Part shown: one piece after another, positions 1-64,000 of the stretch
How positions within the stretch are numbered: position 1 is the stretch's first letter
How the letters are laid out: each line of letters opens with the position of its first letter
Source: Verrucomicrobium spinosum DSM 4136 = JCM 18804
GTDB lineage: Bacteria; Verrucomicrobiota; Verrucomicrobiia; Verrucomicrobiales; Verrucomicrobiaceae
Direction of reading: 5' to 3'
DNA length: 64,000 bases
NCBI RefSeq assembly: GCF_000172155.1
Contig: NZ_ABIZ01000001.1
Coordinates: 4,559,105 to 4,623,104, forward strand
Made by a program: the position numbers and the translations under genes
Notes under the pieces: generated by a model
Seen by the model: only the letters and a program-made list of their open reading frames with translations
What the model was told of the DNA's origin: nothing
Databases searched by the model: none

Positions 1-623
1 CCTGTGTTCTTCCAAAGCAACATCGGTCCAGCTGCCGTGAGTTCCTGCCCCGACTCCGCCTGGGATCCAAAGAAGATCGTAACCGGCACCTTGGTGATGG
101 TTCCGTCAAAACCCGTCCACTCCAGCTCCACGCTCTCCACATGCGGAGGCAGTTCAAACTGCCAGATCAGGCCCATCATCCCTTCAATCACCGGGATGGC
201 ATCCTTGGTTCCAATCGTCTCGCTCCGCCCCGGCATGCCCTTGAGTACTGTAGCGGAGACAATGCCGCCCTGCTGATTCACATGATTCACCCGCAGACGG
301 CACCAAGACGGGGCCGCCTCCCGGGCGGTCGCAATCAATCGTGCTCTAGCCTCCTCTGGCAGCAGGAGGTCCTTTACAGCCGGTTGCCCCAGCCGCTCCA
401 GCGCTGCGGGCAGCCACATCAAGCACTCCACCCGGGCCAGGCCAGGCTCCAGATACAGGTACACCTGCGTGTTCCGGCTGGCATCAGCAGCCTCCCCTGC
501 TCCATCCCCGTCAAAGGGATGGGCCAGCGCGGTGGCCGCCAGCAGCAGCCACGTACAGACCATCCACCGGATCCAGCCTCTGCCGGATCCGGTAGTTTCC
601 TGATTTTGAGTTTCCCCTCTCAC
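1..623 (-). CDS. Secreted hypothetical protein, 3' end outside window
   Basis: The reading frame is open from a GTG at 623 to the window edge, giving about 207 residues with the C-terminus missing. The N-terminus has a basic stretch (GRGWIRW) followed by a hydrophobic run (VCTWLLLAATALA) and then HPFDGD, which is a typical signal peptide. An ATG at 563 is an alternative start but would lose the positive residues. The start lies 8 nt after the stop of the oxidoreductase gene, so the two are probably co-transcribed. The visible mature part is rich in Leu, Glu and Val. I do not recognise the family. It is probably a periplasmic or exported protein, and no catalytic motif is visible. Confidence 0.65.
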   Translation of the reverse strand, partial: MRGETQNQETTGSGRGWIRWMVCTWLLLAATALAHPFDGDGAGEAADASRNTQVYLYLEPGLARVECLMWLPAALERLGQPAVKDLLLPEEARARLIATAREAAPSWCRLRVNHVNQQGGIVSATVLKGMPGRSETIGTKDAIPVIEGMMGLIWQFELPPHVESVELEWTGFDGTITKVPVTIFFGSQAESGQELTAAGPMLLWKNT

Positions 624-631
624 CGTGCTGA

Positions 632-2071
632 CTATGCCAGCACCCAAGGCTTGCGCCACTCCCGATTCCGCAGGCCGTTCGCCTCCTCGTCACCTGTAAA
701 GGACTCCGCCCTGGGATCCCACTTCAGAGAAGTGCGCCCCAGACGCAGGCCGATGTTGCCCAGATGGGAGATGCTGATGGTGCGATGAGCTGTCTCCACC
801 GGAGCCACGGGCGGCTTGCCGGAGTACACGCAATCAAGGAAGTTGTCCGTATGATCCTTGCTCTCGTACAGGTGCACTTCTTCCGGGCGTATCTTGTCGC
901 GGAAAAGGTTGGGATCACTCGCCAGAAGTTTGCCACGGTTCACCCAAATCCACTTGCCGCCCTCGCCTTCAAAGAAAATGCCGGTCTGATCCGCAGGCTT
1001 GCTTTTGTCCTTCTGCAGCGCTTCGAGCTCTGGCATGAGTTTCTCGCTTTCATCTGCGATGATGTACTGGGTGCCGTTCTCAAACGTGCACTCATAGTGG
1101 AACTTGGAGGCCGTGTTGTAGAGCGCCTTCTTGTCAGGAACCTCCCCTCGGATGTTGTTGATCTCCACCGGGCCGGTGCTCTCAAGATCCATGGCCCACT
1201 GGGCGATGTCGATGTGGTGCGCTCCAAAGTCGGTGATCATCCCGCCGGAGAAATTGAAATTGTGACGCCAGTTCAGCGGCAGCAATGCCGGGCGGTACTC
1301 CATTTGTTCAGCTGGCCCAAGCCACATGTCATAGTCAAAGTCGGCCGGCACGGGCGCAGGGTCAGTTTTGTCTCCCAGCTTGCTCCAGTTCTTATGACCT
1401 CCGGGGAGGCCAATACGCACGCGCTTGACCTTGCCGATACGTCCGTTGCGAACGAACTCACACGCCATGCGGAAGTAGGCGTCGCTGCGCTGCTGGCTGC
1501 CGGTCTGCCAGGTGATCCCAGCTTCATTGATGGCATTTACCATCTGACGGCCTTCGCCGATGTTCAGTGAAAGCGGCTTCTGTCCGTAGAGGTGTTTGCC
1601 CTTGCGAGCACTGTAGATCGTCTGGTAGGCGTGCCAGTGGTCAGGCGTGCAGATTTGCACGGCATCAATGTCTTCTTTCTCCAGCAGTTCTCGGAAGTCG
1701 GTGTAAGCCGCACAGGCTTTGACCTTGGTCTTGGCGTTCTCGGAGTAGAACTTGTCGATGAACTGGCGACCTACTTCGCGCCCGCCTTTGAGTTCACCGC
1801 TGTACCCATAGTTTGAGCCCTCTTTCATGGGGTCCGCCACGGCTACGACCTGGCACTTCTCGTTGTTCAGGAAGCTGGGAGTCCAGTGGGTGGCGATGGT
1901 GCCCCAGCCCAGAACGGCCACCGTGATGCGCTCCGACGGAGCCGGACGGCCAGCTTTTCCCAACGCAGTAGCAGGGATGATGGCAGGAAATCCGAGCGCT
2001 GCGGCGCTCTGGAAAAGGAACCGACGACGAGACGTGGTGGGGGCAGTGGGATCAGGGAGTGTGGCTTTCAT
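632..2071 (-). CDS. Gfo/Idh/MocA family oxidoreductase, Tat-exported
   Basis: 479 residues. The N-terminus has a twin-arginine signal (SRRRFLFQSAAALGFPA), so the protein is probably exported folded with its cofactor. A Rossmann fold follows (VAVLGWGTIATHW) and then the family's lysine motif region (GQKPLSLNIGEG). The second half is the alpha/beta substrate domain. Proteins of this type are NAD(P)-dependent sugar or polyol dehydrogenases, and Tat-exported versions are numerous in Planctomycetes and Verrucomicrobia. The substrate cannot be read from sequence. An upstream ATG at 2116 would add 15 residues of non-signal character, so the start at 2071, just before the Tat signal, is preferred. 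The secreted unknown protein follows directly downstream. Confidence 0.9.
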   Translation of the reverse strand: MKATLPDPTAPTTSRRRFLFQSAAALGFPAIIPATALGKAGRPAPSERITVAVLGWGTIATHWTPSFLNNEKCQVVAVADPMKEGSNYGYSGELKGGREVGRQFIDKFYSENAKTKVKACAAYTDFRELLEKEDIDAVQICTPDHWHAYQTIYSARKGKHLYGQKPLSLNIGEGRQMVNAINEAGITWQTGSQQRSDAYFRMACEFVRNGRIGKVKRVRIGLPGGHKNWSKLGDKTDPAPVPADFDYDMWLGPAEQMEYRPALLPLNWRHNFNFSGGMITDFGAHHIDIAQWAMDLESTGPVEINNIRGEVPDKKALYNTASKFHYECTFENGTQYIIADESEKLMPELEALQKDKSKPADQTGIFFEGEGGKWIWVNRGKLLASDPNLFRDKIRPEEVHLYESKDHTDNFLDCVYSGKPPVAPVETAHRTISISHLGNIGLRLGRTSLKWDPRAESFTGDEEANGLRNREWRKPWVLA

Positions 2072-2141
2072 GGAGGAAACAAATGCAAAAACCACCCTCA
2101 TGCTAGCGGGGAGCACCTGGCGCGGGCAAGCGCAAAGCCGC

Positions 2142-5100
2142 TCACTCGGAGTCCAAAGTCTCCCTCAGTGCCACCAGCAGGGCTTCCACGCTATACGGCT
2201 TGGCCAGGAAACGCTTCACACCAGAACCTGAGGTCCTCGCAAGCTGGTCATTCGTCGCAATGCCGCTCGCGGCGATGATTTTCACCGCCGGATTCATCTC
2301 CATAAGCCGCTGGATGGTCGATGCCCCATCCATGACGGGCATCATCATGTCCGTCACGACCGCAGCGATGCGGTCGCGGTTCTGCCGATACAGGGCAAGA
2401 GCCTCGATCCCATCACAGGCCACAATGACATGGTAGCCATAGGCCTGCAACGTCTGGCGGGCAATCTGGCGAATGAGCTGCTCGTCATCCACTACAAGGA
2501 TCCACTCCCCCGTGCCCCGCGGTGCTACCCCTCCTGTGGGATCCAGCAGAGGCCGCCCGTCCTCTGCCCAGGCCGGCAGAAAGATGCTGAAGTGCGTGCC
2601 CACCCCAAGCTGGCTTTCCAACCGCATGAAGCCCTCATGGCTTTTCACAATGGCAAGGGATGTGGAAAGCCCCAGCCCGGTGCCCTTGCCAATCTCCTTC
2701 GTGGTGAAGAAGGGATCAAACACCTTCTCAATGATGGACTGCGGAATGCCGGTGCCGGTATCCACCACCTCGATCAGCACATGCGGTCCGGCGTGGGCAT
2801 CAAAGTCGGCCGTGATGTCCTCGCGGTGCACCATGATATTCCGGGCCGAGATCGTGATGTCGCCGCCATCGGGCAGGGCATCCCGGGCGTTCACACACAG
2901 GTTCAACAACACCTGATGAAGCTGCGTGGGATCACCGTGCAGAGCCAGGAGATCCGGCGCGATTTTTGTGCGCACCCGGATGCTCTTGGGAAAGGTGTCG
3001 CGGGTGATTTTTTCAATTTCCCTAATCAGATGCTTCACCTGGATCTGAATACGCTGACCCTCCATGCCCCGGGCAAAAGACAGGACCTGCCGCACCATGT
3101 CTGCCCCGCGTCGGGCGCTGTCCGCGATGGTGGCATAGAGCTCTTGACTCTCCGGGTTGTCGTTGCTCATCTTGAGCAAGTCGATCGCCATCGTGATGGG
3201 TGACAGCACGTTGTTGAGGTCGTGCGCGATGCCTCCGGCCAGAGTGCCAATGCTCTCCATCCTCTGGGCGCGGAGGAACTGCTGCTCCAGCTTTTTTTTC
3301 TCCGAGATATCCGTGTTGATGGCCAGAATGCTCTGGGGCTGGCCCGTCTTGTCGCGCATGAGAGTCCAGCGCCCCTCCACGATCAACTGGCGGCCGTCCT
3401 TGCCCACATGATGAAGTTCCCCGGACCATTCACCCGTATCCAAAACGGACTTCATCGCCTGATGCAACCCAAAGGTGTCGCGATAGAGCACACCTGCGGC
3501 GTCGCGCCCCAGGACTTCTTCCTCCGCCCACCCGTAGATGCGTTCTGCCCCTTTGTTCCAGTAGATGATCTTGTTGTCCATGTTCCGGACCAAGATGGCA
3601 TCCCGCGCGTGATCCAGCAGGGAGGCCTGCTGACGAATGCGGCGGTCGGACTCCTGACGCTCCAGCTCCGCTGCCGCACGAGTGGCGAAGATCTTGAGCG
3701 TCGTGGTGACCAACTCCGTCTTTTCCAAAGGCTGCTGGAAGATCACAAACAACAGGCCCACGAACTGGTCCGCCGTATTGGAGAGGCGGCAGCCCACATA
3801 CCCCTCTGCCCTGATCTCGTGCAGCAAAGTCAAATTGGGGAACTGCCGTGCCATGCCCGATGGCACCACCCACTCCTCCTGCTCGGCAAGATTCTCGCAG
3901 GGCGTGCCAGCCAGAGAGTACTCAAAGTTCGACAACACCTCCCCACCCATCACCGCCGCAATCGTGCGCACGCGCTTGGTCTCTCCTGGCAGCAGTCTGG
4001 CCACAAATCCCGCATGTGCCCCAAGTGCCTCCGCCATGTTCCGCGCCAGTTGCTCAAAAAACTCCCGGCCTGTGCTGGACGAGATACTGGAGGCCACCTT
4101 GAGCACCGTGGCCTCCAACTGACGCCGCTCCCCTTGTGAGCGCAGGTGGTGTATGCCAAACGCCAGGTCGTCTGCCAGTTCCTGGAGCAGTTGCACCTCC
4201 TCCGGAGCAAACGGCTGCACCTCCCCGGAGTAGAGGGATAGAATACCAAAGGTGCGCGTCTCCTCCTTGAGCGGCAGGCAAATCACACTCTGATATCCCC
4301 TGCTCAGCGCGGATCCCAGCCAATGAAAGCCCGAGCCCGTGTCCCGGATGTTTTTGGCCACGACGGCCGTGCCACTGCGGATGGCTTGGCCGGCGGGTCC
4401 GAGACCGCGTGATTCGAGGTCCGACCAAGTAAGAATGATCTCGCTCAAATAGCCCAGCTCGGCCCCGGCGTGCGCCATGGGCTTGATGGTCTTTTCCGCA
4501 TCGTTCTGCGCATAGCCTACCCAGGCCATGCGGTAGCCGCCTTTCTCCACTGCCAGGCGACAGATCTCTGCCACCAACTCATGCTCATCGGCGGCATGGA
4601 TCAGCCTCTCATTGCAGTCTGAGAGCATTTTGAGCGCGCGATTGGAACGAGCCAGCTCCATCTCCGCCTGCTTGTAGGCGGTGAAGTCGGTCATCCCACC
4701 CACCATGCGCACACACCGGCCGCCGGAATCGCGGATGATGCGCCCCCGATCCAGCACTTGGGCCACATGGCCGTCCTTGCACAGAAACCGATACTCCGCC
4801 ACCCAAGTGTCTCCGTCCCCGTTCACGGCAGTGAAAAAATCTCTCACCACCGTCTCACGCTCGTCGGGATGAATCAGGAGAGTCCAAGACTCGATCCCCT
4901 CCCCAAGCTCTGTGGGTTCATAGCCAAAGAGACGTTTAATCCCCTCACTCCACCACAGTTTGTCCTGCACTACATCCCAGTCCCAGATGGCATCATTGGT
5001 CGCTTGGGCCACGAACTTGAAGCGTTCCTCACCCATGATCACAGCATCCCGTGCCAGCTTGGGCAGAGTGATGTCCTGAATGGCGCCCTGGATGCGAATC

Positions 5101-5852
5101 ACCGAGCCATCCAGCGCCCGCACCGCCTCCCCCATCACCCGCACCCAGATGGCATGGCCCTTCTTGGTGGTGATTTGCAGTTGCTTATCGAAGGGCGTGC
5201 CATTTTCTTGGCAGTCCTGGATGGCCGCCAGCACCACCGGCCGCGCTTCGGGATGATAAAACCCGAGCGCCTCCTCCACGGTGGGGCGGCTCCCCAGCGG
5301 GACGTCATGGATGCGGCACACCTCGTCTGACCAGGTGAGCTTACACCCTGGGAAATCCACCGTCCACGCCCCCATTTGAGACATTTGCCCTGCCATTTCC
5401 AGCAGCGCATCCTTCTCCCGCAGCGCCAGTTCAGCACGGACACGATCCGTGATGTCGTGCCCCTGGACGATGAAGTAATCCAAGCTACCTGCCGCGTCCC
5501 GCACGGCCGTGATGGTATCAAGGGCATAACGCAGGTCGCCTGATCCCGTCTTGAACGGGCCCTCGTGATGCACCGGTCCCTCCCCTGCTGCGGCAGCCTG
5601 CAGACGCACCGGCCACGCTGCACGCATCTCTGGGTGATCCCGCCACCAGCCTCCCTCCCACAAGGGCCGGCCCACCACGGATTCCCGGCGCACGCCCCCC
5701 ACCCTGAGGGGCAGATCATTGATCTCCAGAACGATGCCATCCGGAGATAGCACCGCCAAAAAATGATGCTGGAGATTGAAGACGCTCCGGTAACGATCCA
5801 CGCCAGCTGGCGCAGGATCGCTTCCGATCAAGTTCGGGCGTCCGGAGGGCAT
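2142..5852 (-). CDS. Hybrid sensor histidine kinase / response regulator with PAS and GAF domains
   Basis: 1236 residues with no obvious membrane segment, so probably cytosolic. Approximate order: PAS (15-130), PAS/PAC (150-265), PAS/PAC (275-395), GAF (415-560), a second GAF-like region (575-735), PAS (745-860), HisKA with phosphoacceptor motif GGIAHDLNNVLSP (about 880-940), HATPase with the N box NLCVNARDAL and G boxes DTGTGIPQ and GKGTGLGL, and a C-terminal receiver (1119-1236) with phosphoacceptor Asp in VVTDMMMPVMDG and the conserved Lys in FLAKPYS. The many sensor domains suggest redox, light or small-molecule sensing. No DNA-binding output domain is present and no partner gene is adjacent, so signal output must go elsewhere. 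Transcribed alone from the 5853-6070 gap. Confidence 0.92.
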   Translation of the reverse strand: MPSGRPNLIGSDPAPAGVDRYRSVFNLQHHFLAVLSPDGIVLEINDLPLRVGGVRRESVVGRPLWEGGWWRDHPEMRAAWPVRLQAAAAGEGPVHHEGPFKTGSGDLRYALDTITAVRDAAGSLDYFIVQGHDITDRVRAELALREKDALLEMAGQMSQMGAWTVDFPGCKLTWSDEVCRIHDVPLGSRPTVEEALGFYHPEARPVVLAAIQDCQENGTPFDKQLQITTKKGHAIWVRVMGEAVRALDGSVIRIQGAIQDITLPKLARDAVIMGEERFKFVAQATNDAIWDWDVVQDKLWWSEGIKRLFGYEPTELGEGIESWTLLIHPDERETVVRDFFTAVNGDGDTWVAEYRFLCKDGHVAQVLDRGRIIRDSGGRCVRMVGGMTDFTAYKQAEMELARSNRALKMLSDCNERLIHAADEHELVAEICRLAVEKGGYRMAWVGYAQNDAEKTIKPMAHAGAELGYLSEIILTWSDLESRGLGPAGQAIRSGTAVVAKNIRDTGSGFHWLGSALSRGYQSVICLPLKEETRTFGILSLYSGEVQPFAPEEVQLLQELADDLAFGIHHLRSQGERRQLEATVLKVASSISSSTGREFFEQLARNMAEALGAHAGFVARLLPGETKRVRTIAAVMGGEVLSNFEYSLAGTPCENLAEQEEWVVPSGMARQFPNLTLLHEIRAEGYVGCRLSNTADQFVGLLFVIFQQPLEKTELVTTTLKIFATRAAAELERQESDRRIRQQASLLDHARDAILVRNMDNKIIYWNKGAERIYGWAEEEVLGRDAAGVLYRDTFGLHQAMKSVLDTGEWSGELHHVGKDGRQLIVEGRWTLMRDKTGQPQSILAINTDISEKKKLEQQFLRAQRMESIGTLAGGIAHDLNNVLSPITMAIDLLKMSNDNPESQELYATIADSARRGADMVRQVLSFARGMEGQRIQIQVKHLIREIEKITRDTFPKSIRVRTKIAPDLLALHGDPTQLHQVLLNLCVNARDALPDGGDITISARNIMVHREDITADFDAHAGPHVLIEVVDTGTGIPQSIIEKVFDPFFTTKEIGKGTGLGLSTSLAIVKSHEGFMRLESQLGVGTHFSIFLPAWAEDGRPLLDPTGGVAPRGTGEWILVVDDEQLIRQIARQTLQAYGYHVIVACDGIEALALYRQNRDRIAAVVTDMMMPVMDGASTIQRLMEMNPAVKIIAASGIATNDQLARTSGSGVKRFLAKPYSVEALLVALRETLDSE

Positions 5853-6070
5853 GATTTACATTTGTAAATCACACCCTAGAGCATCCGGAAGCCCCCAGAA
5901 AGCTTCTGGCAAAAAAATTTTTAATCAGGTGGGCAGAGGGCGATTCCATCAGCGACATGTGAATTCCACTCCGCCACCAGCAAGTTGATGGCCAATCGAC
6001 AATAGGGTTTTATTCAACGGGCGAAGGCTCGGCCTCATCAAGCCGGCCCACGCCCCCTTAAGGCGGGTGC

Positions 6071-8338
6071 CTATAGCGGAAGCGGTTCCTCTTCGCCAAT
6101 GATCTGGACCTCTGTCTCCAGCATGATGCCCCGCTCCTGTAACGCCACCTGCTTGATGTCGGAGATGAGATCCTGGACGTCCCGGGCGGTGCCTCCACCG
6201 GAGTTCAGGATAAAGTTCCCGTGCACATCCGAGACGATGGCCTTGCCGAACGAGCGCCCCTTGAGGCCCAGCTCGTCCACCAGTTTGCCAGCAGGCACTG
6301 GCCCTGGATTTTTGAAGATGCAGCCCGCGCTGGCACCGATAGGCTGTGATCCACGGCGTTTCTGGTGGGAGGCGGCCAGCTTCTCGTCAATCTCTGCCGC
6401 CTCCGCAGGCCTCCCCTGGAGCACCGCGCTCACGGCAAAGTGCCGGTCCAGTTCCGGAACACTCCGGTACTGGTGGTCGATCTCGTGTTTCATCTTCTCG
6501 CGCAGCTCTCCATTGCCATCAAGGAAACGGACGCTCACCACCTGGTCAAAAGTCTGCAAGCCCATAGCCCCGGCGTTCATGCGCAGCGCACCGCCGAGGT
6601 TGCCCGGAATGCCTTCCATCCATTCGAACCCGCCCAACCCCGCTGCACGGGCCGCGCTGGCGATCTTCTTGAGGCGGACCCCTGTGGCGGCGAAGATGAA
6701 ATTGCCATCGACGCGTACTTCATCGAACTCGCCCTTGCTCGGGTGCAGTACCGCCCCCTTGATGCCGCCATCGCGCACCAGCAGGTTCGAGCCCCTACCA
6801 ATGACACGAATCGGAATCAAGGCAGCGCGCAGCGCCTTTACCACCTCGGCAAAGCCCTGGATGGTCATGGGCTCGATCCAATACTGAGCAGGCCCTCCCA
6901 GGCGGATGGTCGTGTGGTTGGCCATCGGCTCATAGAGCTTGACCGTGCCACCGCCTTCGCGATTGAGCACCGTAGTGAGCTGCTCGGCCACCTTCAGGTC
7001 CCTGGCCAGGGCACTGCCCACTTCATGCACGTTCCCCGCCCCCAGGGTGATGAGGAGATCGCCGGGGCGCAGCTTGCTGCCGATCAAATCCCGGGCGTTC
7101 AGAAGCTTGGGCGTGCTATGGCACTCCACGCCTGGGGCCTGGAGTTTCACCTCTTCCAGAATGGTTTCGCCAGACACACCTGGCAGCGGTTTCTCACTGG
7201 CTGCGTACACGTCCGTCACACAGAGCACATCCACATCATTGAAGGCACCGCCGAACTCCTGCTTCAGCAACTGCGTGCGGGAGTAGCGGTGCGGCTGAAA
7301 GAGGCAGACAATGCGCTTGGGATTGAGCGCCTTCGCCGTGGCCAGTGTCGCTTTGATCTCCGTGGGATGGTGACCGTAGTCGTCGATGATCTGGTACTGG
7401 CTGCCGGAGTACTTGACCTCAAAACGCCGACGGGCCCCGCGGAAGGACTCCAGGGCCTGCTTGATGCTGGAAAAGGGGACTCCCACGCTGACGGCCAGGC
7501 TGATCGCGGCCAGGGAGTTCAAAACGTTGTGGCGACCAGGGATACCCAAGAGCACCTCCCCAAGGAGTTCCCCCTTTTGGAAGACTTCATAGCGGGTCTG
7601 GGCGGGGCGCAACTCCAGGATGTTCGCTGAGAAGTTGTGGTCACGGCTCCAGCCGTAGCTGATGCCATTCTTGCGGCCTTCGCAGAGCTCCGTGGCCACG
7701 GGATCCTCCGCGCAATACACGCTGTAGCCGCTGGTTTTCTCCAGAAGCTGGCGGAAGACGAGCTTGATCTCGTTGAGATCCTCATAGTAATCGAGGTGCT
7801 CGGCCTCGATGTTCAAGATGATGGCATGACGGGGCTCAAATTTCACGAGGGTGCCATCGCTTTCATCCCCCTCTGCCACGAAGAGCTCACCGGCATCATC
7901 CCAGTGGGCATTGCTTCCCAGAATGGGAATCTCCGCCCCGACGTAGTGCGAGGGCTTGGCTCCGCCCACACGCAGCACATGGGCCGCCATGGAGGAAGTG
8001 GTTGTCTTCCCGTGAGTACCGGCAACCACCACGCCATGCTTGCGGGCCATGATGGCGGCGAGAGCCTCGGCCCGGCGAACGAGCGGGATGCCGTGTCGAT
8101 AGGCTGCTTCATATGCGGGATTGCCCGGCTTCACAGCACTGGAGTAGATGACCATGTCTGCCCCCTCCACCTCGCGCTCGCTCTGCGGGCAATGGAAGAT
8201 GAGGCCCTTCTTCTCCATCCGCTCTGTCTCCAGAGTCGTCACCTTGTCTGAGCCGCTGACCTTGTGCCCGAGCTCCATGAGCAACAGGGCGAGTCCGCTC
8301 ATGCCAGAGCCCGCCACCCCGATGAGGTGCACGTGCAT
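6071..8338 (-). CDS. murC-murB: MurC-MurB fusion: UDP-MurNAc-L-alanine ligase / UDP-MurNAc reductase
   Basis: One frame of 755 residues joins two cytosolic peptidoglycan enzymes. Residues 1-450 are MurC: the UDP-binding start MHVHLIGVAGSGMSGLA, the ATP loop GTHGKTTTSSMAAHVL, and DDYGHHPTEIKATL. Residues about 460-755 are MurB: FAD-binding GRGSNLLVRDGG and GIPGNLGGALRMNAGAMG, YRSVPE, and a catalytic-type Cys in SAGCIFKNP. MurB makes UDP-MurNAc and MurC then adds L-Ala, so the product of the C-terminal half feeds the N-terminal half. An ATG at 8383 would add 15 residues. The 8338 start matches the usual MurC N-terminus and has GGAAGG ten bases upstream. The gene sits away from ddl-ftsQAZ, with metal genes between. 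Confidence 0.92.
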   Translation of the reverse strand: MHVHLIGVAGSGMSGLALLLMELGHKVSGSDKVTTLETERMEKKGLIFHCPQSEREVEGADMVIYSSAVKPGNPAYEAAYRHGIPLVRRAEALAAIMARKHGVVVAGTHGKTTTSSMAAHVLRVGGAKPSHYVGAEIPILGSNAHWDDAGELFVAEGDESDGTLVKFEPRHAIILNIEAEHLDYYEDLNEIKLVFRQLLEKTSGYSVYCAEDPVATELCEGRKNGISYGWSRDHNFSANILELRPAQTRYEVFQKGELLGEVLLGIPGRHNVLNSLAAISLAVSVGVPFSSIKQALESFRGARRRFEVKYSGSQYQIIDDYGHHPTEIKATLATAKALNPKRIVCLFQPHRYSRTQLLKQEFGGAFNDVDVLCVTDVYAASEKPLPGVSGETILEEVKLQAPGVECHSTPKLLNARDLIGSKLRPGDLLITLGAGNVHEVGSALARDLKVAEQLTTVLNREGGGTVKLYEPMANHTTIRLGGPAQYWIEPMTIQGFAEVVKALRAALIPIRVIGRGSNLLVRDGGIKGAVLHPSKGEFDEVRVDGNFIFAATGVRLKKIASAARAAGLGGFEWMEGIPGNLGGALRMNAGAMGLQTFDQVVSVRFLDGNGELREKMKHEIDHQYRSVPELDRHFAVSAVLQGRPAEAAEIDEKLAASHQKRRGSQPIGASAGCIFKNPGPVPAGKLVDELGLKGRSFGKAIVSDVHGNFILNSGGGTARDVQDLISDIKQVALQERGIMLETEVQIIGEEEPLPL

Positions 8339-8473
8339 CTTGTGGCGACCTTCCTTCAACAAACTGACGACGGCGTGATTCATGCTTTGTGCCGTGCCTT
8401 ACAATGGAATGTCCGAATCACAAAGGGCAAAAATCACGGGCGAAGCTTGGGGAGCGCAGTCGGCTCGACTGCT

Positions 8474-8496
8474 GTTCCCGGCGGCTCGCCGGGAAC
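8474..8496. repeat. REP-like palindrome
   Basis: A perfect 10-bp stem (GTTCCCGGCG / CGCCGGGAAC) with a 3-base loop, between the MOSC gene and murC-murB. There is no T-run, so it does not look like an intrinsic terminator. A related GC-rich core with GGGAACCGCC occurs in the inverted repeat at 20276-20424. It probably belongs to a dispersed extragenic palindrome family. Confidence 0.5.
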
Positions 8497-8611
8497 TCTG
8501 CATCGAAGCGACAGAGTCCACTCTTTCGAATGCGCCCCCTGACCTGAGCTGCGGGCGAGCCGCTCTTGCAGCAGGCCAGCGGCCTGCGCTGCCCAAGCTT
8601 CGGGCTTCTAC

Positions 8612-9322
8612 TCACCCCTCCAGCCTCGCGGCCCGACGAGCCGCTTCCCCAGCCCCTCCCACACCGGCCGATTGAGCCCGCCGCCAGAGATTGTCTTTCC
8701 AGCTTCCGGACAAGGCTGGACACTCCGCCAGCTGCCGGGCGCTCTCTGCGTCCTGACGCTGGTGGTGCATGATCTCATTGCAACGTTGCAGGGTCCACTG
8801 GGGCCAGGGGCGGTCCTTCAGCACCAGCTCATTCCCGGCCGCAACATTTCCGTGACGCAGCACCCGGAGGTAAAACCCCGTGAAGCCCGTGCGCTCCACC
8901 TGGGCGCTCAGGTCCTTTACCCTCCAACGGCGGGCCAGTTTCCAGCAGGGCTGTCGTGGCTGGGATACCTGCACGATGGCTTCTCCCAGTTCATAGACAT
9001 CCCCAACAGAAACCCCGGATTCCAGCAGGCCACTGGTGGTCAGATTTTCGCCAAAGGCCCCGTGAGGCAGCGCCAGTTCCGGCAGATGCTCATGCCAATA
9101 CTCGTAATGCTCCACCGGGTAAACGCAGACGGCTTTTTCCACTCCACCGTGATGCTTGCGATCCGCCTGCTCATCTCCGCTGAAGCCCTCGTACCCCAGC
9201 CAGACTGAGCCTGACTGAGCAGATTTCACAAATCCGGACCGCCAGTCCTTGTCCCACCATTCTCCCGTGCCCGTCGCTGCAATCTCCCGGGCCGCACCAG
9301 CGTGCAACGCAAGAACCTTCAC
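8612..9322 (-). CDS. MOSC domain protein (YiiM-like)
   Basis: 236 residues. The start (VKVLALHAG), the core (KHHGGVEKAVCVYP), GAFGENLTTSG, and the conserved cysteine in QPRQPCWKL are all MOSC-type. The C-terminal part (residues about 160-215) matches the 3-alpha extension of YiiM. MOSC proteins handle sulfur bound to molybdenum cofactor, or reduce N-hydroxylated compounds. The GTG start at 9322 overlaps the TGA of the upstream HxlR gene (GTGA), so translation is coupled and the regulator probably controls this gene. The last 20 residues are Ala/Arg-rich and run into the intergenic palindrome region. Confidence 0.85.
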   Translation of the reverse strand: MKVLALHAGAAREIAATGTGEWWDKDWRSGFVKSAQSGSVWLGYEGFSGDEQADRKHHGGVEKAVCVYPVEHYEYWHEHLPELALPHGAFGENLTTSGLLESGVSVGDVYELGEAIVQVSQPRQPCWKLARRWRVKDLSAQVERTGFTGFYLRVLRHGNVAAGNELVLKDRPWPQWTLQRCNEIMHHQRQDAESARQLAECPALSGSWKDNLWRRAQSAGVGGAGEAARRAARLEG

Positions 9323-9678
9323 GGCGCGCCCTCCCTTTCGTCCAAGGTAGCTTGATGCTCCCCGTTGAGCACCCGAAGCTGCCCCAGAATCTCTGCCAGC
9401 CGAACACCGGAGGGGGTGAGGTGATACTCCACATGCGCGGGGAGGCCGGTGCCTTCCTCCCGGATGACAAGCCCGTAGGCGAGCAGCTTGCGCAAGCGTT
9501 CGTTCAGCACCTTGCTGGAGATGCCAGGGATGTAACGCTCCAGTGCTCCGGGCCGGTGCACGCCCTGGGAAAGGGCGGCGACAACGCCAGCGCTCCATTT
9601 GCAGCCCACCACGTCCTCCAGACTGTGGTAGGCCGAACGCTCGCTCAACGTGAGAAACTTCTTGGGCTTGGCAGGCAT
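9319..9678 (-). CDS. HxlR-type winged-helix transcriptional regulator
   Basis: 119 residues. A winged helix is visible: VGCKWSAGVVAALSQG, RPGALERYIPGISSKVLNER, LRKLLAYGLVIREE, and YHLTPSGVRLAEIL. This is the HxlR (DUF24) layout; these are dimeric regulators of redox, aldehyde or drug responses. The N-terminal cysteine found in many redox-sensing members is not present; the only Cys is in VGCKW. The start at 9678 begins MPAKPKKFLTL; longer versions add Arg-rich, non-family sequence. The stop overlaps the MOSC start by four bases, which suggests that the MOSC gene is its co-regulated partner. Confidence 0.85.
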   Translation of the reverse strand: MPAKPKKFLTLSERSAYHSLEDVVGCKWSAGVVAALSQGVHRPGALERYIPGISSKVLNERLRKLLAYGLVIREEGTGLPAHVEYHLTPSGVRLAEILGQLRVLNGEHQATLDEREGAP

Positions 9679-9764
9679 GATGCGGTTTTCGCCACCATGG
9701 CAGATCGGCCGCCGGGTGTCATGTGGGTACTTTTCGGTACCCTCCCCCCGCCAAACTGCTACGC

Positions 9765-10019
9765 TTACTTGAGCTTGCCGAGGTACTTGGCAGGTGCCTT
9801 GTCGAACTTTTTCACACAAGGTTTGCAGCAGAATTTCACCTCCTGTCCCTCATGGGACTTGGTGACGACTTTTCCCATGCTGCCCAGCTCATTGCCGCTA
9901 ACGAGGCATTCCTTGGACGGATAGGGTTTCACAGGTGCCGCTGAAGCCATGGGGACGCCAATGGTCAATGCCAGAGCCAACGCAGCGAGGGTACTGATGA
10001 GAGTAAGCTTCGTTTTCAT
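9765..10019 (-). CDS. Small secreted YHS-domain protein
   Basis: 84 residues. A signal peptide (MKTKLTLISTLAALALALTI, cleavage near ASAAP) is followed by a compact YHS/TRASH-type metal-binding domain: CLVSGNELG, then EVKFCCKPCVKKFDKAP and YLGKL. The Cys pattern (C-x-V-S-G and FCCxxC) fits copper or heavy-metal binding in the periplasm. It lies 59 bases downstream of the copper oxidase gene on the same strand, so it is probably part of the same metal-handling unit. The ATG at 10019 is chosen because it begins the signal peptide. Confidence 0.8.
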   Translation of the reverse strand: MKTKLTLISTLAALALALTIGVPMASAAPVKPYPSKECLVSGNELGSMGKVVTKSHEGQEVKFCCKPCVKKFDKAPAKYLGKLK

Positions 10020-10078
10020 AGTCTTGGGTCTTTCTGTTCTATTAGGTTTGTGTGGTGTTTTAGGGAGGGTGTTCACCC

Positions 10079-12253
10079 TCAAAATCGAATTTGCAGACCT
10101 CCGCCCAGGCCGTACTCGGAGTGGTACTCGCCGATGAGGGAGAATTCCTTGGTCAAGGTGTAGTCCACCCCGGCGGTCCATTCCCACTCGGTGTTGGTGT
10201 CATATTCCACCCTGCCAAAGGCCCCGAGTCGCGATGTGATCTGGAAGCGTTTCGCAAGTGCGAGCCGAAGGTCGCCCTCACTGTCCACACTGGCGCTGGC
10301 CCAGATGATCAACGGCAGGCGATAGTTCACACCAGCCACCGCCCGGTTTTCCGCATCCTCGTCGTTGGTGAGACGTGCTCCGACAAAGAGCTGCCAATCG
10401 GGTGAGAGATAGCGCTGGCAGAGCGCTTCGATCTCATACTGGGTGTCATCCACATCCTGCCAACCGACCTCCCAGCCGAGGATGAGGTCATTGCGGGCAT
10501 TCATGAGGGTGATGTTCCCCTCGCTCATGTGAGACTGGGCCGATGCTGCTCCAAAGAGGAACCACATGTCATGCGCATGCTCTCCCAAGCTCCCGCCATG
10601 ATGATCACTGGATGTACCTTCCACCGCCGAAGAAGCCGTGTGAGAGGGATGAACCATCTGGGACTCTCCGATACCGCCATCAGCAGGAGCCGCAGGCTTG
10701 TCATAGCTGAACACCCGGGCCATGCCGGACATCATGTGATAGAGGATGTGGCAGTGGAACATCCAGTCCTTTTCCTCATTGGCCTCGAACTCGACCGTGC
10801 GACGGCTCATCGGAGGCACATCCACCGTGTGTTTGAGCGGTGAGCGCTGCCCCTGCCCATTGATCAAGCGTACAAAGTGCCCATGCAGGTGAATGGGGTG
10901 ATGCATCATCGTGTCATTCACCAGCTCGAGCTGGATCACCTCGCCGTGATGCAGGCGCACATAGGGATCCTCCGCCATCGTTTTGCCATCAAAGGACCAG
11001 ACGTAGCGGGTCATGTCGCCCGTCAGGCGCATGGTGATCTTGCGCTGGGGCCGCCCCTTGGGCAGCGTGGTGTCTTCCACCGCTTTGAGCAGGCGGTACG
11101 GCGAACCCGGCCGAGGCAGGTTCAAGGAAGCACGCGGATCATCCTCCTGCTCCTCCAGGGTGAGGTTCAGCATCTCGTCCATGGTGTACACATTCGGCCG
11201 GGGTGGATCGGTCGCGGGATGTACCGCCCCCGCACCCATGTAGGCGGAGGCGTGCCCCGTCCCATCCTGGGCCGTGGCTCGCAGTTCCCACCGGCCCGTT
11301 TTGGGGATGGTGATGATGACGTCATAAGTCTCGGCGATCGCGATGAAGAGACGGTCCACCTCCACCGGCTGCACGGCGGGACCGTCCGCAGCAACAATCG
11401 TCATGGGCCCGGTGGAGGACGTTACATAGAAGTAGCTGGCCGCCGCCGCATTGATCAAACGCAGCCGCACCCGCTCGCCAGGTCGGCCTTCGATCTGCGA
11501 CTCCTTCCGGCCATTGATCAAGAAGGCGTCATAGCCCACATCCGACACATCCATGGGGCTCATGCGCCCCCATTCCCGTTCCCAGTATTCCTTCAACGCG
11601 CCGTGCTGCCATGCACCGACGATGGACTGCGCATTGCCGCGCTTGAGCGCATAGTAGTCACTGCCCCGCGCCAGGGTGCGGTGCACTTCTTCGGGCTTCT
11701 CGTTGGTCCAGTCAGAGAGGATCAGCACCTGATCGCGGTCCACCTTCTCGCGTTCGGCCCCTTTGGGAGTGACGACGATGGATCCGTACACGCCGATCTG
11801 CTCCTGCAGATGTGTGTGGGAGTGGTACCAGTATGTCCCGGCATGACGGAGTTTAAATTCAAAGGTATGCGTGGCCCCCGGCTTGATGGGCGGTGTCGTA
11901 ATGTGCGGCACCCCGTCTTGCTCGTTCGGCAGCAGCAGTCCATGCCAGTGCGTGGAGGTTTCCTCGGACTTTAACTGATTGTGAACACGGATGCGAGCCC
12001 ACTCGCCTTCGCGAAATCGCAGGGTTGGTCCTGGGAGTAAGCCGTTGATCATCAGGGCACGCACGGGCTTGCCGGCAGGGCTGACTTTCTGTTCGGTGAT
12101 GTAGAGGTCGTATTCGACCACCTTGTCAGTCGCCAGAGGGCGGACCGACTTGCATGAATCACACAGGACGGCGAACGGCGCAGCCTGTAGTGCGGAGGAG
12201 ATGAACACGGCTGCGCCAAGGCACGCCGCCAGACGACGGGAGAAAGAGAACAT
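10079..12253 (-). CDS. Multicopper oxidase (CopA-like) fused to CopB-like outer-membrane domain
   Basis: 724 residues. The Tat-like signal (FSRRLAACLGAAVF) ends near residue 25. Three cupredoxin regions follow with copper ligands HWHG (102-105), HSHTH (144-148), HPIHLHGH and HCHILYHMMSGM. A His-rich linker (DHHGGSLGEHAHDM) then leads into about 160 residues of alternating hydrophobic and polar beta strands ending in aromatic-terminal LQIRF. That tail resembles CopB/PcoB (QSHMSEG, LILGWEVGW, FVGARLTND, NYRLPL). In Proteobacteria CopA and CopB are separate genes. The first part should oxidise Cu(I) in the periplasm, and the tail probably forms or attaches to an outer-membrane barrel. Neighbours are a Cys-rich exported protein upstream and a YHS protein downstream. 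Confidence 0.88.
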   Translation of the reverse strand: MFSFSRRLAACLGAAVFISSALQAAPFAVLCDSCKSVRPLATDKVVEYDLYITEQKVSPAGKPVRALMINGLLPGPTLRFREGEWARIRVHNQLKSEETSTHWHGLLLPNEQDGVPHITTPPIKPGATHTFEFKLRHAGTYWYHSHTHLQEQIGVYGSIVVTPKGAEREKVDRDQVLILSDWTNEKPEEVHRTLARGSDYYALKRGNAQSIVGAWQHGALKEYWEREWGRMSPMDVSDVGYDAFLINGRKESQIEGRPGERVRLRLINAAAASYFYVTSSTGPMTIVAADGPAVQPVEVDRLFIAIAETYDVIITIPKTGRWELRATAQDGTGHASAYMGAGAVHPATDPPRPNVYTMDEMLNLTLEEQEDDPRASLNLPRPGSPYRLLKAVEDTTLPKGRPQRKITMRLTGDMTRYVWSFDGKTMAEDPYVRLHHGEVIQLELVNDTMMHHPIHLHGHFVRLINGQGQRSPLKHTVDVPPMSRRTVEFEANEEKDWMFHCHILYHMMSGMARVFSYDKPAAPADGGIGESQMVHPSHTASSAVEGTSSDHHGGSLGEHAHDMWFLFGAASAQSHMSEGNITLMNARNDLILGWEVGWQDVDDTQYEIEALCQRYLSPDWQLFVGARLTNDEDAENRAVAGVNYRLPLIIWASASVDSEGDLRLALAKRFQITSRLGAFGRVEYDTNTEWEWTAGVDYTLTKEFSLIGEYHSEYGLGGGLQIRF

Positions 12254-12387
12254 GAGGTGAATCTGAGTTGAGTTGCGTTGCGCGAAATTTCGCGATGCAC
12301 GCTGCAGGTGGGTGGAGGCTCCCACACGTCCCTGAACACACCATCAAGGTGATGCCAGGGCACAATCCATCCTAGGAGGAGGACAAC

Positions 12388-12786
12388 TCAGATCAAAAAG
12401 GCGCAATGCAGCACCTGAACGGGCACGGTATGAAGAGGCTTCACCCCCTCCATGCGCCCCGCTTCCACCGGATGAAACTCACGCGGTGGCTGGCTCAGCC
12501 AGAGATCGGCCAATGCCATGTACAGCCACACCGCCTGCTGGGATGCGAGATCCCGACTGGCAGACGCAGGCATCACCGGAGCTTGGGCCGGGGGCTGACT
12601 TTCCTGCGAGCTTTGCAGGCAGGCACATCCAGTCTCTTGAAGTGAAGGCTCCGTGCTGGCCACCGGGGCGCAGCACTCATGCGGGCATTTCTGGGCGGGT
12701 GCCGCTTTCTCGCAGGCTCCAGATACTGTAGCCCCAGCCTGCGAGAACAGGAGGAGAAGCAGCAGTGCCAGAGCGCGAAGATTCAT
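12388..12786 (-). CDS. Small Cys-rich exported protein of the copper locus
   Basis: 132 residues. A signal peptide (MNLRALALLLLLLFSQAGA) precedes a Cys-rich stretch with CEKAAPAQKCPHECC and CACLQ, a Pro/Ala/Gln linker, and a C-terminal part ending VQVLHCAFLI. The cysteine clusters suggest metal binding in the periplasm. It lies 134 bases upstream of the copper oxidase on the same strand and may share its promoter. I do not recognise a named family, and the role in copper handling is inferred from position and composition. Confidence 0.65.
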   Translation of the reverse strand: MNLRALALLLLLLFSQAGATVSGACEKAAPAQKCPHECCAPVASTEPSLQETGCACLQSSQESQPPAQAPVMPASASRDLASQQAVWLYMALADLWLSQPPREFHPVEAGRMEGVKPLHTVPVQVLHCAFLI

Positions 12787-12853
12787 TTCAACAAGAGAGG
12801 ATACCCTACAACTGAGAGAACTCCACCGCCGAAATGTTCAATTTCAGCCGAAT

Positions 12854-14875
12854 CTAGCGCTTGAGCTTTTGACGCATCCGCATCCAGGTCGGGACGTCGA
12901 GGTCCTCCCCTTCTACGATGGTTTTGTCTGTGCCCTTGAAGCGGGCGACTTCTTCCTGGCTCAAATCAAAAGTGCTCTGCTTGAAGTCCGAGCTGGACTT
13001 GCCAGGCGCCCCCGGCACTGCCGCCTGCTGGGGAGAGGCTGCGACCACCGTGGAGGCAACGGCTGTAGCAGCGGCCTCAGGACGTGATGAAGAAGGGTTG
13101 GAGTATTTGTCAGCCCAGTGACCGCCGGAATCCTCCTGATAGCTCGCGGGGGCGATGTCCCCTTCATCTTCCTCATCCTCAATGATGGAGAAAATGGAGG
13201 ACTTGGCAGGAGCCGGCGCAGGAGCGGATGGCTCCACAGTCACCTGGGGCTGCTGATGGTAGAGCTGCTCCTCTGCACGGAGCACGGCTTCATTCTCCTC
13301 GGCTGGCACTTCGATAGGAGCCGGGTGGGTATTCTGAGGCTCAGAAACCTGGGCTTCCACTTCCCCCGCTTCCGGCGTGTCATCTGCAATGATAAAGGAT
13401 GACTTGCTTGGCTCAGGATGAGGAGCCTGCTGTGGCTGCGAGACAACGACGGGGACCGGCGCAGTCGCGGCTGCCACATTCTGAACCGGGGCGGGCGCAT
13501 CCATGAAGAACAAATCTGGCTCAGCCGCCGCGCGAGAATCCCGTTGGAAGAGCTGAGGCTCCGGCTGGGTTGTGGGCTGCGGAGCCGGTGCCTGAACCGG
13601 CAATGGCGCGCTGGAAACGGGTTGCGGGGCCACCTCTGCCACAGGAGCAGGGGCTGGCACCTGGACCGGAGCAGGTGCTGGCGCGGCGGCAACGGCTGCC
13701 TGTACGACCGGCTGCGGAGCATGACCATTTTGGCCGTTCTGATAGTAAACAGGCTCAGCGGAAGGCACCGGCTCTGGCTGGGGTTGAGGAGCAACGTAAG
13801 CTTCAGCCACGGGCACCTCTACGGCAGGAATGGCGGGAAGTGACTCCACAGGCGCGGAGCGTTCCGTGCGCCCCAGCACGGAGTCCGGAGACATCTCATG
13901 CACACTCAGCGAGCTGACGAGCGTGACGGAGATCATGTCACCCAGCTTGGGCTCTACGGCCAGGCCGAACATGATCTGCGTCTCCTCGGGCACGTACTTG
14001 CCGAGTTGTTTCATCAAATTTTCCACTTCGGCCAGGGTCAGGCTTTCACCACCGGCCACATGCACTAGCAGGTTGCGTGCGTTCTGCAGCAGCATGCCCT
14101 GATTCACCAGCGGGCTCTTCAATGCACGCTTGAGTGCATCTGCCACACGGTTCGTACCACGGGCTTCACCAAAGCCAAAGAGGCAGCGGGAGTTGGGGCC
14201 GCGGAGTGCGGTAAGGAGGTCTGCAATGCCCATGCGGACAATGCCAGGCTGCATGACCATGGTGGCGATCGCACGCACACTGTGACCAATCAACTGATCT
14301 GCCTGGCTGAAGGCTTTCTGAATGCCTTCCTTGGGCAACGTAAGCTCGCCCATGCGGTTGTTTTCAAACAGGATGAGCGCGTCCGCCACCTGGCCAAGGT
14401 GCTCCAGCGCCACCTCGGCCTGCTGGATGCGACGACGCCCCTCAAAGGAGAACGGCATCGTGGCAAACACAAACACCATGGCGCCAACCTCCTTGGCCAC
14501 CTCTGCCACCACCGGCGCAGCACCAGAACCGGTGCCACCACCGAGACCGCAACAAACAAAAACCATGTCATGCCCCTGCAGCGCAGCGCGGATCTGCTCG
14601 CGCGTATCGATCGCCGCTGCATAGCCGTTCTCCGGGTCTCCGCCGCTGCCAATGCCCCGCATGCGCTCGGAACCGAGTTGAATCTTCACCGGCGTCATCG
14701 CATGGCCCAGCACCCGCACATCGGTATGCATCGACACGAGCGTCGCATCCATCATGCGATCCAGAGAGATCCGGTCCAGCACGTTCAAGCCACCGCCACC
14801 CACGCCAGCCACACAGATCTTCATGCGCATACTGGGAGCCAGTTCGCGTTCGTCGGTGCGTTCAAATTCTACCAT
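12854..14875 (-). CDS. ftsZ: Cell division GTPase FtsZ with very long C-terminal linker
   Basis: 673 residues against about 380-400 in most bacteria. The GTPase domain (about 15-315) has GVGGGGLNVLDRI, the tubulin signature GGGTGSGAAPVVAEVAKE, and FATMPFSFEGRRR. Residues about 330-645 are a low-complexity linker rich in Pro, Ala, Gln, Val and Glu with acidic patches (IIEDEEDEGD). The end, DLDVPTWMRMRQKLKR, fits the conserved C-terminal peptide that binds FtsA and other partners. FtsZ polymerises into the division ring in the cytosol. The gene follows ftsA after a 183-base gap, which may carry its own promoter, so expression may be partly independent of ddl-ftsQ-ftsA. Confidence 0.95.
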   Translation of the reverse strand: MVEFERTDERELAPSMRMKICVAGVGGGGLNVLDRISLDRMMDATLVSMHTDVRVLGHAMTPVKIQLGSERMRGIGSGGDPENGYAAAIDTREQIRAALQGHDMVFVCCGLGGGTGSGAAPVVAEVAKEVGAMVFVFATMPFSFEGRRRIQQAEVALEHLGQVADALILFENNRMGELTLPKEGIQKAFSQADQLIGHSVRAIATMVMQPGIVRMGIADLLTALRGPNSRCLFGFGEARGTNRVADALKRALKSPLVNQGMLLQNARNLLVHVAGGESLTLAEVENLMKQLGKYVPEETQIMFGLAVEPKLGDMISVTLVSSLSVHEMSPDSVLGRTERSAPVESLPAIPAVEVPVAEAYVAPQPQPEPVPSAEPVYYQNGQNGHAPQPVVQAAVAAAPAPAPVQVPAPAPVAEVAPQPVSSAPLPVQAPAPQPTTQPEPQLFQRDSRAAAEPDLFFMDAPAPVQNVAAATAPVPVVVSQPQQAPHPEPSKSSFIIADDTPEAGEVEAQVSEPQNTHPAPIEVPAEENEAVLRAEEQLYHQQPQVTVEPSAPAPAPAKSSIFSIIEDEEDEGDIAPASYQEDSGGHWADKYSNPSSSRPEAAATAVASTVVAASPQQAAVPGAPGKSSSDFKQSTFDLSQEEVARFKGTDKTIVEGEDLDVPTWMRMRQKLKR

Positions 14876-15058
14876 AAGCCGGAGTGGTTAAAAATTGGGT
14901 TGGAAAACGGGGTTATGGGCCGTGATTACATAAACCACAAACCGGGCAAAACTCCAAGACGAATCGAGTCTGGAAAGAAAGTTGAATCCCAGCGGGTTAC
15001 ACTGGAATACTATTTTAAAAATACCGGGCCTAATTCCACGCCCCCAAGGAGCAATTTA

Positions 15059-16276
15059 TTAAATAGTCCAGGTGCTGAACACCTCCGCCATCCGGCGGCC
15101 CAGTTTTGCCAGAGGTGAAAGCCAGGGTTTCTCTGCATCCATGAGCTGTGCATACCGGATCAGACCGATCGGTGCCGAGTAGCAGGGATTCTCATAAGTG
15201 GCGGTGACTCCACCCATCTGGGACGAACCCGCGCGGGTAACGCGAACCCCAAAGATCTCCTTCGCGACGTGTTCAATGCCACGCATCATGCTCACGCCAC
15301 CTGTGAGATACACCCCAGCGCCAAGGCGGCCGACGTGCTCCTCACAGCGGTCACGAATCTGACCCAGAATCTCCTGCGTGCGCAGGCTGATGACTTCATT
15401 CAGCAGAGCGCGCTCCACCTCGCCGACGAACATGCCGTTCTCATCCTCCACACGGATCATCTCACCAGGAGCCACGTCTTCATAGACAGCGCTCCCCTCC
15501 TCCACCTTCAGACGTTCGGCACGGCCGTGCGGGATCTGGAAGCAGAGGGAGATGTCGTTCGTGATGTGATCACCACCCAATGGCACACACCCAGATGCCG
15601 TGAGCATGCCGTCGATGTAGAGGACGTAATCCGCAGTGCCGCCGCCAAAGTCAATCATGAGAGCCCCATGCTGCTTTGCTTCCTTGTTAAGCACGACCTG
15701 GGCGGCTGCGAGAGGCAGGAAAACGACGTCTTCCACCTCCAACGGGATCTGGCGGACGAGCCGGATGGAATTCTGGACGCGGCTGCGTACGCCGTGAATG
15801 ATGTGAAACTCTGCCTCAAGCTTCTCTGCGGGACGCCCGATCAAGGAGCGCACCTGCTCCTGACCATCCACGCTGTACTTGCGCGCAATGCGATGCAGAA
15901 ACACATGATTCTGAGCAATATCCACATTACAGGCAATCTCGCGAACGTCCTCAAGATCATCTTCCGTGATGGTGTTCTGATCGGAGGGCAGGCGATACAC
16001 GCCAGCGTGATTCAAGCTCTCAATGTGCGTACCGCTCACGCCGAGGAAGACATTACGGATCATCACATCACTGCGGTCTTCCGCCCGCAAGAGGGCGTCA
16101 TTGAGGCAGGTCTGGGCAATGTCAAAATCTGTGATCTCGCCCTTGCGAATGCCGCGGGCAGGAGCCTGACCTACACCAAGAATCTTGATCGCACCGTCCT
16201 TCTTCACCTCGCCGACAACGACGCAGATCTTGGACGTGCCGATCTCTAGTCCTGCATAGATGGTGCTCTTGGCCAT
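15059..16276 (-). CDS. ftsA: Cell division protein FtsA
   Basis: 405 residues, actin-like ATPase. Visible are the phosphate-1 region (IYAGLEIGTSKICVVVGE), the SHS2/1C insert (residues about 80-160), phosphate 2 (LMIDFGGGTADYVLYIDG), and the adenosine region (GVYLTGGVSMMRG). The tail KLGRRMAEVFSTWTI could be the amphipathic membrane-targeting helix, although it is less basic than in E. coli. FtsA anchors FtsZ filaments to the inner face of the membrane. It lies between ftsQ (42-base gap) and ftsZ, the usual gene order. Confidence 0.95.
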   Translation of the reverse strand: MAKSTIYAGLEIGTSKICVVVGEVKKDGAIKILGVGQAPARGIRKGEITDFDIAQTCLNDALLRAEDRSDVMIRNVFLGVSGTHIESLNHAGVYRLPSDQNTITEDDLEDVREIACNVDIAQNHVFLHRIARKYSVDGQEQVRSLIGRPAEKLEAEFHIIHGVRSRVQNSIRLVRQIPLEVEDVVFLPLAAAQVVLNKEAKQHGALMIDFGGGTADYVLYIDGMLTASGCVPLGGDHITNDISLCFQIPHGRAERLKVEEGSAVYEDVAPGEMIRVEDENGMFVGEVERALLNEVISLRTQEILGQIRDRCEEHVGRLGAGVYLTGGVSMMRGIEHVAKEIFGVRVTRAGSSQMGGVTATYENPCYSAPIGLIRYAQLMDAEKPWLSPLAKLGRRMAEVFSTWTI

Positions 16277-16318
16277 GGTGGTGAACGTGTTGAGGTTGTA
16301 GGAAATGATCTTGGAGTG

Positions 16319-17332
16319 TTATTGCGCCCGGGCGAGTGTACGTCGTCCGGCGGGAGTGCGCTTGGCGGGAGTGGAAGGAGGCTCGGGGGCGAGATTTTCT
16401 GGAGCAATCGCCGTTCCACGAAGGGTCACGGGTACGTTTTGGGCAACCAAGAGGTCAACGGTGGCAAGTTGCCATTTCTGACGTTCCGATTCTGCAAGGA
16501 TCCGGTCGAATCGGGCAAGCTCTTTTTCCATGCCATCCACAGGGAGGGTGACATGAATGCGTGAATCATAGGTAACACCCAGCACGTGAGCACGAGTCGC
16601 GTCCACCCACTTCACCCCCAGAGTGCGGGAGGCCAGGGTACCGTCATGCATCTTCAGCATAGCCAGAGCGGCAAGTGCAGAAGGGGATTCAATTTTCTGA
16701 CCAGGCACCAGACGATGGACACGACCCACGCGAATGACGGGCAGCTTGCGACGAGATTCTGTCAGTTCCCCGCTGGGAATCACAACACCATCCGCATCCA
16801 GCAGGCAACCGTAGCCGGAGACCTTGGCCTCCAGCTTCTGCTCAGGAGATTCCAGCCAGGCCACAGGGTGACGCTGCTCCACATCCAGGAACATCATCCC
16901 GGGATAGCCCCGGGTAACCCTTGCGCTGCGAACCTGAGGCATGGCCTCAAGGCGCTCCTTCACCTGCACGAGCGAGATGCCCAGCATGTTCATGCCCTCA
17001 TGCAGACCAGTCGCGTTGACGATCTGCGATGGCGTGATCTCGCCTTCCGTCACCACGGAGAAGTGCTGTAGATGAAAGCGGGAGTTGTCCACGAACGCCT
17101 CCTTGACCACGATCTTGCCGGCACTGAAAATGCCCATGGCAGCCAGCAAAGCCACGGCCAGCTTGAAGCCGAAGCGTGCTGTCTTGCGGCGGGATTCACG
17201 GCGCGTGGCGGCCGTCTCTGGATTCAGTTCCAGACGGTGCACCTCCAGTCGCACCACTTTGCGGCGGCGACGGAACGCGTAATTACCTTTCGCCGCCCCA
17301 GGCTTGCGTCGGGTGTTTTTGGCAAAGAACAT
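16319..17332 (-). CDS. ftsQ: Cell division protein FtsQ/DivIB
   Basis: 337 residues. A basic cytosolic N-terminus (NTRRKPGAAKG, RRRRKVVRLE) precedes one membrane segment (about 60-82, LAVALLAAMGIFSAGKIVV). A POTRA domain follows (FHLQHFSVVTEGEITPSQIV) and then the FtsQ beta domain (HPVAWLESPEQ, GCLLDADGVVIP). The protein sits in the inner membrane with its bulk in the periplasm and recruits FtsL and FtsB. The start at 17332 begins MFFAKNTRRK; a longer in-frame version would overlap ddl. The C-terminal 30 residues are Pro/Ala/Arg-rich and probably disordered. Confidence 0.88.
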   Translation of the reverse strand: MFFAKNTRRKPGAAKGNYAFRRRRKVVRLEVHRLELNPETAATRRESRRKTARFGFKLAVALLAAMGIFSAGKIVVKEAFVDNSRFHLQHFSVVTEGEITPSQIVNATGLHEGMNMLGISLVQVKERLEAMPQVRSARVTRGYPGMMFLDVEQRHPVAWLESPEQKLEAKVSGYGCLLDADGVVIPSGELTESRRKLPVIRVGRVHRLVPGQKIESPSALAALAMLKMHDGTLASRTLGVKWVDATRAHVLGVTYDSRIHVTLPVDGMEKELARFDRILAESERQKWQLATVDLLVAQNVPVTLRGTAIAPENLAPEPPSTPAKRTPAGRRTLARAQ

Positions 17333-17351
17333 GTTGATGAGAAGTCGGTGG

Positions 17352-18275
17352 TTAGCCTGCCCTCCGCACCTCAAGCGACAGCTCGATAATGCGCTCCATC
17401 AATTGCGGAAACTCCAGCCCAGCCACTCGTGCGGCCTTGGGCAAAAGACTGCTTACAGTCATGCCAGGGATGGTGTTGATCTCCAGAACGAACGGTTGCC
17501 CGTCCTTCCGCAGCATCACATCCACGCGACCGTACACCTCCACGCCCACCGCTTTCATCGCGGCCAGCGCAGCTTCCTGGACCCGTTGGGTCGTCTCAAT
17601 GTCCAGGTCCGCAGGGCAATGGTAGTTGGTCTTGCCAGTGCCTGACATCCACGGATACTTGTTGTTGATGTCATAGAACCCGCTCACAGGCTCAATGTGG
17701 ATGACAGGCAGCGCTTCGCCACCAATCACCCCCACGGTGAGTTCCTTGCCATCTACAAATTCTTCCACCAGCGTATCCTGGCCATACTGTTTCGCATCGG
17801 CCAGCGCTGTAGCAAGCTCCTCCTCCGTGTGGACGATATGCACCCCTACACTGGAGCCCTCACGAGGGGGCTTCACCACCACCGGGAGGGTAAGGCGGAG
17901 CTGATCCACCCCATCAAGCTTGAGCACCTGACTCTGAGGCGTGGGGACCCCACCTGCCACAAATTTTTCTTTGCTGAGATTTTTATCGAAGGCAACGCGG
18001 CTGGTTTCCACACCGGCCCCGGTGTATGCCACCCCCTGCTTCTCCAGAAGGGCCTGCAATTGACCATCTTCACCGAAGGTGCCGTGGATCATATTCACCG
18101 CAACCACCACATCGCCTGGCACCGTGAAGTCCGTGGCGGTGACATCGATCTCAACCACTTCTGCACCAAGGGATTTCAGAGCCTCAACCACACTCTCTGC
18201 AGACTTCAGCGACACTGCCCTCTCAGAGCCTGGCCCGCCTTTCAAGACTGCGATTTTGTGATTTGCTAGAGCCAT
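17352..18275 (-). CDS. ddl: D-alanine--D-alanine ligase
   Basis: 307 residues, the normal DdlB length. ATP-grasp features are present: the N-terminal loop KGGPGSERAVSLKSA, HGTFGEDGQLQ, LPVVVKPPREGSSVGV, EEFVDGKELTVGVIGG, and the metal-binding end LEINTIPGMTVSSLLP. It joins two D-Ala for the peptidoglycan stem peptide in the cytosol. First gene of the ddl-ftsQ-ftsA-ftsZ series; the stop is 19 bases before ftsQ. In many bacteria murC and murB precede ddl here, but in this genome they are fused and placed downstream of the metal genes. Confidence 0.95.
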   Translation of the reverse strand: MALANHKIAVLKGGPGSERAVSLKSAESVVEALKSLGAEVVEIDVTATDFTVPGDVVVAVNMIHGTFGEDGQLQALLEKQGVAYTGAGVETSRVAFDKNLSKEKFVAGGVPTPQSQVLKLDGVDQLRLTLPVVVKPPREGSSVGVHIVHTEEELATALADAKQYGQDTLVEEFVDGKELTVGVIGGEALPVIHIEPVSGFYDINNKYPWMSGTGKTNYHCPADLDIETTQRVQEAALAAMKAVGVEVYGRVDVMLRKDGQPFVLEINTIPGMTVSSLLPKAARVAGLEFPQLMERIIELSLEVRRAG

Positions 18276-18467
18276 GGGAATCGGGCCGGTCAGTATTGTA
18301 GGTTAAATGCTGGGAATTATGGTCCGAGTGTAGAACCAGCACGTTAAAAATCAAGATAATCTAACTAATTTAGGACACTCATTTTCAGCGCGCAAGCCCT
18401 CGTGGATACCATATATCCTCATTTGAACACTGGTGCAACACAACCCGTAGGGGGTCAGGGGTGACAC

Positions 18468-19811
18468 TCAGAATTGCGAGTCCGACTTAGCTTGGACTTC
18501 GGAAGACCCTATCCGCCACTTTCTGATGAAGGCATAGGCCAGCAAAGTCGCACCAAAGTACCACGGCCACCAGGTGAGCGCAGTTCCAAACACTTGAGGA
18601 GCTTCATTGGGCAACTGTAGCCTTCCCGCCAGCCATGCCATCTGCCAGCCAAAGAGCAAGGTCACACCCCCATACGCCAGGTTGATCGTCATGCCCTTGA
18701 AGCTCAGCACTGTAGCCCGATGGGACGACGGCGTAACCTCATTCAGATAGTGCGACTGGAAGAACTGGAGAAATCGAATGGCCAGGATCAACGGAGCCAG
18801 CGCCAACACCCCCCACCAGCCCGGCACCTGAATGGCCACAACGACCAGGCCCCAGAGCGTCATTGCAATGACGACGCCGAAGTTGAAGGCCGAGGAGCGA
18901 TGCCTCACCAGCCACTCCATCCAGCCCGTGGTGAAGAAGGCCGCCACCGACCCGGCCACCGAGATCACGCCAAACGAGGCCTCGGCAATCCCAATGTGCC
19001 GATAGTAGTTGCTAGAGACGGTGAGGAACAACCGGATCGTGCTGTCCAGCAGGAAACCCAGGACCACCAGTAGGAAGGGCGCGGGCGTGCTCCAGATCCA
19101 GGCCCCGGCATGCCGAATCCCCTGCCAACTCTGCCGGACGGTGACCCAAAAGGGCTCCTTGGGACGTACCGAGGCTGGCTCCTTCATCGCAAGAGTCACG
19201 GCCAGACAGGCCAGGGCAGTAAGGACGCACAAGTACACTGGGAACTTGATCGTGTCCGCCTTGGCCAAGGCACCCTCCCCTGCCCCCAGCCAGCACAGCA
19301 GGCGGTTCATCTGGTGCACGTCATAAACGTAGGCACCTAGAAGGGATGTCACAATGAATCCCAAGGCCATCCAGCGACTCAGCCTGCCAATGACCGCCGG
19401 CCAGATGGTGGAGCGGTCCGCCTCAGGAATGCTGTCATAGGCCAGCGCTTCATCGGCCCCGCTGGAAAAAGCCTCCGCCGCCCCGCTGAGCACCCTGTTC
19501 ACAGCAAAAACCCAGAAGACCCACGGCCCTCCCACCGGCAGCAGGGCGAACACGGTCATCTCCACCACCATGAGAACCGCAGATAGCACGACCAGATTCC
19601 GCCGCCCAATGACATCCGCCATGGCCCCGCTGGGCACCTCCAGCACCACAATGCTCAAGGCCCAGATCACATTCAGCGCCGCGAACTGCGAGAGGTTCAA
19701 CCCGAAGTCGAGGAACAGAATGGTGTACACCGGGTAGTAGAACCGGCAGTTGAACAACAGGCGGAACCAGACAAAAAGCGCGGCGTTGCGGGGCATGGAA
19801 TGCGAGAGCAT
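18468..19811 (-). CDS. Major facilitator superfamily transporter
   Basis: About 447 residues with 10-12 hydrophobic segments spread along the whole length. The MFS loop signature between TM2 and TM3 is visible as VPSGAMADVIGRRNLVVLS. The protein is an inner-membrane secondary transporter; the substrate cannot be told from sequence. The frame stays open upstream to 20195, but that part has no membrane or family character, so MLSHSMPRNAALF at 19811 is taken as the start (another ATG at 19796). The gene stands alone between ddl and the AlgJ-like gene and is separated from the latter by a 711-base gap. Confidence 0.85.
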   Translation of the reverse strand: MLSHSMPRNAALFVWFRLLFNCRFYYPVYTILFLDFGLNLSQFAALNVIWALSIVVLEVPSGAMADVIGRRNLVVLSAVLMVVEMTVFALLPVGGPWVFWVFAVNRVLSGAAEAFSSGADEALAYDSIPEADRSTIWPAVIGRLSRWMALGFIVTSLLGAYVYDVHQMNRLLCWLGAGEGALAKADTIKFPVYLCVLTALACLAVTLAMKEPASVRPKEPFWVTVRQSWQGIRHAGAWIWSTPAPFLLVVLGFLLDSTIRLFLTVSSNYYRHIGIAEASFGVISVAGSVAAFFTTGWMEWLVRHRSSAFNFGVVIAMTLWGLVVVAIQVPGWWGVLALAPLILAIRFLQFFQSHYLNEVTPSSHRATVLSFKGMTINLAYGGVTLLFGWQMAWLAGRLQLPNEAPQVFGTALTWWPWYFGATLLAYAFIRKWRIGSSEVQAKSDSQF

Positions 19812-20522
19812 GGGGTGGATGTCGGAAGGCGGTACGCCCGGTGCCGCGAGGAAGAAACAACCCGCTGATGAGCGGATAGCAGGACTTTCGCGAAGAGCCT
19901 TGTCTTTTTGTCGAGATTCTAAAAGAATCAACTGGTCGAGCCGAGTTCCGATGAACGCCTCACAAATCCTGGAAGAGCTCAAGCCCCTGGGAAAGGAGAG
20001 CCACAAGCGCACGCTGATGAAAACCACGGCGTGGAGGAGCCCTGCGATGGGGTGGCGACTGTGCCCACCAATGCCGCCATCGTGGGAGGCGTTGTGGTAG
20101 CGTGCTCGAATGCCGCGAACATTCCCAATGAGTGGCTCAGGATTCGGGAGACATTGAAGTTCAAAGTGTAGCGAGAGGAACCCGCCTGGCATCACCCCTG
20201 AACACTGGAGGGTCCCACCGCTGTCAACCGATAGGACACTTGCTCACCTGGCGACGAAGTCGCTTTGGAGTGCGCGCGGGAACCGCCGCTTTGGCGGAGC
20301 TTGTGAGGTCCACTCCACGATCACGGTCGAGCAGGGCCATTGTCACCCCAACCACCTCCGCAAGCCCTGGTCACACCCCAAGGTTTCAGGAACTCACAAG
20401 AGCCGCAAAAGCGGCGGTTCCCGCCACAGTCCCAGAGATGCTTCGCATCCAGGTGATGGATGCGAATGCTTATTTGGCCACGAATTCGCCCTTCGACATT
20501 GAAGGCACAGCACCTCTCCCCT
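19812..20522. other. Intergenic region of 711 bases with a long inverted repeat
   Basis: No convincing gene. The first 384 bases are open on the minus strand in frame with the MFS gene but show no protein-family character. The second half holds the inverted repeat at 20276-20424. Confidence 0.5.
20276..20424. repeat. Long imperfect inverted repeat
   Basis: Arms at 20276-20307 and 20393-20424 match at 29 of 32 positions, with 85 bases between. Each arm itself contains a small GC-rich hairpin (GGGAACCGCCGC). It lies beyond the end of the AlgJ-like gene. It could be a pair of REP-type elements in opposite orientation or a remnant of a small transposable element. Confidence 0.6.
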
Positions 20523-22265
20523 CTACGGAATCTCCTCCGCCTTTTCCACGAACCAGCGTTCCGCATCAAACGCGGTGCTTTCATCGCTCAGGTTGAAGTT
20601 CCCAATGGCTGGCTCTTTCTCCTTCTTCACATCCCACGGCACCAGCGTCAGGCGGTAGCGTTTGCCCTGGGCAAAGGCCGCGGTGGGTTGCATCTGCTTC
20701 TCCCTGAAGGTCCACTGCACTCCTAGGATCTGCTTGGCCTCCATCGCGCCGGTCACCACCTTGCCCACTTCATAGGTGGCGGTGTGAAGGGCGTTGGTAT
20801 AAGGGGTGCCGTTGGGGTCCTGGTTGGCGGACTTCTCGGTCAACGTGGCCTCTACCACCACATCGCCAGCAGGGGCGGCGGCATCGTGCGACACCCCGCC
20901 TGCAGCGGCTGATGAGGTCTTCTCGCTAAACTTCACCCGGGCCCAAGTGATGTTGGCGGCACGGGCGGCATTGGTGGAAAGCAACACATCGCGAGCGGCG
21001 ATCACCCAGATGACGAGCTTCTTCTCCCGGACTTCATCGTCGGGACGGCGGGCCAGTTCACGGCGCACCTCGGTGGAGCCCTGGCCGTTCTTCGCGATCA
21101 CATCAAGGGGACGTTGGAGGAGCAGGCTGAGGTGCTGGGCAAATCCGGACCGGATGGGCTCATCGGGCTTGTCCGGATTCTCAAAGCCCAGGGTGGGATC
21201 ATCGTAGATGTTCACGAAGCTGTCCCCCAGCAGGACCAAGGGCGAGCGGCTGTTCTGCGTGCCTTCGCCAATGACATTCAGGAACACTTCTTCCTCGTCA
21301 AAGAACTGATGGGGATCCTTAAGATCCAACAGCTTCACCAGGTCTCCCAGGCTGCTGCGATGCACGCCATCCACCGCACGGATGGTGCGGAAGCCAGGGC
21401 CCAGTGCCTGCGGGTACTTGGCCTTGATGTGGTCTGCCACCTTTTCGGCGGCCAGGCGCATCGCCTCTGGCGTCCAGTGCGTGTCCTGCTTCAAGAACGC
21501 GTCCTTCTTCAGCTTGAGCGCTTCTTCGCTCTCTTTGGCAATCTCGCGGTTCTGTGAATTGGCTTCCAGGTAAAACACCCGCTTGCGCTCACCGCGCAGC
21601 TTGGAGAGGTCCTGCGTGAGATCCAGCACATCCACTCCGTTCTTGCGGAGCAGGCTGTAGAACGCCGGGGCATCCGGGTGAGTCACCCAGGAGGGCGTTG
21701 ACTGCGGGGCCACCTGCTCGTTGTAAATCATCGGCTTCAGCGGCACAGGTACCAGGAGAAGGTCGATGCCCCGCTCCTTGAGCTGGGCGGCGTACTCGAT
21801 GATGAGCTCGCGGGTTTCCGGCACCCTCCCCAGCTCTGGGTCCTTCATCACGCTGAAGGGCTCAGGCTTGATGGGGCCATAACCGGTGAGTGCCTTCAAA
21901 TCTGGGTGGTAGAAGAGCCACCCCTCCCAACCCAGGTAGGTCTTGAGATTGCCTTCATCAGCGTACTCCAGCAGCATGCTCTGGGCCTTCTGCCGCAGCG
22001 CCACGCTGTAGCCCGCCTTGTCGGTGACCTTCTCCACCTCGCGCAGATGGTGCACAATGTCCTGCTGCCCTGGACGCCAGCTCAGCAAACGGGATGCAGG
22101 TGACTCTTTCCACTTCCCCTGACTGGCAAGGTACACATGCCAGCCCAACGCCGGGAGAATGAGCATGAGCATGAAGCCCGCAATGAAGATCGTGGCGACG
22201 CCTTTGCCGATCTCAAAGACCGTGCGGCAGCGTTCCTCCGCGAAGGGGTTGTGCATCTGGGACAT
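20523..22265 (-). CDS. AlgJ/AlgX-like SGNH acetyltransferase-type protein
   Basis: 580 residues with one N-terminal membrane segment (about 22-45, GVATIFIAGFMLMLILPALG) and a large periplasmic part. The SGNH-like features of the AlgJ/AlgX/DHHW group are visible: DTHWTPEAMRLAAEKV (Asp-His pair) and the Ser motif VLLGDSFVN. Such proteins receive acetyl groups passed across the membrane by the MBOAT partner and put them on a polysaccharide. The MBOAT gene is 54 bases upstream on the same strand, so the two form a working pair. The acceptor glycan is unknown and no alginate synthesis genes are nearby. The C-terminal 150 residues look like an extra beta-rich domain. Confidence 0.82.
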   Translation of the reverse strand: MSQMHNPFAEERCRTVFEIGKGVATIFIAGFMLMLILPALGWHVYLASQGKWKESPASRLLSWRPGQQDIVHHLREVEKVTDKAGYSVALRQKAQSMLLEYADEGNLKTYLGWEGWLFYHPDLKALTGYGPIKPEPFSVMKDPELGRVPETRELIIEYAAQLKERGIDLLLVPVPLKPMIYNEQVAPQSTPSWVTHPDAPAFYSLLRKNGVDVLDLTQDLSKLRGERKRVFYLEANSQNREIAKESEEALKLKKDAFLKQDTHWTPEAMRLAAEKVADHIKAKYPQALGPGFRTIRAVDGVHRSSLGDLVKLLDLKDPHQFFDEEEVFLNVIGEGTQNSRSPLVLLGDSFVNIYDDPTLGFENPDKPDEPIRSGFAQHLSLLLQRPLDVIAKNGQGSTEVRRELARRPDDEVREKKLVIWVIAARDVLLSTNAARAANITWARVKFSEKTSSAAAGGVSHDAAAPAGDVVVEATLTEKSANQDPNGTPYTNALHTATYEVGKVVTGAMEAKQILGVQWTFREKQMQPTAAFAQGKRYRLTLVPWDVKKEKEPAIGNFNLSDESTAFDAERWFVEKAEEIP

Positions 22266-22319
22266 GGCAGAAATGAGGCTGAAGGGGAAATCGAACCCGG
22301 AGAAACTCCAACTGGGAGA

Positions 22320-23786
22320 CTAGAACTGGAAGTACAGGAACGGACTGTGGCCACGGGTGACCATGATCGTGACAGCAAGCAGGAAGAGCGGCACGGCGAT
22401 GAGTGCCTTCCACAAGGTGAATCGCTGCAGCATGGTCTGCGTATTGGGCATAAACCAGACGGCGAAGGCGCAGATGCAGAACTGGAACAGATTGAACCCA
22501 CGAAGCAGTTCCGACTCCAGCAACAACGAGGTGGCTACCGCATTGCCCTGACCGAACATGGTGCCGAGGTAACGCCAGGCGACCTCAAAGTTCTCCGCAC
22601 GGAAGAACACCCAGGTGATGAGCAGGATGAAGAAGGTCAGCGGAATCTTCACCACGGCAGGTGCCTTGCCATAGAAGGAGTTTTTCCCCATGAGCCGCTC
22701 CAGTGCCAGCATGCCCCCATGGATGGCCCCCCAGATGACAAAGTTCCAAGACGCGCCATGCCAGAGGCCGCCGATCACCATCGTCAGCATGAGATTGACA
22801 TACGTCCGCCCCCGCCCTTTCCGGTTGCCCCCCAGCGGGATGTAAAGGTAGTCCCGCAGGAAGGTGGAGAGAGAGATGTGCCAGCGTCGCCAGAAATCGG
22901 TGATGCTGACGCTCTTGTACGGCGAGTTGAAGTTCTCGATGAAATAGAAACCGAGCAACCGGGCCAGACCGACGGCCATATCTGAGTAGGCGCTGAAGTC
23001 AAAGTAGATCTGGAAAGCGTAGGCAACGATGCCAATCCAGGCCGCCAGGGTGGTGAGAGAGCCTGCCCCGCTGCCAAAGGCACTGTCGGCGATGGCCCCC
23101 ATGGGATCGGCCAGCAGGATTTTCTTTGCCAGACCAAAACTGAAGCGGGTGAGCCCCAGGGCAAAGCCCTCCACCGTGTGCACGCGGTGGCGCATCTGGT
23201 GGTCGATGATGCCATAACGCACGATGGGCCCCGCGACCAGGTGCGGAAAGAGGGAGACGAAACAGGTGAAGTCCAGAAACGAATGCGCGGGCTTGGCGTG
23301 ACCACGGTAGAGGTCCACGCAATAGCTCAAACTCTGGAAAACGTAGAACGAGATGCCCGCCGGCAGGATGATGTTCTGGAAGAAAGCGGGCACTGCCACA
23401 CTGCCCCACCCCATGGCGGAGGAGATGCCCTGAACCGAATCCACGGCGAACGCGGTGTATTTGAAAAAGGCGAGCGCCGCGAGGTTTGAGGTGACGGAGA
23501 GCACCACGCCCAGCTTCTTTCGTCGCTGCACATCCTCATCCGTCCCTCCCCGCTCTTTAAGCTTGTCCGCATTCGCGATCATCGAGCCCAGGTTGTAGTC
23601 GAGCGCGGTGGTGCCCAGCATGAGCAGCACGAACCACGGGTTCCACCAGCCATAAAAGATCATCCCCGCGATGGTGAGATACAGGTGTCTCAGGGTGGTA
23701 TTGGTCTTCAGGCCCAACAGCAGGTAGTAGCCGGACACTACCAGGGGCAGGAAATAGAAAATGAAGATGTGCGAACTAAAAACCAC
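22320..23786 (-). CDS. MBOAT family O-acyltransferase (AlgI-like)
   Basis: 488 residues with about 10-12 membrane segments. Family signs include FVSLFPHLVAGPIVR, YFDFSAYSDMAVGLARLLG, NFNSPYKSVSITDFWRRWHI and the catalytic His region GGLWHGASWNFVIWG. It moves acetyl groups from a cytosolic donor across the inner membrane. It pairs with the SGNH-type gene downstream (54-base gap). Proteins like AlgI, PatA and DltB share this architecture; the best match in motif spacing is AlgI-type. The start MVFSSHIFIFYFLP is standard for the family. Confidence 0.9.
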   Translation of the reverse strand: MVFSSHIFIFYFLPLVVSGYYLLLGLKTNTTLRHLYLTIAGMIFYGWWNPWFVLLMLGTTALDYNLGSMIANADKLKERGGTDEDVQRRKKLGVVLSVTSNLAALAFFKYTAFAVDSVQGISSAMGWGSVAVPAFFQNIILPAGISFYVFQSLSYCVDLYRGHAKPAHSFLDFTCFVSLFPHLVAGPIVRYGIIDHQMRHRVHTVEGFALGLTRFSFGLAKKILLADPMGAIADSAFGSGAGSLTTLAAWIGIVAYAFQIYFDFSAYSDMAVGLARLLGFYFIENFNSPYKSVSITDFWRRWHISLSTFLRDYLYIPLGGNRKGRGRTYVNLMLTMVIGGLWHGASWNFVIWGAIHGGMLALERLMGKNSFYGKAPAVVKIPLTFFILLITWVFFRAENFEVAWRYLGTMFGQGNAVATSLLLESELLRGFNLFQFCICAFAVWFMPNTQTMLQRFTLWKALIAVPLFLLAVTIMVTRGHSPFLYFQF

Positions 23787-23866
23787 GCGCTGGACTTAAA
23801 CGGGAATGCTCATGGGTCAAGGGGAGTTGCCACCCGCTGACCTGGAGGACAGTTCATCCGAACGCC

Positions 23867-24799
23867 TCAAGCCACCGCCTGTAGCACGCTCCGCGCCTCT
23901 GTCGCGTCCAGGGCAATCTGCGCCTTTAGCGCTTCCAGCCCATCGAACTTCCGTTCATCCCGGAGCTTCTGGACGAAGGCAACCTCCATCTGGTGCCCGT
24001 AGAAGTCGCCACTCTGGTCGAAAAGATGCACCTCCAGTGAGCGCTCGCCACCGGAGTCCACCGTGGGCCGAAAGCCCAAATTAGCCACGCCAGAAAGGCA
24101 GCGCCCGTTCAACTGCACCCGCACGGCATAGACTCCAGTGGGGGGCAGTTCTTCATTCTCCACCCGGACATTCGCCGTGGGGAAGCCCAGGGTCCGGCCG
24201 AGCTGACGGCCCACCACCACCTCCCCCAGGACAGTGTAGGGTCGCCCGAGGAGTTCGGCTGCCCTTGAGAAATCGGCCGCGCGCACAGCTTCGCGTATGA
24301 GCGTGCTGCTGACCACCTCGTCACTCAGTTTAACCTCCGGCACCCCATAGACGCCGAATCCAAACTCGCGTCCCAACTCCATGAGCTGGTGGATGTTGCC
24401 TCCTCGCCCCTTCCCAAAACTCCAGGTGTATCCCACCGAGATGAAACCCAGCGGCTGGCAACTCTGGCTCAACGCGCCAACAAATTGGGCGGCATCAATC
24501 TTGGCGAAGTCAGGCGTGAACTTGCAAATGAGCACGTCGGTCACACCGAGCTGCTCCAGGATTTGAAGCTTGTGCCGGGTGCTGCACAGAAGCCGGGGAG
24601 CCGACTCTGGACGCAATACCCGCAGCGGATGGGGATCAAACGTCATGACCACTGCCGTCCCCTGATGGGTGGCGGCGTGGTCCATGGCCGCCCGGATCAC
24701 CTCCTGATGCCCCAGATGCACCCCGTCAAACACCCCAATGGCCAGCGCCACCGGGCCGCGAAGAGCCCGGAGGTCGCCGATGGAGGAGTGAGTCCGCAT
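23867..24799 (-). CDS. ribF: Bifunctional riboflavin kinase / FAD synthetase
   Basis: 310 residues, normal length. The N-terminal nucleotidyltransferase has GVFDGVHLGHQEVI and TFDPHPLRVL; the C-terminal kinase has GRTLGFPTANV and TGVYAVRVQLNG. It turns riboflavin into FMN and then FAD in the cytosol. It is the last gene of the nusA-infB-rbfA-nrnA-truB-ribF series, a common arrangement in bacteria, and follows truB by 106 bases. Confidence 0.95.
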   Translation of the reverse strand: MRTHSSIGDLRALRGPVALAIGVFDGVHLGHQEVIRAAMDHAATHQGTAVVMTFDPHPLRVLRPESAPRLLCSTRHKLQILEQLGVTDVLICKFTPDFAKIDAAQFVGALSQSCQPLGFISVGYTWSFGKGRGGNIHQLMELGREFGFGVYGVPEVKLSDEVVSSTLIREAVRAADFSRAAELLGRPYTVLGEVVVGRQLGRTLGFPTANVRVENEELPPTGVYAVRVQLNGRCLSGVANLGFRPTVDSGGERSLEVHLFDQSGDFYGHQMEVAFVQKLRDERKFDGLEALKAQIALDATEARSVLQAVA

Positions 24800-24905
24800 G
24801 GGGTCAATGAGAACGGTTCAAACGTTGGACGCAAACAGAATAGAAGCGCAGTCACACTTGAGATCCTGAACCATCTACCTCTTACCTCCAACCATTTACC
24901 ATATC

Positions 24906-25634
24906 CTAAGCGCCCCTCAGCTTCGACACATCGTACAGAGAGTACATGGCAGCCAGGGCCTCATCACGACGACCTTCCTTGAGCACATCGAAGGTCGTGA
25001 ACTTGCCAGGCTGGAAGGTGAAGTGCCCAGAGCGGGTGCGGCGCAGCGCGCTCAAGTGAGCTCCGCAACCAAGGTGCTGACCCACGTCATGCGCATAGGT
25101 GCGTACATAGAACCCCTTGCTACAGACGACGCGGAAGTCGATCTCCGGAACCTCCACCCGGGTGAGCTCGTAGTCAAACACGTGCACCAGCCGGGGCTCG
25201 CGCTCGATCACCTTGCCCTGCCGGGCCAGCTTGTAGAGCGGCACGCCGTCTTTCTTGATGGCGGAGACCATGGGCGGTGTCTGGTAGAAATCCCCACGCA
25301 TGGTGTCGAAAGCCCCCTTGATCTGCTCGGTTGTGAAGGCGGGCACCTCCTTTTCTTCGATGATCTCCCCTTCCCGATCCTGGGTAGAGGTGGTGGCACC
25401 CAGCCGCGCGGTGCCGGTGTACTCCTTGTCCTCACTCATCAGGAGATCCTGGATGCGCGTGGCATTGCCAATGACCAGGATGAGCATCCCGGTGGCCATA
25501 GGGTCCAGCGTGCCGCAGTGGCCGATCTTTTTCGTATTCAGGCATCGGCGGGCCACCGCCACCACGTCGTGAGACGTCATGTCAGGCGATTTATCTACCA
25601 GGAGGACTCCACTAATCGGTTCGTTCGATTTCAT
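24906..25634 (-). CDS. truB: tRNA pseudouridine(55) synthase TruB
   Basis: 242 residues, shorter than the roughly 300 of many TruB proteins because the C-terminal PUA domain seems reduced or missing. The catalytic motif KIGHCGTLDPMATGMLIL carries the essential Asp. Also visible are GVLLVDKSPDMTSHD, YTGTARLG and GFYVRTYAHDVG. It makes pseudouridine 55 in the T loop of tRNAs. The start overlaps the end of the DHH phosphoesterase gene by 23 bases, pointing to coupled translation. Confidence 0.93.
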   Translation of the reverse strand: MKSNEPISGVLLVDKSPDMTSHDVVAVARRCLNTKKIGHCGTLDPMATGMLILVIGNATRIQDLLMSEDKEYTGTARLGATTSTQDREGEIIEEKEVPAFTTEQIKGAFDTMRGDFYQTPPMVSAIKKDGVPLYKLARQGKVIEREPRLVHVFDYELTRVEVPEIDFRVVCSKGFYVRTYAHDVGQHLGCGAHLSALRRTRSGHFTFQPGKFTTFDVLKEGRRDEALAAMYSLYDVSKLRGA

Positions 25635-26592
25635 TCTTTAATACTTCAAGGAAACGTGACTCCGCCTCTGCCACTGGGCCGGGCAGACGTGCCCCGGCAG
25701 CCATGACATGGCCCCCACCGCCAAACTCACCACAGACACGTGAGACATTGACGCGTGAGTCTTTAGACCGGGCACTCACACGAATGCGCCCGTCAGGCAG
25801 CTCTTCAAAAATGACAGCAGCCACCACACCCTCAATGGATCGCATGATGTCGATGAGCCCTTCGGTATCGCCCGGCTGGATCTGAATCTCCTCCTGCAGG
25901 GCCTGGCTCAGCGCCCAGCTTGCCACCCGCTGCCCGCAGGTGAACTTCATCTCGTTGAGCAGAGCCTTCTGCAAAAGCACCCGGCGCAGGGGATGGGTCT
26001 GGTAGAGATGGGTCGCGAGCGCGGCCGTGTCCAGCCCGGCCTCCATCATCTCCGCCACGATACGGTGCGTGCGTGGATTGGTGCTGCTGTACTGAAAGGA
26101 GCCCGTGTCCGTGCTGATGGCCGCGAAGAGGTTCTCCCGAACCATCGCATCCATGGGAAACTGGCTGACCTGCAGCAGCTCATAGACGAGCTGCCCCGCA
26201 GCAGGCGAGGCGCTGTCGATATGGTTGAAATGGCCGTAGCGAGGGTTCGTGCCGTGGTGGTCCACGTTGATGAGCACAGGCGCATTCTGAAAGGCGGTCA
26301 GAGTGCGCTCGCCCAGGCGGTCTTTCGCCGCGGTGTCCAAGGCCACGGCCACGTCCAGCTCCAGCGGCACGGCTTGGGAAACTTGCACGAGGTTCGACCC
26401 CGCAAGGAAAGTCAGATTGGGGGGCACGCCATCTTCAGACAAGATCGAGACAGCCTTGCCCATAAGCTGCAGGCTGCGCCCCAGACCCACAATGCTGCCA
26501 ATGGCGTCGCCATCAGGCCGCACGTGACACGCGATGCCAATCCTCGACGCATCGCGAAGCAGGGCACCCAGATGGGACAGGCTGTCATTCAT
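25612..26592 (-). CDS. nrnA: DHH-family phosphoesterase (NrnA-like oligoribonuclease / pAp phosphatase)
   Basis: 326 residues. DHH domain motifs: HVRPDGDAIGSIVGLGRSL, ALDTAAKDRLGE, and NVDHHGTNPRYG with the metal-binding DHH. The C-terminal DHHA1 domain ends with GGGGHVMAAGARLPG. NrnA enzymes degrade 2-5 nt RNA oligomers and remove phosphate from pAp. It lies between rbfA and truB, the common place for this gene. The start at 26592 (MNDSLSHLGALL) is preferred; the frame is open 14 codons further upstream. Confidence 0.92.
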   Translation of the reverse strand: MNDSLSHLGALLRDASRIGIACHVRPDGDAIGSIVGLGRSLQLMGKAVSILSEDGVPPNLTFLAGSNLVQVSQAVPLELDVAVALDTAAKDRLGERTLTAFQNAPVLINVDHHGTNPRYGHFNHIDSASPAAGQLVYELLQVSQFPMDAMVRENLFAAISTDTGSFQYSSTNPRTHRIVAEMMEAGLDTAALATHLYQTHPLRRVLLQKALLNEMKFTCGQRVASWALSQALQEEIQIQPGDTEGLIDIMRSIEGVVAAVIFEELPDGRIRVSARSKDSRVNVSRVCGEFGGGGHVMAAGARLPGPVAEAESRFLEVLKNEIERTD

Positions 26593-26733
26593 GGCTGGAG
26601 GGAAGAGAGAGGTTGGAGCAAGAGATCGGGACACACAGAGCTCAGGAAGGCCTCCGGATCAAGGGGCAGCCTCGCTCAGCGCTCCGTAGCGACTGACCTG
26701 CTCTGACCGGAGCAGATCCAAATGGCACCGGAG

Positions 26734-27189
26734 TCAACGGGATTTGTCTGAGCGGTCGTCCGCAGCATCGCGGTCGTCCTCGGCCTCATCCTCCCCTTCA
26801 GGGGCGTCGTCATTGTCAACCCCCTCCTCAGCAACAGGCTCCTCGTCAGGGAGCGGCTCGGGGAGAGTTTCAATGAGGGCCAGCACCCTCACGCCACGCT
26901 CAATGGAGGTGTCGTATTTGAAAGTGAGAGACGGAGAATTCTTGAGAATCACGCGCTTAAAGAGCTCCCGCTGGATCAGGCCGCGGTTCTCATTGAGCTT
27001 GCGCACAATATTGGGCGCAGCGTGTTCCTTGCCGAGAATTCCCACATAGATGAAGCACTGCTTCAGGTCAGGGGTGACATCGACTTCGTGAATGGTCACC
27101 ACGGAGCCCGCAAAAGTGAAGTTGCGGTCCACGATGGGCCCCAACTCGCGCTTGATGAGCTCACGGACGCGCGCGAGGCGGTGGTTCAT
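26734..27189 (-). CDS. rbfA: 30S ribosome-binding factor RbfA
   Basis: 151 residues. The KH-type core is MNHRLARVRELIKRELGPIV, ITIHE-like VVTIHEVDVTPDLKQCFIYV, and the end of the fold with LTFKYDTSIERGVRV. The C-terminal 50 residues form a highly acidic tail (EEGVDNDDAPEGEDEAEDD) that typical RbfA lacks. RbfA helps mature the 16S 5' end and fits the cold-shock ribosome assembly role. An ATG at 27225 would add 12 residues. It follows infB after about 100 bases, as expected for this operon. Confidence 0.9.
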   Translation of the reverse strand: MNHRLARVRELIKRELGPIVDRNFTFAGSVVTIHEVDVTPDLKQCFIYVGILGKEHAAPNIVRKLNENRGLIQRELFKRVILKNSPSLTFKYDTSIERGVRVLALIETLPEPLPDEEPVAEEGVDNDDAPEGEDEAEDDRDAADDRSDKSR

Positions 27190-27290
27190 GTCGGTATTTG
27201 AAAAGAGGTTTGAGGGGTCGGGCATGCCCGGGCATGAAGCCCATTGGCAGTCCCGCACCCCGGGATGAATCGTATAGAGAGGGCGACCGT

Positions 27291-29600
27291 TTAGAGCGTC
27301 TGCTGAATCTTCTCGAGCTCGTAGCACTCGATGACATCGTCCTCTTCATACTCCTGGTAGCCGCCGAGGCGGACACCGCACTCCAGACCATTGCGCACTT
27401 CTGGCACTTCCTCGTGGAAGCGACGAAGCGTGTCCATGGAGCCGTCATACACGGGCTGGTTCCCACGGATCACGCGGGCCCGAGCCTTGCGGTCCAGACG
27501 TCCGTCCGTGACCACACAACCGGCCACGCGACCACGGGTCAGCTTGAAGACAACCTTCACCTTGGCATGGCCAAGGATCTTCTCGCGGGTCTCCGGATCC
27601 AGCAGGCCGAGGAGGGCCTCCTTCATCTGGTCGAGCAGTTCGTAGATGATGCTGAAGAGCTTCACCTGCACGCCTTCGCGCCTGGCAACAGCCACCGCAG
27701 TGGACTCCACCTTCACGTTGAACCCGATGACAACGGCGTCAGACGCACTGGCAAGAAGGATGTCGCTCTCGGAGATGGGGCCAGCGGCACTGTGCAGGAT
27801 CTGCACCTTCGCCTTGTCGCTCTTGATCTCCATGAGGGTCTTCGTGATGGCCTCCATAGAGCCCTGCACATCCGTCTTGAGAATGATCTTGAGCGTCTTC
27901 TTTGCCCCCGCTTCGAGGTTGGCAAAGAGGGCCTCCAGAGTGCTGCGACGTGGGGCGGCGAGCTTCTTCTGACGGATCTCTTCCTGCCGCTCTTCGCTCA
28001 GGCGCTTGGCGGTCCGCTCATTGTCCATCTCCACCACTTCGTCACCCACATTGGGCAGACCACTGAAGCCAACCACCTCGGCAGGCATGCCGGGCTTCAC
28101 TTCCTTGATGATCTGGCCACGATCATTGATGAGGCTCTTCACCTTGCCCCAGTAAGGACCGCAGATGAAAGGCTCACCCACCTTCAGGGTACCATTCTGG
28201 ACGATGACAGTCGCCATGGGGCCGCGACCGGCTTCCATACGGGACTCGATCACCGTGGCCCGCATTGGAGCCTTGGAATTGGCGCGCAGGTCGAGCACTT
28301 CAGCCTGTAGAGACATGGTCTCCAACAGGTTGTCAATGCCGATACCCTTCGTGGCGGAAACTTCCAGCACTTCCGTTTCGCCACCCCACTCCACCGGCAT
28401 GAGACCGGCTTCCTGAAGCTGCTGCTTCACTCGCATGGAGTTGGCAGCGGGCAGGTCGCACTTGTTGATCGCCACCATGATAGTGACTCCCGCCGCCTTG
28501 GCGTGGTTGAGAGCCTCGACGGTCTGCGGCATGAAGCCGTCATCCGCTGCCACCACGAGCACAACGATGTCCGTGACGTTGGCACCGCGAGCGCGCATCT
28601 CAGAGAAAGCGGCGTGACCCGGGGTGTCGATGAAAGTGATGGGCCGATCGTTGTAGCTGACGCTGTAGGCACCAATGTGCTGGGTGATCCCGCCAGCTTC
28701 CCCTGCCGTGACGCTAGTCTTGCGGACCGCATCAAGGAGCGAGGTCTTGCCGTGGTCCACGTGACCCATGAAGGTGATGATGGGTGCGCGAAGCTCGAAC
28801 ACGTCCTTCTCCTCAGCCTTGGGCGGCGGCGGCGGCGGCGGTTCCTCGATCTTCTCTTCCACCTTGTGGATGCCAGCACCTTTTTCGCGCTTCTCCTTCT
28901 CGAAGATGAAGCCGTGCTTCTCACATACCTTGGCCGCGATATCGGGCTCGATGGCGGTGTCCGCCTTGGCGAACACCTTGAATTCGATAAGGTCCTTGAT
29001 GACGTGGAACACCTTCAGGCCCATGCGTTCGCACAGCTCCTTGACGATGATCGGCGGCTTCAGGTGGATGACCTTGGACTCAGAATTGTCTTCTACAGGC
29101 TGGGCGGGCACTTCCGCAACGGGAGCTTCCGGCTCAGGGGCTTTGACCGGAGCAGGCGGTGCCGGGGGCTCCTCGTGGCGGAGGAGGGAGATGGGCGGCA
29201 GCACTTTTGAAGACGTCACCTGGAAAGGGCGGACGGGAGCCTCACTCGGCCCCTCCTCAGCACGGCGCACACGGCGGGCTTCCTTCTTTTCCACCTCGTC
29301 AAACAAGGACAATGCCTCAGCCTTCACCTGATCCAGCGTCTTTTTCGGAGGTTCAGGGGTGGTGGAGGCGGGCTTGGCGGGAGCCGCAGACTGCTGCGGG
29401 CGTGAGCCCAGAGGAGCAAAGGCGGAGCCAGTTTTGAGTTCACCCGTGCGCTTCTTCCGAGGACTTCCCTCGTCGTCGATGAGCGAAACCGCCCCGGGTT
29501 TGCCGGAACTCTTCGCCGCGGGCGCTGAGGCTCCCTGCGCCTCCTCGGTGGAAGAGGTGCGCTTGACGGGCTTGGAAGATGACGGGGGCTTGTTTGCCAT
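27291..29600 (-). CDS. infB: Translation initiation factor IF-2
   Basis: 769 residues. An N-terminal 160-residue low-complexity region (Pro, Ala, Lys, Ser) precedes an IF2-N domain ([19 protein letters not shown]). The GTPase domain follows: G1 [15 protein letters not shown]3 DTPGHAAF, G4 NKCDLP. The C-terminal domains include [10 protein letters not shown] and [14 protein letters not shown]-2 places initiator tRNA on the 30S subunit and promotes subunit joining. It sits between nusA and rbfA in the standard operon. Confidence 0.96.
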
Positions 29601-29681
29601 GCGAGAGTTGGAAAAGTTCAGAAACTGAAAGAGTAACGAGCGGTGCTGGAGAAAATTGGCGAAAGATCGGTGAAATAACGA

Positions 29682-30935
29682 TTACGAACCAGAAGTGATG
29701 GCGGCTACCTTGTCCACGATTTGCTGGGCAAGTTCCGTGTCACCGTCCACGATGGAGGCGATGTCATCGACGTCTGCATCAGCAAAATTGGAAAGGTCAG
29801 AGAGACCCTCACCCACCAATTTGCGGGCGATGTTTCTGTCGATGTCGAGATCAGCGGCGATGCGATGCACTGCCTCCTCCACATGGGATTCAAAGACCTT
29901 GGCCGCGTGCTCATCCTTCTCGATCACGAGATCGTAACCGATGAGACGGGACGTCAGGCGGGCATTCTGCCCCTTTCGGCCGATGGCCTTGGAGAGCTCC
30001 TCCTCACTGACGGTGAGGAGCACCCGCTTGTGATCCTCGTCCACCTTGATGGAAAGGATCTTGATGGGCTTGAGCGCCTCCTTGGTGAACTCGGCAACGT
30101 CCTTGCTCCAGCGGATGATGTCCACTTTCTCGTTGTTGAGCTCACGCACAATGTTCTTCACGCGTGCGCCACGCAGGCCGACGCAAGCACCCACCGGGTC
30201 CACCTTGTCGTCTGCACTGTGCACGGCCACCTTGGTACGGTAGCCCGCCTCACGGGCGATGCTCACGATCTCCACGGTGCGGTCCGCGATTTCGCTGACC
30301 TCAAATTCAAACAAGCGGCGCACGAAGTTCGGGTGGCTGCGGGAAAGAATAATTTCCGGACCCCGGGAAGTACTCTTCTCCACCGCCTTGACGTAGAAAC
30401 GCATGCGATCACCAGACGTATAATCCTCCGTGGGCACACGCTCACGGGAGGTCATGATGCCCTCGAACTTGCCGAGGTCCACGACGACATCTGACTTGTC
30501 AAAACGACGAATCGTTCCACTGACCACGTCACCGGTACGATCCTTGAATTCGTCATACAGGTTGGCCTTTTCGGCCTCCCGCAGGCGCTGCATCCATGTC
30601 TGCTTGGCCGTCTGGGCGGCGATGCGACCGAAGTCCTTGGGAGTGACTTCGATGTCCACCTCGTCGCCCGGCTGGGCGTCGGCCTTCAGTTTGCGGGCAT
30701 GCTTGACGGAAAGCTGCTCAAAAGGGTTCTCAACGGTGTCAGAAACCAGCAGGCGCGCGAACGCGCGAATAGACCCCTTGTCGGGATCAATCTCAATGCG
30801 CAGTTCCCGGGCGGGACCGATGCTTTTCTTCGAGGCGGCCAGCAAGGCGCTCTGAAGGGCATCGACCATTTTGGAACGGTCGATTCCCTTCTCCTTCTCG
30901 TAATATTCAAACAGGGCTTTAAGTTCGCTGACCAT
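29682..30935 (-). CDS. nusA: Transcription termination/antitermination factor NusA
   Basis: 417 residues. N-terminal RNA polymerase-binding domain (ELKALFEYYEKEKGIDRSKM), S1 domain (GDVVSGTIRRFDKSDVVVDLG, residues about 130-200), KH1 (DPVGACVGLRGARVKNIV) and KH2 (EELSKAIGRKGQNARLTSRL). One short C-terminal helix-hairpin region follows (LDIDRNIARKLVGEGLSDLS). No rimP gene precedes it; upstream is the divergent HAD gene. The start at 30935 matches the family. The frame is open to 31097, but that segment carries the leader hairpin and probable promoter. Confidence 0.95.
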   Translation of the reverse strand: MVSELKALFEYYEKEKGIDRSKMVDALQSALLAASKKSIGPARELRIEIDPDKGSIRAFARLLVSDTVENPFEQLSVKHARKLKADAQPGDEVDIEVTPKDFGRIAAQTAKQTWMQRLREAEKANLYDEFKDRTGDVVSGTIRRFDKSDVVVDLGKFEGIMTSRERVPTEDYTSGDRMRFYVKAVEKSTSRGPEIILSRSHPNFVRRLFEFEVSEIADRTVEIVSIAREAGYRTKVAVHSADDKVDPVGACVGLRGARVKNIVRELNNEKVDIIRWSKDVAEFTKEALKPIKILSIKVDEDHKRVLLTVSEEELSKAIGRKGQNARLTSRLIGYDLVIEKDEHAAKVFESHVEEAVHRIAADLDIDRNIARKLVGEGLSDLSNFADADVDDIASIVDGDTELAQQIVDKVAAITSGS

Positions 30936-30963
30936 AAAACTTTGAGGGCTGCCTGTCCTGGAC

Positions 30964-30991
30964 GAAAAAGAGCGGGACTCGTCCCACTCTT
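30964..30991 (-). terminator. Terminator-like hairpin in the nusA leader
   Basis: On the minus strand an 11-bp stem (one G-U pair, 2-base loop) spans 30968-30991 and is followed directly by five T residues (30969-30965). It ends 29 bases before the nusA start, so it lies in the 5' leader of the operon. This placement suggests premature termination control of the nusA operon, as an attenuator. Attenuation is an inference; the hairpin and T-run are seen directly. Confidence 0.6.
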
Positions 30992-31038
30992 GCGTCAGGA
31001 GATTCGCTCTCAAGTCTTCGCCCCGGAAAGGAACGATA

Positions 31039-31066
31039 AATGTACTCGATTGTGAAGATGTGGCAA
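31039..31066 (-). promoter_or_regulatory. nusA: Possible promoter of the nusA operon
   Basis: TTGCCA and TACATT on the minus strand, 16 bases apart, upstream of the leader hairpin and in the gap between the divergent HAD gene and nusA. The match to the sigma-70 consensus is moderate, and no other support is available. Confidence 0.35.
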
Positions 31067-31151
31067 GTGTTTTCTCTAAAATGGCTTCATGTGCCAAACT
31101 CTGCCGTAGCTTTCTCTGGCAGAACGAAATAGCTCGTGCGAAAAGCCGCCC

Positions 31152-31853
31152 ATGCTCCCTGTTTCATGTGTCTTCTTTGACGCGGCTGGAACCCTGATCC
31201 GCCTCCGTGAACCCGTGGGCGAGGCCTATGCCAGGATCGCTGCCCGGCACGGGATTGAGGTCGATCCGCAGTCCGTGGAGACCGCCTTTCTCCAAGCCTG
31301 GAAGACTACGCCTCCCCTCCTCCACCCCGATGGCGAGCCCCCGGCAGATGACGACGCCTCCTGGTGGCGGACTCTGGTCGCCCGCACCTTTGCGACGGTC
31401 ACGGGAGCCCCTCTGCCAGATGAGAGGCTCGATCCCCTCTTTGCCGAGCTGTACGCCCACTTTGCCCAGCCCGGCGTTTGGGAACTGTACGAGGACGCCC
31501 TCCCCGCCCTGGACCAGCTCCGCGATTCTCACCGGCTCTTCGTTCTCTCCAATTTCGACCGCCGGCTTACCCCCATCCTGGAGGATCTCGGCATTGCCTC
31601 CCGTTTTGAGCGCATCCTTCTCTCCAGCGAGGTCGGAGCCAGCAAGCCACACCCGCGCATCTTCCACCACGCCCTGGCTGCTGCCGGCGTTCCCGCCAGT
31701 GAATGTCTCCATCTGGGTGATGATCGGAAGTGTGACCTCGAAGGCGCAAAACAGGCCGGTATGAACTCACAACTCGTGGACCGCCCCGGCACCACCCTGC
31801 TCACCTTGGTGGCGGAACTGGATGGCAACACGAAGGCCCACCGGGGGCAGTGA
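31152..31853 (+). CDS. HAD family hydrolase
   Basis: 233 residues. Motif I is FFDAAGTLIR (nucleophile Asp), motif II LFVLSNFDRR, motif III Lys in GASKPHPRIF, and motif IV HLGDDRKCDLEGAKQAG. The helical cap (residues about 20-100) is of the REG-2/haloacid dehalogenase-like type. It is a cytosolic phosphatase or dehalogenase of unknown substrate. It is the only clear plus-strand protein gene in the core part, divergent from nusA, and the tRNA-Lys gene follows 77 bases later. Confidence 0.88.
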   Translation: MLPVSCVFFDAAGTLIRLREPVGEAYARIAARHGIEVDPQSVETAFLQAWKTTPPLLHPDGEPPADDDASWWRTLVARTFATVTGAPLPDERLDPLFAELYAHFAQPGVWELYEDALPALDQLRDSHRLFVLSNFDRRLTPILEDLGIASRFERILLSSEVGASKPHPRIFHHALAAAGVPASECLHLGDDRKCDLEGAKQAGMNSQLVDRPGTTLLTLVAELDGNTKAHRGQ

Positions 31854-31930
31854 AAAAGAAAATGCGAAAAAGTGATTTTGCCACTTGCACCAAGCTCCAA
31901 AATGCATATCTAAAACTCCCCTTCCAAAAC

Positions 31931-32002
31931 GCGTGGGTAGCTCAGCGGTAGAGCAGTTGGCTTTTAACCAATTGGTCCTGGGTTCGATCCCCAGCCCACG
32001 CA
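31931..32002 (+). tRNA. trnK: tRNA-Lys (anticodon UUU)
   Basis: 72 bases that fold as a cloverleaf. The acceptor stem GCGTGGG pairs with CCCACGC, with discriminator A at 32002. The D arm contains GCTCAGCGGTAGAGC. The anticodon loop CTTTTAA lies between GTTGG and CCAAT, giving anticodon TTT. The T arm is CCTGGGTTCGATCCCCAG with the invariant TTCGA. CCA is not encoded. A tyrosine integrase relic lies 135 bases downstream, so the 3' end is the likely attachment site of the island. Confidence 0.96.
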
Positions 32003-32136
32003 CTTTCCTCACACTGAGGCAGTTAAGTTAGCACTGTGTGGGTTCCTCGCCCAAAATGGGAACACTCTGGGAACAACGTCAAGGACGTTCATCATTGTTC
32101 GTCAATGTCTGCGGCTACGCTTCCCCATTATAATAG

Positions 32137-32298
32137 GGATACCGCCCGGACAACGCAATCACCCTTATTAAGGAAGCCAGCGCCCCCCAAGCGGTCGCAA
32201 TGGAGGTGATCGGCCACGACAGCGAGCAGATGAGCCAGCACTACACTCACGTCGGCAAGGAAGCCCTGGTCAACGCTGCCGCGCGTTGCCGGATTTGA
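32137..32298 (+). pseudogene. Tyrosine recombinase/integrase, C-terminal remnant
   Basis: The frame upstream of TGA at 32298 reads about 53 residues that match the C-terminal catalytic box of phage-type integrases: MEVIGHDSEQMSQHYTHVG. This holds the His of the GH motif and the active-site Tyr in YTHV. A stop codon at 32134-32136 and the loss of all N-terminal motifs show that only the tail survives. It lies next to the tRNA-Lys 3' end in the same orientation, as expected for an element integrated there. The element can no longer excise by this gene product. Confidence 0.8.
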
Positions 32299-32480
32299 CG
32301 CCACCTGAATGCGTTGCCGACGCAAACGAATCCACCCCCGTCTCTCAAGTGAGTCGCAAGGCAGGACACGTGGATCCACCCAGTCTTTGATCACACTCTG
32401 AGGCGAAACATCATGAGTCCGTGCGCAACGAATCTTGTCCACGTCTTGCCTCCCTGAACTGGTGGAAAGACAAGAGTCGG

Positions 32481-34073
32481 CTAACCGGGCCCACCTTCAA
32501 GCTCAAGATCCTCAGGCCAGATCGAATAAGCCTCTCCAAAACCAACCCCCCCCTTTGGGTCAACACCGAGTTCATCACACGCATCAGTATACCACTTCAA
32601 CAATCTCAGACGATTGGTTCGGAGAGAACCATTGAGAGTGAGATCAGCATGCTTCTGGCCATCCATGGCTTCAACAACAAGCCAGTCAGGCGAAATCTGA
32701 TTCACTTCACCCCGTTCTTTGGCTGCAAGACGCTCCCGCTTATTGCTACCACGCAAACTCTCTAAGCCGAGCAAATGCCACCTCGCTGTCGAAAGCATTT
32801 TAACACTCTTCTTGATCTGATTTTCTACTTCACCCTCTCTCTTCGTTAGGTCAACCTTGACTTCAAATATGTGCCTAATCTCCTCCTCGTGGCGCGAATC
32901 ACGCCAATGATGAGCCGCCAACGGCGGCTTCGTTAAGTCAGGAGGTTCACACAAGCAATTCAAAACCGCTCTCTCGGAAGAGTCCAATCTCAACCAGGGC
33001 CGAGCAAAGAAATCCCACGTTGCCGGCTGTGAACAAATCTGCCTAGCCCTCAGCTCATAAAAAAGAGCAGAATTCTCGTACTCTTGCTTGAACAGCATTG
33101 GAAACTCTGGCCCTCGCATGCGGTCTATGTACCTCCACCACCAAGTCCCCTCCTCTTCGAGAAAAGTGATATCGAATGAACGTCTACTGTATCGAGGCAG
33201 CGATGTGCGATTCCAATCAGAACTCCAAGCCAAAAATTCTAAAGGGTGCCCACCCCGAAATGACACGCCCAGCGGAACAACGTTTTCCCCTGAGTCCCCC
33301 CAGAAAACGCCGCAAAGTTTGTGCAGCACCGCAACTGAACAAGCCAACCTACGCAACCTTGCTCTCCGCTCCCGATGCATACTGAGTTGGGAAGAAGGAC
33401 ATAGACTATCAAATTCGCGCTTGCTGAACTCAACATCGAAACAGCTGGCAACCATCTTCAGCCGTCGCTCGATAGTTATCTTCCCCATTTCCCAAGCATT
33501 CCAATTCTCAGCTACATGCCAAGCAAGGATGTCTTCACCGTCCTGGAAGTAGCCAACGCGAAACTTCATATCGAACAACATGCATTTCGCGTCGAGTTCC
33601 TGTTCGATGTAGATCCGACGCCATCCGCACATCCAGTCCAGAAAAGGCAAAATTGTCCTTATGCTCTTGTACTGTAAACGGCACAATACTTCGAGCCAGT
33701 CACACTCAACATGTACGATAAGCACATCGTCAGGCAGACGGTACTTCCAAAATGAGGTGTAGTGAAAATCGCTGTCCCCTCTTTGCCTTAATCCCAAGCC
33801 CGGCATCTCGCGCCTCAAGTTTGGACCACTTGCCACTGTACAAAATGCCATCACCTGTGCTCCGCAGGAGCTCTTCTCAAGCACACAGACTAGTCCCCTG
33901 CCAACAAAACCTACAGGGCATTTTCGCTCCTCTGCCAGCTTCCTCAACTCATCCCAAGTGAGTTTTCCCCTCATGTATTTCTCGACCTCAATGAATGGTA
34001 GGTCGCAATAGGCTGCAAAGACTTCCTTCGTCGGTGACATGCCGCCACAAAATATGAATTCACAGCATGTCAA
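32481..34073 (-). CDS. Hypothetical protein of the island
   Basis: 530 residues, no signal peptide and no membrane segment. The sequence is rich in Trp, Cys, Arg and Leu. I find no nucleotide-binding loop or nuclease motif. The C-terminal third has a charged region (VDLTKREGEVENQIKKSVKM) that may be helical. An in-frame ATG 11 codons down (MSPTKEVFAAY) may be the true start. The 5' end overlaps a weak extension of the divergent plus-strand frame. Because it is transcribed toward the tRNA and integrase relic, it could be cargo. I do not recognise the family. Confidence 0.6.
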   Translation of the reverse strand: MTCCEFIFCGGMSPTKEVFAAYCDLPFIEVEKYMRGKLTWDELRKLAEERKCPVGFVGRGLVCVLEKSSCGAQVMAFCTVASGPNLRREMPGLGLRQRGDSDFHYTSFWKYRLPDDVLIVHVECDWLEVLCRLQYKSIRTILPFLDWMCGWRRIYIEQELDAKCMLFDMKFRVGYFQDGEDILAWHVAENWNAWEMGKITIERRLKMVASCFDVEFSKREFDSLCPSSQLSMHRERRARLRRLACSVAVLHKLCGVFWGDSGENVVPLGVSFRGGHPLEFLAWSSDWNRTSLPRYSRRSFDITFLEEEGTWWWRYIDRMRGPEFPMLFKQEYENSALFYELRARQICSQPATWDFFARPWLRLDSSERAVLNCLCEPPDLTKPPLAAHHWRDSRHEEEIRHIFEVKVDLTKREGEVENQIKKSVKMLSTARWHLLGLESLRGSNKRERLAAKERGEVNQISPDWLVVEAMDGQKHADLTLNGSLRTNRLRLLKWYTDACDELGVDPKGGVGFGEAYSIWPEDLELEGGPG

Positions 34074-34164
34074 GCGCTATTTCGCGACAGTACAGCACAC
34101 CACTTTTGTCGCGGCAGAAAAGCGCTGGAAAGCAGACAATCCAAAAGGCTGGGTGCAGATTCCC

Positions 34165-34416
34165 AACATGCATCAAAAAATACTTCGCTCAGACTCACCA
34201 CTGCCAATTTGGATCCGGCTCCCAAGGTCAGGGACAAAGGACCTTCATACTGGACTGTCCCGAAGCGCATTAAATGCGCTCATCCTTCCCACAGACAAAA
34301 ACAACTTCCGCCCTTCGGTGCGAAGCAAGGTAGTTAAGAGCAACCGCAGTAACCGAAGAGGGGTGCGACTCATCGACCTCGAGTCACTCCTGGCTCACAT
34401 CGAATCTCAAGCCTAA
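34165..34416 (+). CDS. Small excisionase-like helix-turn-helix protein
   Basis: 83 residues. The layout IWIRLPRSGTKDLHTGLSRS, then ALNALILP and RSKVVKSNR, ending RGVRLIDLESLLAHI, matches a family of short DNA-binding proteins often found beside integrases in genomic islands. The segment TGLSRSALNALI is the recognition-type helix. It probably acts as an excisionase or regulator of the element. The frame is open upstream to an ATG at 34039, but that would overlap the divergent 530-residue gene; the family's usual length supports 34165. Confidence 0.65.
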   Translation, partial: NMHQKILRSDSPLPIWIRLPRSGTKDLHTGLSRSALNALILPTDKNNFRPSVRSKVVKSNRSNRRGVRLIDLESLLAHIESQA

Positions 34417-34548
34417 ATGCCGCTCAGAGGCATTATTCAGTCCTCACCAAAAATTTCCGATCCCGCCATTCGGCGAGGATTGAGAAGCTGCAAACGTCGC
34501 CAGTTGCGACGCAGTACAACATCCACCCTGTGGAAACAAAATAAGACG

Positions 34549-35019
34549 ATGAACCAAAATACGACAGCATCCCCCCCACATCAGAATAGCGAGACTCCGG
34601 CGGTAGCAGCCGCCGAAGTCTCTACCCCCAACATCGGAACCGTCGAAGCTCAGAGCCAAGGGTGGGTCCCCCATACTCCATTAAGCACCCAAATCAATCC
34701 CGACCCCAAGGAGGCGTATCGGAAACTGCGAGAAGCAGCGATCAAGCAGCTGCACGACGAGATCGGGGAAGTACGAGTTAGACTCCACCTACTCCTCGCC
34801 CAGCTCGCCGAATATGGTGGCGACGACGAATATCATAGCCCACTTCTGACCCTGGTCTCCGGAGCCGGCGAAGAAGGACTCCTCGCCTCGTCCCTACACT
34901 CAACACTGCCAGATCCCAAGTTACTCGTCGAAGCCCGTCGTAGACTCGTCGAGCTTGGCCAAATTTCCGAGCATAAGCGCGGAAACACTTGGCTCTTCAA
35001 GGTCGCCCCAGCCGCCTAA
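34549..35019 (+). CDS. Hypothetical protein with winged-helix-like C-terminus
   Basis: 156 residues. A Thr/Pro/Ala-rich N-terminal 50 residues is followed by a helical, charged segment (AYRKLREAAIKQLHDEIGEV, HLLLAQLAEYGG) and an ending that looks like a small winged helix (LLVEARRRLVELGQISEHKR, then GNTWLFKV). It could be a DNA-binding protein of the element. A strong intrinsic terminator follows 20 bases after the stop, so it ends a transcript that may start at the excisionase-like gene. The start at 34549 is chosen because the upstream extension is Arg/Ser-rich and of low quality. Confidence 0.6.
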   Translation: MNQNTTASPPHQNSETPAVAAAEVSTPNIGTVEAQSQGWVPHTPLSTQINPDPKEAYRKLREAAIKQLHDEIGEVRVRLHLLLAQLAEYGGDDEYHSPLLTLVSGAGEEGLLASSLHSTLPDPKLLVEARRRLVELGQISEHKRGNTWLFKVAPAA

Positions 35020-35039
35020 TCACCCGCATGACCAGCCCT

Positions 35040-35076
35040 GCCCGCCCTTGCCATCACGGTGGGGGCGGGCTTTTTT
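35040..35076 (+). terminator. Rho-independent terminator
   Basis: An 8-bp GC stem (GCCCGCCC at 35040-35047, GGGCGGGC at 35063-35070) is followed by six T residues. It lies 20 bases after the 156-residue gene on the plus strand. Confidence 0.85.
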
Positions 35077-35263
35077 ATGCCCCCGCTGCGTAGAGTCGAT
35101 TGGAGGCCGCAATAAACCCAGAGGATCGCATCGAAAGCCAGCCAGTAGACTTTAGCCCGACTTGGCCGATTGCCGGGGTTGATGATCATCCAGACCTTGA
35201 CTCTGCAACATCAGTTTCAAAAAGTCTGCACTACATCTTCCACCATTTCGCAACTTCCTGCTC

Positions 35264-35752
35264 TCATCCGGTGATTTTGGGCGGGGCCTGTTCAGGCAGT
35301 GTCATCTTGAGCTGGTCCAGCAGCAGCAGAAGTTCCCTCAATGATTGAGTGTAGCGGCCCATCACCACCTCCCTCCCATCAGTTGTGGGCATGTCCACCA
35401 AATAGCTCACCGGTGGAGCGCTCTGACACATCTGTTCAAGGGTCTCTTCAGTCGGGATGCCCCGGTCCATGACCCAGATGCGTTGGGCCTTGCCGTACTG
35501 GTCTTCGATCCTGGCCAGGAAGCTCTTGAGGGTGCTCTTGTCGGTGGTGTTGCCCGGCAGCACCTCATAGGCCAGTGGGAAGCCTTCGGGGCTGACGATG
35601 AGGGCAATGACTACCTGCACGCAGTCGCTGCGCTTGCCGCGACTGTAACCAAATCGGCGTAGACCGATGGCGTGGATATGCCTCCCCGCATAGCAAAAGA
35701 GTGCAGCAGAGCTGCTCTCACTTCGAGCACCTGGCCCACGACCACTTCCCAC
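35264..35752 (-). pseudogene. DDE transposase remnant (IS1634/IS4-type)
   Basis: 162 open codons. Residues about 33-105 match the middle of a DDE transposase: FGYSRGKRSDCVQVVIALIV, LAYEVLPGNTTDKST, and the Asp-bearing RIWVMDRGIPTEETLEQM. After PPVSYLV the frame jumps to MPTTDGREVVMGRYTQSLR, which belongs to the C-terminal end of the same kind of protein, so an internal part is missing. The N-terminal third is absent and the first 30 residues are unrelated. It is a dead relic; no terminal inverted repeats were found around it. Confidence 0.75.
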
Positions 35753-36636
35753 CCATTAAACATTCTCGGCATCTCGCTGATAGCATATCGCCAACCCGCC
35801 ACCAACGTACCAACCCAATCTGCGCAGCCCGTCCGAACAAATGTCCACCTTTCAAACTATCTAGCCCCCTCACAAAAACGCAACAAGCGCGGCACTACAA
35901 AAATAATTCACCCAAAACTTCTAACTCAAAGAGTCACAAACTTACAGATTCACTTTGACTTATCCACAATCTGTGCGATAAGTCGCAAATACTTCCACTG
36001 CGCCCGCTCCAACAAGAGCACCGAGTTGGACAGTGCATCGACCGTAAGAACGCACGCAGAATGGACCCGCCATTTTGTGACAATCGATGACCCACCCTTC
36101 AGTGAAACAAGGGACAATTGTGCCCACGGCCAATTTCCCTCAACAAAGTAAAACAGAAATAGAAACATAAATCATGCAAAGCATTCAAATCTTCAGTGGC
36201 AAACCTTCAGTAAGGGCGAAGCGCATGGCTCAGGCCAACATCCGCTTATTCAGCCATCCGGCTCTCTACAAGTCAATGAACGTTCTACTCGTCACTGACC
36301 TCATAGAAGCACTGCGATAGCCGCCAATCATGAAGTTTCCGCACGACCACAAAACTCTTTGCGGCAAGTCAGTATCGATTAAGCACCAAGTCCGGACACT
36401 TCGGACCACTTTTTCAGACTCGCTATAGATATTGGACCATCCACCAAGCACCGCAGCACACGCATTCGATGTCTTGGTTACACAACAACGGTTGCGCACT
36501 CCAATCGCAACTCGCCCAGTCCCATGCAATCAATTGTTAATATGCGCAAAAAACCGAGTGCACGTCAAAGACCAAGAAACGTTGCGAGGCACTCCCAAGA
36601 GCAACAACGCAAGTACAAGTAAGCATAAATCTAAAT
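35753..36636. other. AT-rich gene-free region of 884 bases upstream of the primase
   Basis: Base composition is clearly more A/T-rich than the core. Open frames here show no protein character. It holds a perfect DnaA box (35960-35968) and a GTCCG-type motif near 36392-36409 that recurs inverted after the zinc-ribbon gene (near 38981-38997). It may contain the replication origin of the integrated element. Confidence 0.45.
35960..35968 (+). promoter_or_regulatory. DnaA box
   Basis: TTATCCACA, a perfect match to the strong DnaA consensus, in the AT-rich region before the primase-helicase gene. A single 9-mer can occur by chance, so its role is only suggestive. Confidence 0.4.
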
Positions 36637-38649
36637 ATGAACAAAACGGAAGAACCAAGAGAACCAGTGCAAATCATCATCGAGACATGCACTAACACAA
36701 CGGCATGCATCAGGTCAGAAAACTCAAGTCAACTCAATCCTGTTGACCGTATACTTGGACTACTCGGGGATAAAACAGTGCTGCTACCAGTACTGTCAAA
36801 AACTAAACAGCCAAACCTCAAAAACTGGCAGAATACGACACTACGCGAAATGCAAGATAACAACTACCTGCAACATTTACAAACCGGCAACATTGGTGTC
36901 CTACTGGGCAAAGAGTCTGATAACCTATGCGCCATCGACATAGATGATGACGACTCCGTTGAACCATTCCTTGAACTCAATCCTCGACTGAGATCAACAA
37001 CAAGAACGAAAGGCGCACGAGGGGTGCAACTCTGGATCAGGTGCAATGGTGAATACCCCAAGGTTACTAAAATCGAGAATGAAGAAGGACACCCTTGCGG
37101 TGAGTGGCGAGCTGACGGTGGACAATCCGTCATCCACGGCATTCACCCCAGTGGTGTTGAATACCGCATCCTCGTTGCAACTAGCCCTATCCTCATCGCA
37201 TTTAGCGAAATCACATGGCCCTCAGACTGGCAACTCCCGTGGGTCAAGTCTCCCTACGACCGAATTGTTGATGAAGAAGGTCCTCCAGTACTGGAAGCCG
37301 CGAATGGAGGCATCACGCTCAACCAGATGTTCTTCGTCACCAAATACACCCAAGAACACAAATGCATCTATCACGGAAGCGAAGGTGAGTTCTATGAGTA
37401 CTCCCAGAACACCGGGCTTTACTCAAAGATCAGCAAAGAAACCATCAAAAGACGATTCTTGGATGAACTGAAGAATGCTGCGAAAGTACTTGGAATGCCA
37501 CAACTGCAAATCTTGCGTAAAGATTCCACTGTCACAAGCCTGCTAGCGCTCCTCCAATCTGTAGTAGAGCAGTCTCGTATCTTTGATGAAAAGCCTGAAG
37601 CCATCCATGTGGCCAATGGAATGATATGCTTTGAAGAGGATAAAGTCCTTTTAAAGTCATTTCATCCAAGCTTTCTCTCGCGGAATGCTTGCCCCTATCA
37701 ATACGTTCCAACAGCTACATGCAATAGATTCCTTACGGAGCTTTTACAGCCGGCGTTACGAGAAGAAGATATCAATATGCTTCAAAAATGGGCTGGATCA
37801 GTTTTGCTTGGAAACAACAAGGCACAACGTCTGATGATGCTCCTAGGATCGGCAGGGGGTGGTAAATCTACCCTTATGACTGTTTTGGAAGGCGTCATCG
37901 GCAGTCAAAACGTCGCTCAGATGCGAACAGAACACCTCGGAGAGCGGTTCGAACTCCTCAGTTTTGTTGGCAAGACCCTTCTGACTGGGAAGGATGTGGC
38001 AGCTGAATTCCTCCGTCACAAAGGAGCATCTACAATCAAGTCACTCGTTGGCGGAGATCTTCTAGAAGCAGAAAAGAAAGGATTCAATAACCGAGTCCAA
38101 ATCCGTGGAAACTTCAACATTGGCATCACTTGCAACGCAGACCTTGTGATCCGACTAGAAGGTGATGTTGATGCCTGGAGGAGACGCCTTCTTGTGCTGC
38201 GCTACGTTGCTCCGCCTCCAAAAAAGCGCATTTCTGGCTTTGACCAGGAACTCCTCAAACAGGAGGGCGCTGGAATACTTCGATGGATGGTAGAGGGCGC
38301 CATTGCTCTTATTCGAGATCTTCGTACACATGGGGACTACGTTCTCACGGAGCGTCAACAGGATCAGATAGAAGCGTTGTTGGACCAATCCGACAGCATA
38401 AAGCTCTTCGTCCGCGACTGTTTAGAGCGAAGCGAAGGGACAGACGTCACAAAGAAGGAGCTTGAACAAGAGTACTGCGAATATTGCGACACCATGGGAT
38501 GGTCACCGCTATCCACTCGTGAAATATCACAGCAACTCAATGACAAGATTCTAAAGATTCACAAGGTCTCATGCTCGCACGACATCCGTCGAATCGGCTC
38601 TCAACAGCGTGGGTTTAGAGGCATCAGAATGAAGGGAGGTGCACAATGA
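36637..38649 (+). CDS. P4-type primase-polymerase / helicase
   Basis: 670 residues. The N-terminal part (about 30-200) is a bifunctional primase/polymerase: NIGVLLGKESDNLCAIDIDD with catalytic acidic residues, and GARGVQLWIR. A D5-type N-terminal region (about 290-370) is followed by an SF3 helicase with Walker A LGSAGGGKSTLMTVLEG (about 404-420) and motif TCNADLVIRLEGDVDAWRRR. Such proteins start and unwind DNA replication of satellite phages, plasmids and integrated elements. It is coupled by an ATGA overlap to the zinc-ribbon gene. Codon use and base composition are poorer in G/C than the core genes, in line with transfer. Confidence 0.92.
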   Translation: MNKTEEPREPVQIIIETCTNTTACIRSENSSQLNPVDRILGLLGDKTVLLPVLSKTKQPNLKNWQNTTLREMQDNNYLQHLQTGNIGVLLGKESDNLCAIDIDDDDSVEPFLELNPRLRSTTRTKGARGVQLWIRCNGEYPKVTKIENEEGHPCGEWRADGGQSVIHGIHPSGVEYRILVATSPILIAFSEITWPSDWQLPWVKSPYDRIVDEEGPPVLEAANGGITLNQMFFVTKYTQEHKCIYHGSEGEFYEYSQNTGLYSKISKETIKRRFLDELKNAAKVLGMPQLQILRKDSTVTSLLALLQSVVEQSRIFDEKPEAIHVANGMICFEEDKVLLKSFHPSFLSRNACPYQYVPTATCNRFLTELLQPALREEDINMLQKWAGSVLLGNNKAQRLMMLLGSAGGGKSTLMTVLEGVIGSQNVAQMRTEHLGERFELLSFVGKTLLTGKDVAAEFLRHKGASTIKSLVGGDLLEAEKKGFNNRVQIRGNFNIGITCNADLVIRLEGDVDAWRRRLLVLRYVAPPPKKRISGFDQELLKQEGAGILRWMVEGAIALIRDLRTHGDYVLTERQQDQIEALLDQSDSIKLFVRDCLERSEGTDVTKKELEQEYCEYCDTMGWSPLSTREISQQLNDKILKIHKVSCSHDIRRIGSQQRGFRGIRMKGGAQ

Positions 38650-38963
38650 GCCTCAACAAAACACTCCTCTCAAACGTCAAGCAGTGCTTCGGCAAGACAA
38701 CTGCCCAATGCCCAGCGTGCGAAGAACTCGGTGCCGACAGCAAGGGTGAACACTTGGTGATATATCCTAATGGCAAGTACGCCTGTGTGGCATACCAGGG
38801 TGACAGAGAACATAGAAAACGCATCCATAAACTAGCGGGGGGATCCACAGAACCAAGGCGACTGACACTTTCAGTACGCCCATTCTCCCCCCCTCCCATC
38901 ACTGTCATAAGAGAAATAGGAAACCTTGAAGAACCCCACCACGTATACGGCACCAAAACCTAA
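38646..38963 (+). CDS. Small zinc-ribbon protein coupled to the primase
   Basis: 105 residues. The N-terminal half is a zinc ribbon of the DNA primase CHC2 kind: QCPACEELGADSKGEHLVIY and NGKYACVAYQGDREHRKR. The C-terminal half is basic and Pro-rich. It overlaps the primase-helicase by four bases (ATGA). Primases of the CHC2 type need such a zinc module to read template DNA. Here it is a separate chain, probably bound to the Prim-Pol/helicase. Confidence 0.8.
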   Translation: MSLNKTLLSNVKQCFGKTTAQCPACEELGADSKGEHLVIYPNGKYACVAYQGDREHRKRIHKLAGGSTEPRRLTLSVRPFSPPPITVIREIGNLEEPHHVYGTKT

Positions 38964-39463
38964 GTTGAGTCGCAAAATGGCGTCCGAAGTGTCCGAGCCA
39001 CCCGCTCTCCCTAGATAAAGCCTGAAGGGGCATGAAGACAAGGCTGTCATGTCATGCCCTTTCAATACCCCCCCTCATCGCAAAGTTGGGCTGATAAATG
39101 CATTCTAACGCACCGCGCACCGCTTCCGCCATCATCACACTACTCAGCATCTGTAATGCCGCCACGAATATTTGTGAGGCATTCAGAGGCATCTCATGCG
39201 ACAAAGGCCAACTCCAAATTTCACCACCACAACAACAATCCACATTTTTCAACATATGGCACAGTTTCCTCTTCCCTTAATCACATAATTTTGGTAAAAT
39301 GTAGATGCTGGATTGTGCAGGATTTTTGTCTGTGGTGCCGATTCGTGAAAAACACGCTCAGGCATTCAGAACCTCAAACTAATGAAAGTCGTCAGGGTAA
39401 CCGCAGACAGTCCAGCATATAACAATAACAAGAGGAAACACCTCGTGTCAGAAAAGGACAAAA
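38964..39463. other. Gene-free region of 500 bases with one hairpin
   Basis: An inverted repeat (39024-39035 against 39052-39063, 11 of 12 positions pairing) lies 60 bases after the zinc-ribbon gene. Without a T-run it is only a weak terminator candidate. A GTCCGAAGTGTCCG motif lies at about 38981-38997. No gene is supported. Confidence 0.4.
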
Positions 39464-39892
39464 ATGAGGATAAATAAAAAAGTGGAATGGGTTTGCCCAA
39501 AAGGAACCCACCAAGCGCGAGTGGTAGATGTCAATCTCGTGCAAAAGCATGAAGGAAAGAACGGAAGTATCATTCGCGTCATTTTTCAGATCACGTCGCT
39601 GGTGCATCCATTCAAGGTCTACCAGGTTAGGGAAACCTACGATCATCGTGAACTCAACATGTTTGTCGATGACTTCAGCAGACTGGCCGGCGAGGAGGCC
39701 GTGGCGAAGGTCTTCAATATGAACGGTGAACTCATGCCCGAATTCCTGGTATCCTTGACCGGAATTGATGTGGATGTGGAAGTCGTACACTTGCTGAACA
39801 ACGCATACGAAAGCCCGTTTTGCCGGGCAGCCAGGATTGCAAAACGCGGTGAACTGACTGACGGATTCCCGGATCCTCCGCTGGCAGCATAG
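39464..39892 (+). CDS. Hypothetical protein, replication-module associated
   Basis: 142 residues, soluble. A basic start (MRINKKVEWVCPKGTHQARV) leads into a beta-rich section (VDVNLVQKHEGKNGSIIRVI) and an acidic end. The layout of an opening beta strand that binds a ligand-like GTHQARV resembles DUF669-type phage proteins and single-strand-binding folds, but no diagnostic motif is visible. The 149-residue frame at 41122 has a similar opening (EGFYTATLEG), so the two may be distant relatives. A strong terminator follows. Confidence 0.6.
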   Translation: MRINKKVEWVCPKGTHQARVVDVNLVQKHEGKNGSIIRVIFQITSLVHPFKVYQVRETYDHRELNMFVDDFSRLAGEEAVAKVFNMNGELMPEFLVSLTGIDVDVEVVHLLNNAYESPFCRAARIAKRGELTDGFPDPPLAA

Positions 39893-39916
39893 TCCGCAAC
39901 CTCGATCAAGGCGAAG

Positions 39917-39961
39917 GCCCGCATGTGTTTATCCTACGGGATCGATACATGCGGGCTTTTT
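39917..39961 (+). terminator. Rho-independent terminator
   Basis: A perfect 10-bp stem (GCCCGCATGT at 39917-39926 and ACATGCGGGC at 39947-39956) is followed by five T residues. It closes the transcript of the 142-residue gene. Confidence 0.85.
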
Positions 39962-40038
39962 CGTTTAAATTTCGTCGCTCGACACTGGAGACTTTCGTCG
40001 ATCGCCGTAATCCTACACGACATCAATCACGCACACCA

Positions 40039-40641
40039 ATGCAACACCACCCCAGCATCAACTGCTTATCCGAGACCTTGGCCAAAGTGTCGCCAGGCAA
40101 AGTTGAATCCTCAGAAGTCATCTCGCTCTTGGGCGACGCTTGGTTTCATTTCGGAGGCTCAGACGAAGGAGCCATGCGCGGCGACAAAGTTCTCCCTGAC
40201 CGCCTGGAGAACTTGGAATGGCACCCTCCGATCCTCTCTTTCATCATCGAACGCCACGCCCGCCTCATGAACGGTTCCACTCGTGCCGATCTACAATATT
40301 GGGAAGTGAATACGGAAATCGTGGCAGCGAAAATTGTCAAAATGGGCAACCGGCAGAAACATGCTCAGGCCAAACGCTGGGATCACAAACCGCTTGCCCT
40401 TGAACTCGCCAACAAGATCCGAAATGGCCAAGACGACGACCGACTGCGTTGGAAGAAGAACGGCACAGTAACAATTAACCGCGAGTGCGTTCCCGATGGC
40501 GCGAAGCAGACACTCGACAGCCGATGCAAACGCCTGAATAACGCGATCGGTGAACTCCTCAACGACCCAGAATGGCGGGAGAAGTCTTGGCGACACAGTG
40601 AAACCGCGGATCCCAGAATGGAAGATCACCGAGAATCGTGA
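40039..40641 (+). CDS. Hypothetical protein of the island
   Basis: 200 residues, soluble, rich in charged residues. Visible parts: LLGDAWFHFGGSDEGAMRGD, a tract LENLEWHPPILSFIIERHAR, and a basic segment KKNGTVTINRECVPDG. I do not recognise a family. The start at 40039 (MQHHPSINCLSETL) avoids a weak upstream extension that overlaps the terminator. It is likely cargo or regulation of the element; no partner gene is close. Confidence 0.6.
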   Translation: MQHHPSINCLSETLAKVSPGKVESSEVISLLGDAWFHFGGSDEGAMRGDKVLPDRLENLEWHPPILSFIIERHARLMNGSTRADLQYWEVNTEIVAAKIVKMGNRQKHAQAKRWDHKPLALELANKIRNGQDDDRLRWKKNGTVTINRECVPDGAKQTLDSRCKRLNNAIGELLNDPEWREKSWRHSETADPRMEDHRES

Positions 40642-41121
40642 ATCAGCAGGTGACTCTGCAAGCTTTATAGAATTAGGCATGCAGAGTCATCGCCGTCTTC
40701 GTCAGTGTACTAAAAGGACGTTGACGATGCGTTTAAAAAGAAGCTTGTGGCATTCTGCAGCATCAGTCTCAGGTCAGCTTATCTTGTAACCCACACACGG
40801 AGCAACGACCGTCAGAGTAGCGCTTCACAGCCTCGGTTCAGATTGTTCTCACCGGCAGGTCACTCGCTCCCCCAGACTGTTCCAATCTTGCGTAGTCAAC
40901 ATCCCTCTACGGAAGTCAGCCCTGATCAACCACTCCCTCATCTAGTCAGAGCATCACGCAACACGGAGGGATTGGCCCACAATAATTCATAGAGGCACCT
41001 GTGATGCATTTAGATCACGTGTCCGCCGCATCCATACTCGGGAGCCGCCTCAAACGCACCAGAAGCCATTTGTGAAGATTCACACAATTTGCAAGAATCT
41101 CACCCATCAATACCTCAAATA
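40642..41121. other. Gene-free region of 480 bases
   Basis: Apart from the hairpin at 40651-40689, no gene or clear site is seen. Confidence 0.4.
40651..40689. repeat. Perfect 10-bp inverted repeat
   Basis: TGACTCTGCA at 40651-40660 and its exact reverse complement at 40680-40689, 19 bases apart, directly after the 200-residue gene. It may be a terminator without T-run or a protein-binding site. Confidence 0.5.
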
Positions 41122-41538
41122 ATGGACACCACCAACGAGATCAAGTCCACTCTCAAGAAATACCCCAAGTTCCTTCCAGAGGGGTTCTACACTGCAACAC
41201 TCGAAGGATGCTTCACGCGCATCAATGCCGATTGCTTGGATCAGATATTCCTGCAATTCACCATCCCGATTGGTCGAATTGCATCTGCTCGCACTTTGTA
41301 TCGATCATACGCTCGGAATCACCCCACTCTGTACAAGGAAATTGGCGCGCTCGTGGACTTCTCTATCGAAACATCGGATGACCTCGCATTTGCCCTCATC
41401 TACCTCCAAGCCAACCCGGGTACAGAAGTGGATCTGGAGATCTCCCCCTACTGCGGGGACGACTTCTTCCTCTACCATTCAATCATTCGTTCAGTTCATC
41501 CACCAGGTACGCTCCCAAGAAACTGCCTGAAGGACTAA
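41122..41538 (+). CDS. Hypothetical protein of the island
   Basis: 138 residues from ATG 41122 (MDTTNEIKSTLKKYP). The opening EGFYTATLEGCFTRINADCL and later DLAFALIYLQANPGTEVDLE suggest a beta-rich fold. There is no catalytic motif. An earlier ATG at 41089 would add 11 residues. Compare the 142-residue frame at 39464, which opens in the same way. The two could be diverged copies of a replication accessory protein. Confidence 0.55.
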   Translation: MDTTNEIKSTLKKYPKFLPEGFYTATLEGCFTRINADCLDQIFLQFTIPIGRIASARTLYRSYARNHPTLYKEIGALVDFSIETSDDLAFALIYLQANPGTEVDLEISPYCGDDFFLYHSIIRSVHPPGTLPRNCLKD

Positions 41539-41943
41539 CCGCTCATCTCCCGCCAGTGATTCTTTCTGCGGGAGGTGGCAACATTCCTGAAAATGCGCCG
41601 CGCTAAAACAGTTCCTTGAAGACTGACTCAAACACGCTCCAGTGTCCATTCTATAGAGGTTCGGAAGGCACGGTAGCTCAAAAGACTTGTACGGGTAGTT
41701 TACCAACATTTCATTTTAAAAATGGTCTTGCACGAACTTGATGCCGCCGAGCTCTCTCCAAGGTGCAAACCGTCAATACTTGTCGGATAGCTACCATGCG
41801 CTAGGCCACACAAACTGCATACGCCATCCTGCTCCCGCTGAAATGGCCCCAACTCCCAAGAGCACACAATCCCCCCACTCGACCTGCAACTACGTACTGC
41901 AAAAAACTTGAACACATAAAATATTCGGCGACAAGTTCCCCTC
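41539..41943. other. Gene-free region of 405 bases
   Basis: A 7-bp GC-rich hairpin (41547-41553 against 41568-41574) lies just after the previous gene. Nothing else is supported. Confidence 0.4.
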
Positions 41944-42270
41944 ATGCTCCGCTTGGACCTTCACATCAACTCCTCTTTCATTCCGCCACGACTGTTCAAA
42001 GCGTCTGACGGCACTACCCAAGCACAGACGGACGAAGGGTTAATGGTCATTCCTTCCCCCGATTTCGACAGCCGCAACTTCAGCGCCAACGACGTCCTAA
42101 CGTTCTTCGTTGAACAAGGTACAAACATCGCCGTCGGCATCATTTCCAGCTACATCTACAATCTTTTGCAGTCCAAGCAAGCGAAGGAAGTTGTGATCAA
42201 TCAAGAAGTCATCATCACGGTGGAAACTAGCTTGAAGGACATCGAGATCATCATCGAACATGAACGATGA
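41944..42270 (+). CDS. Small hypothetical protein overlapping the metalloprotease
   Basis: 108 residues. A hydrophobic patch in the middle (LTFFVEQGTNIAVGIISSYI) may associate with a membrane; the C-terminal 30 residues are a beta strand and helix with many Val, Ile and Glu (EVVINQEVIITVETSLKDIE). I do not recognise it. Its stop lies inside the next gene (11-base overlap), so the two proteins are made together. It could be a partner, substrate or inhibitor of the metalloprotease. Confidence 0.5.
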   Translation: MLRLDLHINSSFIPPRLFKASDGTTQAQTDEGLMVIPSPDFDSRNFSANDVLTFFVEQGTNIAVGIISSYIYNLLQSKQAKEVVINQEVIITVETSLKDIEIIIEHER

Positions 42271-43243
42271 CTCTACAGAATACTGGCTCAACTGGTATCG
42301 CAAATGTTACAAGTTGATGCATCCTTCGCAAGAGTCGGTCAATCTCGCATCAGGTCTCTGGAAGCAATGGGAATCCGATCCCAGTCAAAGACCTGACGTC
42401 ATTCAAATCTCATCCCGAGTTCAAGAGATTGAGAAAGGCTTCTTCACCGAGTTGCTTAAGGCCGCCCAAGCGCTCACCGGAACTGACCTAAAGGTCGAAT
42501 ACTGCCCCTTCGTTACAAGCAGCTACAATCTGGCTGCCAAAACAACCTCCGACGGATACATCGTGCTAGTAGACGATGCGTTCTTACAGTTTCTCTTCCT
42601 ACTTTCAAACGTTCTGGTGCACGTAGCATATACGGACTTCGAGAGCGCCACATCGGAAGCACTAAAGCTAGAGATTAGTGATTGCCTGCATCGAGGGTAC
42701 GTCAGACGCCTCTCGTACAGTGTACCTGACCAGTCCTCCATAGCACGCATCCTGGGAGGCAACTACGAGAATACCGAGGCAGGAGGATTTCTCTTTCAAG
42801 CAATGAGAACCTTCATGCTCGGGCACGAACTAGGCCATCACGCACTGAAACACTCCGCCCAAATCACTGAGAAGAACTGCCTCAACAACGGGACCGCTCT
42901 GACACTCTCCTTCGACAAGAATCAATGGCACGAAGAACTCGCAGCCGACGCATTTGGATATCAGATCTTGGATAGAATGCTTAAGGGTGGTCCACAGATC
43001 GACCCACTGCACCACTTCAGTTATTCATTCCCCTTTGCTCCGTTGCTTCTTTTTGACATTTGCTCACGAATCGAGCAAAAGGCCAGCCAGTTCAAAGGCT
43101 TACCTTTTTTGGACGGTGCTGGATATACACACCCTCCATTGGCGCAACGCCGACAGTCCCTCATTTCAACTTTCCAAATTGATGACTCAGATGACGTGTA
43201 TGGATACCTAAGGGAAGCTTTAGATGACTTTATACCGCTCTGA
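42260..43243 (+). CDS. Zinc metalloprotease with HELGHH motif
   Basis: 327 residues. The zinc-binding signature MLGHELGHHALKH (about residue 190-202) carries the HExxH pair. Further on, WHEELAADAFGYQI supplies a likely third ligand Glu and matches the EExxAD style of M48-like and related zincins. There is no signal peptide, so it acts in the cytosol or with a membrane partner. The gene overlaps the 108-residue gene by 11 bases. Two-gene units with a cytosolic zincin in a defence-rich island can be toxin, regulator-cleaving or phage-sensing systems; which one applies here is not known. Confidence 0.75.
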   Translation: MNDDSTEYWLNWYRKCYKLMHPSQESVNLASGLWKQWESDPSQRPDVIQISSRVQEIEKGFFTELLKAAQALTGTDLKVEYCPFVTSSYNLAAKTTSDGYIVLVDDAFLQFLFLLSNVLVHVAYTDFESATSEALKLEISDCLHRGYVRRLSYSVPDQSSIARILGGNYENTEAGGFLFQAMRTFMLGHELGHHALKHSAQITEKNCLNNGTALTLSFDKNQWHEELAADAFGYQILDRMLKGGPQIDPLHHFSYSFPFAPLLLFDICSRIEQKASQFKGLPFLDGAGYTHPPLAQRRQSLISTFQIDDSDDVYGYLREALDDFIPL

Positions 43244-43796
43244 TTGAATCCCCCTCTGCCCAAGCAGCGGGTACCGATGCTGGAAAGATTCTCCACAACG
43301 TCATTTCCCGAGCCCCCGATCTCAATGGACTGCATTGTGGACTCCATCGCACGAGAGGACACTACGAAATTCGCGACCAAAGCTGATTCATCATGCGATG
43401 AGGAAGCCAAGCTGACCAATCTTGTCCCTGAATGAATGGTCGAATGCCTTTTCTCTGAAGATCACTGATAGCCTCCAGCGGGCAGTCCGGCCGCGCCGAG
43501 GCCGACCATTGTTGATAGTCTGATCAAAATCCGACCTGACCGCGTACGAAGAGGAATGCCTTTGTTTTGCGGTGAATGTAGGCTTCAAACACCTGGTCCG
43601 TGATGTTCATGCATCACTCTATCACCTTCACTACTCACTGGAACGTCAATGAGACAGGTCGACCAGTTCACCCGCTGGGGCGACAACCACGGCAAACTCC
43701 TACGGTAGATTGGGTCAAAAAGAAGCCTCCCGACCTGTTTATTGCACACATCTTCAATTTCCGTTGAGATCTGTTGAACGTGATCAAGACTGGGGA
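43244..43796. other. Gene-free region of 553 bases
   Basis: Short frames are present on both strands, but none has supporting character. It may contain decayed sequence. Confidence 0.4.
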
Positions 43797-44387
43797 ATGA
43801 TTCAGAAGATCAACCTTGCCAGCACCTCTGCCGCACTCGCCCTTTTTTTCCTGCCCTGGGTAGACCTTCAATGCAGCGGTCAAAGTCTCGCAACTCAGAC
43901 GGGCATTCAGGTTATCTACGGCGGCGGCTCCCCCTCCCCAGAGCTGGAATCCATGGCAAAAGACCGTGAAAATTCTGCCAATCGCACCTACTCCACCGAA
44001 GAATCGATGGGCTTCTCGTTTCTGATCGCCCTTGTTTTAGTTCTCGTCCTCGCGGCATTTATTGCAACCCTTGTGAGCGTACGCACCGGGACAGTTGACC
44101 AGAGGAATATCGGACTTGTATGCACGATTGGCCTACTATTGTTGATCACCCAAGCGAGCATCGGCTTCCCTGCAGCCGAGAAGCTGAAAGAGGCCATGAA
44201 TGAGCCTGGCCCCGCCACAACGAAAACAGGATCCGCTTTCGATGCAATGGGTGAGAGCATGGCAAAAGCGGTGATGATCAACTTCCAGGCCAAGCACACG
44301 CCCTGGCTCTACCTGGAAATGTTGGCTCTCGGCATTCCTGCATTGATTTACGCAAACGGGCTTGTTGATCGCCTCAAGAGGAACTGA
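43797..44387 (+). CDS. Membrane protein upstream of the ApeA-like gene
   Basis: 196 residues. Four hydrophobic segments are visible: near the N-terminus (STSAALALFFLPWVDL), IALVLVLVLAAFIATLV, IGLVCTIGLLLLI, and the last in WLYLEMLALGIPALIYA. The start at 43797 (MIQKINLAS) is preceded by GGGG and gives the first membrane helix near the N-terminus. The next gene begins 16 bases after the stop, so the two form a likely operon. No family recognised. It may be a membrane partner or simply a neighbour of the HEPN protein. Confidence 0.6.
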   Translation: MIQKINLASTSAALALFFLPWVDLQCSGQSLATQTGIQVIYGGGSPSPELESMAKDRENSANRTYSTEESMGFSFLIALVLVLVLAAFIATLVSVRTGTVDQRNIGLVCTIGLLLLITQASIGFPAAEKLKEAMNEPGPATTKTGSAFDAMGESMAKAVMINFQAKHTPWLYLEMLALGIPALIYANGLVDRLKRN

Positions 44388-44403
44388 GCTTACTCCACTC
44401 ACC

Positions 44404-45771
44404 ATGTCAGACGACTTACGCTTTACTGAAGACCAAGAGCCGATTAATGGCAGGTTCTGGGTAGCTGGAAGGCAAGATTGCAAAGCACCAGGCGTCTTGT
44501 ACCTGAAGAAGGGACAGGAAGCACTTCTTGAAATTTCCATGTTTCAAGACGAAGGAGACGATCCGTTCAGACCTTCTGCCCCTCCCAAAACCCCTGAGAA
44601 CTCCGTTCAATCAGCGCACCGATCATGGTTTGCTGATGCATGCAAGGTTCTACATGGAGAAGATGATCAAGGCCAGAGGCTCACGCTCTTGAACTGTCAC
44701 TCCTCTCACTCAAACTCTACACTAGCAAAAGTTGGTCACAGCTACAATTGTCAAACTGTGATCTTCGGACGCAGCCTCCCTTCCGACGATCTACTCTTCG
44801 ACGGTCTTGAAGTGAGATTCGACCATCAGGAAGAATGGTTAGGGCACGACAGGCTGGGACAATACCAAAATATCGGCGATAGGAAGACAGACGACGAGCG
44901 GTACATAAAGATTCCGATTTCAAAAGAAACTGCACTCCCACTCAATCTGCCAAACTACGCGAAGAGCTCCTTAGATTTCGTCTGGGGTGCGTCGAGCAAA
45001 GCCACAGAACAGACTTTTCGCTCGTGGAGCTACCTCTGCCTACAATTTGATTCGCCGCGGACCTGGGATCAAACCAAGGAGGTTATTCAAAGCTGGCGTA
45101 AATTCTTCAGCCTTGCAATGCGAACCGCTGCAGACCTCGTTGAGCTCCGTTTGCTTCGGAAGGACCACACCTACTTCTTCAAGGAGGATCAGCTACGCGG
45201 ACTTCCCACCTGGATCGCGAGGAGCCACTCTCCCGAGGTCGAACATCCCAAGGCCGACAGGCGATTTCACTTCAACTTTTCTGACATTGAGCCACAGTTT
45301 CCCGAGATTGTAAGAAGCTGGCAGAGAATTGCGGAACCATGGCATGCTGTTCTCCACAGGTTCTTTGCTGTGACAACGCCGCGCGAATTGTACATGAACG
45401 AGTCGTTCCTTTTTCTCGCACAGGCAATCGAAGCTCTGCACCGAGCCCGGACGGGACACCAAGACGTCCCAATGAAGCAGGCGGCAAAGGAAGCCTATCT
45501 ACGATCACCAACTGAACTTCAGGACTATCTTGGCCCTCGCAAGGCATTTACCGATCAACTCCACAAGACTCGAAACTATTGGACCCACCACGGAAAACCA
45601 ACGCCTGATGACGATCCCGAAGTTTTGGACGACATTCTCCTCATTGTAATGACTGACAAGCTGCGATTCATCCTGGAAGCGGCGATCATGAAGGAGATTG
45701 CCATACCAGACAATTGCATCTCAAATGTGTGGTCCCCACGCTGGCAAGGTCACTTCGTAGAGTTCAAGTAG
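44404..45771 (+). CDS. ApeA-like HEPN anti-phage protein
   Basis: 455 residues, soluble. The N-terminal 300 residues resemble the ApeA N-terminal domain (GVLYLKKGQEALLEISMF, CQTVIFGRS, WSYLCLQFDSPRTWDQTKEV). The C-terminal part is a HEPN domain (LFLAQAIEALHRARTG) with the RNase motif R-x4-H in LHKTRNYWTHHGKP. Known ApeA is a one-gene abortive-infection protein that acts as an RNase when a phage infects. The start at 44404 (MSDDLRFTEDQ) follows a weak upstream extension that overlaps the membrane gene. The assignment rests on motif shape only. Confidence 0.72.
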   Translation: MSDDLRFTEDQEPINGRFWVAGRQDCKAPGVLYLKKGQEALLEISMFQDEGDDPFRPSAPPKTPENSVQSAHRSWFADACKVLHGEDDQGQRLTLLNCHSSHSNSTLAKVGHSYNCQTVIFGRSLPSDDLLFDGLEVRFDHQEEWLGHDRLGQYQNIGDRKTDDERYIKIPISKETALPLNLPNYAKSSLDFVWGASSKATEQTFRSWSYLCLQFDSPRTWDQTKEVIQSWRKFFSLAMRTAADLVELRLLRKDHTYFFKEDQLRGLPTWIARSHSPEVEHPKADRRFHFNFSDIEPQFPEIVRSWQRIAEPWHAVLHRFFAVTTPRELYMNESFLFLAQAIEALHRARTGHQDVPMKQAAKEAYLRSPTELQDYLGPRKAFTDQLHKTRNYWTHHGKPTPDDDPEVLDDILLIVMTDKLRFILEAAIMKEIAIPDNCISNVWSPRWQGHFVEFK

Positions 45772-45813
45772 TGAACAAGATCCGTGAGCAACTAACAATC
45801 GTAGCTCAACCCA

Positions 45814-46956
45814 TTAACTTGACAACTCCACTCCCTTCAACGCACCAGCGTTGGTGGATGAGACCATTCTGACCGCAAGCCTCTGTTCTGGACCACTCTT
45901 GTAGATCTCCCACACACCGTGCGCCTTGGGATCGTAAAATTCGTGCTTACCATCATCCCGCCGGTAGATTCTGTCGAAAACATTTCCCGTATCTGTCCGC
46001 CTTTCAAGCTTTCCTCCACTGTAGTGCACTCGGCTTTGAGAGTTTACTGTCAACAAGGCAAGATCTGGCCGAACATTGACAACCTTCCTGTCCGGGTGCC
46101 TTTCTGCAAAAGCAGCCTCAATTTCTTTCACCGTCCCAACTCCACCTATTTGGTTTAAGCAATCCAAGATGAGCTTCCAGTTGGGCACATACCTCTCTTT
46201 CGAGCTCGCTTGGCTGTGCGGGACCTGGGTGTTGACCACCACCGCACAAGTCTCCTTTAGAGAAGCCACGGCCTCAGGCACTACATCAGCACTTTCTCCA
46301 CCCGCGGGAGAAACATTCACGCAAAGAAATCGGAAATTGCCATACCGCTCAGAGTGAAGGTTCGAGTACCATTTCCACGACAACGGGTAGCCGCCGCTGA
46401 TTGTGATAGGGGCTTCCCTACCGACAACGCTTCCAGTTCCAGCGTAGGATTGCCACTGCAATTTTCCGGTTAGAACGCGCCCATCATAAAGCCTGAACTC
46501 GCGATCGATGGTTACCCTGGAGTTCACGTCGTTCCAGTACGTCTCGTCGTTGGTCAGGATGATTGCAAAGCCCTCACTACCAGGAGTCCGCTTCGTAAAC
46601 TCTTCAATTCTCGACACGTCCTTAAGAAAGTCATAGGAGCCTTGGTCGGAAGCACCCTGCCGCTTAAGGGTGTATCCCTCTCCGTTGTGAACCGCACACA
46701 ATGGTGCAGTCTTGTACTTCAGTTCAATGAAAATGGGCTTGCCAGCCATATAGACGATCATGTCAACGAATGCTCTGGCCTCCTTGAAAGACTCAGGAAT
46801 TTCAAGCCGCACCTCGATTTCTGGATATAACGTCTTCAACTCCCACGCTAGAGCGTGCTGAAAGTCAGCCTCCGAATGAAGAATCGGTCGCCGCACTGAC
46901 AGACGCTCCAATACATTCACGATATCAATTTCCATCGCCATTTTGGTGATTATCAC
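45814..46956 (-). CDS. PD-(D/E)XK-type nuclease with C-terminal DUF7669-like domain
   Basis: 380 residues, soluble. N-terminal half: ILHSEADFQHALAWEL (helix with Glu), then FVDMIVYMAGKPIFIELKYK, which fits the Asp and Glu-x-Lys of the PD-(D/E)XK fold. The C-terminal half (NWKLILDCLNQIGGVGTVKE, YSGGKLERRTDTGNVFDRIY) resembles the winged-helix-like domain often fused to restriction-type nucleases. No methyltransferase is nearby, so it is not a classical restriction-modification pair. It runs toward the ApeA-like gene (convergent, 42 bases). In-frame ATGs at 46941 and 46935 are alternative starts. Confidence 0.68.
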   Translation of the reverse strand: MIITKMAMEIDIVNVLERLSVRRPILHSEADFQHALAWELKTLYPEIEVRLEIPESFKEARAFVDMIVYMAGKPIFIELKYKTAPLCAVHNGEGYTLKRQGASDQGSYDFLKDVSRIEEFTKRTPGSEGFAIILTNDETYWNDVNSRVTIDREFRLYDGRVLTGKLQWQSYAGTGSVVGREAPITISGGYPLSWKWYSNLHSERYGNFRFLCVNVSPAGGESADVVPEAVASLKETCAVVVNTQVPHSQASSKERYVPNWKLILDCLNQIGGVGTVKEIEAAFAERHPDRKVVNVRPDLALLTVNSQSRVHYSGGKLERRTDTGNVFDRIYRRDDGKHEFYDPKAHGVWEIYKSGPEQRLAVRMVSSTNAGALKGVELSS

Positions 46957-46983
46957 AAATTCTTACAGCCCCTAACGACAATC

Positions 46984-47958
46984 TCAATCAAACCTATCCA
47001 GGTCCAAAGCCTCCACCGGCTCGAATCCCGTCCTCTTGGAGAAGTTCATGGTATGCACAAAGCTTTTCGCCGCCTCAGAGAAGTCCACATGGCGAAAGTC
47101 GATGTGATTCAAAGAATCTCGATGGATAGCGAACGATCCCAGGCACATTCGCTCATACCTGCCGTTAGCTGGGTTCACCAAGACACAGTGAGCTGACGTA
47201 ACCAGAAAGCGCACTGGCAGAAGACTGAAGATCTCCCTGGCACCACGAAACATGCAGCCACAGACGTAGTCCTGGTAGATCTCCCATTTCCTCGTCACTG
47301 GCATGGCCTTCTTCGTGAGTTTCCCAGTAGAGGTCAGCAGCTTTATCTCGTCGGGGACCACCTGCTCCCCTTTTACATCCACCTCCACACCCCCTCGATA
47401 CTGGTCAGCGAACCAGAATCTGAAACCACTAGCGATGTTTTTCAGGCTGGCGAAGGGACCGATCTCCTTCAGAACCTCTTCGTAGACCACCAGATCGCCG
47501 GCATTTACTCTTTCAGCCAGCTCTTTCCTCTCCCTCCATGCATTCCACTCCTGAGTATAGCGCCCGTGTGCTTCTGTGTAGTCCCTGTAGTCGGCAGCAC
47601 GAGCTTCTTCAACGGCCTGAGCCAGTTGCTGCTTCTTCTGGTGAGGCGAACCGAAGGTCTTTTCGATGAAAGAGGGCACGTAGGACGTGAACTCTCTCGT
47701 GGCAAAAGTCTCACGAGCATCCTGGAGCTCGGGCGCCATGGGTTCAGGCCTGCTTAGCTCTTGCACCCAATTGATGGACTCTCCGCAGTCTCTACCGACC
47801 CCCGTGAGGAACTCGATCAGATCATTGTAGTCTTCAACCTCGGCGGCAGCTTGGCCCAGATCGGCACGTTTCCTCGCAAGCTTCTGTTCATAGGCTGCCT
47901 GGCGCACACCCCTGTTGTGAGCGACGGTCAGCGATCGAATGATTCCGTTGATGGTCAT
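46984..47958 (-). CDS. Unknown protein coupled to the DUF4420 nuclease
   Basis: 324 residues. The N-terminal part is helical and likely coiled coil (AAYEQKLARKRADLGQAAAE, KKQQLAQAVEEARAADYRDY). The C-terminal part is mixed and contains KNIASGFRFWFADQYRGGVE and YVCGCMFRGAREIFSLLP. No membrane segment or catalytic motif is clear. The start lies one base past the stop of the upstream PD-(D/E)XK gene, so the two are translated together. I do not recognise the family. Given the partner, a role as a sensor or specificity subunit of a defence nuclease is possible. Confidence 0.7.
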   Translation of the reverse strand: MTINGIIRSLTVAHNRGVRQAAYEQKLARKRADLGQAAAEVEDYNDLIEFLTGVGRDCGESINWVQELSRPEPMAPELQDARETFATREFTSYVPSFIEKTFGSPHQKKQQLAQAVEEARAADYRDYTEAHGRYTQEWNAWRERKELAERVNAGDLVVYEEVLKEIGPFASLKNIASGFRFWFADQYRGGVEVDVKGEQVVPDEIKLLTSTGKLTKKAMPVTRKWEIYQDYVCGCMFRGAREIFSLLPVRFLVTSAHCVLVNPANGRYERMCLGSFAIHRDSLNHIDFRHVDFSEAAKSFVHTMNFSKRTGFEPVEALDLDRFD

Positions 47959-47959
47959 G

Positions 47960-49108
47960 CTACAGCGCGTTTTCTATTCCACTCCAGAACTCATCTTCCC
48001 CAATTTCAAATGCCGATATGCTGCCTTTCAGAATCGAATACGATAGCTCCTCGATACCCTCCGGAAGCCGGAGCTTTTCCGATGTCAACCTCGGAAATTC
48101 TCTTACCCTGTTAAGAACACCGCCAGAAACGGCATAATATGTCCAATCTCCCATAACCCTGAATTGGGTTTTTGCTTGGGGCTGCAAGCTCCGAGCATCG
48201 GATCTAATGCCAAGCATTCGCAACCTGTCTTCGTATTCTGCTGTAGCATGGCGTTCGCTCTTCATATCCTCCTTAATCTCCTCTATAAGGTCACAGAGCC
48301 TGACAATCTTCTCGCCCGCACTCTGCTCTAGCGAATCACCTTCGTCCAGCTCGGGAAAACCGCGGAATGCCAAGAAGAGAACTCCTCCTGCAAAATCCAG
48401 CTGTTGAAGACTCGATATGCGGATCTTTGTTGGATTTTTCGCGGCACTCGACTTCACTTCAACACGTACCTGCCCGAAATCGAAGTCTTGGGCAGCGCCC
48501 AACGGCCCCTTCCACACTCTCATCAATGCTGCCCATGATGTTCCAAGAGACCTCTTGCGACACTCCTTCATGAACTTCAGCTCCGCAACTAGCCCAACGG
48601 CAGCCGCTCTGGACAACGGTTCTGCATCTATCCCTGCACAGAATTTGAGGTTCCCATACAGTCGTTGCCATTCAACAACCGCAAGCTCCACACTAGCGTC
48701 GGTCATTTCGATCGCCCTTCCGACAATGCGAATAAAAACGGTCCAATCGCTCTTATCACTTTGTCTAATAACAAGACACCGTTTCACGGTTACGCTCGCC
48801 GTGTCAAACTCGTCTTGAATGAACATGGACAAGAGCCCATTTTTCCTAGTTCGCCTCCAGACTGACCGATCTACACCTCCCTTGATCACACAATAGCAAG
48901 TGAATGTCTGCAATTTGTGGTTGAATCCGCAGTGAAGGATGCAACTTCGGCTCCGCACCTGTGACAACTCCGTATAGTCCTGAGGATTTACCGGCCTCTT
49001 GGTGGCGATCTGCTTCTCCCGTATTTGCTCCAACCGCCGTTCAACCTCTTCACGCGTGACAGGTTGCGTCTCCCCCACTTTGTCAAAAGCAGTTTTCATC
49101 TCAATCAT
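47960..49108 (-). CDS. PD-(D/E)XK motif protein, DUF4420 type
   Basis: 382 residues. The core GLVAELKFMKECRKRSLGTS, WKGPLGAAQDFDFGQVRVEV (continuing with KSS) and ISSLQQLDFAGGVLFL is characteristic of DUF4420, whose D-(x)n-E-x-K residues form a nuclease site. Related proteins occur in defence loci with Z1 or ATPase partners; here neither is seen. Upstream ATG at 49162 would overlap the broken EEP gene, so ATG 49108 (MIEMKTAFDKVGE), four bases after that gene's stop, is preferred. The following unknown gene starts one base after the stop. Confidence 0.78.
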   Translation of the reverse strand: MIEMKTAFDKVGETQPVTREEVERRLEQIREKQIATKRPVNPQDYTELSQVRSRSCILHCGFNHKLQTFTCYCVIKGGVDRSVWRRTRKNGLLSMFIQDEFDTASVTVKRCLVIRQSDKSDWTVFIRIVGRAIEMTDASVELAVVEWQRLYGNLKFCAGIDAEPLSRAAAVGLVAELKFMKECRKRSLGTSWAALMRVWKGPLGAAQDFDFGQVRVEVKSSAAKNPTKIRISSLQQLDFAGGVLFLAFRGFPELDEGDSLEQSAGEKIVRLCDLIEEIKEDMKSERHATAEYEDRLRMLGIRSDARSLQPQAKTQFRVMGDWTYYAVSGGVLNRVREFPRLTSEKLRLPEGIEELSYSILKGSISAFEIGEDEFWSGIENAL

Positions 49109-49112
49109 TGAT

Positions 49113-50183
49113 CTATCTCTGTTGGTGCATGGGAAGCACCACAACCACCGGAAAATGATCACTCCCAGGTGTGTCTTTCAAAACTGAAGTGACGGGTCTT
49201 CCAAGATCTCGGGTGTAGATGTGATCGAAGCAGGCGTCTGGGTATCGACCGCCCCCAGGAATGGTGATCCTGTCCTTCAGCGGCACCCCTTCGAATGTCC
49301 AGAAGAACCCCTGTTCTGTCAGCGGGCACTAATATCCGGCCACCGATGGGCACATTGAGTGTACCACCCAATTTGGCGCAAGTGAACATTACCCTTTTAA
49401 ACCCATCTCACAACTCGTTGACAGAGAAGTGTTTAAAAGGGTAATGTTCAAATGGCCAGCGCGAGTTATGTAGATTTGCCTGGCCGGTCTATTCCGCCCA
49501 TCGGTGGCCGGTTTTGAAGTGCCCGGTGACACCTGTTCTTCCAACTTCAACAAAGTGCGGTCCCCCGCCAAGTTGACCTGCTCCTTTGAAGTGTTGAAGT
49601 CGCCGACTACCACAATCGGTTCACCCGCTTTGCATTGGTCTTTAATGTGCCCTAGAAGCTGCTCTACGGCGTCTTCCCTCTTGGATGTGTTCTTGATCGG
49701 ATCCCCCAGGTTGCTCTTCAGATGGAGCCCGTAGACGTGAAGAGGACGACCTTCCACGATCAGCTTCGCATACGCATATCCTCGCGGCGCGTTGGCCCAT
49801 CCTCTCTTCCAAGATTCAGCCCACGCACCATCAGCAGCAAATCGGGACATGATCGCAATTTGTTGAAGACCGACTGCACCACCCACCTCGTCTTTGAACC
49901 GGCTCACGACATGAACTTGGAAACCTGGCATTAGCTTTGCCAACTTCTCAGCCGAGTCTTGATCCCGAACCTCCTGCAGAACCAGAACATCGGCTCGAAA
50001 CTGTGGCATGACGGCCGCAACCTCTAGAAAGTGCCGATCCTTCTCATCTTGGGTAGCGTTGGGCCTCTCACCAGGAAACCACTTCAGATTCCAAGTGACC
50101 AGCCTGACCACCTCTGAGGCATAGCCAGGTGTGGAAATGGCCACAAGCAGCCCGAGGAAGATCAACCGCCACATATTTTGCAT
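49113..50183 (-). pseudogene. Secreted endonuclease/exonuclease/phosphatase protein, broken by an insertion
   Basis: The N-terminal part (signal MWRLIFLGLLVAISTPGYA; LVTWNLKWFPG, VLVLQEVRDQ, HVYGLHLKSN, VVVGDFNTSKE) is an EEP nuclease. The frame then runs into a 215-bp element (49317-49531) and stops. The rest of the domain continues after the element in another frame: GFFWTFEGVPLKDR, RYPDACFDHIYTRDLG and GSDHFPVVVVL, up to TAG at 49115-49113. Removing the element and one copy of the 7-bp duplication joins KLEEQ to GFFWTFEG in frame. The intact protein would have about 285 residues and lie in the periplasm. Confidence 0.85.
49317..49531. mobile_element. 215-bp non-autonomous element (MITE-like) with 35-bp terminal inverted repeats
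   Basis: The outer ends 49317-49351 and 49496-49531 are inverted copies beginning TGTCA and CGGGCACT and ending CCGGCCACCGATGGGC, with only a few mismatches and one indel. The element is flanked by the direct repeat CCTGTTC at 49310-49316 and 49532-49538 (7 bp). In the middle a perfect 19-bp inverted repeat (49384-49402 and 49431-49449) forms a hairpin. No coding capacity. It interrupts the EEP nuclease gene. The TGTCA ends recall IS21-like elements, but that link is inferred. Confidence 0.85.
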
Positions 50184-50656
50184 GCAATACCGGCCGTTGG
50201 TCCACAAGAGCTACCGCGCCCATAGTAGCGACAATTTGAGTTGTGGCGTTTCCCAGTAGAACTGATGGTCCATCTTGAGGTGGATTGAGTCTCCACAGGA
50301 GAAGTCCCTGTTTCGGAACTGGAAGACAGCCGTTGCATTCCAGATGCCGATGTCGTGGCACTCGAGGTCGACGTAGCGGTCCCAGAGAATTGCGATGCCG
50401 GGTTGTCGGCAATGACTGGTGCCGGTTTGGGGTATTTGAGATTGAACTCGATCCTGTCGGCTTCTGACAACAAAGCAGGTGAAATCGAAATCACCCCACT
50501 TCCGTGGATCACCTTCAGTTGGCCATTGGCATCCCAGTTGATCGCGACAGCAGGAAACACCCTTCCATCAACAAGGTGCAGATCCTTAGCACCCAGACAG
50601 GTGCAGAATGCCAGCAGCATGAGCGAACCGAGGAGTGTATTCATGGATTTCAACAT
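50162..50656 (-). CDS. Secreted protein with Cys-rich RHNSxCRYYG C-terminal domain
   Basis: 164 residues. A signal peptide (MNTLLGSLMLLAFCTCLGA) is followed by a small beta domain (LHLVDGRVFPAVAINWDANG), a Ser/Thr linker, and a C-terminal domain of about 38 residues: RWTISSTGKRHNSNCRYYG, then GPTAGIACKICGG. The pattern of three Cys and one His suggests zinc binding. The same domain ends the gene at 51406. The end overlaps the EEP gene start by about 20 bases. Similar C-terminal domains occur after nucleases and in small secreted proteins of related bacteria. No enzyme motif is present. Confidence 0.75.
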   Translation of the reverse strand: MLKSMNTLLGSLMLLAFCTCLGAKDLHLVDGRVFPAVAINWDANGQLKVIHGSGVISISPALLSEADRIEFNLKYPKPAPVIADNPASQFSGTATSTSSATTSASGMQRLSSSSETGTSPVETQSTSRWTISSTGKRHNSNCRYYGRGSSCGPTAGIACKICGG

Positions 50657-50673
50657 TGAGGGTGACTCCTTGG

Positions 50674-51369
50674 TCAGAAAGAAAGTGAGGGCGGCACCAA
50701 AGCAATACTCAGCCGACGGTAAAACTGGGTTGGCGCCTCAGTCTTGCAACGCAGTCTGCCGAACTGCTTTTCACCCACCATCCCCGCCTCCGATTGAAGC
50801 CATGCCCTTGCCTCCTGCACTTCGGGCATGTCAGCACTAATGCCCACAACATGCTGGTAGAAATTCTTGGCAAGCTCGTCGATCTTTCCCGGAGCTGACA
50901 TGACGAGTTCCGCATCTATGCGCTGAACCTTCTGTTGGGACGATGATCTAAAGGTCACGCTGTACTCGCGGTCTGCCTGAGTGCTGCGAGCCATCCAATA
51001 GTTGCCCCCGCCCTCCGCAACCGCAATCGAACGAACAAACCCCCTCTTTTCCAGTTCCAGCGTGCTGTAAACTTTGCTGACGTCGGGCCCCACATCTGCT
51101 TGCTCCGTCACAGGGAAAGTTGGAGGACGGAGAGGATCTAGCCCTGTCGGCTCAACTCTTTGTACTGCTGGTTCATGTCGCGGCAAAAACGCACCCGCCG
51201 ATGATGCTACCGACGGATTTGACTGCGTCTTCTCTGGGGCACACTTCCCCACCACAATCCCGATGAAGAGTAACAGGAGGACTGAACAGCCACCCGCCGA
51301 ACCCTTGCGCGAACGAGATCTACGCGTGAATCCAAAAATTCGAAATGGGTTCTGTGATCGTCTAGCCAC
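50674..51369 (-). CDS. Membrane-anchored hypothetical protein
   Basis: 231 residues. A basic N-terminus (FTRRSRSRKGSAGG) leads into one hydrophobic helix (CSVLLLLFIGIVVGKC), then a Pro/Ser-rich linker and a soluble domain (VSKVYSTLELEKRGFVRSIA, YSVTFRSSSQQKVQRIDAEL). The soluble part probably faces the periplasm. It lies between two proteins sharing the Cys-rich domain, all on the minus strand with gaps of 17 and 36 bases, so the three are probably one operon. Not recognised. Confidence 0.65.
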   Translation of the reverse strand: MARRSQNPFRIFGFTRRSRSRKGSAGGCSVLLLLFIGIVVGKCAPEKTQSNPSVASSAGAFLPRHEPAVQRVEPTGLDPLRPPTFPVTEQADVGPDVSKVYSTLELEKRGFVRSIAVAEGGGNYWMARSTQADREYSVTFRSSSQQKVQRIDAELVMSAPGKIDELAKNFYQHVVGISADMPEVQEARAWLQSEAGMVGEKQFGRLRCKTEAPTQFYRRLSIALVPPSLSF

Positions 51370-51405
51370 GTGACATTCAATGAGCTTCCAACTCCCTTAT
51401 CGACC

Positions 51406-51960
51406 TCAGCCACCGCAGATTTTACATGCAACGCCGTCACCTGGACCACATGAACGGCCTGATCCATAGTAGCGGCATCCCGAGTTGTGACGTTTCCCTG
51501 TAGAGCTGATGGTCCATCTCGATGCAGCTGGTGCCTCTGATGAAGAAGCTCCTGAGCCGGATCCGGGCGACAGGCTCCGTATTCCCGTTGCCGGCGAAGG
51601 GGTGTACGCAGGGGTCCTAGCAGGAGTGGAGACAGCAAGAGCACCTCTGCGAAGCTGTTCGTTCTCCTGCTGCAACTGGCTCACCTTGGCCTCCAGTTCC
51701 ACTATCCGCTGAAGAAGGGCCGCCGAATCAGGTTTACTGGTCTCTGAGAGCTTCGCCCTGGTATCTGCGGTTAGCTTTTGCAGATCCAGCCGGAGAACCC
51801 CAAAATCGCTCATCACGGTCACTTCAGAGGCCGTCACCGACATCACCCTTCCCTTGATCTTGCTTCCGTCGTTGAGGAGCAGATCCATAGTCTCCTGGCC
51901 AGCGAACCCCGGAAATGCCAGGAGAACTAAGACCAAGAGGTGGAACAGGTAGGGTTTCAT
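51406..51960 (-). CDS. Secreted coiled-coil protein with Cys-rich RHNSxCRYYG C-terminal domain
   Basis: 184 residues. Signal peptide (MKPYLFHLLVLVLLAFPGFA), a small beta domain similar to the start of the 50162 gene (LLLNDGSKIKGRVMSVTASE), a coiled coil (ALLQRIVELEAKVSQLQQEN), a Ser/Pro linker and the C-terminal domain RWTISSTGKRHNSGCRYYG with GPGDGVACKICGG. The last 37 residues are nearly identical to those of the 50162 protein, showing duplication or gene conversion. Function unknown; probably periplasmic or surface-attached. Confidence 0.78.
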   Translation of the reverse strand: MKPYLFHLLVLVLLAFPGFAGQETMDLLLNDGSKIKGRVMSVTASEVTVMSDFGVLRLDLQKLTADTRAKLSETSKPDSAALLQRIVELEAKVSQLQQENEQLRRGALAVSTPARTPAYTPSPATGIRSLSPGSGSGASSSEAPAASRWTISSTGKRHNSGCRYYGSGRSCGPGDGVACKICGG

Positions 51961-52038
51961 TGCAGAATTCAGTTTGAACCCTGCATTTTGGCATGTGGCA
52001 CCCTAGAAACAAGTGCCTATTTTTTCCAAATACTCATT

Positions 52039-52359
52039 ATGCCACCCTCAACTCTCCACCCTTTCCATCTCCAAAGTTGCGGAATTGGAACCTCGGCAGC
52101 CCCCTACAGAGGATCGGCACGGTTTGGACACTCCTCTTTTCTATTGATTGCTCTCCTGCTCCTTTCGGCTTTGCCCGGAGCAACAGCAGCTTCAGAGGAA
52201 CTCGGCATGACAGATCGCGCAAGAACTGAAACAGCACCGGCGCTTGAGCTCAACAAACTCATCACCTCTCATCCCACGGACAAACTTTTCATAGTTGCCG
52301 CCATGTCTCAATTAAACTCGAACGTCGCCGAACGGTACAAATGTTTTTACAACGCATAA
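52039..52359 (+). CDS. Possible small exported protein
   Basis: 106 residues from ATG 52039. A hydrophobic stretch (SSFLLIALLLLSALPGATA) with a plausible signal cleavage site sits at residues 32-51. The rest shows no family. It lies alone on the plus strand in a gene-poor stretch of 820 bases and may be a decayed or spurious frame. Confidence 0.3.
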   Translation: MPPSTLHPFHLQSCGIGTSAAPYRGSARFGHSSFLLIALLLLSALPGATAASEELGMTDRARTETAPALELNKLITSHPTDKLFIVAAMSQLNSNVAERYKCFYNA

Positions 52360-52783
52360 CTCAAGATGCTTGTCCTGATACAGAGAACGAGCATGAAAAC
52401 AATGCACGATGTTTTTGTATGGAGAATTTGGCGCAACATTCTCCCCAAACAGTTCGCCACCCACTTGCCCTATGGCGATTCCTCAATCAAAACCACGCCA
52501 TCCCCATTTAAGAACGCCGTTCAAGCCTTCGACAAAGCTTACCCCAACCCTTCAGGTCTTCTGAAGTGGCCCTAGGCGGCAATCCAACTTGTTCATCACG
52601 GGCTGCACACGCCCCAACCCGTCCTGTTTCAAAACCAATGACGTCGTCCTCGTAGGCGTCATATCTTTTGAAACCTCGACGTCAATGATGCCAACGAGAT
52701 CATAATGCTCTGGGCATCACGCTTACGCGAAACCCGATAGTTGCAGGATTGCGTCGAAATTTGCAGAGAGTGCTGGTTAGAAC
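52360..52783. other. Gene-free region of 424 bases
   Basis: A 69-codon plus-strand frame (52366-52575) is open but has no supporting features. No site of note was seen. Confidence 0.4.
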
Positions 52784-53464
52784 TCACTCAGGAAACACCA
52801 CACCATCGACCATTGAATAGATGTTGTACGAAAGTTGCGACACACCATTGTCAGTTGACACCCACGACTTAATCAACCAACCTCTGATTTTTGAGTTCTG
52901 TATATCGGCGATTTCTAGAATCTCCCCAACATCATAATTACCAGGCTTTAGTTCCATCTTAACTGTGCCGGTTGGATCAAAGCTAGACAATCCTGCGAAA
53001 ATTTTGCATTCTGTTTGCCTCGACATTTCCAGCATGAGTTCAGATAACGCATACGATTTTGACACTTTGACGTGAACTTTCGATGCCATTAGCAAATCGT
53101 CACATCGCGATCCTTTTCGCACAATCCAAACTCGATTTTTACGCAACAGGGCCACCAATCCTTTCTCGCCAAGTGAACTGTTGATTTTTTTTACCAATTC
53201 TTCATGACTGGCCCGTCCGCCTTCTAAGATTGACGCGAGCGCATGTTCGTCGATTAGCATTCCGTAATTCTTCCTAGAAGTTTCTTCAACATTTGGATAC
53301 TCCAAATGAATCACAAGAGGAACTCCCATTTTTCGCAGTGCACTTGCCAGCACATCCAAACCCACATCTGCGGCACCAACCTGCCACCTCAGGCTAAAGC
53401 AAATTGCAACAGCCAATGGCAGAATAAAAGCTGACAAACTACGATAGCTTCCAAGGTTAGACAT
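52784..53464 (-). CDS. Secreted hypothetical protein
   Basis: 226 residues. Signal-anchor region (SAFILPLAVAICFSLRWQV, cleavage near GAADV). The mature part has helices and strands with no catalytic motif: DVLASALRKMGVPLVIHLEY, LVKKINSSLGEKGLVALLRK, ILEIADIQNSKIRGWLIKSW. The layout is slightly similar to secretin N-domain or STN-like folds (short beta-alpha repeats), but this is not certain. Last gene of a minus-strand series that starts at the 62-residue peptide. Confidence 0.6.
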   Translation of the reverse strand: MSNLGSYRSLSAFILPLAVAICFSLRWQVGAADVGLDVLASALRKMGVPLVIHLEYPNVEETSRKNYGMLIDEHALASILEGGRASHEELVKKINSSLGEKGLVALLRKNRVWIVRKGSRCDDLLMASKVHVKVSKSYALSELMLEMSRQTECKIFAGLSSFDPTGTVKMELKPGNYDVGEILEIADIQNSKIRGWLIKSWVSTDNGVSQLSYNIYSMVDGVVFPE

Positions 53465-53487
53465 AGACTACAAGTAGTTTGAGTTGG

Positions 53488-54486
53488 CTATCCGTTACTC
53501 GCAGAGCAGTTTGCAGAGTCGAGGTCCCACGTCCCAGCTGTTTTCTTGACAACAAGGACCGCTGTGCGCTTTGGAGTATCGGTCGACAGTTCAAATTTGT
53601 TTCCGTTTCCATCATCAAGGGCATACGTGTGCTCTGTACTTGATAACGTTATGTGCCCGGTGGAACCATCTGGAGCAGCAGCAGCGACGACATCAATGGA
53701 CATCCGGCCAATGATGTCAATACAGATAAAGTCCCCCTTTGCCACCCCCCCAGAATTTACATCAGGATATACCTCCATTAGTTGCCACTTGGGAATGCTG
53801 CCCGTCTGAGATCCTTGCACTGTATAATCGGCAGAACCCGCTCGTTTCAGTATTATCGCACTTTGCGAAACTTTGGCGGTCTCGTGCAGCTTGAAGTTAT
53901 CCATGTCATCATCTGTTAAACATAAATTTTCCCCTTCTGTATCCCAGATGTTCATGGTAAACAACATTCCCTGCACAGGCGTACCGGTGCTAGGCCTAGT
54001 CCCATATTCATGATTAACAGGATTGATATCGTCTGATTTGTCGGGTTTTTGTATTTTGAACTCAACAACAAATGGATCTGAGTCCATCTCTTTAGATTCA
54101 CAACTGCGTTTCCACTTTTGACGCTTTACTACATTGGCTGCGAGTCGCCCATCAGTCGCACGTGACAAGTTCCCCTCCTCACCATCAAATTCCGATCCCT
54201 CCTGAAATACAAGTTCGGTTCCATCACCTTCTTGCACGTCCCAATGATAGTATTCTTCGCCGTCCTTCACCCAGTCGTCTCCTTCTGGAAGATGAGGAGC
54301 GCCACCCGTCGCCTTGAAATTGACCACCTGCCCCGTCGTGCCCTTCAAGACGACGCCGCGACCAGTATCACAAAAATAGTCTGGGGTAACAACATCCACA
54401 GAGGGTGCCGCACCATCATCTGCGACCACCACACTGGATAAAAGACCGCACAACATTAAAGCCATTATTGCAGGTGAACATCTCAT
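53488..54486 (-). CDS. Secreted hypothetical protein, Asp/Gly-rich
   Basis: 332 residues from ATG 54486 (MRCSPAIMALMLCGLLSSVV), a signal peptide ending near VVADDGAAP. The mature protein is acidic and beta-rich (HWDVQEGDGTELVFQEGSEF, VVEFKIQKPDKSDDINPVNH) and probably folds into Ig-like or other beta-sandwich domains. A longer start at 54543 would overlap the next gene upstream by 32 bases. It lies 26 bases after the YD/RHS-like gene, in the same direction, so the two may work together. Not recognised. Confidence 0.6.
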   Translation of the reverse strand: MRCSPAIMALMLCGLLSSVVVADDGAAPSVDVVTPDYFCDTGRGVVLKGTTGQVVNFKATGGAPHLPEGDDWVKDGEEYYHWDVQEGDGTELVFQEGSEFDGEEGNLSRATDGRLAANVVKRQKWKRSCESKEMDSDPFVVEFKIQKPDKSDDINPVNHEYGTRPSTGTPVQGMLFTMNIWDTEGENLCLTDDDMDNFKLHETAKVSQSAIILKRAGSADYTVQGSQTGSIPKWQLMEVYPDVNSGGVAKGDFICIDIIGRMSIDVVAAAAPDGSTGHITLSSTEHTYALDDGNGNKFELSTDTPKRTAVLVVKKTAGTWDLDSANCSASNG

Positions 54487-54511
54487 AAGTGGAAAAAGAT
54501 CTCTGGCAAAT

Positions 54512-56251
54512 TCACTTTTTGACCGCCTCCGCTTCAACTGCAACTAGCAATTGAGCAAACATTCGCGATTCGCGGAATCCGAGGAGTCGCTTCGATGCCG
54601 TATCGTATATGGAACGCGCCATTCCGTCGCTTCCAAAATTGACCTCGTACAAAGCCCCCGTCTGACTGTGCTGCATCAAACTCCATGTTAACTTTCCGTT
54701 TAGGAGACGGCTTATCTGCTTAGATCCTGAATACTTGAATTCACGGATCGCACCGCTTCTAAGCACATGTCGAGAAAGTTGTCCGCGACTCAAATAGGTC
54801 ATAACCTCGGCGCTTCCATCAGGGTATTCACATCTCACCACATCACCACGGTCATCGAATATTTCGCGCTTCAGACCACTTGCCAAATGTGTAATTCGCT
54901 CGTGCAATAACGGTGAAGCTCCTTCATAAACGTAGTCGGTTCGCGTTTCGTTCTTTTCAGTCTTCTCTACCAAACGACCAAGAGAGTCGTACTTCAGGAC
55001 TTGCAGTATACTGGAGCCCCCCGCATCCCGCTTAGTGACAACTCTGCTCAGTCCAGCACCATATTGCGTAGTTTCGAGAGCATCTGCAATTCTCTCCCTA
55101 ATTGTTCGCCCCTGATTGTCAAAGCTTGCTAGCGCAAGAAGTCTCGGCTCTGTTGAACCCTTTTCAATTGTTTCTATCTTTCGGGCCTTCCCATAACCCA
55201 TCCCGGGTGTTAACATAAAATAAGTTCTCTTCACCGATCCATCTGGCAACCCATGTTCCCAGATGCCGGTCTTCTCATCATAGGAGTAGCTCTCACGCTT
55301 CCCGTCACGGTCAGTGGCGACTATCTTCGCCCTCGCTCCGGCCGCAACGCCCTCAGGGATCTCGACGTTGTACGTGCGATTCCCATCAGATGCTATCGCT
55401 CCGCTTCCGACGTTCCATTTGAATGTTTCGTCATGCTGCTTTCCCTTGCCAAGCTGTTCCTCCAGGCTCATCGCCTGCAGCAAACCATCCTCATCAGGCC
55501 GGTAGCCAATCTTGCCTTGGTAGTCCTGATTGTCCTTGATTGACCCGACACTGGGAAGCATGCGAACGGGCAGCGCCTTCCCCAGAGCTTTCGCCATCAC
55601 AGGAAACTCCGTGTACCCGAACTCCGTCCAGTACTTGTTGGGCACAAGTTCAAACCTCTCCAAGTGCCCGGTCGGACCGTATCGGGCCGTGAGCAGATCC
55701 CCCTTCTTTTTCGAGCTGATCTTGCCCACTCTGGTTCCATCGTAGGCCCACCTCAATTCGTCACCCTTGGGAGTCGTTGCCTCCACAATCCGGCCTTTGT
55801 GGTACCGAAACTTCCAGCCTTCCTTCTTGTCCACCACTTCAAATGCGTCGCCTGGCAGCAACTTGCCCGCTATGGCGGCATCCAGAGAATCATACGCATC
55901 GGGCTTCTTGGGGTCCCTGAACAAGCGATAGACGAAACCGCCCGGCGAATGGACCGTCACCTCAGTTTCGTCACTCTGAGTGACTGTGCTCTCCAAAAGC
56001 GGGAACCACCAACCATATCCCAGGCAGCCATCTGACACATAACGTGGCTTGCTGTTGAACAAAAACCGCACCGGCAACTCCGTGGCCTCATCAAGCGTGA
56101 TCTTCTCGTCACAGAGCCACCACTTGCTGAAGCATCCCTGGCGATCAGCACTCCAGAGAGCATTGTTGAGGTACTTGAACACAGGCGGCACTGCCGCATG
56201 CGCCAGTGAAGACACAAACAACCCCAGCAGGACGAGCAAACTCCCTTTCAT
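54512..56251 (-). CDS. Secreted YD/RHS-repeat-like protein
   Basis: 579 residues. Signal peptide (MKGSLLVLLGLFVSSLAHA). The region to about 150 resembles the N-terminal cap of RHS proteins (LPVRFLFNSKPRYVSDGCLG, GWWFPLLE, HSPGGFVYRLFRD). Then come YD-type repeats: WAYDGTRVGKISS, KYDSLGRLVEKTEKNETRTD, YVYEGASPLLHERITHLASG, FDDRGDVVRCEYPDGS. RHS shells usually end in a toxin; here the C-terminus is short and has no toxin domain. It may act as an outer-surface or periplasmic carbohydrate-binding shell. A 62-residue secreted peptide gene lies 56 bases upstream and may be linked. Confidence 0.72.
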   Translation of the reverse strand: MKGSLLVLLGLFVSSLAHAAVPPVFKYLNNALWSADRQGCFSKWWLCDEKITLDEATELPVRFLFNSKPRYVSDGCLGYGWWFPLLESTVTQSDETEVTVHSPGGFVYRLFRDPKKPDAYDSLDAAIAGKLLPGDAFEVVDKKEGWKFRYHKGRIVEATTPKGDELRWAYDGTRVGKISSKKKGDLLTARYGPTGHLERFELVPNKYWTEFGYTEFPVMAKALGKALPVRMLPSVGSIKDNQDYQGKIGYRPDEDGLLQAMSLEEQLGKGKQHDETFKWNVGSGAIASDGNRTYNVEIPEGVAAGARAKIVATDRDGKRESYSYDEKTGIWEHGLPDGSVKRTYFMLTPGMGYGKARKIETIEKGSTEPRLLALASFDNQGRTIRERIADALETTQYGAGLSRVVTKRDAGGSSILQVLKYDSLGRLVEKTEKNETRTDYVYEGASPLLHERITHLASGLKREIFDDRGDVVRCEYPDGSAEVMTYLSRGQLSRHVLRSGAIREFKYSGSKQISRLLNGKLTWSLMQHSQTGALYEVNFGSDGMARSIYDTASKRLLGFRESRMFAQLLVAVEAEAVKK

Positions 56252-56307
56252 GCAGACGAAGAGACCAAGCTTTTCAACCAACCGTTACACCTGTTCACCA
56301 GCAACCC

Positions 56308-56496
56308 CTACCAACTTGTTGTAGGTGGATTGGTAGTCGACGAATCACAAGCCGCAGCGGCGGTCCCACCTGTCTCCGAACTGCTGTAACACGCAGAAGA
56401 ACCTCCATTGTGACGCAGGGCGGCCGCCAGATTGAATGCCTGATGCCCCATCACTAGGAGCCCCGCCAGAAGAACCGCTCTGAATGCTTTTTTCAT
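56308..56496 (-). CDS. Small secreted peptide
   Basis: 62 residues. Signal peptide (MKKAFRAVLLAGLLVMGHQA) followed by a mature peptide of about 38 residues rich in Ser, Thr, Gly and Ala with two Cys (SSACYSSSETGG, AAACDSSTTN). It is short for a normal domain and may be a processed peptide or a linker-like surface peptide. It lies just upstream of the YD/RHS-like gene on the same strand, so the two are probably made together. Confidence 0.5.
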   Translation of the reverse strand: MKKAFRAVLLAGLLVMGHQAFNLAAALRHNGGSSACYSSSETGGTAAAACDSSTTNPPTTSW

Positions 56497-56511
56497 ATTT
56501 CAGGAGAATTT

Positions 56512-58056
56512 GTGGAGATTATCTCCATGGTTACGCAGATGTCCACCAAAAGTTCACCCCATAGTAGTGTTTTCTCTCTCGCGATAGAAAGGAGATCCCT
56601 TATGGCCTTCCGGCTAGGTTTGGGCATTGTCATAGCGGTCGATATCCTCATGCGTTTGTTGGACGTGAGGGAGCATTATACAGACGATGGGATCTGGCCA
56701 CGCAATGCCGCGATGGTAGATTTTGGCAAATACCCTTGGCTTTGGTCGCTTCACTACCTGAACGGCAGCCTCCTCTTCAACACCGGGCTTCTTATTGTCA
56801 CTGCATTGTCAGGACTCTGGCTTGCCTCTGGAAGATCCAATCGATGGGCCACATTGATAACGTGGGTGCTGGTGTCCTCAGTCCAACATCGGACTCCCGG
56901 TCTAAACATGGGTGCGGACACACTTTTGCTTGTATTGCTCTTCTGGAACTTCTTTCTGCCTTCATCGACTCTTACTTCCGATAAGCAATTTTCTGCTCCA
57001 ACTACCGGCTGGCCCCAGCGAGCACTTCTGCTTCAAGTATGCCTCATGTACTGGTCGACCGCTTTGTTCAAAAGTCATCCTGTATGGCGGTCCGACTATT
57101 CTGCCGTTGAGTTCGCATTGGGAATTGAGTCCTTTCAGGCGTATTTGGGTCCCGAAGCCCTGAGATTTCCTAGCCTTTTGAAGGTTCTAACTTGCTCGAC
57201 GATAGTTTTGGAGGAGTTGGGACCAATTGTCGCACTGTTGGGCAGTAGATTTTGGATCGCCCGTACAGCAGCGGCGATTTCATTCATGGCATTTCATTTG
57301 CTCGGCCTGGGTCTCACAATGCGACTTGGCATCTTCCCATGGGTGTGCGCGGTAGCTTGGCTGCCTTTCCTCCCAGCACAGTTTTGGGACAGAGTTGCCC
57401 ACCATTTTGGCCGTCTGGCCCGCCATCCACAGGTTGACACTTGTAGCCAACAATTGCCACTCCGCCAATGGTACCGCCTGCCGAATCCCCTTGTCATCAG
57501 CTGCTTGCTATATGTGTCATGGTGGAATCTCTCCGTCCTCTACACAAAGCCTCTTGCCAAGATCTTCCCCGAGATGCTTCGCACACCAGGACACTGGTTG
57601 GGTATTGCCCAAAATTGGCAGTTTTTTGCCCCTCGGCCGGCTACGCGAGACGGATGGTATGTCGCCAAGGCCAAAACTTCCGACGGCAGGGAATTCGACC
57701 CTCTCCATGGGGGCGGTCCAGTCACTTGGAACAAGCCAGTTCAGGGAGTTGCCAAGGAATTCAAAAACTCAAGGTGGCACAAGTATCTGCACAGCACTTT
57801 TCTAGGGCGACGCCAGTCCCAAGTCGATGAATATGCGAGATACATCACAAGGGAGTGGAACCAGAGTCACACAAGCAAGATCGAATCGCTTGAATTGTAC
57901 TACATGCTCCAAGATCATTTCCATCCGGAGGATGGAATCCGGCCGATAAAGGTCTATCCCAGCTCTGGACTCAACTCAGAAGGCAAAGCTCTTTTTCAAG
58001 GAGACATCCGATGGGAGGCGGAACAGGCAGATCAAAAGCAACCGGTCAAAAAGTAG
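56512..58056 (+). CDS. HTTM-domain membrane protein (vitamin K-dependent gamma-carboxylase-like)
   Basis: 514 residues. Seven to eight hydrophobic segments and the usual HTTM features are visible: RRSLMAFRLGLGIVIAVDIL, DGIWPRN, LTMRLGIFPWVCAVAWLPFL. The C-terminal soluble part (PGHWLGIAQNWQFFAPRPAT, then DGWYVAKAKTSDGREFDP) is typical of bacterial members. The GTG start at 56512 has AGGAG five bases upstream, a clear ribosome-binding site. Its end overlaps the convergent O-antigen-ligase-like gene by 11 bases. The bacterial function of these proteins is poorly known; carboxylase activity is not established. Confidence 0.85.
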   Translation: MEIISMVTQMSTKSSPHSSVFSLAIERRSLMAFRLGLGIVIAVDILMRLLDVREHYTDDGIWPRNAAMVDFGKYPWLWSLHYLNGSLLFNTGLLIVTALSGLWLASGRSNRWATLITWVLVSSVQHRTPGLNMGADTLLLVLLFWNFFLPSSTLTSDKQFSAPTTGWPQRALLLQVCLMYWSTALFKSHPVWRSDYSAVEFALGIESFQAYLGPEALRFPSLLKVLTCSTIVLEELGPIVALLGSRFWIARTAAAISFMAFHLLGLGLTMRLGIFPWVCAVAWLPFLPAQFWDRVAHHFGRLARHPQVDTCSQQLPLRQWYRLPNPLVISCLLYVSWWNLSVLYTKPLAKIFPEMLRTPGHWLGIAQNWQFFAPRPATRDGWYVAKAKTSDGREFDPLHGGGPVTWNKPVQGVAKEFKNSRWHKYLHSTFLGRRQSQVDEYARYITREWNQSHTSKIESLELYYMLQDHFHPEDGIRPIKVYPSSGLNSEGKALFQGDIRWEAEQADQKQPVKK

Positions 58057-59398
58057 CACCCTCAACACTCAGAACAGCGGTTAGCCAATTCGGAACATAT
58101 TGACCTGCCAAGGGACAGGGTTCGATTGTGAACCTCTTGGACGCAATTCCTTGGGGCTCCCAAAAAAGTTTTGCTTCACCTGTCCAGAATGCCCCCAACA
58201 ACACATGAACCTCACCGTGTTCCTTGAGTTGCTCAAAGACAGTGTTGGAGGGATTGCCAGGATTGATCAACCAGATTCGCCTCGCAGCCACCGGGTTGAA
58301 CTGCAACTTCTCTTCCGCGACACCAACACCCGAAACTACCGCTATGTCCACATCCTGAATGTTTCGACTATGCTCCTTCCATTGTATGTGAAATCTCGGT
58401 GCTAAATTGCTATCCTCAGCAGCGGATCGAAGCTTGTGTCCGTAAAACGCGCCGAGGACTGCTTGATCAGGCTTGGCTACAAAAACGGAAAGCTGCTCAC
58501 CTCCTTTCCCGATAGTCACGATCCCCTGGCGGAGAGCAAGTTCCAGATGGCCTTTTCCCATACCCCCCAATACCGCCAACACTCCCAGGAGCATCATTCC
58601 GGCAACAGCCGAGACCGCGAATAGAATACCAGAAGGCCAGTCGGCAACAACAACACGGGCCACAACGACACAGACGAGCGAGAGGGTTGGCACTATCCAA
58701 AGCCACGGTTGATGGGCAGTGTCACTGAAGGATGCGGAAAGACCAAAGCATATCCACACCGCCAATGGAACAGACAACCAGTGTTGAGCTCTTCCCGGAA
58801 AGCAAAGGACGATGACGGCGGCCCAAGACAAGACATAGGCTATTCGGATTCCCCATCCAAACTCGACTAGCCAGGTCAAATGACTGCTCACAAGCTGACG
58901 GTACTTCTCAAGTCGACCCGTCTCCTGATACCATTGTCTGTACGCATCGCTCGCCCGCCCAGCTCCCCAGCCCTCCGGGGCATCCCACATCATCCTGGGC
59001 ACCTTTTCATAAATAGCCCATCGATTAACCACTGAACCATCTTGCGCGACAAAACCTGGTTCATAGCGTTTTGAGGCACCTAAATAGCCACTGTAGCCGA
59101 CCAGAGCCGCAGCGGTGACCACACATGCAATGATTCTGTTCGCGGGCCATCGTCTCACGCAGCAGACGAGGACAATGGTTCCTCCGACCAATGCGACAAC
59201 CGAACCGCGTGAATAGGTGTGCACCAGACACGCGCCAAGCACGGCATTGGCTGATAACGAGAGCCAGAATCCGTACTTCCACAGATAAGCGGCTATCCAC
59301 AATGAGATCATGAGAGTTGCAATCAACGCTCCCGTGAAATTGGGGTTTCCAAGGCCCCAGTCCAAACGGCGCACCCCCTCGAAAAAGTAGTCCCTCAT
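58046..59398 (-). CDS. O-antigen ligase/polymerase-like (Wzy/WaaL family) membrane protein
   Basis: 450 residues. The start MRDYFFEGVRRLDWGLGNPN (then FTG) contains the family's GNPN signature, and TYSRGSVVALVGG resembles the second one. About eight membrane segments follow, with a periplasmic loop at WLVEFGW. The C-terminal 150 residues are soluble. The usual first membrane segments of the family are missing, so the protein may be shortened at the N-terminus, or the start has moved. The ATG overlaps the TGA of the preceding hydrolase-like gene, so it belongs to the same operon. A role in glycan linkage or polymerisation on the outside of the inner membrane is inferred. Confidence 0.7.
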   Translation of the reverse strand: MRDYFFEGVRRLDWGLGNPNFTGALIATLMISLWIAAYLWKYGFWLSLSANAVLGACLVHTYSRGSVVALVGGTIVLVCCVRRWPANRIIACVVTAAALVGYSGYLGASKRYEPGFVAQDGSVVNRWAIYEKVPRMMWDAPEGWGAGRASDAYRQWYQETGRLEKYRQLVSSHLTWLVEFGWGIRIAYVLSWAAVIVLCFPGRAQHWLSVPLAVWICFGLSASFSDTAHQPWLWIVPTLSLVCVVVARVVVADWPSGILFAVSAVAGMMLLGVLAVLGGMGKGHLELALRQGIVTIGKGGEQLSVFVAKPDQAVLGAFYGHKLRSAAEDSNLAPRFHIQWKEHSRNIQDVDIAVVSGVGVAEEKLQFNPVAARRIWLINPGNPSNTVFEQLKEHGEVHVLLGAFWTGEAKLFWEPQGIASKRFTIEPCPLAGQYVPNWLTAVLSVEGATF

Positions 59399-62154
59399 TT
59401 AGCCTGTGGTTGAGCTTGTCCTGCTTGAGCCGCCGGCAATGCGGCGAATGCTCGTCCATCATCTGCTTTCCGCGTAGCTTCTTCCAATGTCATCCCCCAC
59501 GCTTTAGCAATTCCCTCCGTTGGCAGGGGCACACGCTGTTCCTTGGGCACCCACCAGTTGTCTGCGTCACTGGCAGGACTGATTTCATGATTGATCAGGT
59601 CCCCAAAGTATGCCGGTGCTGCCATGTTTTTTGCAAACAGTACCGCAGGCGGAATCTTGGGATGCCGATCCTTGGCACGCTGCTCGACACTTGTTCGCCG
59701 GAGGCTCAACGCATAGTCAAAGAACGCCACCGAAAGCTCTTCAATGTCGCGTCGAGACGCATGACCAAGGCTTGGCCCAGCCTTGAAGATCATCGGGAGT
59801 TTGGCTTGAAGGCCACGTTGGTAGAAGTCGAAGCTGTCACGAAATCCCCCATCAGCCTCACCGGTTGTTACCAGCCAGAGCGTCTGCTCGGCACCTCTGG
59901 AAAATGGTGCCCTGTAGCCCACTCCGATGTGAGTATGAACTGCAAGAAACTGCCCTGGGTAGCGCATCGCGATTTGATTTGAGAAGAATGCGCCCCGGGA
60001 GATTCCGTAGAGAAGCATGCCATCGTTGGGCAACTTGTGCTCAGACGCAATCTTTCCAACACCTTCTCTCCAAGCTTCACCAAAGACACTGAACTTACGC
60101 TGCAGTTCATTCTCCATCTCAGGTGTCAAGGTGTCGATCCTGGTGTTAGGTGGAAGCAAGTGAGCCGTATTCCAGGTTATCATCGCAAGGCCGCTTCGAT
60201 CAGCAAACCTCACCAGATAGTCGTCAGTGCTCTTGAGTTTGTTGACCAGCGAAGTGTCCTCCTGCTGCCAGGTGCAGAAACAGAGGATCCCGTTGGGACT
60301 CTGGCCTTTTGGAATCGATCCTGGCACCCTAACGAACAAATTCAGCTCAGGCATCTCCGGGAGCTTTGTTTTGAACGTTCTTTTGGCAATCTGAGCAAGG
60401 GGTGTTGATTCAGTCTCTTTCCGCATTGACTTCCAGATCCCCAGAAACTCCGAATTGGGGAACCACGCATAAGCCTTCGGATCGGGCCTTTCGGTCATCG
60501 AACGAGAAGGTGGTGTCAAACTATGGAGGTGAACCCAGCGGTTCATCTCCTTGTTGGAGCTAAAAACAGAGTCCAGGAAGCTTCTGGCAAAGCTCTCCTT
60601 CACCCGAGCGGGCAACCAAGCCTGGGGCATCGCCATGAATCCGACTGGATTGTACGGATCCGCACGACGCAAGTCCTCGAAGTGATACAAACTGTTTTTG
60701 TACTGACCATCGGATTCGGCCACCACAATCCCCGGGGGAACTTTCAACAAAGTGGTAATCGCAGGAAACTTGCTGGCACCGCTGCAGTACCAAGCCCGGT
60801 ATCTGGAGGGAGCGCGGACCAACATAAACTGAAACCAGGTAGCGGCAGCACCCTGTGCATGCACCACCAATGGCAAGTCTTTGTAGTCGGCTCCCGCGAG
60901 GCTGTTGAGTTCTCTGTAAAACGCTGTTTCGAGACCCTTTACAGCCGAGTCATCAGAACGGACAGTTCCCTGCTTCAACCCCACCAGCAATACCGACCAC
61001 TCACGTTTCTTTGCGTAGTCAATCCACTCAGGATCGAACCTCACCATAGCGGGGAGAGTGCTGTTTGCTATCACCAGGACGGCCTTAGGCGCTGCCACAT
61101 TCTTGATCCACCGCAACTCACACGAGGCAAATTCCCGCGTGCTGAAACTCCGACGCCCGAACCCCGGCGTCATTTTGGGCCAGTCAACAGGTCTCAACGC
61201 CTTAACAACGCCAACAAACTCAGTGCTTGGATACCATCCGAATCGTATGGGATCAGGCTGGAATTTCGCGTCCTCAGGGTGAGGGGTAAGCGTGTGAACA
61301 TTTAGCCATTGTCCGGACTTTCCACTGCCTGACAGACTCTCCTTCAGGTAAGACAGGACAAAGCCATCCACAAGGGACGGTTCCGCCTTGATGTCCCACC
61401 CCGCAAACGTTATCTCGTTGTTTCTATTGCTTGATCTCAGTTCTTCGAAGTGTTCGAGATGCCCGATATACTCCTTTTCGCTCAACGACAAGATTGCCCC
61501 AGGTGGCCATACAAAGTCCTTCCTTCTCGGAATCTCCGCGAAGCGGGCGGCCCCTGCCAGAACCCACCTCGTTTGTCGACCAGGATGTCGAGCCATCCAG
61601 CTCTCCAGCCAAAAACCTGTTTCGCCCGATAGGTACAGCATGATCGGCACTTTATGCGCAACTTGATTGGACACCGAATCCGAAGATCCTGACTCCTCAG
61701 AATCTCTCTTGGGGGCAGAATCAAGAAGCTTGCTGTCGATCCAATGCGGCAAGGTTTGCTCGATCGCATCGACGATGATCTTGCTTTCAACCTTCTTCAC
61801 CACGTTGAAGCGCAATGTCACGAGACTCGTTCCCGTTTCCCTCGCAAACCTAATCCAAGCTTCGTCACGAAAGATGTCGCTTCGATCTGCATCATTCGCA
61901 ACGACAAGAACCCTTCCGCAGTCCGCTTTCGGAGCATACCCCTGGAGCACAAATGTCTCGAATTCATTCTTTGAAACCAGTTGATGCTGCAAAACCTCCA
62001 CGCCAGGCAAATTCGTCCCTTGCAGGTGGTCAGCAACTTTTGCACCAGCATCGGTGGTTGCACCGTTGCCATCCTTGCTTTGCGCGCTCACGGTCAAGGA
62101 CGTCAGGCCCATTGTGAGACACAGACTGCTCAAAATCAGTTTGAATGCGTTCAT
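59395..62154 (-). CDS. Secreted protein of three repeated alpha/beta-hydrolase-like units
   Basis: 919 residues. Signal peptide (MNAFKLILSSLCLTMGLTSL, then TVSAQS). Three repeats of about 260-300 residues follow, each with a strand-loop opening (APKADCGRVLVVANDADRSD; VAAPKAVLVIANSTLPAMVR; GQSPNGILCFCTWQQEDTSL) and a nucleophile-elbow-like region (VPIMLYLSGETGFWLESWM; LPLVVHAQGAAATWFQF; MLLYGISRGAFFSNQIA). Only the third has the clear GxSxG elbow (GISRG); in the first the serine lies in LSGET and the second has QGAA, so they may be inactive. The start at 62154 overlaps the stop of the upstream paralogue (ATGA). Function unknown. Confidence 0.72.
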   Translation of the reverse strand: MNAFKLILSSLCLTMGLTSLTVSAQSKDGNGATTDAGAKVADHLQGTNLPGVEVLQHQLVSKNEFETFVLQGYAPKADCGRVLVVANDADRSDIFRDEAWIRFARETGTSLVTLRFNVVKKVESKIIVDAIEQTLPHWIDSKLLDSAPKRDSEESGSSDSVSNQVAHKVPIMLYLSGETGFWLESWMARHPGRQTRWVLAGAARFAEIPRRKDFVWPPGAILSLSEKEYIGHLEHFEELRSSNRNNEITFAGWDIKAEPSLVDGFVLSYLKESLSGSGKSGQWLNVHTLTPHPEDAKFQPDPIRFGWYPSTEFVGVVKALRPVDWPKMTPGFGRRSFSTREFASCELRWIKNVAAPKAVLVIANSTLPAMVRFDPEWIDYAKKREWSVLLVGLKQGTVRSDDSAVKGLETAFYRELNSLAGADYKDLPLVVHAQGAAATWFQFMLVRAPSRYRAWYCSGASKFPAITTLLKVPPGIVVAESDGQYKNSLYHFEDLRRADPYNPVGFMAMPQAWLPARVKESFARSFLDSVFSSNKEMNRWVHLHSLTPPSRSMTERPDPKAYAWFPNSEFLGIWKSMRKETESTPLAQIAKRTFKTKLPEMPELNLFVRVPGSIPKGQSPNGILCFCTWQQEDTSLVNKLKSTDDYLVRFADRSGLAMITWNTAHLLPPNTRIDTLTPEMENELQRKFSVFGEAWREGVGKIASEHKLPNDGMLLYGISRGAFFSNQIAMRYPGQFLAVHTHIGVGYRAPFSRGAEQTLWLVTTGEADGGFRDSFDFYQRGLQAKLPMIFKAGPSLGHASRRDIEELSVAFFDYALSLRRTSVEQRAKDRHPKIPPAVLFAKNMAAPAYFGDLINHEISPASDADNWWVPKEQRVPLPTEGIAKAWGMTLEEATRKADDGRAFAALPAAQAGQAQPQAK

Positions 62155-64000
62155 GGTGCACTCGGTGTTTTTGTGGGGGCCGGGATCGTTCCTGCGCTTT
62201 GTACCGGAGGGCTCGGCGGTTCTGTAGCCTTTGAGGCCGTTGCACCCGGGCCAGGACCTTGCTTGGGAGCACTTCCGACACGCCACGCTTCCTCGATATC
62301 GGGATTGGGCAATCTCTGACGATTGGCATCTGGAACCTGTCCCTCATCCTTTCTAAAATAAACTCGACCGTTAGTCACATCAGCCACTGCCGGTGCCTCT
62401 TGCATTTGCTTAAGCATGTATTGGGACACTTCCGCTACCGCGGGTTTGCTTCCCGCCTTTTGCAGCGCCATTGCATCTCCGGCATCTTTTGCCCATACGA
62501 AAAATGCAACACTCAGCGGTGTTGTCCAATCATCAATAGTTCCGGCGGCTCCCTGCGGAGCCTTAAATACTACCGGTCTTTGACTCGACGCCGAGGACCT
62601 AAAGTACTTTAGAGACTCTTCATAACCCCGATGCTTGCCTCCTGAAGTCAGCAGCAACGGTATCTGACTGGAGCTTGCCGAAGTGGGAGAGAAGAGGGAG
62701 CCAGCGTGAAGATGCACGGCAGCATACCTTGTAGGATCCTCCAAAATCAGAGCCTGTCCGAAGTCGGCTCCACTGCCATTGGCAAACAGATAATATGGCG
62801 AACCAGGCCATCCCAGTTCCCGAATCGCATTGCCCACGACCCGCCACAGTTCTGGATTCACGAGTTTAGCCACCTTGGCTATTCGCACCACATCCTGTGG
62901 ATCCGTATCAATCCCTAGGCCCAGCTTTTTGACATTCACAGCAATCACCCCAATGCGTTCTCTCTCCCACAAAGCTGATCTGAGGTCTGTGTTTGACTTA
63001 AGGCGGCCAATCAGAGCCTCATCGTCATTTTCCCAGGTAAGCCAGAGCTGCACCATTCGCACGGGAGCCCCCTCCTTCACCCTGCCAGGAACTCGAAAGT
63101 AGATCTTGGAGGATGTCGCGAGCTCTACAAGGTTCAACTCCGCTGCGGCTATGGCACAATCGGGTCTTTTGGGTCTTTCTTGATGCAGCAGCTTCCATGC
63201 ACCGGGCAACTCGTCCCCCGCAACCCATGATTGAAGTGTGGCCGAGGGAGCCTTTTCCAACGTTGCACAATCCATCTCGGTATGAATATGAAACCACCGT
63301 GATTGAGCAATTCCACCCGACAGTACAAAGCTCAAGGAATTCTGCGCGTAACGATCCAAATAGGCACGCCCCACACCCTTGCCGTCTATCAGCAGGAAGT
63401 TTATCTTGTTTTCAACTTTGGTGCGCCGGAGATCTTGAAAGAAGAACAGGTTCTCCTGGTACGACTTCGCCAGCGTCGACACGACTATGCCTGGAGGATA
63501 CTCAATGCCCCTCGGCACAAACGGATACCGTGGCACATCGCTCGTGCACCAGAACCCCCACAGCCAGGGTTGACGCATCATAATGCGATGCATCCAGACG
63601 GCTCCAGAACCGCTGGCAAAGCATACCCCTTTTAGATTTGCCCCGTATGCTTCCTCTGCAAGCCTGTAAATCCTGTTCGAAAGATCCCCCGTCGTCTCGG
63701 ACAAACGCCGGGCAGGCTCCTGTGGATCAAATCCAACTGAAATTATTCCTAGTTGGTGTTGCTGAGCAAATTTGACCCAGTGGGGATCTTCGAGAGGCAC
63801 CCTGGGCTTGGCCATCTCCGAGGCAACAACGATATATGCCTTGGGCTTCGCAGTTGCTGGAACCCAGAAAAATTCTACTCTCTTGAAGTAATCGTTTGCC
63901 CCAAATGCCTTCCGTTCAATTCGATATGGCAGAGCATTTGCCCGCATCTCTTGCATCGCTTCTGGACCCTTCGGTTGTGCCACAGCGGGTGTCGTTGCTG
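62151..64000 (-). CDS. Secreted protein of two alpha/beta-hydrolase-like units, 5' end outside window
   Basis: At least 616 residues; the frame is still open at the window edge (ATTPAVAQPKG), which looks like a signal peptide end, so the true start lies just beyond. A paralogue of the 919-residue protein: AKPKAYIVVASEMAKPRVPL and GVCFASGSGAVWMHRIMM in the first unit, then SPYYLFANGSGADFGQALIL in the second. Both units carry a GSG or similar elbow instead of GxSxG. The C-terminal 60 residues are a Pro/Ala-rich tail. The stop overlaps the start of the next gene (ATGA). Confidence 0.72.
   Translation of the reverse strand, partial: ATTPAVAQPKGPEAMQEMRANALPYRIERKAFGANDYFKRVEFFWVPATAKPKAYIVVASEMAKPRVPLEDPHWVKFAQQHQLGIISVGFDPQEPARRLSETTGDLSNRIYRLAEEAYGANLKGVCFASGSGAVWMHRIMMRQPWLWGFWCTSDVPRYPFVPRGIEYPPGIVVSTLAKSYQENLFFFQDLRRTKVENKINFLLIDGKGVGRAYLDRYAQNSLSFVLSGGIAQSRWFHIHTEMDCATLEKAPSATLQSWVAGDELPGAWKLLHQERPKRPDCAIAAAELNLVELATSSKIYFRVPGRVKEGAPVRMVQLWLTWENDDEALIGRLKSNTDLRSALWERERIGVIAVNVKKLGLGIDTDPQDVVRIAKVAKLVNPELWRVVGNAIRELGWPGSPYYLFANGSGADFGQALILEDPTRYAAVHLHAGSLFSPTSASSSQIPLLLTSGGKHRGYEESLKYFRSSASSQRPVVFKAPQGAAGTIDDWTTPLSVAFFVWAKDAGDAMALQKAGSKPAVAEVSQYMLKQMQEAPAVADVTNGRVYFRKDEGQVPDANRQRLPNPDIEEAWRVGSAPKQGPGPGATASKATEPPSPPVQSAGTIPAPTKTPSAP

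Follow-up and report, generated by a model that had tools for sequence, protein, structure and literature searches.

A 215-bp non-coding element interrupts a nuclease gene of the EEP family in Verrucomicrobium spinosum DSM 4136, where it is bounded by an exact 7-bp target-site duplication. Judged by its ends, it belongs to a known kind of mobile DNA, the MITEs, and within that kind to the IS21 type. The explanation that best accounts for the observations jointly, and in which we have high confidence, is that a non-coding element with IS21 ends was moved by IstA and IstB acting in trans, very probably inactivated the nuclease, and is now probably an orphan. The element encodes no protein, and its left and right ends mimic those of IS21. 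The IstA transposase and its ATPase helper IstB, supplied from elsewhere, would bind both ends, and insertion into the EEP gene with a 7-bp staggered cut would give rise to the CCTGTTC duplication. The orphan element probably either arrived with its helper or has outlived it.

Within the window, a stretch of 64,000 nucleotides, the element occupies positions 49317–49531, with a left end that begins TGTCAGC at 49317 and a right end that begins TGTCACC on the minus strand at 49531, giving termini of the form TGTCA...TGACA. The two copies of CCTGTTC, read on the plus strand, lie at 49310–49316 and 49532–49538 and agree at 7/7 positions, so that the length, coordinates and perfect duplication proposed in the preliminary description are borne out. 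That description had also claimed near-identical inverted repeats of about 35 bases, and alignment of the left terminal repeat (49317–49351, plus strand, 35 nt) with the right one (49496–49531, minus strand, 36 nt) agrees with it: 32 of 37 aligned columns are identical, with 2 mismatches and 3 gap columns, and the alignment scores 46, whereas the best of 2000 dinucleotide shuffles reached 24. The repeats contain an exact 16-nt core, at 49336–49351 on the left and 49496–49511 on the right. The center of the element is a hairpin (49383–49450) with 27-nt arms at 49383–49409 and 49424–49450 that are 93% complementary; the hairpin had been noticed before, but as a perfect 19-bp structure, while the perfect outer pairs number 20. 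The predicted fold of the single strand was better than that of any of 200 shuffles, both as DNA of the plus strand (z = -10.05) and as RNA of the minus strand (z = -10.71). An RNA gene was considered and rejected: two Rfam miRNA-precursor matches scored far below the gathering thresholds (22.6 against 59 and 21.6 against 70; E-values 0.047 and 0.15) and were taken as chance matches to the palindrome. No promoters and no terminators were predicted between 49150 and 49700. All open reading frames of at least 60 amino acids that touch the element enter from, or exit into, the flanks. Neither istA nor istB is present in the element, and tblastn with the IstA and IstB of an IS21 element from another genome (locus L044, described below) found neither in the window; lacking both genes, the element is therefore not classed as an autonomous IS21-family insertion sequence.

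The interrupted gene lies on the minus strand. Its 5' part (49539–50207) comprises 223 codons, in an open frame from a TTG that is a candidate start, and matches the EEP-family profile PF03372; its 3' part (49113–49316), which carries an SDHFPV stretch, comprises 68 codons including the stop. With one copy of the duplication kept, the 223 and 68 codons fall in the same frame, as had been claimed. Read from 50207, the EEP frame enters the element after codon 223 and ends at 49389, and there are two stops in that frame inside the element. The PF03372 match extends to profile position 157 of 225 for the gene part alone, and to 173 of 225 for the open frame including the residues encoded by the element. 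The insertion thereby removes roughly the final 30% of the nuclease domain, and very probably inactivates the window copy. A paralog elsewhere in the genome (G000:C1:1214061-1214696) is uninterrupted and matches the profile from 1 to 225. With the element and one CCTGTTC omitted, the paralog and the window gene align over 760 bp at 89.9% identity without a gap, and with the element retained a matching gap is seen. The gapless alignment amounts to a natural empty site, and demonstrates that the 215 bp were inserted, with duplication of the target. The intact gene, which was to be looked for in relatives, exists in the same genome as this paralog (90% identical), and the homolog in genome G014, which is 71% identical, also has no element, in a match that reads through one TGA and in an alignment that is loose around the site. 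Matches to EEP homologs were found in 3 of 23 genomes, own genome included, and none was found in the congeners G001–G003, of which G002 is only 76% complete. The insertion may have been tolerated because the uninterrupted paralog remains elsewhere in the genome.

Examination of the EEP gene and its surroundings revealed several further features. Identity between the paralogs is a mosaic, at 92–100% over about 360 bp in the middle of the gene (window positions 49640–50000, approximately, compared with locus L104) and 78–90% on either side, and this pattern resembles the outcome of gene conversion. Two small proteins, encoded at 50162–50656 and 51406–51960, have in common, at their C-termini, the stretch SSTGKRHNS.CRYYG...CGP..GIACKICGG. 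The coding region of the first overlaps the EEP open frame at its start, and in G014 a similar stretch lies ahead of the EEP homolog. The gene behind the EEP gene (47960–49162) encodes a DUF4420 protein, a putative PD-(D/E)XK protein that matches the defense model MzaD at 1e-9, and PADLOC gave no match for the two genes after it.

By their sequence, the ends of the window element are of IS21 type. In a Verrucomicrobia MAG (Dive96_bin10.62, locus L044), both an IstA (NF033546, 267.5 bits, cut-off 160) and an IstB (NF038214, 255.7 bits, cut-off 200) are encoded between TGTCA-type ends such as these, and ends of the same kind lie behind istB at loci L098, L099 and L100. We ran tblastn on 12 loci that bear such ends and are not MITEs (L107 being counted with L106 as one place), and 7 had an IstB match in the flanks searched; at the remaining five (L109, L111, L101, L061 and L041) neither IstA nor IstB was found in flanks that extended no more than about 1.5 kb to either side, and much less at L041 on its inner side. 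The panel of ends that we compared consisted of both copies from the V. spinosum genome, the element of the relative palsa_1400 discussed below, L044, L098, L099, L100, L042 and G001; it did not include L101, L061, L041, L109–L111, L106 or L108. All four istB-side IS21 ends examined, two of which (L099 and L100) come from one genome, had a 20-nt repeat with a 25-bp period, and a 20-nt outer repeat is also present at the right end of both MITEs. The only left, istA-side, IS21 end seen had a 19-nt outer repeat and a 24-bp period, as did the left end of the palsa_1400 MITE, and the outer left repeat of the window element is likewise 19 nt long. In the window element the outer right repeat R1, GGGCACTTCAAAACCGGCCA (49505–49524, minus strand), is identical to the repeat at the istB-side end of L044, and the outer left repeat L1 (49324–49342, plus strand) has one base fewer than R1, a difference also seen at the istA-side end of L044.

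The inner repeats are less well kept. The inner right repeat R2 (49481–49499, minus strand) has the IS21 spacing of 25 bp to R1, but is worn and weak, with a score of 12 out of 20 that 15 of 300 shuffles reached. At the expected position of L2 (49348–49366, plus strand) the score of 10 was reached by 93 of 300 shuffles, which is chance level. In the portions of PMC10122671 that we consulted, IS21-type ends are described as having two tandem repeats each, L1/L2 and R1/R2, and the IstA studied there is reported to need two complete direct repeats in vitro. The worn state of R2 and L2 counts against the IS21 reading. IS21 target duplications are 4–8 bp long. For IS21 elements of Paracoccus, a table in the part of PMC3281130 consulted lists duplications of 7 and 8 bp, and a length of 5 bp appears in that of PMC10122671. 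No target duplication was seen around L044, our reference IS21, and we found no autonomous element with exactly the ends of the window element.

The genome of V. spinosum (8,220,857 bp, in one contig) contains two copies of the element in total, a low number. The second copy, whose presence answers the earlier suggestion that further copies be sought, lies at G000:C1:5523634-5524017 on the minus strand and is 384 bp long because its left hairpin arm is split by another element, of 164 bp, together with the 5-bp duplication ATTAC that this insert made. Outside this nested insert, copy 2 is identical to the window copy at 213 of 215 bases, and it is flanked by a near-duplication, ATGCATT/ATGCATG, that agrees at 6 of 7 positions. 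Copy 2 adjoins a transposase gene of the IS1182 family (NF033551, 416 bits; L006:1591-3162), and MITEs attributed to IS1182 helpers have been described (PMC11578231, consulted in part), observations which would fit a MITE of another DDE family, such as IS1182, whose resemblance to IS21 at the ends is merely superficial. We regard this as improbable, since the end sequence recurs in other genomes beside istB, and around istA and istB together in L044, while the near-duplication separates copy 2 from the IS1182-side sequence and no IS1182 gene adjoins the copy in the window.

The nested insert is itself a MITE-like element, unrelated to the 215-bp one. It lies within the hairpin of copy 2 (G000:C1:5523769-5523949; L006 3279–3442), has the ends CCTAAAAAGG..CCTTTTTAGG, and has a 22-nt inverted repeat of 91% identity. 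It has four matches in the V. spinosum genome (three full-length at 164 bp and one partial) and one in the congener G003 (163 bp), and its four full copies have exact 5-bp duplications: ATTAC, ATTAC, CTTAA and ATTTG.

Outside V. spinosum, the 215-bp element and its ends are sparsely distributed. In the congener G001 a contig breaks off after 64 bases of a right end, and its initial 63 bases are all identical to those of the window copy (63/63); its flanking sequence, compared by eye, is unlike that of either V. spinosum copy, indicating a different site, and this end may represent a third copy, outside the V. spinosum genome. As the dnaA regions of the two genomes are 90.7% identical, the perfectly conserved end looks younger than their split, or else was shared sideways. 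BLAST with the element found matches in 5 of 189 genomes, own genome included; one of these, in G021 (query positions 166–196), was judged a chance match as the stretch has no TGTCA end. The right-end pattern was found in 5 of 189 genomes with up to three mismatches and in 4 of 387 with up to two, own genome counted in both, and three stretches in the GTDB contig collection had an exact match. Matches with two or three mismatches were close to the level of reversed controls (118+120 against 104+121, and 94+100 against 84+74), and for this reason only exact end matches were pursued. The exact sequence TGTCANCGGGCACT occurs seven times in the V. spinosum genome: four occurrences are the ends of the two copies, two are solo ends, and one, at 7600089, has no repeat after it. 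The plasmid and phage collections had no match to the element, and the viral contigs no exact match to the right end. The recent transposition claimed in the preliminary description is supported by the near-identity of the two copies, the perfect duplication and the end in the congener, and the two outcomes that it had named as arguing the other way, a lack of other copies and the same arrangement in all relatives, did not occur.

The genome that houses a MITE usually, though not universally, also contains an autonomous element with the same ends, and this is not the case in V. spinosum, where the suggested search for a transposase with TGTCA-type ends found none. The IstA C-terminal domain (PF22483) had no match in any of six genomes, namely V. 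spinosum, three congeners and two others of the family, while 3 of 14 control genomes matched. The IstB profile PF01695 had two matches in the V. spinosum genome, DnaA and a 285-aa AAA+ protein. The latter scored 28.6 bits against PF01695 (cut-off 24.1) but 24.0 against NF038214 (cut-off 200), and over 162 aa it shares 24% identity with the L044 IstB. PF01695 is not specific, since 23 of 23 genomes and 13 of 14 controls had a match to it; inspection of single matches covered the two of V. spinosum. With the L044 IstA as query there was no match in 23 genomes, a search that had no positive control and was superseded by those with family profiles. From the lack of an IstA-domain match and of a convincing IstB in the V. 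spinosum genome, we infer that the element is probably an orphan. The earlier reading of a non-autonomous element stands, and the evidence supports naming IS21 as its helper family.

Two duplicated blocks in the V. spinosum genome, 97–98% identical, each carry a solo IS21-like left end (L042:2947 and L042:5356, corresponding to G000:C1:4065946 and 4068355), 170–280 bp upstream of Y1 (RAYT-like) transposase genes. These ends were located with the repeat of L042 itself; the two differ from the istA-side repeat of L044 at 1 and 2 of 19 bases, and no right end was found near them within 9 kb. The solo ends suggest that an IS21 probably once lived in this genome. That both Y1 gene copies have an IS21-like left end upstream, and that the 215-bp element contains a strong central hairpin, could be taken to mean that a RAYT/Y1 transposase spread the element, which would be a palindromic relic or a repeat of REP type flanked by a 7-bp repeat through coincidence. 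Target duplications are not known from RAYT/REP spread, whereas the duplication in the window is exact, the paralog reveals a clean insertion, and duplications matching at 6/7 and 7/7 positions flank copy 2 and the palsa_1400 element, which are the other complete copies; we consider such an origin scarcely credible, and retain movement by IstA and IstB as the explanation.

A diverged 215-bp element with both ends and a perfect 7-bp duplication, TCTGAAA, is present in Verrucomicrobiales bacterium palsa_1400 (L058:4634-4848). It has the same length as the window element, the same ends, an equally perfect 7-bp duplication and a hairpin in the same position, with arms at element positions 66–94 and 108–136, compared with 67–93 and 108–134 in the window. 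At its two ends, 29 of 36 and 34 of 36 positions agree with the window element. It differs in its interior, where only 55 of 143 positions are identical in an ungapped comparison (mean 36.7 in 5000 mononucleotide shuffles, p = 0.0014), in its intact inner repeats, with scores of 17 and 17 out of 20, and in the presence of IS21-like ends and istB matches in the same MAG. That MAG contains six further matches to the element, all to end regions, at five places, and an IstB match lies near three of these (L106, L108 and L110). At all three, IS21-like right ends lie about 0.8–1.3 kb from the istB match and not directly behind it, and at L106 the two are separated by an open frame of 310 aa, a possible passenger gene.

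In the pairing register of the window hairpin, 17 pairs are kept in both elements, and 6 of these are changed on both sides. Each element pairs best in a register of its own, one base apart from the other's, with 25 of 29 pairs in each case, compared with 19 and 14 in the register of the other; because the best registers are one base apart, two sequences do not prove covariation. One may speculate that MITEs of IS21 type are an old lineage among the Verrucomicrobia, that the position and size of their hairpin are kept while its sequence turns over, and that the hairpin aids the IstA tetramer, but we consider this combination unlikely. If it were true, a cruciform, or a spacer of set length, would help the IstA tetramer to join the ends of so short an element. 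A variant compatible with movement by IS21 proteins, somewhat easier to entertain but still a minority view among us, is that the element arose in this lineage by internal deletion from one particular IS21, and is not a member of an old MITE lineage. The IS21-like part measures about 35 bp at each end, and the interior has no other match in the V. spinosum genome, the plasmids or the phages, and the solo left ends would be relics of the presence of an IS21, all of which is consistent with such a deletion; the palsa_1400 relative, of the same length and with its hairpin at the same place, argues instead for an older lineage.

The window thus preserves a clean, nearly textbook insertion together with its natural empty site. 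It links a MITE with the large IS21 family, and the fixed position of the hairpin in two diverged elements raises the question of whether IS21 substrates as short as these require a middle that can fold. In other respects it represents ordinary genome parasitism, and leaves the general view of genes and genomes unchanged. With IS21, as represented by L044 and the istB-side ends of L098–L100, the element shares TG..CA termini, the outer repeat of L044 or nearly so, the longer repeat form on the right and the shorter on the left, and a duplication whose length is among those recorded for the family. It differs from IS21 in size (L044 is 2531 bp long), in having neither istA nor istB, and in its worn inner repeats. 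No description of an IS21-derived MITE was found in the literature searched, much of it consulted in excerpt and ISfinder being outside its scope. Bacterial MITEs with other helpers are known: MITEPsy1 and MITEPsy2 (PMC3189936), MITEPsy3 (PMC6053426) and MITEPye1 (PMC11578231) are described in the parts of these sources that we consulted, where the helpers to which they are attributed across the three papers are ISPsy2, the Tn3-family ISPsy30, ISPsy25 and IS1182, and MITEPsy2 is suggested to occur in a genome without its transposase (PMC3189936). As far as those parts describe them, these MITEs resemble the window element in being short, in having no transposase, in carrying the terminal inverted repeats of a helper element, and, for some, in being low in copy number and located in genes, and they differ from it in having helpers other than IS21.
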